DNA from: Eubacteriales bacterium
GTDB lineage: Bacteria > Bacillota > Clostridia > Acetivibrionales > JANLFN01
Assembly: GCA_024655885.1 (NCBI GenBank)
Contig: JANLFN010000022.1
Coordinates: 1 to 41,139 of the forward strand
Length of the DNA: 41,139 bases
Direction: 5' to 3'
Shown here: piece after piece, positions 1 to 41,139 of the stretch
Numbering within the stretch: position 1 is the stretch's first letter
Layout of the letters: the number at the start of each line of letters is the position of its first letter
Translations under genes and position numbers: made by a program
The notes under the pieces: generated by a model
Databases searched by the model: none
What the model was told of the DNA's origin: nothing
Seen by the model: only the letters and a program-made list of their open reading frames with translations

Positions 1-190
1 GGGATATTTTATCACATAAGGGATAAGTTGTAAAGAACAAATGTTCTTTCTGCAGAAGTGTCCCTATACTCCCATAGTCTTCAATATCTTCTACTGTCCC
101 CATTTTTTTTCAATGATGCGGCTATTACGGTTCTAACTTTGCCCGTGCCTCCATAGATTATATTAAAATAATCTTTATTGGGGGTGCATT
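1..190. other. Intergenic region at window start
   Basis: I see no gene here. A small AT-rich inverted repeat (AAAGAAC at 32-38, GTTCTTT at 43-49) could be the end of an upstream transcript cut off by the window edge, but it lacks a convincing T-tract. The last bases carry a G-rich ribosome binding site (about 179-184) for the gene starting at 191. Confidence 0.4.
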
Positions 191-628
191 ATGGCGAACC
201 AATCAAATCAGAATGTAAAGACTGTCTTGAGCAACCATATCAACCTTGTGATGATAGCAAAAGGCATTCTGGTGTCCTATATAGCCACCATACCGCTTTT
301 TTTAGTATTTGCACTTGTGCTGAGCTATACTGATTTTCCGGAAAAGTATGTTTCTCCTGTGGTTGTCATTGTCTCTGCTATCAGTATAATGATTGCCGGC
401 TCAACAGCCACCAGAAAAATAAAAAACAAGGGCTGGCTCAACGGAAGCGTGGTAGGCTTCATATACGTTCTGATCCTGTATATTTTGAGCAGTTTTGTCT
501 ATAACAACTTTACTATCGACAGGCATGTCCTGCTGATGACTATATTGGGGATTATTTTAGGATCCATCGGGGGCATTATAGGTATTAATTTGAAAAGGGG
601 TTCAAACTATAGTACCCGGAGCCATTAG
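191..628 (+). CDS. TIGR04086-type integral membrane protein
   Basis: A 145-aa, very hydrophobic protein with four predicted membrane segments (about residues 22-45, 52-70, 82-103 and 114-133), a short polar N-terminus and a basic C-terminal tail. Size, topology and position directly upstream of a SCIFF peptide and its radical SAM maturase match the clostridial family TIGR04086. The family's function is unknown; a role in handling or exporting the SCIFF product is only inferred from proximity. The start at 191 is supported by GGGGGTG about 7 nt upstream. The SCIFF gene has its own promoter, so the two need not be co-transcribed. Confidence 0.7.
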   Translation: MANQSNQNVKTVLSNHINLVMIAKGILVSYIATIPLFLVFALVLSYTDFPEKYVSPVVVIVSAISIMIAGSTATRKIKNKGWLNGSVVGFIYVLILYILSSFVYNNFTIDRHVLLMTILGIILGSIGGIIGINLKRGSNYSTRSH

Positions 629-671
629 TTTTACGTGCATGAATGTAGGACAGCCAAAGTTAAAAAAAAAC

Positions 672-700
672 TTTTCAAGTTGATTTTGTTATGCTATAAT
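672..700 (+). promoter_or_regulatory. Probable sigma-A promoter of the SCIFF gene
   Basis: A perfect TATAAT at 695-700 is preceded by TG at 692-693 (extended -10). TTTTCA at 672-677 lies 17 nt upstream as a weak -35. It sits about 32 nt before the SCIFF start codon, so the precursor peptide has its own strong promoter. Confidence 0.6.
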
Positions 701-731
701 GAGCAAGAAAATTCGACTTAGGAGGAAAACA

Positions 732-872
732 ATGAAGCACATAAAAACAATTAACGGTTCTACTTTAAAGGATAGCATGAAAACAGGGGGATGTGGGGAA
801 TGTCAGACTTCTTGTCAGTCTGCATGCAAGACCTCATGTACGGTTGCCAACCAGAGCTGCCAGAAAAACTAG
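732..872 (+). CDS. scfA: SCIFF ranthipeptide precursor (six cysteines in forty-five residues)
   Basis: A 46-aa peptide, easily missed because of its length. It begins MKHIKTINGSTL and has cysteines at 21, 24, 28, 32, 36 and 43 interspersed with Ser/Thr, matching the SCIFF family (TIGR03973). The radical SAM maturase encoded next door forms thioether bonds from Cys sulfur to the non-alpha carbon of Thr/Ser-type acceptors in this family. An AGGAGG site at 720-725 precedes the ATG. The N-terminal ~20 residues would be the leader recognised by the maturase's RRE-like domain. A terminator-like hairpin at 932-960 separates peptide from enzyme, a common way to express substrate above enzyme. The mature function in the cell is not established here; signalling or metabolic roles have been proposed for the family. 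Confidence 0.95.
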   Translation: MKHIKTINGSTLKDSMKTGGCGECQTSCQSACKTSCTVANQSCQKN

Positions 873-931
873 TGCATAAAGCATAACAGTAAATGCTTCA
901 CGCTTACTGATATGTTTGTTTTAAAAGTGGG

Positions 932-965
932 AAGTGAAAAGTTTATTTTGCTTTTCACTTTTTTG
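932..965 (+). terminator. Intrinsic terminator/attenuator between scfA and scfB
   Basis: Ten-base stem (932-941 with 951-960), nine-base loop, then a T-rich tail (959-964). It lies between the SCIFF precursor and maturase and would limit read-through into the maturase. Confidence 0.8.
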
Positions 966-1035
966 TTGAAAAATTATACAGCGCACTTTGCAATGAAGCA
1001 ATTTTTATAAATTTTTTATAAATGGGAGAATTACA

Positions 1036-2388
1036 ATGATTCACAAATTTACTTTGTTTGGAACAAATATTGTGGTAGATACAAACAGCGGCGCAGTTCA
1101 CGTATTTGACGATGTAGCCTATGACATCCTGGATTATTACAAGGAATATAACAAGGAGGGCATAGAGGACAAGCTGCGCGGGAAATACAGTAAACAGCAG
1201 GTGGAGGAAGCGCTGGAAGAGATCAGTGCACTGGAAAAGGACGGCCTGCTGTATTCGAAGGACACCTATGACGAATATGCTTTAAAGGGCCATTTAAGTG
1301 CCTGGTCAAAAAACATTAAAGCATTATGCCTGCATGTATCCCATGACTGCAACTTACGGTGCAAGTATTGCTTTGCGTCCACAGGCAACTTTGGTGGGGA
1401 GAGGACTGTAATGACCCCGGAAATAGGGAAAAGGTCCATTGATTTTTTGATAAAGGAATCGGGGAACAGAAGGAATCTTGAGATAGACTTTTTTGGGGGA
1501 GAACCCCTGCTGAATTTCAGCACGGTTGTTGAAGTGGTTGAATATGCCAAAAAACGTGGGGAAGAAGCCGGCAAGAGGTTTAAGTTTACAATTACCACAA
1601 ACGCCCTGCTATTAAATGAAGAGATTAAAAATTATATAAATGCAAATATGCACAATGTGGTGCTGAGCATTGACGGGCGAAAGGAGACCAATGACAGAAT
1701 GCGCTACCGGGTGGACGGTTCAGGCACATATGAAGATATTATGCCCGTTATAAAGTCGGTGGCGGAGTCAAGAAACCAGGACAATTATTATGTCAGGGGC
1801 ACGTACACCCGGCATAACCTGGACTTTTCCAGAGATGTGCTGCATCTGGCGGACGAGGGCTTCAAACAAATATCGGTGGAGCCGGTAGTGGCTGCAAAGG
1901 GCACGGGATATGACCTTAGGGAGGAAGACCTGGATGTTCTTTATAAAGAATATGAAAGGCTTGCGGAGGAATATGTGAATCGAAGGGAAAAGGGAAGGGG
2001 ATTTAATTTTTTTCATTTTATGATTGACCTGGGCCAGGGACCCTGCTTATCAAAGCGCTTGGGTGGATGCGGCTCGGGCCATGAATACATGGCCGTTACG
2101 CCTGAAGGGGATATATACCCCTGCCATCAGTTTGTGGGTATGAAAGAATTCAAGATGGGAAATGTCCGTGAGGGGTTCTTAAACAGAGAAATACAGGAGT
2201 TATTTAAGAGGTCTAATGTATATGCAAAGCAAGACTGCAGGGAATGCTGGGCCAAGTTTTACTGCAGCGGCGGCTGCGCTGCCAATGCATACCAGTTCAA
2301 CGGCGACATCAATGTACCTTACAAAATCGGATGCGCCCTTGAGAAAAAGAGGGTTGAGTGTGCACTGTGGATCAAGACCCGTGAATAA
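1036..2388 (+). CDS. scfB: SCIFF radical SAM maturase (CteB/ScfB type, SPASM domain)
   Basis: A 450-aa radical SAM enzyme. Residues ~1-85 form the small precursor-binding (RRE-like, PqqD-like) domain. The CxxxCxxC [4Fe-4S]-SAM motif is C105-N-L-R-C109-K-Y-C112. A GGEP motif follows at about residues 154-157 (FFGGEPLL). The C-terminal third is a cysteine-rich SPASM region, with CGSGHEYMAVTPEGDIYPC and then further cysteines in CRECWAKFYCSGGC, which binds auxiliary Fe-S clusters. Length and motif order match the characterised maturase that installs Cys-Thr thioethers in SCIFF peptides. Its substrate is the 46-aa peptide encoded upstream. The ATG at 1036 follows GGGAGAATTACA. Confidence 0.95.
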   Translation: MIHKFTLFGTNIVVDTNSGAVHVFDDVAYDILDYYKEYNKEGIEDKLRGKYSKQQVEEALEEISALEKDGLLYSKDTYDEYALKGHLSAWSKNIKALCLHVSHDCNLRCKYCFASTGNFGGERTVMTPEIGKRSIDFLIKESGNRRNLEIDFFGGEPLLNFSTVVEVVEYAKKRGEEAGKRFKFTITTNALLLNEEIKNYINANMHNVVLSIDGRKETNDRMRYRVDGSGTYEDIMPVIKSVAESRNQDNYYVRGTYTRHNLDFSRDVLHLADEGFKQISVEPVVAAKGTGYDLREEDLDVLYKEYERLAEEYVNRREKGRGFNFFHFMIDLGQGPCLSKRLGGCGSGHEYMAVTPEGDIYPCHQFVGMKEFKMGNVREGFLNREIQELFKRSNVYAKQDCRECWAKFYCSGGCAANAYQFNGDINVPYKIGCALEKKRVECALWIKTRE

Positions 2389-2438
2389 AAACGAATTTCA
2401 TAGACATCCTTTAGAGTGGAAGATATGGAAAGGATAAA

Positions 2439-3110
2439 ATGGAAATGAATCATATCACATTGGAAATGATAAAGCAGAGCGACGAAATTAAAACCTTTTT
2501 AAAATTGTCCGAACAGCTGCTGGAGGTTCAGGGCTATACCGAGCACTCCTTCCGGCACGTGGAGCTGGTGTCCTCAAACGCAGGCAGAATATTGAGGGAT
2601 CTGGGCTTTGGGGAACGGGAGGTGGAGCTTGCCATGATTGCCGGGTATCTGCACGACATCGGAAATGCGGTCAACAGGGTTGACCATGCCCATTCGGGAG
2701 CCATCCTGGCATACGGCATCCTGACCAGGATGGGAATGTCTCCCAGCGAGTCGGCGGAAATCATGCTTGCCATCGGCAACCATGATGAAAAAACAGGCAC
2801 GGCAGTGAGCAATATATCTGCCGCTTTGATCCTGGCCGACAAGTCGGACGTGCACAGGAGCAGGGTCAGAAATAATGATTTTGCCACATTTGATATCCAC
2901 GACAGGGTCAATTATGCGGTAGAGAGTTCAAATATCCGTGTGGACAGGGAGAAAAAGGCGGCCGTGCTGGAGCTCAAAATCGACACCAAGATTTGCCCCC
3001 TCATGGATTATTTTGAGATTTTTCTGGCTAGAATGACCATGTGCAGAAGAGCAGCGGATTTTTTGGGACTTAATTTTCAACTGCTGATAAACCATACCCG
3101 TTTGCTGTAA
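2439..3110 (+). CDS. HD domain phosphohydrolase
   Basis: A 223-aa single-domain HD-superfamily protein. Metal-binding residues are visible as H40, H72-D73 (YLHDIGN), H85, H115-D116 (NHDE) and D134 (ADKSD). This set is typical of phosphohydrolases acting on nucleotides or (p)ppGpp-like substrates; the actual substrate cannot be read from sequence. There is no membrane segment. The gene starts 51 bp after scfB and probably belongs to the same transcript. The association of an HD protein with the SCIFF-SecDF neighbourhood in Clostridia is consistent, but the functional link is unknown. The start follows GGAAAGGATAAA. Confidence 0.85.
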   Translation: MEMNHITLEMIKQSDEIKTFLKLSEQLLEVQGYTEHSFRHVELVSSNAGRILRDLGFGEREVELAMIAGYLHDIGNAVNRVDHAHSGAILAYGILTRMGMSPSESAEIMLAIGNHDEKTGTAVSNISAALILADKSDVHRSRVRNNDFATFDIHDRVNYAVESSNIRVDREKKAAVLELKIDTKICPLMDYFEIFLARMTMCRRAADFLGLNFQLLINHTRLL

Positions 3111-3228
3111 GTTTATTTAAAATGCGGGACTCTGGGGTGCAGTGGGAGTACAGGGATGCTTTTGAAATAATACTTTAAAATGGAGCTGCTTACCTGAAAC
3201 TGACAAGGGGCGTACAGAGCAATTAGTA

Positions 3229-3257
3229 TTGACGTTGGTATCCTATAGTTATATAAT
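3229..3257 (+). promoter_or_regulatory. Sigma-A promoter of secDF
   Basis: TTGACG (3229-3234), a 17-nt spacer and a perfect TATAAT (3252-3257). Transcription would start near 3264, so any upstream in-frame start for secD at 3264 is untranslatable and the ATG at 3297 is preferred. Confidence 0.85.
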
Positions 3258-3296
3258 ATCGTCATGCGGAGAAGAAAAAAAGGGGGAATTTTACAA

Positions 3297-4595
3297 ATGA
3301 AAGGTAGCAATTTGGTTAAATTTGTGGCAGTTATAATCTCAATTGCCGTTTTAACCTATATAGCATGGTTTGGACAATTATTCGGATTAAAAATTCCTGG
3401 CGCCCGTGACATAGTACTGGGTATAGACGTAAGAGGCGGTGTTCATGCCACGTTGCGGGGCGTAAAAACGGATGGAAGCCTTCCGACAGATAAAGAGCTG
3501 GAAAGCGCCAGGACTATTATCGGGAAAAGGCTTGACGGCATGGGAATTACCGACCGGAATATCACTACCGACAGGGTTAATGGACGCATCATTGTAGAAA
3601 TTCCGTGGAAACCGGGTGAGAAGGATTATAACCCTCAGAAGACCATTGACGAAGCGGTAAAGACAGCCCTCCTTACTTTCCAGGAAGTGGATGAGACAAA
3701 GGTGGATGCCAACGGGCAATATTTGCCCACAGGTAAAATAGTCATCCAGGGGAACCAGGTGCTTGACGCAGGAGTAGAGACCGATAGAAGCACGGGTGCT
3801 GTCAATGTAACCCTTAAGCTTAATGAAGAAGCGACAAAGAAATTTGACGAAGTAACTGGAAGACTTGCCCCTACCCATGGACGCATTGGAATTTTTATGG
3901 ACAACCAGTTGATTTCCGCTCCGCAGGTAGAAAGCAGAATCAGCGGCGGCAATGCAATCATCACCGGACAGAGGGATGCCAAAGAGGCCGGCGAACTGGC
4001 TGCAACCATAAGGTCGGGTGCTTTGCCGTTTAAGATGGAAGCTGTTGAAATTAATTCGATAAGCCCCCAGCTTGGGAAAAACGCACTGGATATTATAATA
4101 AAAGCAGGTTTTGTTGCAATCATTCTTGTGTGGGCATTTATGCTGTTGTATTACAGGCTTCCGGGAATACTGGCGGACATTGCTTTGCTTGCCCATACCG
4201 TGTTGCAGCTCCTCCTGATCTCTTGGCTGAACGTCACCAACCTTACGCTCCCGGGTATAGCCGGTGTTATTTTGACCATAGGCATGGGCGTGGATGCCAA
4301 CATTATCATATTTGAACGTATCAAGGAAGAGCTCCGGAACGGAAAGACGCTCAGGGCAGCCATCGATATGGGTTTTAAGAGGGCGTTTACAGCAGTACTG
4401 GATGCCAATATGACCACTCTGATCACAGCGGTTGTCCTCTGGATTTTCGGGACAGGGCCTATCAGGGGGTTTGCGTTTACTCTTGGTCTGGGAGTGGTAT
4501 TAAGCTTCTTGACAGCCGTAGTTGTATCAAGAATTTTGTTAAAATCCGTAGCAGATGTAAATATAGCCAAGCATCACTGGCTGTATGGCATATAA
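3297..4595 (+). CDS. secD: Protein translocase subunit SecD
   Basis: 432 aa from the ATG at 3297, which has AGGGGGAA 9-15 nt upstream; an in-frame ATG at 3264 coincides with the predicted transcription start and is rejected. It has an N-terminal membrane helix, then DIVLGIDVRGGVHA (the SecD D1 motif) and the large periplasm-equivalent P1 domain. The C-terminal half has five membrane helices with GMGVDANIIIFERIKEE and GTGPIRGFAFTL signatures. With SecF it forms the RND-type complex that uses the proton/ion gradient to assist late steps of Sec translocation. secF follows after 12 bp, so the pair is an operon. Confidence 0.97.
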   Translation: MKGSNLVKFVAVIISIAVLTYIAWFGQLFGLKIPGARDIVLGIDVRGGVHATLRGVKTDGSLPTDKELESARTIIGKRLDGMGITDRNITTDRVNGRIIVEIPWKPGEKDYNPQKTIDEAVKTALLTFQEVDETKVDANGQYLPTGKIVIQGNQVLDAGVETDRSTGAVNVTLKLNEEATKKFDEVTGRLAPTHGRIGIFMDNQLISAPQVESRISGGNAIITGQRDAKEAGELAATIRSGALPFKMEAVEINSISPQLGKNALDIIIKAGFVAIILVWAFMLLYYRLPGILADIALLAHTVLQLLLISWLNVTNLTLPGIAGVILTIGMGVDANIIIFERIKEELRNGKTLRAAIDMGFKRAFTAVLDANMTTLITAVVLWIFGTGPIRGFAFTLGLGVVLSFLTAVVVSRILLKSVADVNIAKHHWLYGI

Positions 4596-4607
4596 GGAGG
4601 TTTCAGA

Positions 4608-5567
4608 ATGGTTGACTTAATGGGGAAAAAGTACTATTTCTTTGCTCTTTCTGCGCTTATTATAATTGCCGGTATTGTTGCTTATATAGTCAACGGCGGG
4701 ATGGTACTTGACATACAGTTCCAGGGTGGAACAATCCTGGAAATACAGATGAAAGACGGGAACTTTGACCCGAGAAAGGCCGAGGACATTGTTAAAAATA
4801 CGGTGGGAAAGATCGCAACGGCGCAAAAATCTGAAACCTATGATTCCAGCGGAAAAAATCCGAAAGTATATTTGCTCACCATCAATATTGCAAACAAGCA
4901 GGGCTCTTTAACAGGAGATGAACAGACGAAACTGGTAGAGGCATTGAGAAAAGAATTCGACATTCCGGCCGATGCACAGATGAATGTAAACAATGTGGCT
5001 CCTTTCATCGGAACTGAACTGCTGAGTAAAGGATTGCAGGGCGTATTCTGGGCTTCAGTGTTAATTATATTGTATATGTGGTGGAGGTTTCAGGTAATGT
5101 CCGGCCTTTCAGCCGGAGTGACGGCAATCCTTGCCCTGCTGCATGACGCTCTGATCATGCTATCAATATATGCCATATTCAGGGTGCCTGTAAATGATGC
5201 ATTTATTGCCGCAGTGCTGACTGTAATAGGGTATTCCATGAATGATACCATTATTATTTACGATAGGATCAGGGAGAACAGCAACCTGTTGAAAAAGACA
5301 CCCATTGCCGAGCTGGTAAACAGAAGTATTATACAGACTCTGTCAAGGTCCATCAATACTGTGGTGACCGTTGAGATATGTATGATAACGGTGTACGCTT
5401 TTGCTGCCTACTACAACATTACAAGTATAATGGATTTTACTCTGCCGCTGATCGTAGGTATTACAAGCGGATGCTACTCTTCCATATTTATAGCAAGTCC
5501 GCTATGGGTCATGTGGAAGGAATCCCGTGCTAAAAAGAAGGTGGCGTCGAAGTCGGCCAAGGCATGA
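4608..5567 (+). CDS. secF: Protein translocase subunit SecF
   Basis: 319 aa with an N-terminal helix, the FQGGTILEIQM motif, a periplasm-equivalent domain and five C-terminal membrane helices with IGYSMNDTIIIYDRIRE and the RSINTVVTV segment typical of SecF. It partners SecD, encoded 12 bp upstream. A strong AAGGAGG (4594-4600) precedes the ATG. The C-terminus ends in a lysine-rich cytoplasmic tail. A terminator follows at 5604-5651. Confidence 0.97.
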   Translation: MVDLMGKKYYFFALSALIIIAGIVAYIVNGGMVLDIQFQGGTILEIQMKDGNFDPRKAEDIVKNTVGKIATAQKSETYDSSGKNPKVYLLTINIANKQGSLTGDEQTKLVEALRKEFDIPADAQMNVNNVAPFIGTELLSKGLQGVFWASVLIILYMWWRFQVMSGLSAGVTAILALLHDALIMLSIYAIFRVPVNDAFIAAVLTVIGYSMNDTIIIYDRIRENSNLLKKTPIAELVNRSIIQTLSRSINTVVTVEICMITVYAFAAYYNITSIMDFTLPLIVGITSGCYSSIFIASPLWVMWKESRAKKKVASKSAKA

Positions 5568-5603
5568 GCGCTGAGCTGGAATAGGTTTAATTTCAGGAAA
5601 TAA

Positions 5604-5651
5604 ACAGAGTGCTGCTTTTTATCTTTTGAGGACGGCACTCTGTATTTTTTA
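5604..5651 (+). terminator. secDF operon terminator
   Basis: Stem ACAGAGTGC (5604-5612) pairs with GCACTCTGT (5635-5643), followed by ATTTTTTAT. It lies 36 bp after the secF stop. Confidence 0.85.
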
Positions 5652-5692
5652 TGATATTTCAGGTTATTTATTTAGGTAGAACGTCTTGCACC

Positions 5693-5724
5693 TAAAAAAA
5701 ACACCTGCTATGTAGTCAGGTGTT
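5693..5724 (-). terminator. Terminator of the small minus-strand membrane protein gene
   Basis: On the minus strand, ACACCTG/CAGGTGT (5701-5707 with 5717-5723) forms a 7-bp stem and is followed by a run of seven or eight T (the A-run at 5694-5701 on the plus strand). It begins directly after the stop codon at 5725. Confidence 0.8.
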
Positions 5725-5997
5725 CTAGTTCTTTTTTAAAATATAATCCATAAGCAGTCCGCCTATGACAGCTTCAGCCAATATAATGAAGCTGTTTTTG
5801 ATCAGTGCTTTCGCAGTAAAGTCAAAGTAGCTATCAAAATTCTGCTGAAAATGGTTAATTAACAAAAAGATTGTACCCGCCGCAAACAATAGAAGAAAAG
5901 CAATTGAACCATATTTGACTATACTTTTTGCCAGACCGTTGATCTTGCCGAATTCGGAAAAAATCTTTTCAATATTTTTATTTAAATTTTGCTGCAT
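5725..5997 (-). CDS. Small two-helix membrane protein, unknown function
   Basis: 90 aa, not recognised as a named family. A polar, Asn/Lys-rich N-terminus of about 27 residues precedes two hydrophobic segments (about 28-50 and 66-86). The protein ends DYILKKN. It is transcribed against secDF. A good ribosome site (GGGGTGAGG) lies about 6-14 nt before the ATG, and a terminator follows the stop immediately, so this is a real monocistronic gene. Confidence 0.7.
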   Translation of the reverse strand: MQQNLNKNIEKIFSEFGKINGLAKSIVKYGSIAFLLLFAAGTIFLLINHFQQNFDSYFDFTAKALIKNSFIILAEAVIGGLLMDYILKKN

Positions 5998-6270
5998 TTT
6001 TACGCCTCACCCCTTTAAAACAAGTAAAAAGCCTATGGATTTCCTCTGGCTTCCCATGCCGGGAAATTTCCGCGGAAATGGAATGGCGATTCTTATTTAT
6101 GTTAACATAAAGTTCTCTATTCATCAACCATTAAAGATTACCAGGTCAAATAAATTATACACTTTATACCCTCCGAATGTCAATTTTGCCGTGACTCCAG
6201 GTGCCTTAGGGAAAAAGAGATGCCTTGTTTCACTAGGATGTGTTATAATTGGAAAAGAGAGAAAACCATA
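5998..6270. other. Divergent intergenic region
   Basis: No gene is supported. It holds the promoter region of the minus-strand membrane protein, including a 14-base perfect palindrome ATTTCCGCGGAAAT (6066-6079). For the plus-strand HD-GYP gene it holds a TATAAT at 6244-6249 without a good -35 box. Confidence 0.4.
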
Positions 6271-6297
6271 ATGTTACAGTATATTTGCGGGTGGATT

Positions 6298-7334
6298 ATG
6301 AGGAAAGTGTTTGTTGGCATCTATGAAGCGGTTGAAGGCATGCAAACAGCAGAAACAATATTTAATGAATATGGCGCTGTTATTGTGTCTGAAAATACTA
6401 TTCTTGACGAATATATAATAAAAAAACTTAAAAATCTTCACATATCGAAAATCAAAGTTTACAGCCCGGAAGAAGACATCATTGCCGCCAATGATTCCGA
6501 ACTGTTTAAAGTACAGTATAATGAGAATGTAGAGATAATCAAGGATGTCCTTTGGGACATATCTTCTGGAAAGAGCGTGGATATAAAAAAGGTGGAAGCC
6601 GTGTCTGAATCCATTTTTGCGAGAATTAATGAAAACCGGGATATTGTGAACTGTTTAAATCAAATGAGAAGTATTGAAGAGTATACCTACACCCACAGTG
6701 TCAATGTTTCCCTATTGGCCATGCTGATCGGGAAATGGATGAGGTATGATTCTGCCACCATAAAACAGCTGGTTCAGGCCGGATTACTGCATGATGTGGA
6801 AAAATCCAAAATATCTCCTGAGATACTGAACAAACAAAGTAATCTGGATAAGAAAGAGTACGAGGAAATAAAAAAGCATCCCGTATACGGCTACAGGCTT
6901 ATTGAGAATCTTGCGGACATGGACAGGGAAACGTGTCTGGGCGTCTTAATGCATCACGAAAGGGAAGACGGCTCAGGCTATCCGGCGGGTGTGAAGGGCA
7001 CTCATATTCATCCCTTTGCGAAAATTATTGCTGTGGCGGATATCTATGATGCAATGACGTCCAACAGGGCTTACCGTGAAAAAAGTCCCCCTTTAATGTG
7101 TTTGAACTGATGGAAAACAATGCCTTCGGGGTTTGGGATCCTGTGGTGGTAAAGGCTTTCCTGACCAACATGGCGGCCTATTATATAGGGGATTTTGTCA
7201 AACTCAATACCGGAGTTATCGGCGAGATTGTCTATATAAATCCCAGGCATATCTCTCAGCCGCTTATACGGGTAAATGACAATTACATTGATTTAACGAT
7301 GCACCTGGAGATTAAAATTGAAGAATTGATTTAA
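6298..7334 (+). pseudogene. HD-GYP domain protein (c-di-GMP phosphodiesterase type), frameshifted
   Basis: The upstream frame (to 7110) carries an N-terminal domain and an HD-GYP domain with LLHDVEKSKI, MHHEREDGSGYP and DIYDAMTSNRAYRE. It then runs out after EKSPP into an unrelated tail and a stop. The expected C-terminus (continuing FNVFELMENNAFG... to EELI at 7334) is in the next frame. Alignment with the usual family pattern YR-x-K-x-S/P-PF puts the break in the C5 run at 7087-7091, where one base appears missing. HD-GYP proteins hydrolyse cyclic di-GMP. The break may be a true pseudogene, phase variation in the C-tract, or a sequencing error. The start may be ATG 6271 or 6298; both lie downstream of a TATAAT at 6244. 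Confidence 0.8.
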
Positions 7335-7558
7335 TTCGGATGAGTTCCAATATATTACACAAATGAGAAAAAACTTATCTTAGGTTTATGTATTTTAAAT
7401 CAATATTCTTCCTTTAACGGCACAAAAATTAAAGTTTTATACAATTTGGTGTCGAATATGGTAAAACATCCACTTTTTCGGACGAAACTTTCAGGTATGA
7501 ATTGCCTATACTTTCATATATAATATGTTTTGATAATTCTATTGGGAGGGTACATATT

Positions 7559-7870
7559 ATGATATGCAAGTACTTGGAAAAAAAGATTGAACTGCTGCCG
7601 GGCGAGGATACAAAAGATTGCGCCAATCCAATTGAACTGGAATACTATTTGCTGGAAAGTGAAGAGAATGAATTAAATCATGTGAGCGGGAATAAGATAT
7701 ACGGCATTGAAATTGTTAAAAAAGTCAGCGAATGGGAACTGGAATGCGAGACAATAAAAAACTACTCTATTTATAAGGACAATACACGGGAAATATTGAA
7801 CAAGCTGGCGAATAATGCTGTAACTCCTATAGAACTGCAGTTTATTTTAGATGATTTGCTGGGCGTATAG
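7559..7870 (+). CDS. DUF6514-like small protein
   Basis: 103 aa from the ATG at 7559, chosen because GGGAGGG lies about 9 nt upstream; the frame is open 57 bp further up without a ribosome site. Features are a YYLLESEE segment, YGIEIVKK, a cluster of alternating hydrophobic residues, and a C-terminus with NNAVTPIELQFILDDLLG. This matches my recollection of the clostridial DUF6514 family, whose function is unknown. It is soluble and likely a small beta-rich domain with a terminal helix. A strong terminator follows. Confidence 0.65.
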   Translation: MICKYLEKKIELLPGEDTKDCANPIELEYYLLESEENELNHVSGNKIYGIEIVKKVSEWELECETIKNYSIYKDNTREILNKLANNAVTPIELQFILDDLLGV

Positions 7871-7882
7871 CTAAAAATTCCG

Positions 7883-7911
7883 GGTAGGCGGCAGGCCTAC
7901 CTTTATTTTTT
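7883..7911 (+). terminator. Intrinsic terminator
   Basis: GGTAGGC (7883-7889) pairs with GCCTACC (7895-7901), followed by TTTATTTTTTC. Confidence 0.85.
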
Positions 7912-8481
7912 CTTACCCTTTTAGTTTCCATCCTGAATTATTCCTCCATACGTATAAAAATGTAAAATTAAGAAAAAATACCAAGGGAAATTATTTGATT
8001 TATATAAATATTATATTTAACTGCTTACATAAGATATCTACAAGGATGCAATTTTCTAATATTATAAATTTTTATATAAAATCAAATGTTTTTGAAGGAA
8101 ATTTAAATCGATGTGTAGAATATACATTTGTAAAAAAGATTGATAGATCCGGAAATTGAAAATGGGAAAATCCATTGCAGTAGAAGTAAATGCCTGGTAA
8201 GGGCGGTTACCGGGTATTCAACAAAATAGACGGTTTGTGTGCTTTCTCATCCTAAAATTCCAGGGGTGAGATTTTATATGGGCAAATGCTTTATAGTTTT
8301 ATGTGCTTCGTAAATATTATTCATGGATGGATGAAAAAATGTGAAATTAATTTTTTAAAAAAGAAGGAATATTTATAAATATGTCGAAAAAGTATTTGAT
8401 ATTAATTGGGCGTGAAATTTGTTATATTTAAAGTCAATGAAACGGCGTAAATGTTGAATTTGGATAGAGGAGGAGCTGTTT
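7912..8481. other. Long AT-rich intergenic region before dnaG
   Basis: About 570 bp without a supported protein gene. It is very AT-rich up to about 8150. Around 7995-8090 two near-identical AT-rich arms (ATTTGATTTATATA and its near-complement) face each other. At 8191-8216 a 10-bp hairpin with a GGGCGG loop forms in locally G/C-richer sequence. I do not recognise a known riboswitch or small RNA. An AGGAGG site at 8468-8473 starts the dnaG translation region. Confidence 0.4.
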
Positions 8482-8514
8482 TTGGCTTATAGAACAGTTT
8501 ACCGCCAGAAATGA
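8482..8514 (+). CDS. Possible 10-codon leader peptide coupled to dnaG
   Basis: TTG at 8482 lies 8 nt after an ideal AGGAGG (8468-8473). It opens a 10-codon frame (LAYRTVYRQK) whose TGA overlaps the dnaG ATG as ATGA (8511-8514). The dnaG ATG itself has no ribosome site. This arrangement suggests translational coupling. The alternative is that one base is missing and these residues belong to the DnaG N-terminus, or that the true DnaG start is further in. Confidence 0.35.
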   Translation: MAYRTVYRQK

Positions 8515-10346
8515 ATTTTACGAAGGAAGGCACGTATTTTAGCAGGTATGGGATGAGTAACTACTATCCGGAAGAGTTAATTGAGGAAATAAGAGTAAAT
8601 AATGATATCGTGGATGTTATATCGGAATATGTTAAGTTAGAGAAAAAAGGTAAGGATTTTTTCGGGTTGTGCCCTTTCCATAAGGAAAAAACCCCTTCTT
8701 TCAGCGTTGCACCGGCAAAACAGATCTTTTACTGTTTTGGGTGTGGAAAGGGAGGAGATGTAATTCATTTTATAATGAATGTGGAAAACCTGGACTATAT
8801 CGAAGCGGTAAAGCTGCTGGCAGATAGGGCTAGAGTAACATTATCCGAAGGAAAAGGCAAAGAAGAAAACGAAAAGGCAAATTTAAGACAGGCAGTAATA
8901 CAGGTCAATAGGGATGCGGCCAGGTTTTTTTATAATGAATTGAACAGTGCCCGCGGTGAAGAAGCCAGGGATTATTTAAGGAAAAGAAAAGTGGGCGAAC
9001 AGGCTATTAAGAAGTTCGGAATAGGATTTGCACCGCACGACTGGGATAGCTTGTACAGGCATTTACAGAGCAAGGGATATGAGGAAAAGGTCCTGATACA
9101 AAGCGGATTGATTTTAAATAACAAAAATGGAAGTTATTACGACCGGTTCAGAGGAAGGATCATTTTCCCCATATTCGATGTGCGGGGAAAGGTAATCGGT
9201 TTCGGGGGAAGGGTCATGGATTCGTCCATGCCTAAATATATGAATTCTCCGGAAACTTTAGTATATAATAAGGGTAAAAACCTGTATGCGTTGAACTTTG
9301 CAAAGAACTCCAGTGATAAGAGACTGATTATTGTGGAAGGGTATATGGACGTAATATCCCTCCACCAGGGTGGAATAATAAATAGTGTGGCATCCCTCGG
9401 GACAGCGCTTACCGAAAGCCAGGGAAGATTGCTGAAAAAATATGCGGAGGAGATTATTATTTCCTATGATGCGGATACCGCAGGACAAGCGGCCACCATG
9501 AGAGGGCTGGACCTCTTAAATGACGTAGGCTGTAATGTTAAAGTGCTGATAATACCCGATGGGAAAGACCCGGATGAATTTATAAGAAAAAACGGCCCGG
9601 AAGAATTAAAAAAGCTGATTGATAAGTCAATATCTCTGATAGAGTATAAAATCAAGGTATTGAGAGGACAGATGAATGTTGAAAGTACAGAAGACAAAAT
9701 AAATTTTATAAATAAGATTGCAGGAATATTGGCGAAGGTAGATAACCGGGTTGAGATTGAAATGTATGCAAAAAAATTCGCCAGGGAATATGAGATCTCC
9801 AGTGAATCAATTCTGGCGGAGATATATAGAAGGAATAAGCCCAAAGCAAGCTTTAAAAATGCGGTAATTGATTTCAAAGGCCTTAAAGGGGACAACAGGA
9901 AGCAGCAAGACGGAAAGGATAGAGAAATCGTTCATGATGAGAGAATGCTGATTGCGCTGTTGTGCATTGACAACAAGCTCTACAGGCTTATAAGGGATAA
10001 AATTTTCCCGGCGGACTTCGTTGATGAAGGAAATAGAAAAATATATGAAATAGTTATGGAGCGGTTGGAAAATAATAAGGACATGGTACCGGCAGAACTG
10101 CTGAGTATTCTTAAGGGGGAGGATGCTGACAATTTTGCTAGAATAATGCAAATGGAATGTAATTGTGAGGATAATAATAAGGCTGTTCTGGACATAATTA
10201 AAAGAATGGAGATATACAAGCTGGACCAGAGAAAGCAGCAGATACTTGATAGCTTAAATAATAGAGACGGTTTGGAAAAAGGAGATGTTGAAAAATTAAC
10301 TCTGGAGTTGAATTCAATTATAATAAAGAGAAAGAATATAAAGTGA
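8511..10346 (+). CDS. dnaG: DNA primase DnaG
   Basis: 611 aa. It synthesises RNA primers at the replication fork. An N-terminal zinc finger has C54, H57, C75 and C78 (CPFHKEKTPSFSV... YCFGCG). The central TOPRIM domain has the glutamate in VEGYMDVISLHQ and SYDADTAGQAA as the acidic pair. The C-terminal helicase-interaction domain is present. Family members usually begin just before YPEELIEEIR, so ATG 8553 is an alternative start that removes 14 residues; neither start has a strong ribosome site of its own. It is followed by rpoD after 27 bp, the classical dnaG-rpoD part of the macromolecular synthesis operon. Confidence 0.97.
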   Translation: MNFTKEGTYFSRYGMSNYYPEELIEEIRVNNDIVDVISEYVKLEKKGKDFFGLCPFHKEKTPSFSVAPAKQIFYCFGCGKGGDVIHFIMNVENLDYIEAVKLLADRARVTLSEGKGKEENEKANLRQAVIQVNRDAARFFYNELNSARGEEARDYLRKRKVGEQAIKKFGIGFAPHDWDSLYRHLQSKGYEEKVLIQSGLILNNKNGSYYDRFRGRIIFPIFDVRGKVIGFGGRVMDSSMPKYMNSPETLVYNKGKNLYALNFAKNSSDKRLIIVEGYMDVISLHQGGIINSVASLGTALTESQGRLLKKYAEEIIISYDADTAGQAATMRGLDLLNDVGCNVKVLIIPDGKDPDEFIRKNGPEELKKLIDKSISLIEYKIKVLRGQMNVESTEDKINFINKIAGILAKVDNRVEIEMYAKKFAREYEISSESILAEIYRRNKPKASFKNAVIDFKGLKGDNRKQQDGKDREIVHDERMLIALLCIDNKLYRLIRDKIFPADFVDEGNRKIYEIVMERLENNKDMVPAELLSILKGEDADNFARIMQMECNCEDNNKAVLDIIKRMEIYKLDQRKQQILDSLNNRDGLEKGDVEKLTLELNSIIIKRKNIK

Positions 10347-10373
10347 ATATCCGTAGAAAGGAGGGGGTGACGT

Positions 10374-11453
10374 ATGAAACCGAATTATGATGCTCGAAAG
10401 GCAATCCTCAAAGAGCTGGTTGAAAAAGGCAAAGCAAAGGGGATGCTCACTTATAAGGAAATCATGGACGCTTTTGAAGAAATTGAGCTTGAACCCGATC
10501 AAATCGAAAAAATATATGAAACCTTGGAAAATATGGGCATTGATGTTGTAGGCGATATTGAAGCTGAAATGGAAGACATCCAGCTTACCGAAGAGGACCT
10601 TGACCTGAGCATTCCTGAAGGAATCAGCATTGATGATCCCGTCAGAATGTACTTGAAAGAAATAGGCAAAGTGCCCCTCTTGTCTGCAGATGAAGAGATT
10701 GAGCTGGCACGGAAAATGGAAAAGGGCGACACGGAATCGAAAAGAAGGCTGGCTGAAGCTAATTTAAGACTGGTAGTCAGCATTGCCAAAAGGTATGTGG
10801 GAAGAGGCATGCTTTTTCTAGATTTGATTCAGGAAGGTAATCTGGGCTTAATAAAGGCTGTTGAAAAGTTTGATTATAGAAAAGGCTACAAATTCAGTAC
10901 CTATGCTACCTGGTGGATAAGACAGGCGATAACCAGAGCCATAGCAGACCAGGCCAGAACTATAAGAATACCTGTTCATATGGTTGAAACGATAAACAAG
11001 CTCATAAGGGTTTCAAGACAGCTTCTCCAGGAACTGGGAAGAGAACCTCAACCGGAGGAGATTGCAAAGGAAATGAATATGTCTGTGGACAAGGTCCGTG
11101 AAATCATGAAAATATCGCAAGAACCGGTTTCCCTTGAAACGCCTATAGGAGAAGAGGAGGACAGCCACTTAGGCGATTTTATACCCGATGATGACGCCCC
11201 GGCACCGGCAGAAGCGGCAGCTTTCACCTTGCTGAAGGAGCAGCTGATCGACGTATTGGATACACTGACGGCCAGGGAGGAAAAGGTGTTAAGGCTGAGG
11301 TTCGGACTGGATGACGGAAGAGCCAGGACACTGGAGGAAGTAGGGAAGGAGTTTAATGTGACCAGGGAAAGGATACGCCAGATAGAAGCAAAAGCTTTGA
11401 GAAAACTCCGGCACCCCAGCAGGAGTAAAAAATTGAAGGACTATCTGGATTAG
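10374..11453 (+). CDS. rpoD: RNA polymerase primary sigma factor (sigma-70/SigA)
   Basis: 359 aa, the usual length for Firmicute SigA. A short region 1.1 covers about residues 1-60. [17 protein letters not shown] begins region 1.2, [20 protein letters not shown] is region 2.3-2.4, and region 4 has the helix-turn-helix in [28 protein letters not shown]. It directs RNA polymerase to TTGACA/TATAAT promoters, several of which occur in this window. AAAGGAGGGGGTGA precedes the ATG. It lies downstream of dnaG and ends in a terminator. Confidence 0.98.
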
Positions 11454-11456
11454 AAG

Positions 11457-11485
11457 ACTCGATTATCATCAATCGAGTTTTTTAA
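11457..11485 (+). terminator. dnaG-rpoD operon terminator
   Basis: ACTCGATT (11457-11464) pairs with AATCGAGT (11471-11478), followed by TTTTTTAATTT. It starts immediately after the rpoD stop. Confidence 0.9.
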
Positions 11486-11672
11486 TTTGCAGTGAAAATT
11501 ATTCTGCAAACGGATCAGGTATAAATATATCCCTAATTGTTCAAATTATAATTATGTTTTTTATATACTCCGCACAAGAATAAAATGGCATAGGGTGCCG
11601 AAAATGTGCTCCCGGGGTCATGGAAAAAACCAGGAACATATGGTCAATAAATAGTAAAAGGAGAGATCGGGA

Positions 11673-11909
11673 ATGGACGATGTAAATAACAATTCCGTCA
11701 ACAGAAATGAAGTTGAAATTACAACCTACGACAGGCTTTTAAGAGCATGGGAAAACTCAATGGAGATGGTAAGGGATTATGAGATGTATTCAAAAAGAAT
11801 AGAAGAAGAAAAAGTAAAGGATATTTTCAAAAAATTCGCGGAAGATGAGGCGATGCATGCCACCGCATTACGAGAAATGCTTTTGGAGTACAAGAACAAA
11901 AAACATTAA
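11673..11909 (+). CDS. Small helical, ferritin/rubrerythrin-like protein
   Basis: 78 aa, almost entirely helical and highly charged. Glutamates spaced along two helices (ENSMEMVRDYEMYSKRIEEE and FAEDEAMHATALREMLLEY) and an E-x-x-x-H pattern recall half of a ferritin-like four-helix bundle. It is too short to be a full rubrerythrin and I cannot assign a function. AAAGGAGAG about 8 nt upstream supports the start. It follows rpoD by 219 bp and is probably transcribed separately. Confidence 0.65.
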   Translation: MDDVNNNSVNRNEVEITTYDRLLRAWENSMEMVRDYEMYSKRIEEEKVKDIFKKFAEDEAMHATALREMLLEYKNKKH

Positions 11910-12053
11910 GGCAAAGAGCGGGCTTTCTGGTTATACCGGCTTATTTCGTCGTGCATGTTCGTCAAAAACAGAAGATTTGGCCACTATTTCGCCGCATTGA
12001 TTAGCAATATGAAAGTAAACTGATTAGAATCCTGATTGTGCGAAAAAAATATA

Positions 12054-12082
12054 TTGACCTGGGGACGTTACCTCAGTATAAT
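12054..12082 (+). promoter_or_regulatory. Sigma-A promoter of the tRNA operon
   Basis: TTGACC (12054-12059), a 17-nt spacer and TATAAT (12077-12082), about 88 nt before tRNA-Asn. Confidence 0.85.
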
Positions 12083-12169
12083 ATTAATGTATTTGCCGCT
12101 GGCAATGGTGAAGAGGTAGGGGATTCCCTATTAGGCTGTTACTGATGGCGGCAGCGCAAGGTGATATAT

Positions 12170-12245
12170 TCCTCAATAGCTCAGCTGGTAGAGCATGCGG
12201 CTGTTAACCGCAGGGTCGTAGGTTCGAGTCCTACTTGAGGAGCCA
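12170..12245 (+). tRNA. tRNA-Asn (GTT anticodon)
   Basis: Complete cloverleaf: acceptor TCCTCAA/TTGAGGA, D-arm GCTC...GAGC, anticodon stem TGCGG/CCGCA with loop CTGTTAA, and T-arm GTAGG-TTCGAGT-CCTAC. The discriminator is G and the CCA is encoded (12243-12245). Confidence 0.97.
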
Positions 12246-12248
12246 TAA

Positions 12249-12325
12249 GGGCCTTTAGCTCAGTTGGTTAGAGCAACCGGCTCATAACCGGTTGGTCCGG
12301 GGTTCGAGTCCCTGAAGGCCCACCA
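12249..12325 (+). tRNA. tRNA with CAT anticodon (Met or lysidine-modified Ile2)
   Basis: Acceptor GGGCCTT/AAGGCCC, D-arm GCTC...GAGC, anticodon stem ACCGG/CCGGT with loop CTCATAA, T-loop TTCGAGT, discriminator A and encoded CCA. It lies three bases after tRNA-Asn. A CAT anticodon may be elongator Met or a TilS-modified Ile tRNA. Elongator Met is my first choice because it is often found beside tRNA-Asn, but the body resembles Ile2 too. An initiator is unlikely, since the first acceptor pair is formed and the anticodon stem lacks the three G-C pairs. Confidence 0.9.
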
Positions 12326-12331
12326 AAAATG

Positions 12332-12386
12332 AAAGGGACGGTTTTTATGATTTTCTTGGAAATCCTGAGAGCCGTCCCTTTGATTT
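12332..12386. terminator. Bidirectional terminator, palindrome of the GGGACGG family
   Basis: AAAGGGACGG (12332-12341) pairs with CCGTCCCTTT (12372-12381), followed by GATTTT. On the minus strand it is followed by a T-rich stretch. It ends the tRNA transcript and, from the other side, the small minus-strand gene at 12393. The inner part also pairs (GATTT/AAATC). Confidence 0.8.
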
Positions 12387-12392
12387 TCTATC

Positions 12393-12575
12393 TCAAGTCT
12401 TTTTTTCCAAAGTAATATCGTCGTTTTCCTCTAACAACTGCTGCTTGGTGCTGTTCAGGGAGGAATTGATATTACTCCTGCCGGCAATGCTGTTTGTAAA
12501 GCTGGTACTGTTAATCACCGTTTCACAGGATCTTTCCGTGTCTCTTGTTTTTATATTTTTTAAGTTCGGCATCAT
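12393..12575 (-). CDS. Small Asn/Ser/Thr-rich hypothetical protein
   Basis: 60 aa, polar, not recognised. The sequence is rich in Asn, Ser and Thr (NSTSFTNSIAGRSNINSSLN) and ends in charged residues. Support for being real: AGGGGATGG lies at a proper distance before the start (two tandem ATG codons at 12575 and 12572), and a bidirectional terminator lies directly after the stop. No membrane segment or known motif is visible. Confidence 0.5.
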   Translation of the reverse strand: MMPNLKNIKTRDTERSCETVINSTSFTNSIAGRSNINSSLNSTKQQLLEENDDITLEKKT

Positions 12576-12671
12576 AATTATCCATCCCCTGTGTAAATTT
12601 ATATGAATATTATGTACAATATTATGTGTAAATATTTTTATTCAAATTTAAAATCGGATAGGGAGAATGTG

Positions 12672-13358
12672 ATGAAGCTGAAAGGAAGGCTCAAACTGGT
12701 ATGCGACAAGGTGAAAGTGTGCGGCAAAGTCTGCGACGTGGGCACAGACCATGCTTTTATACCTATATACCTGGTTAAAAACAATGTGTGTGACAGGGCC
12801 GTCGCAGGGGATGTAAAAAAGGGTCCGCTGCAAGTTGCAGTAAACAATATACGGAAGTATGGGCTGGAAGACAGGATTGAAGCCAGGCTTGGCTATGGCC
12901 TGGATGTTATAGAGGAAAATGAGGCAAACACCATTATAATTGCGGGCATGGGGGGAGAATTGATAACCCAAATACTGTCCAGAGGATACAGAAAAGCCAA
13001 GAGTGCCCAAACCATGGTTATTCAACCCATGAATGCGGTGGGTGAAGTCCGGCGGTGGCTTTTTGAAAACGGATTTGACGTATATGACGAGGAACTGGCC
13101 GCCGAAGGGAATAAGATCTATTGCGTCATGAGTGCCCGATGGGACGGTAAAACCAGGAACTTGGGGGAAATAAATTATTTTGTTGGGGAAAAATTGATAG
13201 AGAGGAATGACCGGATTGTAAAGGACTATATACAAAAAAAGATAGAACAGATTGACCGCATGATTGCGGGACTGAGCAGGACAAACCGGAAGGACGGCGA
13301 GGTGAAAGAAAAGTATAGGATTTTGAGAGACTCTTTGAAAAAAATTATGGAATCATAA
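12672..13358 (+). CDS. trmK: tRNA (adenine(22)-N1)-methyltransferase TrmK
   Basis: 228 aa from ATG 12672, chosen because GGGAG lies 6 nt upstream; the frame is open to 12603 without support. The SAM-binding motif is CDVGTDHAFIPIYL, followed by AVAGDVKKGPLQVA and the catalytic-site segment IIAGMGGELI. IQPMN and VRRWLFENGF are also characteristic of TrmK. It methylates N1 of A22 in bacterial tRNAs. In many Firmicutes trmK lies next to the Nif3-family gene, and often near rpoD, as here. The C-terminal helices are coiled-coil-like. Confidence 0.92.
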   Translation: MKLKGRLKLVCDKVKVCGKVCDVGTDHAFIPIYLVKNNVCDRAVAGDVKKGPLQVAVNNIRKYGLEDRIEARLGYGLDVIEENEANTIIIAGMGGELITQILSRGYRKAKSAQTMVIQPMNAVGEVRRWLFENGFDVYDEELAAEGNKIYCVMSARWDGKTRNLGEINYFVGEKLIERNDRIVKDYIQKKIEQIDRMIAGLSRTNRKDGEVKEKYRILRDSLKKIMES

Positions 13359-13495
13359 TGGGCAAATATGGAGTGTTCATTCTAAAATTAAAAATAAATC
13401 AAGGCAGTTATTGATGAAATTCACGCAGTTTACCTTATGGAAATATTGAATTTTAAACTGCGCTTATTATTATAGGAAGTCAAGGGAGGATTTAT

Positions 13496-14602
13496 ATGGG
13501 AACAATATGCGGCGAGATCACAAAATTTCTGGAAAAAACGGCCCCTTTACGGCTTGCCGAGGAGTGGGACAATGTGGGTCTTATGGTAGGCAGCCTAAAA
13601 CAGGAAATCAACAGGGTTTTAGTCTGCCTGGACGCCACACCTGCGGTGATAGGTGAAGCTGTGGAGAAAAATGTGGATTTGATTATATCCCACCATCCCT
13701 TTATATTCAAGGGCTTAAAAAGGATCAACGAGGAGGATGAAAAGGGAGGCAGCATACACAAGCTTATAAAAAACAACATAGGTGTTTACAGCGCCCATAC
13801 CAACCTGGATGCCGCCGATGAAGGCGTAAATGCACAGCTTGCGGCGCTTTTAGGATTGAAAGACATTGTGAACCTTAAGGATTACAAAGCGGAGAAGCTG
13901 TATAAGATGGTCGTATTTGTCCCCGAGGAAAGCGTGGACAGCGTAAGGGATGCCATGAGCCGCGCAGGGGCGGGGTGGATAGGGAATTACAGCGACTGCA
14001 GCTTTATGGCTGCCGGAACCGGTACATTCAGACCCCTGAAAGGTACAAATCCTTATATAGGTTCGGAGGGAAAGCTGGAAAAGGTCAAGGAGTGGAGGAT
14101 TGAAACGGTAGTTCCGACGGATAGGCTGAAGGCGGTTGTGGATTCCATGCTGGACGCCCATCCCTATGAGGAAGTGGCCTATGACATATATTCCCTGGAG
14201 TTAAAAGGAAAAGCGTATGGCTTCGGCAAGGTAGGATTGCTGGAACGGCCCCAGGCCCTGGACAGCTTTATACCCTTTATAAAAAAGGCCTTGAATGTGA
14301 AGGACCTCAGGGTAATCGGAAAGGATGGCAGGATGGTAAAAAAGGTGGCTGTTTTCTGTGGGAGCTTTGACGGGGACCTTGGGGCGGTTGCGGATAAGAA
14401 GGCGGATGTTCTCGTAACGGGGGATATAAAGTATCACACGGCACTGGATATCGTTGAAAAAGGAATGTGCGTTATCGACGCCGGACATTTCAATACCGAA
14501 AGAATTATAGTTCCCGGGCTTGTCGAACTTCTCAAAAGGAGGTTCAGCGGCTTGGAAGTGCTGAGTAGCAATGTGGAAAAAGACCCATTTGAATACTGTT
14601 GA
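13496..14602 (+). CDS. Nif3-like dinuclear metal center protein (YqfO type)
   Basis: 368 aa, the long form with an inserted PII-like domain (roughly residues 130-235) between two Nif3 halves. Metal-ligand motifs are ISHHPFIFKG, YSAHTNLDAADEGVN, VTGDIKYH and IDAGHFNTE. The protein forms toroidal hexamers. It has been suggested to be a GTP cyclohydrolase I type 2, but the physiological role is unsettled. AGGGAGGA lies 7 nt before the ATG. It follows trmK, a conserved Firmicute pairing. The stop codon overlaps the -35 box of the rnpB promoter. Confidence 0.92.
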   Translation: MGTICGEITKFLEKTAPLRLAEEWDNVGLMVGSLKQEINRVLVCLDATPAVIGEAVEKNVDLIISHHPFIFKGLKRINEEDEKGGSIHKLIKNNIGVYSAHTNLDAADEGVNAQLAALLGLKDIVNLKDYKAEKLYKMVVFVPEESVDSVRDAMSRAGAGWIGNYSDCSFMAAGTGTFRPLKGTNPYIGSEGKLEKVKEWRIETVVPTDRLKAVVDSMLDAHPYEEVAYDIYSLELKGKAYGFGKVGLLERPQALDSFIPFIKKALNVKDLRVIGKDGRMVKKVAVFCGSFDGDLGAVADKKADVLVTGDIKYHTALDIVEKGMCVIDAGHFNTERIIVPGLVELLKRRFSGLEVLSSNVEKDPFEYC

Positions 14603-14627
14603 CAGATAGGAATGTACATATTATAAT
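14599..14627 (+). promoter_or_regulatory. Consensus sigma-A promoter for RNase P RNA
   Basis: Perfect TTGACA (14599-14604), 17-nt spacer and perfect TATAAT (14622-14627), overlapping the end of the Nif3-family gene. A second possible promoter, TTGATT-N16-TAGAAT (14650-14677), lies closer to the RNA. Either fits a highly expressed stable RNA. Confidence 0.85.
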
Positions 14628-14699
14628 GAGCAAGGTCGCTAAATTCATTTTGATTTTGCTGTGACTAGGCATAGAATTTGAAGATTGAAAACGAATTTT

Positions 14700-15106
14700 G
14701 AGTAAGCCAGATGATCGCGTATACAGTGCCGAAAGGCCGTATATGAGGAAAGTCCGGGCTCCACAGGGCAGGGTGCCGGGTAACTCCCGGTGAAGGCGAC
14801 TTCAAGGAAAGTGCAACAGAGATATACCGCCGCGGGATTTAGACGCGGGGACGGTTCTTGCGTCTCGCAGATCGAGACGCAAGAACCGTCCCCGGAGTCC
14901 GGCCTCCGCGGTAAGGGTGGAAAGGTGAGGTAAGAGCTCACCAGCAGCATGGCGACTTGCTGACTATGTAAACCCCACCTGGAGCAACACCGTATTAGGG
15001 ACGATAAAGTGGCCCGCTAGTCCCGGGTAGGTGGCTTGAACTGTACAGAAATGTACAGTCTAGATAGATGATCATCGAATACAGAACCCGGCTTATAGGC
15101 TCACTC
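14700..15106 (+). ncRNA. rnpB: RNase P RNA (class A) with an extended P12 helix
   Basis: The catalytic RNA of RNase P, which matures tRNA 5' ends. Conserved blocks are GAGGAAAGTCCGGGCTCC and ACAGGGCAGGGTG near the 5' end, GTGCAACAGAGATATACCGCC, TAAGGGTGGAAAGGTG..GGTAAGAGCTCACC, GTAAACCCCACCTGGAGCAA and CGAATACAGAACCCGGCTTATAG near the 3' end. The ends pair (GAGTAAGCC with GGCTTA...CTC, P1). At 14846-14894, where P12 is expected, lies a 22-bp perfect inverted repeat with a 5-nt loop. Its core, GGGGACGGTTCTT, recurs elsewhere in the window. The flanking CCGCGG arms still allow P11/P12 to form, so the RNA is probably functional with a lengthened helix. The ends are placed within a few bases. Confidence 0.95.
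14846..14894. repeat. Palindromic repeat (core GGGGACGGTTCTT) inside rnpB
   Basis: Left arm 14846-14867, loop 14868-14872 (CAGAT), right arm 14873-14894; 22 perfectly paired bases. It shares the 13-base core GGGGACGGTTCTT with copies at 27861 and 41118. Confidence 0.9.
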
Positions 15107-15120
15107 ATACAAATTGTCGG

Positions 15121-15150
15121 AACCACAGGCTTTTAGGCCTGTGGTTTTGT
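15121..15150 (+). terminator. rnpB terminator
   Basis: AACCACAGGC (15121-15130) pairs with GCCTGTGGTT (15137-15146), 6-nt loop, then TTGTG. It lies 14 nt after the RNase P RNA. Confidence 0.8.
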
Positions 15151-15311
15151 GCTGTTTAAAGTGAAAATGACTTACCCGTCGTGAAATATAATGGTATACT
15201 TTTGGTAGAGAGAAAAAAGTTGGCTGTGTGCGAAGCCCTGTGATTTTGAAGAAATTCAACAGCGGAATGCAAGCAGAACTATAGAAAAACAAGGAAAGCG
15301 GGAGGTTATGG

Positions 15312-15905
15312 ATGGATAACGAAAGACTATTAAAGCAAATTCAATTTATTGTAGAAATTGACAAACTGAAACAGGTATTTAGACAGAACGTTGTTATAGG
15401 GACCGCCAGAAATGAAAATGATGCGGAGCATTCCTGGCATTTGGCTGTTATGGCGGTTCTCCTGTCCGAATATTCCGCAGAGAAGAACATGGATGTTTTA
15501 AAGGTTGTAAAAATGGCACTCATTCATGATTTGGTTGAAATTGATGCGGGGGACACTTTCTGTTATGACGAGAAGGGGTATGAAGATAAAGAGGAGCGGG
15601 AACAAAAAGCTGCACAAAGGCTATTTAGTATTTTGCCGTCAGACCAGGCTCAGGAGATTTGGGACCTATGGAGGGAGTTCGAGGCGCTGAATACACCGGA
15701 AGCACGTTTTGCTGCTTGCTTGGATAGGCTACAGCCATTGATTTTAAACTATAACACCAATGGGCATACTTGGCAGAAGCCAGGAGTTACAAGTGAAAAG
15801 GTGTTGAAAAGGACGGGCCTTTTGGAGGAAAACGCACCTGAACTCTGGAAGTATGCTAAAGAAGTTATTGAAGATTCCATAAAAAAGGGATATTTGAAGG
15901 GGTAA
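15312..15905 (+). CDS. HD domain protein, YfbR/HDDC2-like nucleotidase
   Basis: 197 aa. The metal-binding residues appear in NDAEHSWHLAVMA (first His), IHDLVEIDAGDT (HD) and AACLDRLQPLI (final Asp). This is the arrangement of the 5'-deoxynucleotidase YfbR and HDDC2, which remove phosphate from deoxynucleoside monophosphates. The substrate here is inferred only. GGGAGG precedes the start; an out-of-frame ATG lies four bases upstream. It stands alone between rnpB and a terminator. Confidence 0.85.
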   Translation: MDNERLLKQIQFIVEIDKLKQVFRQNVVIGTARNENDAEHSWHLAVMAVLLSEYSAEKNMDVLKVVKMALIHDLVEIDAGDTFCYDEKGYEDKEEREQKAAQRLFSILPSDQAQEIWDLWREFEALNTPEARFAACLDRLQPLILNYNTNGHTWQKPGVTSEKVLKRTGLLEENAPELWKYAKEVIEDSIKKGYLKG

Positions 15906-15933
15906 AGACCGGATCATTTCGCTAGTACACCTT

Positions 15934-15969
15934 GGCACCGGCTCTTAAGGGCCGATGCCTTTGTTATTT
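15934..15969 (+). terminator. Probable terminator
   Basis: GGCACCGGCTC (15934-15944) pairs with GGGCCGATGCC (15949-15959) with one mismatch and one G-U pair, followed by TTTGTTATTTG. Confidence 0.65.
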
Positions 15970-16205
15970 GTCTGTATAGTGCTTGAAAGTATTACATTTA
16001 TATAAATTCTTTTCACTAACTGTATAAATTTAGCTAGAAAAATTGTATAATATTCTTTTAGGGGATAGGTAGGGGAATTCAAAATTAGCACAAAATGCAA
16101 ATATAAATGAATTAACCGGAAAATTCAATTCTCAAATGCGGTATCTACCACGGGTTAATTTTTTGCCAATGAAAAAACGTGCTCTTGAGGGAGGACTGTG
16201 TACAT

Positions 16206-16802
16206 ATGTGTGAAGATGAGAAAAGCCTTCTCGAGAAAGCCAAAAACGGGGACGTTTTTGCTTATGAAAGCTTGATAGAGGGGTATCAGAAGAAGGTTTT
16301 CAACCTGGCCCTGAGGATGGTCGGAAACCGTGAAGATGCCAGCGAGCTGGCCCAGGAAGTGTTTATAAGGGTCTATAAATCTTTGAAAGGATTTAAGGAA
16401 CAGTCTCAGTTTTCAACGTGGATATATAAAATTACAACCAATGTATGCCTGGACGAGCTAAGAAAGAGAAAAAACAGGAATATAACATCGCTGGATGAGG
16501 AAATCAAACTAGAGGACAGTGAAATCAAGCGTCAGATAGAGGATGACAAACCTACACCGGAAATGATTGTTGAAAAAAATGAATTAAAAAAAGTGGTAAG
16601 TGATGCAATAAAGCTGCTTTCGGATGAGCACAGGACGGTAATTGTGATGAGAGATATTCAGGGTTTCAGCTATGAGGAGATAGCCAGGATTATAAACTGC
16701 CCAGAAGGCACGGTAAAATCAAGGTTAAACCGGGCCAGGCTGGCTCTCAAGGAAATACTTAAGGGAAAGGCGGAACTTTTAAGTTATGAGTTCGTCAAAT
16801 AA
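16206..16802 (+). CDS. ECF sigma factor (RpoE/SigW-like)
   Basis: 198 aa from ATG 16206 (GGGAGG 11 nt upstream; an upstream GTG at 16179 is possible but unsupported). Region 2 has YQKKVFNLALRMVGNREDASELAQEVFIRVYKSLKGF and FSTWIYKITTNVCLDELRK. Region 4 ends in FSYEEIARIINCPEGTVKSRLNRARLALKE, the helix-turn-helix that reads the -35 box. The gene for its presumed anti-sigma factor begins 20 bp downstream, the usual arrangement. The stimulus cannot be told from sequence; envelope stress is typical. A TATAAT at 16046-16051 lacks a clear -35 partner. Confidence 0.93.
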   Translation: MCEDEKSLLEKAKNGDVFAYESLIEGYQKKVFNLALRMVGNREDASELAQEVFIRVYKSLKGFKEQSQFSTWIYKITTNVCLDELRKRKNRNITSLDEEIKLEDSEIKRQIEDDKPTPEMIVEKNELKKVVSDAIKLLSDEHRTVIVMRDIQGFSYEEIARIINCPEGTVKSRLNRARLALKEILKGKAELLSYEFVK

Positions 16803-16822
16803 ACAGGAAAGGAGGGCTGGAG

Positions 16823-18061
16823 ATGGTGAGATGTAGTGAAATAATGGAACTGGTGTCGTCATACGTGGACAATAATTTAGACGGCAGTCAGAAAGATTTG
16901 TTTGAGGAACATGTGAAAACTTGCAGTTCCTGTGCAAATGAACTGAAAGAAATGATGTACATCATGAAGCTGTGCAATGAAATGCCCGAAGAGGAAATTC
17001 CCCAGGATTTCAAGTTGCAACTGCACAACAAGCTTATTGGCTTGGAGCAGAAAAAAGCAAAAGGAAAATTCGGAGTTTTGTGGAACAAATATCTCAAGGT
17101 CGGTTCTTCCATTGCTGCCGGGGTTTTACTGATTGTATTGGTACAGGGCCTGTGGAGTAATATTTTCACATTGCCCGTAAAAAATCTTGCCGGAAATTCA
17201 TCTTCGAAGTATGAGTTGAAAGATGAAATAAAACCTGAAATTTCCAATGCGGATAATATGCAAAATAATTACGGTGTTTCTTCAAAAGAAGCTGCAGAGG
17301 AACCGATAGCCAATGCGGCGCAGAGTCAGGAGCTTCGGAAGTCGAAGTCCGGGATAGTGAAGGACGGGAATGAAATGCCGGCGGCGGGAAGCAGCGCGGA
17401 TAGTACCCGAAGTGGCTTAAAGAAAAGCAGCGGGGTTTCAGACGCATGGAATACAAAAAGTAAACCTGCAGAAGAACCCGGGAACAAAGAAAGTCAACCC
17501 CGGATACAGACAACCACAAAAAAGAGCGACCAAACCTCAAGAAGCCAGGACAATGTTCAGATTATGTTTTCCACTGCCAGTGTAATGGCTGTTTTGAACA
17601 GGGGTGCCACTATTGCTGTCAGAGCAGAAAAACCGGATGAAGCGGCTGGCAAAATAAAAAACGATGCGCTGTCGTTACATGCCGGAGTACTGCAACCCGG
17701 TCCAGCCTCCAAACTCAATGGGGAGACAGGGGGAGGGGTTGAAAGCGAAACAACCTTAAACGTGAGAATATTGAATTCCCTCTATGAGCAGTTCGTCAAT
17801 GCTATAATAACCGATTTTGGGACACAATCTGTGAAATTTGGCGCCGTCAGCTCCAGGGATATGACTGAAACCATTAATGAAAAGAATAAAATAATAGAAG
17901 AACTTGACCGGAAAATCAATGATGCTGAAAATGGAAGAAGCACTTTAAGCCCTAATGAGCTGGAAGTCCTGAAAGAAGAAAGGAAAAACCAACTGAAGGA
18001 GATTCAGGCAATAAGGGAAGATTCCAACTATATTCTTGTCAGTATAAAAATTACCAAATAA
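16823..18061 (+). CDS. Anti-sigma factor with zinc-finger (zf-HC2) domain and large extracytoplasmic domain
   Basis: 412 aa. The N-terminal ZAS/zf-HC2 motif is H30-xxx-C34-xx-C37 (EEHVKTCSSC) with C4 nearby; it binds the ECF sigma factor. One membrane helix spans about residues 92-112. A long Ser/Lys/Gln-rich linker (about 130-235) leads to an extracytoplasmic domain (about 240-412) with a coiled-coil segment (NEKNKIIEELDRKINDAE) and a final beta-strand-like end. The outer domain resembles DUF4349-type domains, but that is tentative. The layout fits membrane release of the sigma factor in response to an external signal. AAAGGAGGG precedes the start. Confidence 0.85.
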   Translation: MVRCSEIMELVSSYVDNNLDGSQKDLFEEHVKTCSSCANELKEMMYIMKLCNEMPEEEIPQDFKLQLHNKLIGLEQKKAKGKFGVLWNKYLKVGSSIAAGVLLIVLVQGLWSNIFTLPVKNLAGNSSSKYELKDEIKPEISNADNMQNNYGVSSKEAAEEPIANAAQSQELRKSKSGIVKDGNEMPAAGSSADSTRSGLKKSSGVSDAWNTKSKPAEEPGNKESQPRIQTTTKKSDQTSRSQDNVQIMFSTASVMAVLNRGATIAVRAEKPDEAAGKIKNDALSLHAGVLQPGPASKLNGETGGGVESETTLNVRILNSLYEQFVNAIITDFGTQSVKFGAVSSRDMTETINEKNKIIEELDRKINDAENGRSTLSPNELEVLKEERKNQLKEIQAIREDSNYILVSIKITK

Positions 18062-18127
18062 TTTGGGATAAAAAAGAAATATAGCTTGAAAAGAACAAAT
18101 AAATTCAAAATAAAAAATTAATGTGAG

Positions 18128-18154
18128 ACAACCGTTTACGGTTGTTTTTTTTTT
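18128..18154 (+). terminator. Terminator of the sigma/anti-sigma operon
   Basis: ACAACCG (18128-18134) pairs with CGGTTGT (18139-18145), 4-nt loop, followed by a run of nine or ten T. Confidence 0.9.
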
Positions 18155-18225
18155 GTATAAAATAGATTTTAGAATGTATGTAGAATAGACATTTTTTGAA
18201 GCTAAAAAATAGTTAAGAGGTAACC

Positions 18226-20928
18226 ATGGGCACTGAGAAAATTATGATCATTGACGGAAACAGCATACTTAACAGAGCTTTTTACGGGCTTCAGGGACCA
18301 AAGCTTCTTTCCACCTCGGATGGGCTGTATACCAACGCAGTATTTGGTTTTTTAAATATTTTACACAAATATCTTGAAGAGGAAAAGCCGGGATATATCT
18401 GCGTGGCTTTCGACCTCAAGGCCCCAACCTTCAGGCATAGGGAATTTGAAGCCTATAAAGCCAAAAGGAAAGGTATGCCTGAAGAGCTGGCGGTGCAGGT
18501 CCCAATTATAAAACAGGTGCTTGATGCCATGAAAATAAAAAGGCTTGAGTATGAAGGCTATGAAGCGGACGACATTATAGGCCATATATCCCTGTGTGCG
18601 GAAAATCGCGGCATGGAGACCATCATTTTAACGGGCGACAGGGATTCCCTCCAGCTTGCCTCTTCCACTACCCGCATAAAAATTCCCACAACAAGGGGAG
18701 GTAGAACCGAAACAGAAGAATATGACTATAATAAGGTTTTGGAAAAATACGGGGTAACTCCTACCCAGTTTATTGACGTCAAGGGATTAATGGGAGACCC
18801 CTCGGACAATATACCCGGGGTACCGGGAATAGGGGAGAAAACCGCACTTGACCTGATAAGGAAATTCGGAAGCATCGAAAACCTATATGACTGTATTGAA
18901 CAGGTGGATAAAAAAAGTGTTAAGGATAAGCTGCTGAACGGCAGGGATATGGCCTTCATGAGTAAAAGGCTAGCAACCATAAGCAGAGATAATCTCAAAC
19001 TGTGCGGTATCGAGGAATTCAAACGTGCGGATGTGGATCAAGAAAAGCTGTACCAACTTTTTATGAGGCTGGAGTTCAAAAGCCTTGTTGAAAAGTTCGG
19101 ACTGAAGGAAGCTCCTGCGGTGGGTGCCGGCAACAGCCGGAGAGCAAAAGAAGCTGAATTAATCAGCAATTTAGAGGACCTGGCAAGAGTGAGGAACGAG
19201 ATTCAGCGGTCAAAGGAAGTTTCTATTTATTACCTGATGGATAAGCTCGGAAATTTCACTACCAGGCTGGCAGGTATAGCTTTCACCTGGAGTGAGGATA
19301 GATCTGCCTATTTCAACGTCGGTGCCCCAATGGGGGAGGAGGAGCTTTTAAAGGAACTGGGTGCACTTTTTCAGGATGAAACCATTAAAATTATAGGGCA
19401 TGACATTAAAAACCTGATAGTGTATTTAAAAAACAAGGGTATCTCGTTAAAAGGCTTAAGTTCTGATACAATGATTGCCGCCTATATCCTTGATCCTTCC
19501 CGGGAAACATACTCGGTGGCCGAACTGGCCGAAGAGCATATGGGCATGAGGATTGAACCCATAGAGCATCTGGCAGGTAAGGGAAAAAACCATACCCTTT
19601 ATATGGATATGCCGGTAGATAAGCTGTCTTCGGTGGCTGTAACCCACTCCGAGGCAATATTCCGCGTCAGGGGCATATTGGAGCAAAAAATTAAAGAGAA
19701 TAACCAGTGGGACCTTTATTGCAAAATTGAGCTTCCTCTGGTAGAAGTACTGGCAGATATGGAGTTCTGGGGCTTTAAGGTGGATGTGGAGGAACTGCGC
19801 CGTTTTTCTGCAGAACTTGAAGAGAAAATCAACAGCCTTACAGGTAAAATATATGAACTTGCGGGCAGCGAGTTCAATATCAACTCCACAAAGCAGCTGG
19901 GGACCATTCTGTTTGAGGAGCTGAACCTGCCTGTGTTGAAAAAGACCAAAACAGGGTATTCGACGGATGCGGAAGTGCTGGAACAGCTGGCGCCGAGGCA
20001 TGAGATTGTTTCAAATATACTGGAGTACCGACAGCTTGTAAAGCTGAGGTCTACCTATGCCGAGGGATTGATCGGCGTTATCAATCCGGCAACCGGAAGA
20101 ATCCATTCCAGCTTTAACCAGACGGTGACGGCGACGGGAAGGATCAGCAGCACCGAACCTAACTTGCAAAACATTCCTATAAAGCTGGAAATGGGGAGAA
20201 AAATACGGAGACTGTTTGTGCCCAGCAGCACCGAATACCTTCTCCTGGACGCGGATTATTCCCAAATTGAGCTGAGGGTGCTGGCCCATATTACGGGGGA
20301 TGAAAACATGATCGCTGCCTTTATCAATAATGAAGACATCCACACATCCACCGCTTCCCAGGTGTTCGGGGTCCCTAAAAATGAAGTCACCGCTCTCATG
20401 AGGTCCAGGGCAAAGGCGGTTAATTTCGGTATCGTTTATGGAATAGGGGATTTCAGTCTTTCCAGGGATTTGGGCATCACCAGAAAAGAGGCCAAAAAAT
20501 ATATCAGCGAGTATCTGAACAAATATCCCGGAGTAAAGGAGTACATGCATAAAATAGTGGAGGAGGGCAGGGAAAAGGGGTTCGTCACCACTCTTTTCAA
20601 TAGAAGGCGATACCTGCCCGAGCTCAGGTCAAACAATTTCAATACAAGGTCCTTCGGTGAGCGGATTGCCATGAATACCCCCATCCAGGGCTCTGCCGCG
20701 GATATAATAAAAATTGCAATGGTCAACGTTTACCGCGAGCTGCAGGAAAAGAAACTCAGGTCCAGACTCATTCTGCAGGTGCACGACGAATTAATCATAG
20801 AAACTTATATTGAAGAAAAGGATGAAGTCGCTGAAATATTAAAAAGGGGAATGGAGAGTGCCGCCGCTTTGAGGGTGCCCCTGAGAGCCGATGTAAAAGC
20901 GGGCCGCACCTGGTATGAGACAAAATAA
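18226..20928 (+). CDS. polA: DNA polymerase I
   Basis: 900 aa. The 5' nuclease domain (about 1-290) shows MIIDGNSILNRAFYG, YEGYEADDIIG, LTGDRDSLQL and GDPSDNIPGVPGIGEKTA. The middle domain corresponds to the 3'-5' exonuclease fold but lacks its catalytic acids: YYLMDKLGN stands where FDTET is expected, and HDIKNLIVYL replaces the NLKYD-type segment. Proofreading is therefore predicted to be lost, as in Bacillus and Thermus enzymes. The polymerase domain is intact: motif A LDADYSQIELRVLAH, motif B RSRAKAVNFGIVYG, motif C QVHDELIIE. The enzyme fills gaps and removes RNA primers. coaE follows 33 bp later, a conserved pairing in Firmicutes. Confidence 0.97.
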   Translation: MGTEKIMIIDGNSILNRAFYGLQGPKLLSTSDGLYTNAVFGFLNILHKYLEEEKPGYICVAFDLKAPTFRHREFEAYKAKRKGMPEELAVQVPIIKQVLDAMKIKRLEYEGYEADDIIGHISLCAENRGMETIILTGDRDSLQLASSTTRIKIPTTRGGRTETEEYDYNKVLEKYGVTPTQFIDVKGLMGDPSDNIPGVPGIGEKTALDLIRKFGSIENLYDCIEQVDKKSVKDKLLNGRDMAFMSKRLATISRDNLKLCGIEEFKRADVDQEKLYQLFMRLEFKSLVEKFGLKEAPAVGAGNSRRAKEAELISNLEDLARVRNEIQRSKEVSIYYLMDKLGNFTTRLAGIAFTWSEDRSAYFNVGAPMGEEELLKELGALFQDETIKIIGHDIKNLIVYLKNKGISLKGLSSDTMIAAYILDPSRETYSVAELAEEHMGMRIEPIEHLAGKGKNHTLYMDMPVDKLSSVAVTHSEAIFRVRGILEQKIKENNQWDLYCKIELPLVEVLADMEFWGFKVDVEELRRFSAELEEKINSLTGKIYELAGSEFNINSTKQLGTILFEELNLPVLKKTKTGYSTDAEVLEQLAPRHEIVSNILEYRQLVKLRSTYAEGLIGVINPATGRIHSSFNQTVTATGRISSTEPNLQNIPIKLEMGRKIRRLFVPSSTEYLLLDADYSQIELRVLAHITGDENMIAAFINNEDIHTSTASQVFGVPKNEVTALMRSRAKAVNFGIVYGIGDFSLSRDLGITRKEAKKYISEYLNKYPGVKEYMHKIVEEGREKGFVTTLFNRRRYLPELRSNNFNTRSFGERIAMNTPIQGSAADIIKIAMVNVYRELQEKKLRSRLILQVHDELIIETYIEEKDEVAEILKRGMESAAALRVPLRADVKAGRTWYETK

Positions 20929-20961
20929 TGGACAGGATATATTTTCAACAGAGGATAGAAG

Positions 20962-21582
20962 GTGTGTTGTTTGAAGGTTCTGGGAATCACAGGAGGTACG
21001 GGAAGCGGAAAAAGCACTGTGTGCGCAATCCTCTCAGAATACGGAGCCGAGATTATTGATTCGGATTCCATTGCCAGAGAGGTGGTAGCCAAAGGCAAGG
21101 AGGCACTCGGTGAAATTGCTGCATATTTCGGGAAGGAAGTCATCGATCCGAAGGGAGAACTGGACCGAAGGAAGCTGGCAAGCATTGTTTTTAATTCGAG
21201 AGAGAAATTAGAGGTTTTAAATGGGATCACACATAAATATATTATAGAGAGGATTCTTCACAGGGTGGAAACTGCCAGGCGGGAGAAAAAGAGGCTGGCG
21301 GTCATAGACGCTCCGGTGCCTGTGAAGCACGGTTTTATGGATATAGCGGACGAAATATGGGTGGTTTGCGCAGACAGGGACAAAAGAATTGAAAGAATAA
21401 TGGGGAGAAGCGGCCTCACCAGGGAAGAGGCCTTGGCCAGGATCCGTTCGCAAAAAAAAGACGAGGATTATTTGAAGCTGGCGGATGTGGTAATATACAA
21501 CAATAATGGGCTTGCCGGATTAAAGAGGCGTATTGAAGAACTGCTCTCCGAAAGAAGCCTGCTGCCCCGGCGGTCTCTGTAA
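20962..21582 (+). CDS. coaE: Dephospho-CoA kinase
   Basis: 206 aa. It performs the last step of CoA synthesis, phosphorylating the 3'-OH of dephospho-CoA. The P-loop is GITGGTGSGKST near the N-terminus; DSDSIAREVV and VIDAPVPVKHGF are family signatures, and RIRSQ lies in the lid region. The start is GTG 20962 (GAGGA 6 nt upstream) or TTG 20971; the difference is three residues. It lies directly after polA and probably shares its transcript. The C-terminus (ERSLLPRRSL) is slightly longer than usual. Confidence 0.95.
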   Translation: MCCLKVLGITGGTGSGKSTVCAILSEYGAEIIDSDSIAREVVAKGKEALGEIAAYFGKEVIDPKGELDRRKLASIVFNSREKLEVLNGITHKYIIERILHRVETARREKKRLAVIDAPVPVKHGFMDIADEIWVVCADRDKRIERIMGRSGLTREEALARIRSQKKDEDYLKLADVVIYNNNGLAGLKRRIEELLSERSLLPRRSL

Positions 21583-21667
21583 GCTCTTGACGGGTATAGA
21601 CCATCGTGTGGGCTCGTGCGGGAAGATTCCTGCAGCATCCAATTATAGAGTGTGGCAATCACAGTTC

Positions 21668-22270
21668 ATGGGAAAGCAAAGGTGGTATTGGTTTTTGAAA
21701 AAAATAGGTGGAAGAACAGGGCACATTTTGGTCTTTACGGCTGTTTTGCTGGTTATTTCAATAATTATAAATAATTCAACCACAGTTCTTAAAGTAATAT
21801 ATCCAATAAAATACAAAGAATATGTATTTAAGCATTCTCAAAAGAATAATATTGACCCATACCTGGTCTTTGCCATTATAAAAACCGAAAGCAACTTTAA
21901 CCCAAAGGCGCAATCGAGGAAAAATGCTAAGGGATTGATGCAGATTACGGATGAAACGGGAAAATGGGCGGCCAATAAGAACAAGCTGGAGAATTTTAAG
22001 ACGGAGGATTTGTATAACCCTGAAATAAATATCCTTCTGGGATGCTGGTATATTCACTGGCTGATGCAGCAGTTCAACAATGATACCGACCTCGTTATTG
22101 CGGCCTATAACGGAGGAAACGGCAATGTCAACGAATGGCTTAAAGACAAGAAATTCAGCAGTTCGGGAACAAGCCTGGAAAAGATACCTTTTAAGGAGAC
22201 AGATAACTTTGTAAAAAAGGTTAAAAAATATCATGATGTTTATAAAGGACTTTACGTAAAAGAATTTTAG
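21668..22270 (+). CDS. Membrane-anchored lytic transglycosylase (SLT domain)
   Basis: 200 aa from ATG 21668. The open frame extends back into coaE at 21533, but that part is unlike the family and is rejected; GTG 21650 is another possibility. One N-terminal membrane anchor (about residues 18-36) is followed by the SLT domain: YLVFAIIKTESNFNPKAQSR with catalytic Glu74, GLMQITDETGKWA, and IAAYNGGNGNVNEWL. It cleaves peptidoglycan glycan strands to form 1,6-anhydro ends. The polA-coaE-SLT order is common in Clostridia. The ribosome site is weak. Confidence 0.92.
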   Translation: MGKQRWYWFLKKIGGRTGHILVFTAVLLVISIIINNSTTVLKVIYPIKYKEYVFKHSQKNNIDPYLVFAIIKTESNFNPKAQSRKNAKGLMQITDETGKWAANKNKLENFKTEDLYNPEINILLGCWYIHWLMQQFNNDTDLVIAAYNGGNGNVNEWLKDKKFSSSGTSLEKIPFKETDNFVKKVKKYHDVYKGLYVKEF

Positions 22271-22322
22271 TGATATCTTGTATTTAACAGGAAATATTTT
22301 AATCCTCCGGGAGGCATGTGTA

Positions 22323-22676
22323 ATGAGTAATAACATTATATATCAAAGAGACCTGCTGTATCCGACCGATAATATTATTGAACCGGGCAGCATACATATG
22401 GAAATGCTTAACCCGGATAAAAAAGGGAAAATACCTGTGATTATAGAAAACAGGACTTCACATTCCCCCATTGATTACATGGAGCGCATAATTAAAACAC
22501 TCCAGAGTGAGGTATTTGACAGGATAAATATCAGGATTGTGGAAAATGTGCATCTTTATATAAGCCTTAAGGGAAGTAAAGACCTTAAAAAAAAGTATGA
22601 CAATAAAAAGTTTTTGAGGGTTGTTTTAAAGGAAAATCAAGTGGAATACAAGGGTAAAGATGAGATCGATGAGTAA
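22323..22676 (+). CDS. Hypothetical protein, unknown family
   Basis: 117 aa from ATG 22323, chosen for its GGGAGG 8 nt upstream; the frame is open 45 bp further without support. Soluble, mixed alpha/beta, about equally acidic and basic. Segments such as IPVIIENRTSHSPIDYMERIIKTLQSEVFDR followed by alternating hydrophobic strands (INIRIVENVHLYISLKG, LRVVLKENQVEYKG) suggest a small compact domain. I do not recognise it. It lies between the transglycosylase and a GGDEF gene. Confidence 0.7.
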   Translation: MSNNIIYQRDLLYPTDNIIEPGSIHMEMLNPDKKGKIPVIIENRTSHSPIDYMERIIKTLQSEVFDRINIRIVENVHLYISLKGSKDLKKKYDNKKFLRVVLKENQVEYKGKDEIDE

Positions 22677-22770
22677 ACCCAATAGGAATATTATGAGGCG
22701 CATTTCCGCTTATATTACAATATAATCTACGGACCGAAGCAAAAAAACGAATTGCAAGAAGTGAATTTGA

Positions 22771-23904
22771 ATGGAAATAAAAGATTGGGATGAACCTGGA
22801 AGAAACAAAAAGGTAAAAACCCTGCGGAAAAGGTATGTCCCCCTGTGCTTTCGGTGGTTGATGCTGATAGTTACGGTTTTTACGTATATTTTTGATTGTG
22901 GGAAAAATGCTAATGGTATTTTGTTTTTTGTGACCATCTTTGCAGTTTTGATATACACCATTTTAGCGACAGTCTATGCGGTAAGAAAAGATGGGAAAAG
23001 TAAAGGCGTGTATCGGCTTTTTGCCTATATAGATGTACTGGTCATATCTGTTTTTTCATTCCAGCTTGGTGGTATAAATTCGGACATTTATCTTCAGTAC
23101 TATTTTGTCATCATACCCTGGGGGATCTTTAATTTTTTACCAAATGTTTCAATGCTTGGTTTGTTCAGCATAATTGCCTATTCTGTAGTCTGCATCTATG
23201 CGTCAAGAGACCATCTTGTTGAATTCAATTACTGGAAGCTTATATGCAGGGATATATTCCTAGCTTTCACCACTTTTTATGTTTCATTGATATACCGTGA
23301 AGTAAAAAAGTACGATGAAATGCACAAGAAGGAATTCAGGCTGGCAAGGACAGACAAGCTTACCGGGCTGGCGAACAGGCATTACTTTGACCAGAAGTTG
23401 AGTGAAGAAGTGGAGTATTCCATTATTACAGGTACACCATTGAATGTGCTGATTTTTGATCTGGACAATTTTAAAAAATTCAACGACACCTATGGACATT
23501 CATGCGGAGATAAGCTTTTATCCCTTTTTTCAGATATCATTAAGCAAAATATAAGAAAAAACGATATACCGGTTCGGTATGGCGGAGAGGAATTCCTTCT
23601 GCTGATACGGGAGCTTGATGAAGAAATGGCCAGGAGTATTGGAGAGCGGATCAGAGGGCAACTGGAAAAGCAGAAGATCTACGTAGGAAATGATGGAAAC
23701 AGGCAGAGGATGACAGTAAGCTGCGGGATAGCCCAATATCCGAAGCACTCTGCGAATATAAAAGAAGTAATCGATTGTGCGGATAGAGCCCTGTATCATG
23801 CAAAGAAAATGGGGAAAAACATGGTAGTGTGCTTTGACTCTATCGGAAAAGTCAATCGTACTGTACAGCTGGATATAGATACCTATATGGAAGGAGGACA
23901 ATGA
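22771..23904 (+). CDS. Membrane-bound diguanylate cyclase (GGDEF domain)
   Basis: 377 aa. The N-terminal half (about 25-175) has five or six membrane helices and no recognised ligand-binding fold. The C-terminal GGDEF domain has DKLTGLANRHYFDQKL, FDLDNFKKFND (metal-binding Asp230), the active-site RYGGEEF (GGEEF at 271-275) and VSCGIAQYP. An inhibitory I-site RxxD (R262-K-N-D265) lies exactly five residues before GGEEF, implying product feedback. It should make cyclic di-GMP from two GTP. A matching HD-GYP phosphodiesterase gene in this window (6298-7334) is frameshifted. Confidence 0.93.
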   Translation: MEIKDWDEPGRNKKVKTLRKRYVPLCFRWLMLIVTVFTYIFDCGKNANGILFFVTIFAVLIYTILATVYAVRKDGKSKGVYRLFAYIDVLVISVFSFQLGGINSDIYLQYYFVIIPWGIFNFLPNVSMLGLFSIIAYSVVCIYASRDHLVEFNYWKLICRDIFLAFTTFYVSLIYREVKKYDEMHKKEFRLARTDKLTGLANRHYFDQKLSEEVEYSIITGTPLNVLIFDLDNFKKFNDTYGHSCGDKLLSLFSDIIKQNIRKNDIPVRYGGEEFLLLIRELDEEMARSIGERIRGQLEKQKIYVGNDGNRQRMTVSCGIAQYPKHSANIKEVIDCADRALYHAKKMGKNMVVCFDSIGKVNRTVQLDIDTYMEGGQ

Positions 23905-23967
23905 GCAGACCCCGTGCCAGGCGGAGTGGTGCTCATTATGCCCTTTTAAGCAGTGAATCCTTTTAAA

Positions 23968-24981
23968 TCACAATGTCCTTCCAACGGCGGAAGCTATCAG
24001 CTTTAAGTCGGACATGAGCTGGGCGAATTTTGAAGGTCTCAGCGACTGAGGCCCGTCAGAGAGAGCCACTGACGGGTCTGGATGCACCTCAATGATCAAA
24101 CCGTCCGCACCTGTGGCGATAGCCCCCTTTGACAGTGCCCCAACGTATTTCCAGTTTCCTGCGGCATGGCTCGGGTCAACGATGATTGGAAGATGAGAGA
24201 CTTCCTTAACCACCGGAATGGCACTCATATCTATGGTATTTCTTGTAGCGGTTTCATAGGTACGTATACCTCTTTCGCACAGAACAATATTGGGATTGCC
24301 CGCAGCCATTATATATTCCGCAGCCATAAGCCATTCCTCTATTGTAGCGGCAATACCCCTTTTTAGCAGTACAGCCTTGCCCGACGTTCCCACCTCCTGC
24401 AAAAGCCTGAAGTTTTGCATATTCCTTGCTCCTATTTGAATAATGTCGGCGTAGGATGCCACAAGCTCCACATCCCGTGTATCCATCACTTCGGTGACGA
24501 TTTTCAGTCCTGTAGCATCTCTGGCGGCGGCCAAGAGCTTCAGACCCTCCGTCTCCAGGCCCTGAAAGGCATAAGGAGAAGTGCGGGGCTTGAATGCACC
24601 TCCACGCAGTATTTTTGCTCCTGCTTCCCTGACTTTTACGGCCGTATCCATAAGCATCTTCTCGTTTTCAATGGCACAGGGCCCTGCCATTACAACCAGT
24701 TCATCTCCGCCGATTTTTACGTCCCCAACCTCTACAATGGTGGAGACCTGTTTTAGTTCGCGGCTTGCAAGCTTATACGGCTTCATTATTGGGACAAGAT
24801 TTTCAACCCCGGGCATGGATAAAATGGTTTGTGTATTCAGCAGCCTTTTATCTCCAATGGCCCCAATAACAGTCTTGATTTCCCCGAATATAGGATGGGT
24901 TTTAAATCCCAGCTGGGAAAGCTTCTTTTCAACATTATCAATTTGTTCTTTTGTCGCAGACTGATTCATGATGATTATCAT
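23968..24981 (-). CDS. aroF: 3-deoxy-7-phosphoheptulonate (DAHP) synthase, AroF/AroG-type with N-terminal regulatory domain
   Basis: 337 aa from the ATG at 24981, which has GGAGGTGAAACC immediately upstream; the frame remains open into the leader RNA but those codons are not protein. It catalyses the first step of the shikimate pathway, from phosphoenolpyruvate and erythrose 4-phosphate. The N-terminal ~70 residues form the ferredoxin/ACT-like domain used for feedback control in Thermotoga-type enzymes. The catalytic barrel shows [36 protein letters not shown]-like and [13 protein letters not shown] motifs. Expression is controlled by a T-box leader (25053-25361). It is encoded against the trp operon downstream and supplies its precursor. 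Confidence 0.96.
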
Positions 24982-25052
24982 GGTTTCACCTCCTGGTATA
25001 TGACTCGGGCAAAAATGCTTCCATGGTGTTGAGTCGTCTGTTTTGCCTAAAT

Positions 25053-25086
25053 AAAAAACTCCTGTCCCCTTCAAGGGACGAGGAGT
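25053..25086 (-). terminator. T-box regulated terminator of aroF
   Basis: On the minus strand ACTCCTCGTCCC pairs with GGGGACAGGAGT (about 11-12 bp with one mismatch, TTGAA-type loop), followed by TTTTTTATTT. It competes with the T-box antiterminator just upstream. Confidence 0.92.
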
Positions 25087-25361
25087 ATGTTCCCGCGGTA
25101 CCACCCAATTTGACTTCAATAAGTCCACTTAATCATGCACGGGAATGCAGTACGACAATCCGATGCACTTTTCCATATAACGGCGGAAATCCGGTTTAGC
25201 CTACTTCCACCCAAAATTCCCCGCGGAATAGAGGATGTTTCAGTAAACAGCTCAAAGAGGAACTTCAACGGCACTGCTTTCCCGGGCTTGCACCATCCCC
25301 GGGTCGCTCTGAAAGGTCGTATCGTCTACTTTCTCTTTTCACAGCATTTTTCCAATAAATT
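25053..25361 (-). promoter_or_regulatory. T-box riboswitch leader of aroF, probably phenylalanine-specific
   Basis: The conserved T-box GGGTGGTACCGCGGGAA reads on the minus strand at 25091-25107 and pairs to form the antiterminator that binds the free tRNA CCA end. Stem I is visible further upstream: AGAGAAAGTA with the loop-E AGTA, the distal GGTGCAAGCC motif, then CGTTGAA closing loop E. The specifier loop reads GAAGTTC; TTC (plus-strand 25260-25262, Phe) is the sensible codon because GTT (Val) makes no pathway sense, though the register is inferred. A promoter lies at 25368-25397. Uncharged tRNA would allow aroF expression. Confidence 0.93.
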
Positions 25362-25367
25362 TATTTA

Positions 25368-25397
25368 ATACTACCACGGCTCTACTGTCCATGTCAA
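25368..25397 (-). promoter_or_regulatory. Sigma-A promoter of the aroF T-box leader
   Basis: On the minus strand TTGACA (25397-25392), 18-nt spacer, TAGTAT (25373-25368). Predicted start near 25361. Confidence 0.8.
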
Positions 25398-25423
25398 GAA
25401 GATTATTTAAATTTGGGCCCGAT

Positions 25424-25457
25424 TTGCCGGTAAAGTCCATTTGTGTTATGATGATAT
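25424..25457 (+). promoter_or_regulatory. Candidate promoter of cheW, sigma-A or sigma-D type
   Basis: Two readings overlap. A sigma-A reading is TTGCCG (25424-25429)-N17-TATGAT (25447-25452). A motility sigma (SigD/FliA) reading is TAAA (25431-25434)-N15-GATGATAT (25450-25457), which matches 6 of 8 bases of GCCGATAT. The start codon is about 86 nt downstream. Confidence 0.45.
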
Positions 25458-25542
25458 AAAAATGTACCGGTTTGGAAACTGAAAAGTAAACCGGGATGAC
25501 CGTTTTTTGATGAGAATGAAACCCTTGGGGAGGTAACAAGCG

Positions 25543-25986
25543 ATGGGTGAAATGCTTATTCTGGTGTTTAGCCTGGGCCGGGAACTGTGGGGGGCCGACA
25601 TCTCCCAGGTACAGGAAGTGGCGGACTACGGTGAATCCTTAAAGGATTCCCAAGTGCCGGATTTTGTCGAAGGGGTGATAAACCTGAGGGGGAAACCGGT
25701 GCCGGTGGTAAGCCTGAGTAAAAGGTTCGGAATGGACGAGAATGAAGTGGACGACAGTACAAAAATCATTGTCACAGAGACAGAGGGCAAGACGATAGGC
25801 TACATAGTCAATGACGTTTCGGAAATAATAAGGCTCTCCGAGGAAGAGAGGGAAACCCCTTCCGCCCTTTCAAGCCTGTCCGGGAGCAGGCATTTAAAGT
25901 GTATAGGCAAAAAAGACGGCCGTGTGATTTCGGTTCTTGACCTGGAACAAGTACTGAAGGAGGAAGAGATAAGGGAATTATCTTAA
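25543..25986 (+). CDS. cheW: CheW-like chemotaxis coupling protein
   Basis: 147 aa, a single CheW domain: ILVFSLGRELWGADISQVQEV, VPDFVEGVINLRGKPVPVVSLSKRFGM, TKIIVTETEGKTIGYIVNDVSEIIRL and ISVLDLEQVL. CheW links chemoreceptors to the CheA kinase. No cheA or receptor is nearby, so this is an orphan copy whose partners must be elsewhere. The C-terminus is acidic. GGGGAGG precedes the ATG. The promoter region may carry a motility sigma element. Confidence 0.92.
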   Translation: MGEMLILVFSLGRELWGADISQVQEVADYGESLKDSQVPDFVEGVINLRGKPVPVVSLSKRFGMDENEVDDSTKIIVTETEGKTIGYIVNDVSEIIRLSEEERETPSALSSLSGSRHLKCIGKKDGRVISVLDLEQVLKEEEIRELS

Positions 25987-26023
25987 AGCGCAGACGCAGC
26001 TAAAGCAAACCACTTCTGCGCTT
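25986..26023. other. Hairpin between convergent cheW and ychF
   Basis: AAGCGCAGA (25986-25994) pairs with TCTGCGCTT (26015-26023). The T-tract (CCCTTTT) is several bases away, so it is only a possible terminator. Confidence 0.45.
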
Positions 26024-26048
26024 AAAGCCCTTTTAATCGCAAAAAATT

Positions 26049-27143
26049 TTATACATTAAACCTGAACAGGGTTACATCCCCGTCCTGCATCACATAATCC
26101 TTGCCTTCGGACCTTACCAGCCCTTTTTCCCGTGCGGCGCTATAGGACCCGGCTTCCACCAGGTCATGGTATGAGACTACTTCTGCCCTGATAAAACCCC
26201 GCTCAAAATCGCTGTGAATTTTTCCGGCGGCCTGGGGAGCTTTTGTCCCCTTCAGGATGGTCCAGGCTCTTACCTCGGGCTGCCCTGCCGTCAGGAAGCT
26301 GATTAAACCGAGCAGCTTATAGCTTGTCTTTATCAGCCTATCCAGGCCTGATTCGGCCAGGCCCAGCTCCCTAAGGAATTCTTTTCTTTCCTCCTCATCT
26401 AATTGAGCGATTTCTTCTTCTATCTTTGCGCAGATTACCATTACCTCGGAGCCTTCCTTTGAGGAATATTCCTTTAATTGCGCTACATAAGCGTTTTCAC
26501 CGCCGGACTGCAAATCCTTTTCGGATATGTTTGCGGCATATAATACAGGTTTGGAGGTCAGAAGAAACAGCTGGTCTACCAGAAAAACCTGTTCTGCGCT
26601 GAACTTTAAGGACCTTGCAGGCAGCCCCTTTTCCAGGTGCTCCTTTATGCTTTCATACAGCTCCAGTTCCAATTGATACTTTTTATCCCCGGACTTAAGC
26701 ATTTTTCGGGTCCGATCTATCCGGCGCTCCACTACCTCCAGGTCTGCCAGTATCAGTTCCAGATTTATGGTCTCAATATCCCTTATGGGGTCCACAGAGC
26801 CGTCTACATGGACAATGTTGGGGTCTTCGAAGCACCGGACCACATGGACCACTGCATCCACTTCCCTGATATGGGAGAGGAATTTGTTGCCCAGGCCTTC
26901 ACCCTTGCTGGCCCCCTTTACCAGGCCGGCAATATCTACAAATTCAATGGACGTGGGGGTGACCTTGTCCGGATTATACATTTGCGCAAGCTTTTCCAGC
27001 CTCTCATCCGGCACCGCAACGATGCCTACATTGGGCTCTATTGTGCAGAAGGGATAATTTGCACACTCTGCGCCTGCCTTGGTTATTGCATTAAAGAGCG
27101 TACTTTTTCCTACATTGGGAAGACCTACAATACCTAATCTCAT
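26049..27143 (-). CDS. ychF: Redox-regulated ATPase/GTPase YchF (OLA1 family)
   Basis: 364 aa, the usual length. Obg-like P-loop GIVGLPNVGKSTLFNAIT at the N-terminus, switch II DIAGLVKGASKGEGLGNKFL, a coiled-coil insertion (about 130-170) and a C-terminal TGS domain ending in MQDGDVTLFRFNV. Family members hydrolyse ATP rather than GTP and associate with ribosomes. It is transcribed divergently from the P-II gene, with 107 bp between them, and convergently to cheW. Confidence 0.96.
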   Translation of the reverse strand: MRLGIVGLPNVGKSTLFNAITKAGAECANYPFCTIEPNVGIVAVPDERLEKLAQMYNPDKVTPTSIEFVDIAGLVKGASKGEGLGNKFLSHIREVDAVVHVVRCFEDPNIVHVDGSVDPIRDIETINLELILADLEVVERRIDRTRKMLKSGDKKYQLELELYESIKEHLEKGLPARSLKFSAEQVFLVDQLFLLTSKPVLYAANISEKDLQSGGENAYVAQLKEYSSKEGSEVMVICAKIEEEIAQLDEEERKEFLRELGLAESGLDRLIKTSYKLLGLISFLTAGQPEVRAWTILKGTKAPQAAGKIHSDFERGFIRAEVVSYHDLVEAGSYSAAREKGLVRSEGKDYVMQDGDVTLFRFNV

Positions 27144-27222
27144 AAATCCATCTTTCCTTTCGTATTTTCAACAAACTAAATTATATATCAAAACAAATAA
27201 AAATGCTATAAGCTTATATATA

Positions 27223-27231
27223 TGGTATAAT
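27223..27231 (+). promoter_or_regulatory. Extended -10 promoter of the P-II gene
   Basis: TGG directly before TATAAT (27226-27231), 20 nt before the start codon; no clear -35. The short leader leaves room for only a weak ribosome site (GAGTGG). Confidence 0.55.
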
Positions 27232-27250
27232 ACATTCTGGGTGAGTGGAC

Positions 27251-27592
27251 ATGAAAAAAATAGAAGCAATTATCAGGCAAAGCAAACTGGATGAAGTGCT
27301 GGACGAGTTAAACAGGCATCAGATTTTCGGTGTTACGGTGACACAAGTCCAGGGCTGCGGGTTGCAGGGAGGAAAGACCCAGTATTACAGGGGAAATAAA
27401 TATACCATGAAGCTCAATCCGAAAACAAAGCTGGAGATTGTGGTGAAGGATCAGTGGGTTGACGAAATCATCCAGGCTATTATAAAAACAGCTAGGACGG
27501 GAGATATCGGGGATGGGAAAATTTTTGTCTATAGTATTGATGAATCCTACAGGATCAGGACGGGGGAAAAAGGAGAAGGCGCCCTGATTTAA
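27251..27592 (+). CDS. P-II family nitrogen regulatory protein (GlnB/GlnK-like)
   Basis: 113 aa from ATG 27251. P-II signatures are KIEAIIRQSKLDEVLDEL at the N-terminus, the T-loop GCGLQGGKTQYYRGNKY with Tyr51 (the uridylylation site in GlnB), the B-loop TARTGDIGDGKIFVYSID and the C-terminal RIRTGEKGEGAL. The ATP and 2-oxoglutarate-binding residues appear intact. It senses energy and carbon/nitrogen state and binds target proteins. No amtB or glnA is adjacent, so its partner is not given by context. A small membrane-protein gene follows after 38 bp. Confidence 0.95.
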   Translation: MKKIEAIIRQSKLDEVLDELNRHQIFGVTVTQVQGCGLQGGKTQYYRGNKYTMKLNPKTKLEIVVKDQWVDEIIQAIIKTARTGDIGDGKIFVYSIDESYRIRTGEKGEGALI

Positions 27593-27630
27593 AAGCTTCT
27601 ACATAGGTGCCACCACATAAGGAGAATTTT

Positions 27631-27846
27631 ATGAATTTGACGCAGAAACAAAGAAGAATAATTGTTCTGGGCATTGGCCTTGCAATCATTGTTATGGGCT
27701 TGCTGAAGCCGGTGTTTAAGGTGCCCGTGGACAGCGGCACCCTGGACAACATAGCCTTTATATTGATGGCTGTTGCGGTTTATTTGCTTTTCACCGGACG
27801 AAAGGGCCAGGAAGATGAAAGTCCCAAAAGGGGCAGGGATGAGTAA
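27631..27846 (+). CDS. Small two-helix membrane protein, unknown
   Basis: 71 aa from ATG 27631 (AAGGAG 7-12 nt upstream). Two hydrophobic segments (about 10-28 and 36-56) and a very polar, charged tail (GRKGQEDESPKRGRDE). Not recognised. Probably co-transcribed with the P-II gene; a P-II membrane partner is conceivable, but it is far too small to be AmtB. Confidence 0.75.
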   Translation: MNLTQKQRRIIVLGIGLAIIVMGLLKPVFKVPVDSGTLDNIAFILMAVAVYLLFTGRKGQEDESPKRGRDE

Positions 27847-27852
27847 TACCAC

Positions 27853-27930
27853 CAAGACAAGGGGACGGTTCTTTTTTGACTCATCAAATGAGTCAAAAAA
27901 GAACCGTCCCCTTGTCTTGCTTGTTTTTTT
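27853..27930 (+). terminator. Palindromic repeat acting as terminator before the trp promoter
   Basis: 32 perfectly paired bases (27853-27884 with 27888-27919) around a 3-nt loop, followed by CTTGTTTTTTT. The arms contain the core GGGGACGGTTCTT. It begins 6 bp after the stop of the small membrane protein gene and insulates the trp promoter at 27943. Confidence 0.95.
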
Positions 27931-27942
27931 ATAAATTTTATC

Positions 27943-27971
27943 TTGATACTTTGAAGGCATCATGTTATAAT
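27943..27971 (+). promoter_or_regulatory. Sigma-A promoter of the trp operon
   Basis: TTGATA (27943-27948), 17-nt spacer, perfect TATAAT (27966-27971). Transcription should start near 27978. Confidence 0.9.
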
Positions 27972-27990
27972 TTTTATAATTTATTTTTAT

Positions 27991-28049
27991 GAGATTTAGA
28001 AGAGCAGAGATTGGAAGAGATGAGAAGAGACGAGGTGTGACGGGCAGAG
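27991..28049 (+). promoter_or_regulatory. Candidate TRAP (MtrB) binding site in the trp leader
   Basis: Triplets begin at 27991 (GAG), 27997 (TAG), 28002, 28007 (GAG), 28012 (TGG), 28017, 28022, 28027, 28032 (GAG), 28037 (GTG), 28042 (GGG) and 28047 (GAG). Nine of twelve are GAG/TAG; spacers are 2 nt except one of 3 nt. TRAP, an 11-mer ring, binds about eleven (G/U)AG triplets spaced by 2-3 nt when tryptophan is present. The site starts about 13 nt after the predicted transcription start and ends 9 nt before a terminator-like hairpin. The mtrB gene is not in the window. Confidence 0.75.
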
Positions 28050-28057
28050 CTGTCATT

Positions 28058-28084
28058 GGCCGGGGATCTTCAACCGGCTTTTTT
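28058..28084 (+). terminator. Leader terminator of the trp operon (attenuator)
   Basis: GCCGG (28059-28063) pairs with CCGGC (28074-28078), with a possible extra G-U pair outside, a 10-nt loop and TTTTTT (28079-28084). It lies directly after the triplet array. A possible competing pairing joins 28011-28018 in the array to TCTTCAA (28067-28073) in the loop (7 pairs, one bulge). TRAP binding would prevent that, but this part is weak. Confidence 0.7.
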
Positions 28085-28232
28085 AACGCTTGGAGAAATG
28101 GATGCTAGGTCCATTGCTTTTGGTATTCATCAGGGCGTCTTCAGAGTCTGTTTTTGAAATTAACACCTTAAAAAGACTTTACTTTCAATTGGCTTCTCAT
28201 GTCTTCTTTCTGGAAAGAAAGGAGGCGTCATT

Positions 28233-29717
28233 ATGTTTTACCCCGGTCTGGATGAGGTCAGGGTTCTGGCACAAAATTACAATCTCATTCCCGTAGCCAT
28301 GGAAATCTATGCGGATATGGAAACTCCCATCAGCCTTTTTAAGAGGTTTGAAAACGAAAAGTGCTGCTTTCTCCTGGAGAGTGTTGAGGGAGGCGAAAAC
28401 TGGGCACGTTTTTCCTTCATCGGAAAAAATCCCTTTTTGACGGTGAAAAGCTTGAAGGACAAATCGATTGTAGAAGACCGTTCCGGCAATATCACCGAAT
28501 TGGAAGGGAACCCCGTGGAGGTGCTGCGAGAAATCCTCGGGAGGTACAAGGCGGCGGATTTGCCGTCGGTTCCCAGGTTCAAGGGAGGGGCCGTAGGCTT
28601 TTTCGGTTACGACCTGGTGAGGTTTTACGAGAACCTGCCCAATTGCCCGAAAGATGACCTGGGACTGCCGGAAAGCCATTTTATGCTGACCGACGAGGTC
28701 ATTGCCTTTGACCACTTCAAGCAAAAAATATATATCATTGTAAACCTCCATGTGGGGGGAAACATTGAAAGAAGCTATAACAGCGCCGTTGAGAGGATCC
28801 GGTCCATATACAGGGAAATACTTTCCACCCGCTGGAAAGCATTTGACAGCATGAAAAACACGACTTCCGGGAATAAGCCGGCATTGAAGTACAAAAGCAA
28901 TATTTCCAAGGAAACCTATTGCAAAAATGTGGAAAAGGCCAAGAACTATATTAAAAACGGCGACATATTTCAAGTGGTGCTCTCACAGCGCCTGTGCGTG
29001 GAGACGGATAACGACCCCTTCAATGTCTACCGGGCCCTGAGGGTGATTAATCCCTCTCCATACATGTTCTACCTTAAATTCTCCGATTACAGGCTGGTGG
29101 GGGCATCCCCCGAGATGCTGGTACGGGTGGAAAACAAAAGGGTTGAAACCTGTCCCATCGCCGGGACCAGAAAAAGGGGAAACACCGAGGAAGAAGACGC
29201 CAGACTGGAAAAAGAGCTGCTGGCGGATGAAAAAGAACGGGCTGAACATACCATGCTGGTGGACCTGGGAAGGAATGACATCGGAAGGGTCTCAAAATAC
29301 GGGACTGTTGCCGTCAAGGATTTTATGCACGTCGAAAAGTATTCCCACGTCATGCATATGGTTACAAATATCCAGGGAGAGCTTGACCAGGGCAAAACAG
29401 CCTTTGACGCCCTTATGTCGCTGCTCCCTGCAGGAACTCTTTCAGGGGCTCCCAAGGTAAGGGCCATGCAGATTATTGATGAACTGGAAACGGTAAAAAG
29501 GGGGCCTTACGGGGGAGCCATCGGGTACATCAGCTTTAACGGGAACCTGGACAGCTGCATCACCATAAGGACCATCTTATTTAAGGGCAAAATCGCCTAT
29601 GTACAGGCGGGAGCGGGAATCGTAGCCGATTCGGTTCCCGAAAACGAATACCTGGAGTCCTTGAACAAGGCGCTTGCCCAGCTGAAGGCCATTGAGGAGG
29701 CAGGTGAATTGCTGTGA
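28233..29717 (+). CDS. trpE: Anthranilate synthase component I
   Basis: 494 aa. It converts chorismate and ammonia (from TrpG) to anthranilate. The N-terminal LLES motif (47-50) with following R-FSFIG is the tryptophan feedback site. The catalytic domain shows DIFQVVLSQRL, SPYMFYLKF, GASPEMLVRVE, CPIAGTRKRG, DLGRNDIGRVSKYGTV, HVMHMVTNIQG, LPAGTLSGAPKVRAMQIIDELE and GAIGYISFNGNLDSCITIRT. AAAGGAGG precedes the ATG. First gene of the trp operon, behind a TRAP-like leader. The stop overlaps the trpG start (GTGA). Confidence 0.97.
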   Translation: MFYPGLDEVRVLAQNYNLIPVAMEIYADMETPISLFKRFENEKCCFLLESVEGGENWARFSFIGKNPFLTVKSLKDKSIVEDRSGNITELEGNPVEVLREILGRYKAADLPSVPRFKGGAVGFFGYDLVRFYENLPNCPKDDLGLPESHFMLTDEVIAFDHFKQKIYIIVNLHVGGNIERSYNSAVERIRSIYREILSTRWKAFDSMKNTTSGNKPALKYKSNISKETYCKNVEKAKNYIKNGDIFQVVLSQRLCVETDNDPFNVYRALRVINPSPYMFYLKFSDYRLVGASPEMLVRVENKRVETCPIAGTRKRGNTEEEDARLEKELLADEKERAEHTMLVDLGRNDIGRVSKYGTVAVKDFMHVEKYSHVMHMVTNIQGELDQGKTAFDALMSLLPAGTLSGAPKVRAMQIIDELETVKRGPYGGAIGYISFNGNLDSCITIRTILFKGKIAYVQAGAGIVADSVPENEYLESLNKALAQLKAIEEAGELL

Positions 29718-30286
29718 TCTTGATTATTGACAATTATGATTCTTTTACCTATAACCTTTACCAGTATATCGGGGAGCTTGTTCCCAGTATCGCGGTGTAC
29801 AGGAATGACAAAATCAGCGTCCGTGAAATAAAGGATTTAAGGCCTACACACATTGTTATTTCGCCCGGACCGGGCTTCCCGGCGGAAGCGGGTGTATCCA
29901 TAGATATCATCAGGGAACTGGGGGAATATATTCCCATACTGGGGGTATGCCTGGGACACCAGGCCATAGGCGAGGCCTATGGAGGAAAAATCGTGCATGC
30001 AAAGGAACTGATGCACGGAAAATCCTCGGAGGTGGAAATCGACAGGGAGTGCCAGCTGTTTGCATCCCTGCCGGGCAGGATCCGGGTGGGAAGATACCAT
30101 TCGCTGATTGTGGAAAAAAGCTGCCTGCCCAGTGTTTTACGGGTTACCGCCAGGACGGACGACGGGGAAATTATGGGATTGAAGCATAAGGAATATCCTG
30201 TTTTCGGGATACAGTTCCATCCTGAATCCATCCTGACCCCGGATGGGAAAAAGATACTGGAAAATTTTTTATCCCTGAGGGCATAG
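29714..30286 (+). CDS. trpG: Anthranilate synthase component II (glutamine amidotransferase)
   Basis: 190 aa, GTG start overlapping the trpE stop by 4 bp. Class I amidotransferase with nucleophile Cys79 (GVCLGHQAIGEAYGG) and the His169/Glu171 pair (FGIQFHPES). IDNYDSFTYNLYQYIGE and ISPGPGFP are typical of TrpG/PabA. It delivers ammonia to TrpE; it may also serve para-aminobenzoate synthesis, as in Bacillus, if no separate pabA exists. Confidence 0.96.
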   Translation: MILIIDNYDSFTYNLYQYIGELVPSIAVYRNDKISVREIKDLRPTHIVISPGPGFPAEAGVSIDIIRELGEYIPILGVCLGHQAIGEAYGGKIVHAKELMHGKSSEVEIDRECQLFASLPGRIRVGRYHSLIVEKSCLPSVLRVTARTDDGEIMGLKHKEYPVFGIQFHPESILTPDGKKILENFLSLRA

Positions 30287-30339
30287 GAGGAATGTCGACT
30301 ATGAAAGAAAAGAAGAGCTGAGATGGGAGGAGAGGCTTT

Positions 30340-31371
30340 ATGATCAAAGAAGCCATACAAAAACTGGTTGAAGGAAAGGATTTAATGGAAGAAGAAGCGG
30401 TGGAAGCCATGAACTGTATTATGGAGGGGGAGGCGACTGCTGCACAGATAGGGAGCTTTATTACGGCATTGAGGATCAAGGGCGAGACCGTAGAGGAGAT
30501 AACCGGATGTGCAAAGGTTATGCGGCAGAAAGCGGAAAAAATAGAGCCGGATCTGCCCTATTGCATTGACACCTGCGGCACCGGAGGGGACGGAGCGGAT
30601 ACCTTCAATATATCTACCGCTTCCGCCCTTGTGGCCGCTGCGGGCGGGGCGGCGGTGGCAAAGCATGGAAACAGGTCTGTTTCCAGCAAAAGCGGCAGCG
30701 CAGACGTGCTTGAAGCGCTGGGGGTCTATATTGAGCTCACCCCCGGCCAGGTCAGGAACTGTATTGAAAAGCTGGGCATAGGCTTCATGTTTGCCCCGGG
30801 GTTTCACAAATCCATGAAGCATGCGGCCGGCCCAAGACGCGACCTGGGCATAAGGTCCATATTCAACATCCTGGGACCTCTGACCAACCCTGCCGCGTCC
30901 AAAGGACATGTCCTGGGAGTATTCGACGAAAAATTGACCGGACCCCTGGCCCGGGTTTTAAAAAACCTGGGCACCCATAAGGCCTTGGTGGTTCATGGGA
31001 TGGACGGACTTGACGAAATAACTGTGACGGGGCCTACAAAGGTATCGGAATTGAAAGACGGAGAAATTTTTGAATATTATATCCACCCGGAGGAATTCGG
31101 CCTTCAGAGGGCTTCTATAGACGAGGTTAAAGGCGGAAACGCAAGAGAAAATGCGGACATCATCACACGGATTTTTAACGGCGAAAAGGGGCCCAAAAGG
31201 GATATAACGGTTATTAACTCCGCAGCCGCACTCTATGTGGGAAAAGTTGTGGACAGTCTCGAGGATGGAATTAAGCTGTCGGAAGAGATTATCGACTCCC
31301 GGAAGGCGTTGAACAAACTGCTGGAATTTAAGGAGCACACAAACCGTCTGGCTGTGGCCCAGGAACTGTAA
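30340..31371 (+). CDS. trpD: Anthranilate phosphoribosyltransferase
   Basis: 343 aa. It transfers phosphoribose from PRPP to anthranilate. Motifs: CIDTCGTGGDGADTFNIST (PRPP loop), VAKHGNRSVSSKSGSADVLEALG, FMFAPGFHKSMKHAAGPRRDLGIRSIFNILGPLTNPA, and VHGMDGLDEIT. The start at 30340 has GGGAGGAGAGG upstream, in a purine-rich stretch with several GAG triplets (30315-30332). 53 bp separate it from trpG, the longest gap in the first half of the operon. Confidence 0.97.
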   Translation: MIKEAIQKLVEGKDLMEEEAVEAMNCIMEGEATAAQIGSFITALRIKGETVEEITGCAKVMRQKAEKIEPDLPYCIDTCGTGGDGADTFNISTASALVAAAGGAAVAKHGNRSVSSKSGSADVLEALGVYIELTPGQVRNCIEKLGIGFMFAPGFHKSMKHAAGPRRDLGIRSIFNILGPLTNPAASKGHVLGVFDEKLTGPLARVLKNLGTHKALVVHGMDGLDEITVTGPTKVSELKDGEIFEYYIHPEEFGLQRASIDEVKGGNARENADIITRIFNGEKGPKRDITVINSAAALYVGKVVDSLEDGIKLSEEIIDSRKALNKLLEFKEHTNRLAVAQEL

Positions 31372-31389
31372 ATTCAAAAGGAGGCAAGC

Positions 31390-32172
31390 ATGATTCTGGA
31401 CAAAATTGTAGAAGAGAAAAAGCTTCAGCTGGAGCAGGAGAAAAAAAAGATTTCCATAGAAGGCTGGAAGAGCAGGTTGAAAGCGTCCGGCCTGCATAGG
31501 ACCATGGATTTTGGAAAGGCAATAAACAGGGAAAATCAAATTTCCATCATAGGGGAAGTAAAGAAGGCATCTCCTTCCAAGGGGGTCATAAAGGAAGAGT
31601 TCGACCCCCTGGAAATTGCCGGCGAGTACTATAGGGCAAAGGTGGAAGCCCTTTCGGTGCTTACCGAAAAAAACTATTTCATGGGGAGCGATGAATACCT
31701 TGTAAAAATACGGCAGTCCTTTCCCATCCCCATACTGAGAAAGGATTTTGTCATTGACATTTGGCAGGTATACCAGTCCCGCTGCCTTGGGGCCGACGCC
31801 ATACTGCTCATCGCTTCCCTGCTCACCGCCAATGACCTGCGGAGATTCCTGGTAACCGCAGGCATCCTCGGGATGCAGTGCCTGGTTGAGGTCCATGACA
31901 GGGATGATCTGGAAAAGGCGCTGGAGGCGGACGCCGGGATTATAGGCATCAATAACCGGGATCTGAGGAGCTTTGATGTAGACCTTGGAACCACCGAAAA
32001 ACTTATAAACCATATCCCTGAGGGAAAGATTGTGGTGAGTGAAAGCGGAATAAAATCACCGGAAGATATTGGATTTTTAAAATCCCTGGGCGTCAATGCG
32101 GTATTGATCGGGGAGGCTTTCATGCGGGCCAATTCCATAGGAGGCAAATTGGATGAACTGCGGGCGGGATAA
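31390..32172 (+). CDS. trpC: Indole-3-glycerol phosphate synthase
   Basis: 260 aa. It closes the indole ring from CdRP. Motifs: IIGEVKKASPSKGVI (catalytic Lys), ALSVLTEKNYFMGSDEYL, PILRKDFVIDIWQVYQSRCLGADAILLI, GMQCLVEVHDRDDLEKAL, IGINNRDLRSFDVDL and VSESGIKSPEDI. AAAAGGAGGC precedes the ATG. The 3' end overlaps the trpF start by 20 bp. Confidence 0.97.
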   Translation: MILDKIVEEKKLQLEQEKKKISIEGWKSRLKASGLHRTMDFGKAINRENQISIIGEVKKASPSKGVIKEEFDPLEIAGEYYRAKVEALSVLTEKNYFMGSDEYLVKIRQSFPIPILRKDFVIDIWQVYQSRCLGADAILLIASLLTANDLRRFLVTAGILGMQCLVEVHDRDDLEKALEADAGIIGINNRDLRSFDVDLGTTEKLINHIPEGKIVVSESGIKSPEDIGFLKSLGVNAVLIGEAFMRANSIGGKLDELRAG

Positions 32173-32887
32173 GTATTCCGGGGGGGGCTGCCCTCCGAAG
32201 GTGAAAATATGCGGGATTACAAGGGAAATTGAAAGCGCCTTCATTAACAGGCACTTGCCTGACTACGCGGGGTTTGTATTTGCTAAAAGCAAAAGACAGA
32301 TCACTCCTTTATTCGTGAAAAGCCTATCCCCTCTTCTGGACAGGAGGGTAAAGAAGGTAGGGGTATTTGTCAATGAAGACATCCAAAAGGTTGTGGAAAT
32401 TGTGGGGCTGTGCGGCCTGGACGTGGTCCAACTGCATGGGGAGGAAACTCCCCTGTACGTGGAAAGCCTGCGAAAAGCGCTTTCCAGGCCCGCGACCCCA
32501 CAGGGCCGGGAGGCGGGAAAAGTGGAAATATGGAAAGCGGTGAGGGTGGCAGGCGCTGAAAGTCTGCAGGGCTTGGAAAACTACCAGGCAGACGCCTTTT
32601 TGCTGGACGCCTACCGTGAAGGACAGTATGGCGGCACTGGAGGAACATTTAACTGGGAAGTAGCGGCGGAGGTCCATAAAAAGTATAGGATTGTATTGGC
32701 GGGAGGCTTGAACAGAGAGAATGTCCGGGAGGCAATATCCGCCGTCAGGCCCTTTGCCGTAGATGTGAGCAGCGGAGTGGAAACGGACGGCATAAAGGAT
32801 GAGATCAAAATCAGGGAATTAATCCGTGAAGTAAGGACAGCCTGCTTCAACTCTTCCAATAACCGTTTGGGAAACGACGGGCCTTAG
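32153..32887 (+). CDS. trpF: Phosphoribosylanthranilate isomerase
   Basis: 244 aa from ATG 32153, which has an ideal AGGAGG 8 nt upstream inside trpC. This gives a 16-residue N-terminal extension before VKICGITR, where the family usually begins; GTG 32201 (V of VKICG) is the alternative, without a good ribosome site. The extension is coded across a G8 run (32180-32187). Catalytic Cys and Asp are in KICGITR and VSSGVET. About a dozen extra residues (SRPATPQGREAGK) interrupt the usual loop before VEIWKAVRV. It catalyses the Amadori rearrangement of PRA to CdRP. Confidence 0.93.
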   Translation: MNCGRDKYSGGGCPPKVKICGITREIESAFINRHLPDYAGFVFAKSKRQITPLFVKSLSPLLDRRVKKVGVFVNEDIQKVVEIVGLCGLDVVQLHGEETPLYVESLRKALSRPATPQGREAGKVEIWKAVRVAGAESLQGLENYQADAFLLDAYREGQYGGTGGTFNWEVAAEVHKKYRIVLAGGLNRENVREAISAVRPFAVDVSSGVETDGIKDEIKIRELIREVRTACFNSSNNRLGNDGP

Positions 32888-32912
32888 GGGTGCCGGAGCA
32901 GCCGGATAAATT
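32884..32912 (+). repeat. Copy 1 of a 29-bp imperfect direct repeat
   Basis: TTAGGGGTG-CCG-GAGCA-G-CCGGATAAATT between trpF and trpB. The second copy at 35354-35382 differs at only four positions. It overlaps the trpF stop codon. Confidence 0.6.
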
Positions 32913-32990
32913 CAATTCTAAAGCGGGATAGCCATGACGGCCATCCGGGGATGGAACAGTAAGCCAAATATATTGAGCGGAGGTAGGGCT

Positions 32991-34184
32991 ATGACTTTTC
33001 AAAAAAAAGGAAGGTTCGGAAAGTTCGGAGGGCAGTATGCCCCTGAGACATTGATGAATGCTTTGATAGAACTGGAGAGGGAATATGACAGGTATAAACA
33101 GGAGGACGACTTTAATAATGATTTAAATTTTTACTATAAAGAATATGCAGGCAGGCCTTCCATGCTGTATTATGCGGAGAGGATGACGAAAAGCCTGGGC
33201 GGGGCAAAAGTTTACTTAAAGAGGGAAGACTTAAACCACACAGGGTCCCATAAGATAAACAACGTATTGGGTCAGGTGCTGCTGGCAAAAAGAATGGGAA
33301 AGAAAAGAGTGATTGCGGAGACGGGAGCCGGACAGCACGGTGTGGCCACGGCCACGGCAGCGGCCCTGTTCAACATGGAGTGTGAGGTTTTTATGGGGAA
33401 GGAAGACATGGAGCGCCAGTCGCTAAATGTCTTCAGGATGAAGCTGCTGGGGGCGGAGGTGCATCCGGTGTCATCCGGCACGGGGACTTTGAAGGATGCC
33501 ACCAGCGAAGCAATGCGCAACTGGGCCTTAAGGGTTGAAGATGCCTTCTATGTCATAGGCTCGGTGGTGGGCCCACATCCATACCCGACCATGGTCCGGG
33601 ATTTTCAAAGCGTCATTGGCCGTGAGGTGAAGGAACAAATTCTAAAAAAGGAAGGCAGGTATCCGGATTACCTGATTGCATGCGTAGGCGGCGGAAGCAA
33701 TGCCATGGGGCTGTTTTATCCCTTTTTGGAGGATGAGGAGGTAGGCATGGTGGGGGTGGAAGCGGCAGGCAAGGGGCTGGATACCGGAAAGCATGCGGCT
33801 TCCATAACCAGGGGGAGCATAGGGGTTTTGCACGGCATGAAGTCCTATTTCCTGCAGGACAGGGATGGGCAGATCAATCCTGTGTACTCCATTTCCGCAG
33901 GCCTGGACTACCCGGGGATAGGTCCGCAGCACGCCCACTTTTATGAAACCGGCAGGGCCCAATATGTTTCAGTAACCGATGATGAAGCGGTGGAAGCCTT
34001 TAAATACCTGACAAGAACCGAGGGCATCATCCCCGCACTGGAGAGCTCCCACGCTGTGGCCTATGCCTTGAAGCTTGCACCCAGGCTTTCGGGGGACAAA
34101 ATCATCGTAATAAACCTTTCGGGCAGGGGAGACAAGGACGCATATACAGTGGCCCGCTATATGGGGGTGGATATAAATGAATAG
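32991..34184 (+). CDS. trpB: Tryptophan synthase beta chain
   Basis: 397 aa from ATG 32991 (CGGAGG 10 nt upstream; the frame is open to 32934 but unsupported). PLP enzyme joining indole and serine. Starts [19 protein letters not shown] Lys88 is in [19 protein letters not shown], the phosphate loop [10 protein letters not shown], and GRGDKD near the C-terminus are all present. It ends 8 bp inside trpA, allowing translational coupling of the two subunits of the alpha2-beta2 complex. Confidence 0.98.
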
Positions 34185-34971
34185 AATAGACAAAAAATTC
34201 GAAGAGCTTAAGGCTCAAAACAAGAAAGCGCTTATAACCTTTGTTACGGCAGGAGACCCGGATTTAGACACCACTATTTTGCTAATTAAAGAGATGGAGA
34301 GCCAGGGAGCCGACATCATCGAGCTGGGAATCCCCTATTCGGACCCCATAGCGGAAGGACCCGTAATCCAGTCCGCCAATGCGAGAGCCTTAAAAAACGG
34401 TATAAAGATAAAGAATGTGATGGAGGCTGTGAAAAGGGCGAGAGAAAGCGTGAAAGTCCCGTTGATTTATCTTTTGTACTTTAATTGCATCTTGCAGTAC
34501 GGACCTGAATGTTTCTTTTCGGATTGCAAAGAGTCGGGCATCGACGGCGTCATAATACCGGATCTGCCTTTTGAGGAACGGGATGAAGTGCAGGGCTGTG
34601 CGGACGGCTGTGGTATCCACCTTATTTCCCTGGTATCGCCTACATCCAGGGAACGCATGGGAAAAATAGCAAAGAACGCAAGAGGGTTCCTCTACTGTGT
34701 CTCCTCTCTGGGAGTTACAGGAATGAGAGACAGGTTTGAGACGGATTTTGACGATTTCTTCCGCACCATAAACAAATACGCACATCTGCCCAAGGCTCTT
34801 GGCTTCGGCATATCGACGGCGGAACATATCCGGGAACTGAAAGGCTACTGCGACGGCTTAATCGTGGGAAGTGCCGTTGTGAAGCAGGTTGAGAGGAGCC
34901 GCGATGCAGGTGAAGCGGTAATTAACGTGGGAAATTTCGTGAAGACGCTCCGAAAGGCAATGGATGAATAG
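34177..34971 (+). CDS. trpA: Tryptophan synthase alpha chain
   Basis: 264 aa. It cleaves indole-3-glycerol phosphate and passes indole to Trp[25 protein letters not shown] (catalytic Glu49; position 60 is Glu where E. coli has Asp60), LPFEERDEV and [10 protein letters not shown] are present. The Asp-to-Glu change at the second catalytic acid is conservative. The start overlaps trpB by 8 bp. Last gene of the trp operon; no strong terminator is seen before the promoter at 35008. Confidence 0.97.
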
Positions 34972-35007
34972 GCGGAAATTGGGAGGTCAATAATATTCTG
35001 CGGATAA

Positions 35008-35036
35008 TTGACAAGTACTGAAAATAATTTTATAAT
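35008..35036 (+). promoter_or_regulatory. Perfect-consensus sigma-A promoter
   Basis: TTGACA (35008-35013), exactly 17 nt, TATAAT (35031-35036). It drives the 61-aa gene at 35114, leaving an untranslated leader of about 70 nt. Confidence 0.92.
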
Positions 35037-35113
35037 TTAGGCATATTAGAGGGATTTTTTGCTCTATATTTAAAAAAGAAGATGAAATTGTAATAACACA
35101 AGGGGGCAGACAA

Positions 35114-35299
35114 ATGGAGGAACACGACGAATTGATGCTGGAGATACGCGATATGCTTAAAGTGATTTCTAAAGGACAGGAACAGATATTGGAGAACCTC
35201 CACCAACTGAAGGAAGAACAAAAAAAGCTTCAGGAGGAAATTCGTATAAATAACTTCGTATTGAACAACATAGCACTGAGGAATGAAATGCTGAACTGA
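35114..35299 (+). CDS. Small coiled-coil protein, unknown
   Basis: 61 aa, strongly amphipathic helix throughout: MEEHDELMLEIRDMLKVIS followed by heptads with Leu/Ile (ILENLHQLKEEQKKLQEEIRIN). No known family recognised. AAGGGGGC 7-14 nt upstream supports the start. A perfect consensus promoter lies upstream and a terminator about 100 bp downstream, so it is a monocistronic gene that is probably well expressed. Confidence 0.75.
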   Translation: MEEHDELMLEIRDMLKVISKGQEQILENLHQLKEEQKKLQEEIRINNFVLNNIALRNEMLN

Positions 35300-35353
35300 T
35301 GTGAAGATAGCGCATATTAACCCTTAAAATAACCGGATGGAAAATGAGTGGTT

Positions 35354-35382
35354 TTAGGGGTGTGAGAGCAACCGGATAAATT
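35354..35382 (+). repeat. Copy 2 of a 29-bp imperfect direct repeat
   Basis: TTAGGGGTG-TGA-GAGCA-A-CCGGATAAATT, 25 of 29 identical to 32884-32912. It lies between the small coiled-coil gene and its terminator. Confidence 0.6.
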
Positions 35383-35399
35383 TAGTGCATCTATAAAGG

Positions 35400-35425
35400 A
35401 AGGGGCTGCAAAGGCAGTCCTTTTG
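35400..35425 (+). terminator. Terminator of the coiled-coil gene
   Basis: AAGGGGCTGC (35400-35409) pairs with GCAGTCCTT (35414-35422) with one bulge and one G-U pair; tail TTGCTT. Confidence 0.65.
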
Positions 35426-35580
35426 CTTCCTTGCAGAAGTTTTAATGTATTTGTAAAAAAATTGTGAATACCCACACAAGAGAGTGTTTTTGTGATAAAT
35501 TAAAGGCATGTGCTTTGAATCTTTCTCATGTAAAGCTGTTTGCCGCAAAGGGAATTAAACTGAAGAGGTGATCCTATAAC

Positions 35581-36267
35581 ATGACGGGCAAGTCGAAAGT
35601 ATTGATTATTGACGATGATGTGAATATTTGCGAACTGATCAGGCTGTACCTGGAAAAGGAAGGTTTTGAAGCACTGCCGGTTTACAACGGGGCCAAAGCC
35701 GTGGAAAACTTCAAGGAGTATGCCCCCAACATAGTGATACTGGATATTATGCTTCCCGGGGTCGATGGCTGGCAGGTGTGCAGGGAAATAAGAAAAATAA
35801 GCAATATTCCCATTATAATGCTTACAGCAAAAGGGGAAACCTTTGACAAGGTATTGGGCCTTGAACTGGGAGCGGACGACTACATGGTCAAGCCTTTTGA
35901 ACCCAAGGAGCTGGTAGCACGGGTAAAAGCGGTGCTCAGAAGATATGAGCACAAGGATACCGAAGTCCAGGAAATCATTTATCCCAATCTGGTTATAAAC
36001 AAGACCAACTACACCCTGAAGGTGAACGGCAAAGACCTTGAACTGCCGCCCAAGGAGCTGGAGCTTTTGTTTTTCCTCGCCTCAAACCCCAACAAGGTTT
36101 TTACCAGAGAGCAGCTTTTGGAGCATGTGTGGGGATTTGACTTTTTCGGCGATTCAAGGACGGTGGACGTGCATGTAAAAAGGCTGAGAGAAAAGCTGGA
36201 GCTGGAAAACCAGGTGTGGCAGCTTAAAACCGTTTGGGGTGTGGGATATAAATTTGAGGTGAAATAG
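35581..36267 (+). CDS. OmpR/PhoB-family response regulator
   Basis: 228 aa. Receiver domain with acidic pocket DDD (11-13), phospho-acceptor Asp55 (VILDIMLPGVDGW), and LTAKGE with the conserved Lys. The C-terminal winged helix (about 130-228) has PPKELELLFFLASNPNKVFTREQLLEHVWG and RTVDVHVKRLREKL. It is followed 3 bp later by its sensor kinase and then by htrA, so it likely controls an envelope or protein-quality response including that protease. AGAGGTGAT precedes the start. Confidence 0.95.
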   Translation: MTGKSKVLIIDDDVNICELIRLYLEKEGFEALPVYNGAKAVENFKEYAPNIVILDIMLPGVDGWQVCREIRKISNIPIIMLTAKGETFDKVLGLELGADDYMVKPFEPKELVARVKAVLRRYEHKDTEVQEIIYPNLVINKTNYTLKVNGKDLELPPKELELLFFLASNPNKVFTREQLLEHVWGFDFFGDSRTVDVHVKRLREKLELENQVWQLKTVWGVGYKFEVK

Positions 36268-36270
36268 GTT

Positions 36271-37779
36271 GTGTTTAAGAGCATATTCAGCAAGCTCATT
36301 ACAATTTTCATCGCCATATTGATTTTCAGCTTTTCCATTACCAGTGTCATGCTCTATTATTTCCTTGGGAATATGGTGGTAGGGGAAAAGGTGGACATGC
36401 TGAATCGTAGCGGCAGCGACATCAACGATTTTTTTAACGAAATCTATGCCAAATACCAGGAAAACCCGCTTCTTACCACCGCATTTTTGGAGCAGCTGCT
36501 GGATATATACAGCAGGAGAACCAATTCCCTTGTTTGGCTGGTGGATCAAAACGGGTATATAAGGTTTGCAAAACCAGGCCTGAATAGTGCCAATTACTAT
36601 TTAAAGTTCATAAGAAACAGCTTGAACGTTGAGGACCCCGACAATATTCGCCTTCCCGACGAACGGCAGTACAAAAAGGTCATGGTGTCAAAGGATTCTG
36701 TCGTTGAAAAGGGGGATTTTTACGGGCTTTTTAAGGAGACAAGGGTATCCTGGCTGACGGTGGAGTACCCTCTTGTCTATAACGGGAACACCGTGGCGGC
36801 CGCTTATCTGATGACTCCCGTACCAGAGATCTACAAGACCAGGGAAACCGCGTTCATGTTTTTTATGGTTTCGGTAATCATCTCGGTCTCTATCTCCTTT
36901 GTTCTGATTTACATTTTCTCCCGCAGGTTTGTAAAGCCTTTAAAGCAAATTAACAATGCCGCCCGGATCATTGCCGGAGGGGAATTTACAAGAAGGCTGG
37001 ATATCCAGTCCCAGGACGAAATAGGAGAGCTGGCCGCCAGTTTCAACCAGATGGTGACGGCCCTGGAGAACCTTGAAGAAATGAGGAGGGGGTTTATCGC
37101 CAATGTCTCCCATGAATTGAGGACACCCATGACCTCCATCCGGGGTTTTGTGGAAGGAATCATCGACGGGACCATACCGCCGGAAAAGCATAAGGATTAC
37201 CTGGCCGTGGTGAGGGAGGAGACCATCCGGCTGAACAGGCTTGTGAATGAGCTGCTGGACCTGGCACGGATGGAATCCGGCGAAAACAAGCTCACAATGA
37301 AAAATTTCGATATCAATGAGCTTATCCGGAGATGCATCATAAAGCTGGAAAACATCATTACGCAGAAGGACATATCGGTGGAGGCGGATTTTGAAGAAGA
37401 GGAGATGTTTGCCAATGCCGACCCGGATGCCATTGAGAGGGTGATTATTAACTTAATACACAATGCGGTGAAATTCACCGATGAGAAAGGGAAAATCAAT
37501 ATCAGCACCCGTAAGCGGAAGGATAAAATCTATGTGGCAATCCGCGACAACGGTATTGGCATAGAAAAGAGTGAACTTGGGATGATATGGGACAGGTTTT
37601 ACAAATCGGACAAATCGAGAGGAAAGGATACAAGCGGAACAGGTCTCGGCCTCGCCATAGTAAAAAATCTAATGAATGCGCATAATCAGGAAATATGGGT
37701 GGAGAGCGAACCGGGCAAAGGGACCGTGTTTACGTTTACCCTTGCTAAGGGGAATGAAAGGGAAATTAAGGAAATTTAA
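36271..37779 (+). CDS. Membrane sensor histidine kinase
   Basis: 502 aa, GTG start 3 bp after the regulator gene. Membrane helix about 9-31, an extracytoplasmic sensor of about 160 residues, second helix about 195-217, and a HAMP linker (RRFVKPLKQINNAARIIAGGEF). The HisKA domain has NVSHELRTPMTSI with phospho-acceptor His281, and the ATPase domain has NLIHNAVKFT, RDNGIGI and GTGLGLAIVKNLM. It should phosphorylate the regulator encoded upstream. The sensor domain is not assigned to a known ligand class. Confidence 0.95.
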   Translation: MFKSIFSKLITIFIAILIFSFSITSVMLYYFLGNMVVGEKVDMLNRSGSDINDFFNEIYAKYQENPLLTTAFLEQLLDIYSRRTNSLVWLVDQNGYIRFAKPGLNSANYYLKFIRNSLNVEDPDNIRLPDERQYKKVMVSKDSVVEKGDFYGLFKETRVSWLTVEYPLVYNGNTVAAAYLMTPVPEIYKTRETAFMFFMVSVIISVSISFVLIYIFSRRFVKPLKQINNAARIIAGGEFTRRLDIQSQDEIGELAASFNQMVTALENLEEMRRGFIANVSHELRTPMTSIRGFVEGIIDGTIPPEKHKDYLAVVREETIRLNRLVNELLDLARMESGENKLTMKNFDINELIRRCIIKLENIITQKDISVEADFEEEEMFANADPDAIERVIINLIHNAVKFTDEKGKINISTRKRKDKIYVAIRDNGIGIEKSELGMIWDRFYKSDKSRGKDTSGTGLGLAIVKNLMNAHNQEIWVESEPGKGTVFTFTLAKGNEREIKEI

Positions 37780-37869
37780 AATTAACATATTATTCACAGT
37801 TTTTTCAAAATGTTCTTTTATGATGAAATAAGAAGAAAGATCATTCTTAAATATAAGGAGAGGAGTAGT

Positions 37870-39195
37870 ATGGATAACTTCGATTTGGAAAAAAATGATT
37901 CGGAAGTTTATGGAGCCGGCGGCAGCCAGCCGGAAAAAAGCCAGGCATTGGTAGCGGCTTCCTTCTATACGGAAAACTATAAGAAACCGTCCGACGCGAA
38001 ACGGAAGGGCATCATGCAAATGGTTCTTGTAGCATTGATAAGCTCTATATTGGGAGGATTTATTGTGGGCTCCTTTTTTGTGTTCGGAGCGTCCGGCCTG
38101 CAGACGTCGGTGACGGGTTTTTTAGATAAAATGATTCCTGGAAATTCCACAAACAACAGCAGTGCGTCCACGGCTCAGAGTCAGCCGGGATTGTACAAAA
38201 AGGTGGAAATTGTGCAAAATTCCGATTCTGCGGTCACGGCCATTGCAGAAAAAGTTGGCCCTTCGGTGGTGGGAATCAAAGTGACCGTAAATATCCAGGA
38301 TTTCTTTTTCGGGCAGTCCCAGCAGTTGCAGCCTGAGGGCTCGGGGATCATTATAAGCAGCGACGGATATATCTTGACGAACAATCATGTCATTTCCGAT
38401 GCCATAGACTCCAGAACAAAGAAAATGCTTCAAGACGCCAAAATAGAAGTATACCTTCCCAATCAGCAGGATAAACCCTATAAGGCCCGGTATGTCGCTT
38501 CAGACATAAAAACGGACCTGGCGGTGCTGAAGATTGAAGCTACGGGGCTTCAGCCCATAGAATTCGGTAATTCCGATGATTTGAAAGTCGGAGAACTTGC
38601 CGTTGCCATAGGCAATCCGGGAGGTATGGAGCTGGCAGGCTCTGTGACCGTAGGTGTTATAAGCGGAATCAACAGGTCCATACAGACAGAAGACGGAGTC
38701 ATGCTGAAATTAATCCAGACAGATGCAGCCATCAATCCGGGGAACAGCGGCGGAGCGCTGGTTAACTCCAAAGGCCAGTTAATTGGAGTCAACAGGCTTA
38801 AAATTGCGGCTACAGGCTATGAGGGACTGGGATTCGCCATACCCTCCAATTTGGCTAAAAGGGTGAGCGATGACCTTGTGAAAAACAACTACGTGACGGG
38901 AAGACCTCTGCTGGGAATTGCCACCGATCCCAGGTATACGGAAGATGTGGCTAAAAGAAATAATATGCCGCCCGGTGTATATGTAGCTGAAGTCAGTCTT
39001 ATGAGCGGTGCGCAAAAAGCAGGGATACAGGTAGGAGATGTTATAACCAAAATTGACGGGAAGGCAGTCAAGAGCAAGGAGGAACTGGATGAAATAAAAA
39101 ACACCCATAAAGTGGGCGATGAGGTGACCCTGGAAATCTACAGGGACGGTAAAACTTTTGAAGTGAAGGTCAAACTGACGGAGGACAAGGGGTAA
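37870..39195 (+). CDS. htrA: HtrA/DegP-like serine protease with PDZ domain
   Basis: 441 aa from ATG 37870 (AGGAGAGGAG upstream; the frame is open to 37810 without support). A cytoplasmic N-terminus of about 45 residues, one membrane anchor (about 48-72) and a Ser/Thr-rich linker precede the trypsin-like domain with His173 (TNNHVISDA), Asp216 (TDLAVLKIEA) and Ser293 (NPGNSGGALVN). One PDZ domain follows (about 345-435; GVYVAEVSLMSGAQKAGIQVGDVI). It degrades or refolds damaged extracytoplasmic proteins. Encoded downstream of a two-component pair that probably regulates it. Confidence 0.96.
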   Translation: MDNFDLEKNDSEVYGAGGSQPEKSQALVAASFYTENYKKPSDAKRKGIMQMVLVALISSILGGFIVGSFFVFGASGLQTSVTGFLDKMIPGNSTNNSSASTAQSQPGLYKKVEIVQNSDSAVTAIAEKVGPSVVGIKVTVNIQDFFFGQSQQLQPEGSGIIISSDGYILTNNHVISDAIDSRTKKMLQDAKIEVYLPNQQDKPYKARYVASDIKTDLAVLKIEATGLQPIEFGNSDDLKVGELAVAIGNPGGMELAGSVTVGVISGINRSIQTEDGVMLKLIQTDAAINPGNSGGALVNSKGQLIGVNRLKIAATGYEGLGFAIPSNLAKRVSDDLVKNNYVTGRPLLGIATDPRYTEDVAKRNNMPPGVYVAEVSLMSGAQKAGIQVGDVITKIDGKAVKSKEELDEIKNTHKVGDEVTLEIYRDGKTFEVKVKLTEDKG

Positions 39196-39222
39196 CCTTT
39201 GACGGAAGACAAGAAGCGGAAA

Positions 39223-39279
39223 TGGGACGGATTTTGCGCCTCCTTACAAGGGAGGGCAGAGTCCGTCCCACTTTGCTTT
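39223..39279 (+). terminator. htrA terminator, GGGACGG-type palindrome
   Basis: TGGGACGGA (39223-39231) pairs with TCCGTCCCA (39262-39270), with an additional inner CCTCC/GGAGG pairing, followed by CTTTGCTTTC. A diverged member of the palindrome family seen at 12332, 14846, 27853 and 41116. Confidence 0.7.
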
Positions 39280-39358
39280 CCGCCGGAATTATATTATAAT
39301 ACGAATTAGGATGAAGTAAATTTTTATATGGCATTGTGTTAGGGGGGAAAACGGTATA

Positions 39359-39514
39359 ATGGACAATCAAAACCTGGGTTCCGGAGGGAAAAAACAGATT
39401 AACCCGAACGGCAAAAAAATTGAAGATGTCTTCAAAAGGGATGATACCGTAGAAATACTGGCGAAAGCGATAAAAACGGTTTTGAAAAAGGAGGAAAACA
39501 GAAAGGGAAAATAA
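39359..39514 (+). CDS. Small basic hypothetical protein (51 aa)
   Basis: ATG 39359 to TAA 39514: begins MDNQNLGSGGKKQINP and ends KKEENRKGK. Lysine-rich and soluble, with a likely helix in the second half (DDTVEILAKAIKTVLKKEE). Not recognised. AGGGGGG about 12 nt upstream supports translation. It lies between htrA's terminator and glgA. Its short length means it is easily overlooked. Confidence 0.6.
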   Translation: MDNQNLGSGGKKQINPNGKKIEDVFKRDDTVEILAKAIKTVLKKEENRKGK

Positions 39515-39635
39515 TCTCATTTTCCGAATACCTCTTTAAAAGTTGAACTCCTCCCAAAATTATCTATTGATAATGAACATTCAATATGGTAATTTAGAAC
39601 AGTATGACTTTGTTTAAAAAAGATGGAGGTAGGAT

Positions 39636-41105
39636 ATGCAGGAGAAAAATAAATTGAAAATACTGTTCGTGTCTGCGGAAGTATCCCCGTTTGCAAAAAC
39701 GGGGGGACTGGCAGATGTGGCGGGGTCTCTTCCACGGTCGCTGGCTGCTATGAGGAATGATATAAGGATAGCAATGCCAAGATACAAAACCATATCCGCC
39801 GGAATGAACTACGTTGCGGATTTTCCCGTAAAGATGGGCTGGAGGACCGAAACCTGCATTGTCAGGGAAACAGCGACGGCCCATAAGTCCGGGGATGAGA
39901 GCCTGAGCCTGCCTGTGTATTTTATCGACAACTATCATTATTTCTACCGGGACGGGATATACGGCTTCCAGGATGATGGAGACAGGTTTGCTTTTTTCTG
40001 CGCTGCCGTATTGGAAATGCTCCCCAGGATAGGCTTTCAACCGGATATTATCCACTGCAATGACTGGCATACAGGTCCCATATGCATGCTTTTGAATGAA
40101 AAGTACTCCAGGGATCCTTTCTATAGCTCCATATCCACCGTATTCACCATACACAACCTTCAATACCAGGGGCTTTTTCCCAAGGACATGCTAAAGCTCT
40201 TGGATGTGGGGGATGAAGTTTTTGTTCCCGACAAGGTGGAGTTTTACGGAAGTTTCAACTTTATGAAGGCGGGATTGGTTTATGCGGATATTATAAGCAC
40301 GGTAAGCGAAACCTATGCCAGAGAAATTCAAACGGAGGAGTACGGAGAGAAACTGGAAGGGCTGCTTGCAAAAAGAAGAGAGGATGTGTACGGCGTAGTC
40401 AATGGGATTGACTATGACGAGTTTAATCCTCAAAGCGACGCCAGAATATTCAAAAATTACAGTGCTGAAACGTTTATGAAAAAGAAGGAAAACAAATACG
40501 TCCTTCAGAGAGAAATGAACCTGCCCCAGAGGGATGTCCCCGTTTTAGGGCTGGTTTCAAGGCTTACGGGGCAAAAGGGGCTGAACCTGATTGTGGATAT
40601 TGCCGACGAACTGTTTATCCGCGATATCCAGTTTGTCCTGCTGGGGACGGGGGATGAGGATTACGAGAGGATCTTCAAAAATTTAAGGATAAAATACCCA
40701 GATAAAATGGGCGTATATATCGGTTTTAACGCAGGACTTGCGCAGAGGATCTATGCAGGCAGCGATATTTTCCTCATGCCTTCACGATTTGAACCCTGTG
40801 GCCTGGGACAGATCATCAGCCTGAGGTATGGGACAATTCCGCTGGTAAGAGCTACGGGCGGGCTGGCAGAGACCATCACGGATATTGGAAGGGATGCTGA
40901 GAGGGGAAACGGTTTTTCATTCACGGACTTTTCCCCGAAGGAGCTGCTGACCACAATAGACCGTGCCCTGGAGATTTACAATAAAAATCCCGACTTGTGG
41001 AACAATCTGGTTAAAAGGGCATTGGGCCAGGACTTTTCGTGGAAAAAGTCCGCGGACAAATATATGGAGCTGTATGGCCTGGCTTTGAATAAGAAACGGG
41101 CATAA
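39636..41105 (+). CDS. glgA: Glycogen synthase (ADP-glucose type)
   Basis: 489 aa, family GT5. It extends alpha-1,4-glucan chains from ADP-glucose. N-terminal ILFVSAEVSPFAKTGGLADVAGSLPRSL contains the K21-T-G-G substrate-binding motif. HCNDWHTGPICMLL and VFTIHNLQYQG follow in the N-terminal domain. The C-terminal domain shows GLVSRLTGQKGLNLI, MPSRFEPCGLGQIISLRYGTIPLVRATGGLAETI. ATGGAGG precedes the start. No other glycogen genes are visible before the window ends, so its operon context is unknown. Confidence 0.97.
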   Translation: MQEKNKLKILFVSAEVSPFAKTGGLADVAGSLPRSLAAMRNDIRIAMPRYKTISAGMNYVADFPVKMGWRTETCIVRETATAHKSGDESLSLPVYFIDNYHYFYRDGIYGFQDDGDRFAFFCAAVLEMLPRIGFQPDIIHCNDWHTGPICMLLNEKYSRDPFYSSISTVFTIHNLQYQGLFPKDMLKLLDVGDEVFVPDKVEFYGSFNFMKAGLVYADIISTVSETYAREIQTEEYGEKLEGLLAKRREDVYGVVNGIDYDEFNPQSDARIFKNYSAETFMKKKENKYVLQREMNLPQRDVPVLGLVSRLTGQKGLNLIVDIADELFIRDIQFVLLGTGDEDYERIFKNLRIKYPDKMGVYIGFNAGLAQRIYAGSDIFLMPSRFEPCGLGQIISLRYGTIPLVRATGGLAETITDIGRDAERGNGFSFTDFSPKELLTTIDRALEIYNKNPDLWNNLVKRALGQDFSWKKSADKYMELYGLALNKKRA

Positions 41106-41115
41106 AACCGTAAAA

Positions 41116-41139
41116 CAGGGGACGGTTCTTTGTTTCACT
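41116..41139 (+). repeat. Left arm of a GGGGACGGTTCTT palindrome, cut by the window end
   Basis: CAGGGGACGGTTCTTTG starts 11 bp after the glgA stop and shares the 13-base core with the copies at 14847 and 27861. The matching right arm is expected just beyond the window and would form the glgA terminator. Confidence 0.75.

Follow-up and report, generated by a model that had tools for sequence, protein, structure and literature searches.

The trp operon leader in the stretch of clostridial DNA analysed here (the window: 41,139 nt, contig JANLFN010000022.1 of a Eubacteriales bacterium) is very probably regulated by the tryptophan-sensing protein TRAP (MtrB), through transcription termination and refolding around the trpE Shine-Dalgarno sequence, with a further step at trpD in most relatives. 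The leader has the triplets typical of TRAP targets, the host genome encodes MtrB with the residues for RNA binding, and the array is conserved in front of trpE; to these observations we add predicted folds. TRAP has been characterized best in Bacillus, and T-boxes are what one usually associates with clostridial trp operons.

The trp leader of the window

The elements from which we start are, in order:

27943..27971, plus strand: promoter, TTGATA-17-TATAAT with TG before the -10 element, read from the sequence
27991..28049, plus strand: TRAP-type array of 12 triplets, nine GAG/TAG plus TGG, GTG and GGG
28058..28084, plus strand: intrinsic terminator, stem 28058-28063/28074-28079, T6 28079-28084
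28233..29717, plus strand: trpE, first gene of the operon
28233 to 34971, plus strand: operon trpE-G-D-C-F-B-A, in which we take trpG to trpA to be as named from recognition of their translations

Transcription would start near 27978, as placed from the promoter end at 27971. The triplets begin at 27991 (GAG), 27997 (TAG), 28002 (GAG), 28007 (GAG), 28012 (TGG), 28017 (GAG), 28022 (GAG), 28027 (GAG), 28032 (GAG), 28037 (GTG), 28042 (GGG) and 28047 (GAG). The first spacer measures 3 nt and all others 2 nt, and the last 11 triplets keep an exact 5-nt period from 27997. An earlier note on this DNA, made from its letters alone, had described twelve triplets of this composition and period, preceded by a promoter and followed by a GC hairpin with a U6 tract, and direct reading bears it out on each of these points.

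Counted from 27997, (G/T)AG occupies 8/11 array slots. The best eight plus-strand places listed in the window all overlap the array, the best minus-strand place scores 3, and 200 second-order Markov simulations of window-sized sequence reached 6 once and otherwise at most 5. Searched across the 3.44-Mb genome with 2 mismatches allowed, a 6-triplet pattern gave 8 forward and 0 reverse matches, six being the trp array and two overlapping at one other place; the reversed pattern, run as a control on the whole genome, gave 4 forward and 4 reverse matches. With this 6-triplet pattern we found no convincing further TRAP target in the host genome.

Two neighbours upstream of the operon were also recorded. 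A near-perfect 67-bp palindrome (27853-27919, 64/67) separates the trp promoter from a small gene; it belongs to a dispersed repeat family, with 40 genome matches listed when both strands of one place are counted. Positions 27245-27592 hold a gene for a P-II (GlnB-type) nitrogen regulatory protein (PF00543).

Conservation of the array in front of trpE

A TrpE search of 58 genomes of the order matched 50; upstream DNA was taken from 48 (30 + 18), the fragmentary TrpE matches of G036 and G039 being left out. The 30 trpE loci (62-100% identity) were oriented to the trpE strand. Comparison of relatives had been proposed in the earlier note, and the array is indeed kept in G054, the one other genome of the same family among those analysed, and no more than 500 nt upstream of trpE in 30/30 loci, with chain scores from 4.0 to 14.5. 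The number of chained triplets per locus ranges from 4 to 18, with at least 7 in 27/30, at least 9 in 14/30 and at least 11 canonical ones in 5/30; stable TRAP binding has been reported for at least seven repeats (PMC4027176). The opposite strand, used as a control in 14 of the 30 loci, scored 1.0-2.0 versus 5.5-10.5 on the trpE strand.

Close to the 3' end of the array, GAAGAGATGAGAAGAGACGAGG is common to the window and many other leaders. What the window's array has in common with many relatives reaches to about 28034, and the last three triplets (28037-28049) lie beyond this point. One locus (L056 of G042) has 18 chained triplets across 124 nt before trpE, which leaves room for more than one TRAP ring. 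A clear terminator follows the array in 27/30 leaders; the three genomes without one (G005, G008 and G048) were excluded from all terminator counts (n=27).

Predicted antiterminator and terminator

Folding adds two predicted elements to the window leader:

28034..28061, plus strand: antiterminator hairpin, 28034-28043 with 28050-28056 and 28059-28061 (predicted, pair probability 0.88-1.0)
28024..28071, plus strand: array GAAGA (28024-28028) with UCUUC (28067-28071) of the terminator loop, antiterminated fold (predicted, 0.96-0.99)

In the first of these, GGUGUGACGG (28034-28043) is predicted to pair with CUGUCAU (28050-28056) and GCC (28059-28061) at -11.8 kcal/mol (z -1.73), so that one strand takes in the last triplets and the other the terminator's 5' arm. 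The earlier note had seen no strong antiterminator, which this predicted helix does not bear out, and had surmised for want of one that the mechanism could differ from that of Bacillus, which is right only in part. A helix of Bacillus logic exists, and pairing between loop and array, of the kind that was noticed, helps the predicted fold: the proposed array/terminator-loop helix forms in the free fold, in the register 28024-28028/28067-28071 and not at 28011-28018.

The free transcript ending after the terminator folds with a terminator probability of 0 (0.06 in a separate run over all leaders), and holding 27991-28034 unpaired as a mimic of TRAP raises it to 1.0 (1.00 in the all-leader run), which is the outcome of the comparison of free and blocked arrays suggested in the note. 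The overall fold of the transcript up to the terminator is unexceptional (z -1.37, 16/200 shuffles as good).

An antiterminator that overlaps both triplets and terminator is predicted for the window, and the picture is mixed over the 27 leaders. For the 50-nt antiterminator segment, the predicted fold has only a slight advantage over shuffles (mean z -0.82, negative in 19/27). When the transcript is truncated ahead of the 3' arm, the CC in the 5' arm finds an upstream partner with a probability above 0.5 in 18/27 leaders, and this pairing beats its shuffled control in 19/27 (p 0.02). Blocking the array lifts the mean terminator probability from 0.69 to 0.99, with a rise of more than 0.05 in 13/27 and a decrease in 1/27; with a free array, the probability stays below 0.5 in the window and in seven relatives, and blocking brings it near 1 there. 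At equilibrium without TRAP, the terminator exceeds 0.5 in 19/26 leaders other than the window, and with the real array it falls below its own shuffled-array control in 10/27 (means 0.69 vs 0.91, p 0.48). Since the terminator exceeds 0.5 with a free array and only these 10/27 lie below their controls, the folding model implies that antitermination must be kinetic, weak or absent in the leaders where the terminator persists.

We also compared the base that follows GG near the array end with the terminator. GGC goes with GCC in 17 leaders and GGT with ACC in 4, two are crossed (one being the window) and four show neither, an association with p 0.0027 in a hand count that excludes the four last-named leaders and is uncorrected for relatedness and for the choice among GG triplets. 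Where several GG triplets occur (e.g. G012, G054), one near the shared array end was picked, and the GGC of G011 and G054 was read by eye. Because of the hand count, this picking and the two readings by eye, the test is soft. The terminator loop contains TTCT or TCTT in 19/27 leaders, compared with 3/38 hairpins of terminator type in the neighbourhood of mtrB within the order, and its complementarity to the array exceeds that of shuffled loops in 23/27. Co-evolution of the loop with its own array was not found, own pairing being stronger than that with swapped arrays in 13/27.

The trpE Shine-Dalgarno hairpin and the triplet run at trpD

Three further elements lie near ribosome-binding sites:

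28194..28206, plus strand: anti-array TTCTCATGTCTTC, complementary to array 28014-28026 (12/13, one G-G mismatch)
28201..28226, plus strand: 11-bp hairpin that covers the trpE Shine-Dalgarno sequence (AGGAGG, 28220-28225), with a 5' strand overlapping the anti-array
30315..30332, plus strand: degenerate triplet run (GAG, GAG, GGG, GAG, 5-nt period) over the trpD ribosome-binding site

The hairpin, the run at trpD and the antiterminator had no counterpart in the earlier note. The hairpin pairs GTCTTCTTTCT (28201-28211) with AGAAAGGAGGC (28216-28226) over 11 bp. Many leaders have TCTCATGTCTTC or a similar sequence just before trpE, followed by a helix onto the Shine-Dalgarno sequence. The best such helix has 7-11 contiguous pairs and a loop not exceeding 11 nt in 25/30 leaders, and is long-looped or only 3 bp in the remaining five (G004, G029, G031, G042 and G057). 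Its inner pairs vary as TA, CG, AT and GC, i.e. with changes on both sides, in helices that are the best of a search and have no shuffled control.

The duplex of a leader's own array and anti-array is stronger than the mean obtained with shuffled anti-arrays in 29/30 leaders and with shuffled arrays in 25/30. When the array is blocked, mean exposure of the Shine-Dalgarno sequence over the 30 leaders drops from 0.29 to 0.08, by more than 0.05 in 23/30 and with an opposite shift in one; shuffled arrays give 0.17, and the real array yields the higher value in 23/30 (p 0.0012). For the window itself, folding shows no translational switch (Shine-Dalgarno sequence unpaired 0.01 free, 0.00 blocked), and its leader into trpE folds no better than shuffles (z -0.31).

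The genes trpD and trpG could each be located in 26 of the 30 loci, the window being among the 26 for trpD. At least four in-register triplets lie within about 69 nt before trpD in 18/26 genes, overlapping the Shine-Dalgarno sequence as judged by eye; the mean number is 3.92 before trpD vs 1.35 before trpG, and control ribosome-binding regions near mtrB contain four triplets in 1/34 cases. The window trpD site, with three triplets plus GGG, is not significant alone: it leans on the relatives, because 242/1000 shuffles do as well.

Proposed mechanism

With excess tryptophan, a TRAP ring would wrap the triplets of the nascent transcript at about 27991-28044 and keep 28034-28043 as well as GAAGA (28024-28028) away from their pairing partners in the terminator base and loop. 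With that strand blocked, the terminator at 28058-28084 would form and transcription would end before trpE, and when tryptophan is short the free array would build the antiterminator and the operon would be transcribed. On transcripts that read through, TRAP bound to the array would free the anti-array, the 3' part of which could then close the hairpin that covers the trpE Shine-Dalgarno sequence; in the absence of TRAP, the array would compete for the anti-array. In most relatives examined, the shorter run of triplets at the ribosome-binding site of trpD may serve as a further step. For the cell we infer tryptophan-dependent binding of MtrB, termination and translational control.

Generalized to the order, TRAP would act in three steps, combining termination via a composite antiterminator, whose array strand pairs with base and loop of a strong intrinsic terminator, with refolding at the trpE Shine-Dalgarno sequence and a second TRAP site on the Shine-Dalgarno sequence of trpD within the operon, operating without anti-TRAP and sensing only free tryptophan at trp, with T-boxes elsewhere in the pathway; we advance this fuller scheme tentatively, as having somewhat less than an even chance of being right in all its parts.

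An unlikely alternative to the termination part is that TRAP acts on translation only, at the ribosome-binding regions of trpE and trpD, and that the terminator is a constitutive filter without a real antiterminator. The Shine-Dalgarno part is indeed the more uniform one across leaders, and in 17/27 replacing the real array by shuffled ones does not raise the terminator probability. However, the terminator of the window and seven relatives passes from below 0.5 to near 1 upon blocking, its 5' arm pairs upstream (>0.5) in 18/27 cut transcripts, GGC tends to accompany GCC and GGT to accompany ACC, and in the window it is the translational step that folding fails to show.

MtrB in the host, the order and the class

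The host genome (3.44 Mb, 65 contigs) carries one TrpBP/MtrB gene, found over the cut-off in a profile search (E 1.5e-38); its PDB matches are TRAP/MtrB chains in 15/15 cases, and among 14 control genomes Bacillus subtilis alone matches. The earlier note had named an mtrB gene in the host as a check of its TRAP-type attenuator, and that reading gains support from the gene and from the arrays kept in relatives. According to PMC4027176, the contacts of each (G/U)AG repeat are divided between two subunits, Glu36 and Lys37 coming from one and Lys56 and Arg58 from the next. Equivalents of these four residues are retained in 30/30 MtrB loci fetched from the 53 mtrB-bearing genomes of the order (53/58). 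TRAP occurs in 89/391 sampled genomes of the class, and for this reason it is not exceptional in Clostridia. Anti-TRAP (PF15777) was found over the cut-off in 0/58 genomes of the order; matches below the cut-off in 10/58 genomes, in open frames of 120-703 aa, are presumably zinc repeats of the DnaJ type.

It is very improbable that the array is a remnant, or the target of another protein that binds purine-rich RNA. Such a view could draw on the three non-canonical triplets of the window and on G031, where a well-formed array precedes trpE (L050) and no mtrB match was obtained in a genome rated 99% complete, but mtrB is present in 29/30 array-bearing genomes and the RNA contacts are kept in 30/30 MtrB loci examined. 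Still less probable is a leader-peptide attenuator, in which ribosome stalling at Trp codons of a short frame decides the fold: an ATG at 27989 does open a 39-codon frame through the array, but this frame has a single Trp codon, near its end, instead of a cluster, and no ribosome-binding site was seen before it in the window sequence. This candidate was rejected.

T-boxes and differences between lineages

The least probable reading of all, in which a T-box leader responding to uncharged tRNA-Trp controls trpE instead of TRAP, was rejected for the window, since the T-box model (RF00230) has no match before its trpE and none at gathering score in the 30 array-bearing loci, although T-boxes do precede trpE elsewhere in the order and one stands in the window before a DAHP synthase gene.

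Among the 18 other trpE-like loci of the order, five have a T-box before trpE at gathering score, and four, all in genus g7 (4/4 tested at a lower threshold), lie just under it (80-90 vs 93 bits, E 1e-16 to 3e-19). The T-box of the window (25071-25351, minus strand, 118.9 bits) precedes the DAHP synthase gene at 23968-25128, and its specifier was read by eye as UUC (Phe). Because this gene is preceded by a T-box, apparently for Phe, the device that reads the common aromatic step seems to differ from that of the trp branch.

Genus g7 has an array elsewhere in 9/11 genomes according to a pattern search, which detected none in G017 and G019. In the nine loci read (9/9, L185-L193), the array precedes a TrpP-like frame and then an ABC-ATPase-like frame (domains PF17099 and PF00005 in the one locus checked). 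It includes AAGTAGAGA and lies about 150 nt before the TrpP-like gene, and CCTCTACT or CCTCTGCT before the start of that gene complements the array start and the Shine-Dalgarno sequence GGAGG. Judged from sequence, the TrpP-like gene is predicted to follow the logic of the trpE leader at another gene; folding of the nine leaders gave no clear switch (Shine-Dalgarno sequence unpaired 0.00-0.14 free, 0.00-0.02 blocked).

Some loci stand apart. In G027, a broken trpE match lies behind an array interrupted as seen by eye (L157); another array, accompanied by a complementary stretch, precedes a 728 aa frame running into a TrpE match (L194); TRAP control has perhaps been re-established there on another anthranilate synthase. 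In L178 (G009) and L182 (G013), arrays extend across the probable start of a gene resembling those for methyltransferases (PF08241 in L178), and what we take to be a chorismate-mutase-like frame adjoins the array in L178. These methyltransferase-like genes are possible new TRAP targets.

Beyond the order, 71 mtrB-bearing genomes of other clostridial families were searched, with a TrpE match in 46. Twelve of 30 loci from these families reach a chain score of at least 7 (f33, f38, f53 and f55; the gene start of L228 is uncertain), and five of those with a score below 7 show a T-box core by eye.

Comparison with known systems

The leader described here resembles that of the B. subtilis trp operon in its roughly 11 (G/U)AG triplets, an antiterminator overlapping the terminator and a downstream structure that sequesters the ribosome-binding site. 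Antiterminator, terminator and sequestering structure of B. subtilis are described in PMC3913778, and features of that leader also in PMC4027176 and PMC4347634. The attenuators of Bacillus species are reported, again in PMC3913778, to be poor terminators whose GC content is low and whose U runs are interrupted, and TRAP is said to bring about termination even in their absence. In the order studied here, by contrast, the stem is more than half G+C in 25/27 leaders and the T run has at least five residues in 20/27. Further differences from B. subtilis are the often pyrimidine-rich, array-complementary terminator loop, the position of trpG inside the operon and the lack of an anti-TRAP match over the cut-off.

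At the level of translation, the trpE Shine-Dalgarno hairpin, with a 5' strand complementary to the array, has a reported parallel in the trpE leader of Bacillus subtilis. TRAP is also known to block ribosome-binding sites directly in B. subtilis (PMC4347634), where triplets overlap the Shine-Dalgarno sequences of trpG and trpP, as they do here at trpD in 18/26; unlike there, the target is trpD within the operon, and the site of the window is degenerate. The TrpP-type transporter gene of genus g7 differs from B. subtilis trpP in having its array far upstream and a complementary stretch before the start. The T-box-controlled trp operon of clostridia such as C. phytofermentans (PMC5171806) is the same operon under the same class of signal, tryptophan supply, whereas the array-bearing loci have no T-box at gathering score.

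We found no description of TRAP arrays in Clostridia in the openly licensed literature, most subscription papers being outside the scope of the search; a 2008 survey marks TRAP-bearing Firmicutes in a figure that may include clostridia (PMC2494555). The order presents a clostridial group with TRAP in 53/58 genomes, whose lineages differ in having TRAP or a T-box before trpE. Its thirty leaders form a natural data set for asking which parts of an attenuator matter and whether TRAP needs a good intrinsic terminator. With MtrB binding predicted from its triplets, the leader of the window would belong with the known TRAP-controlled trp leaders.
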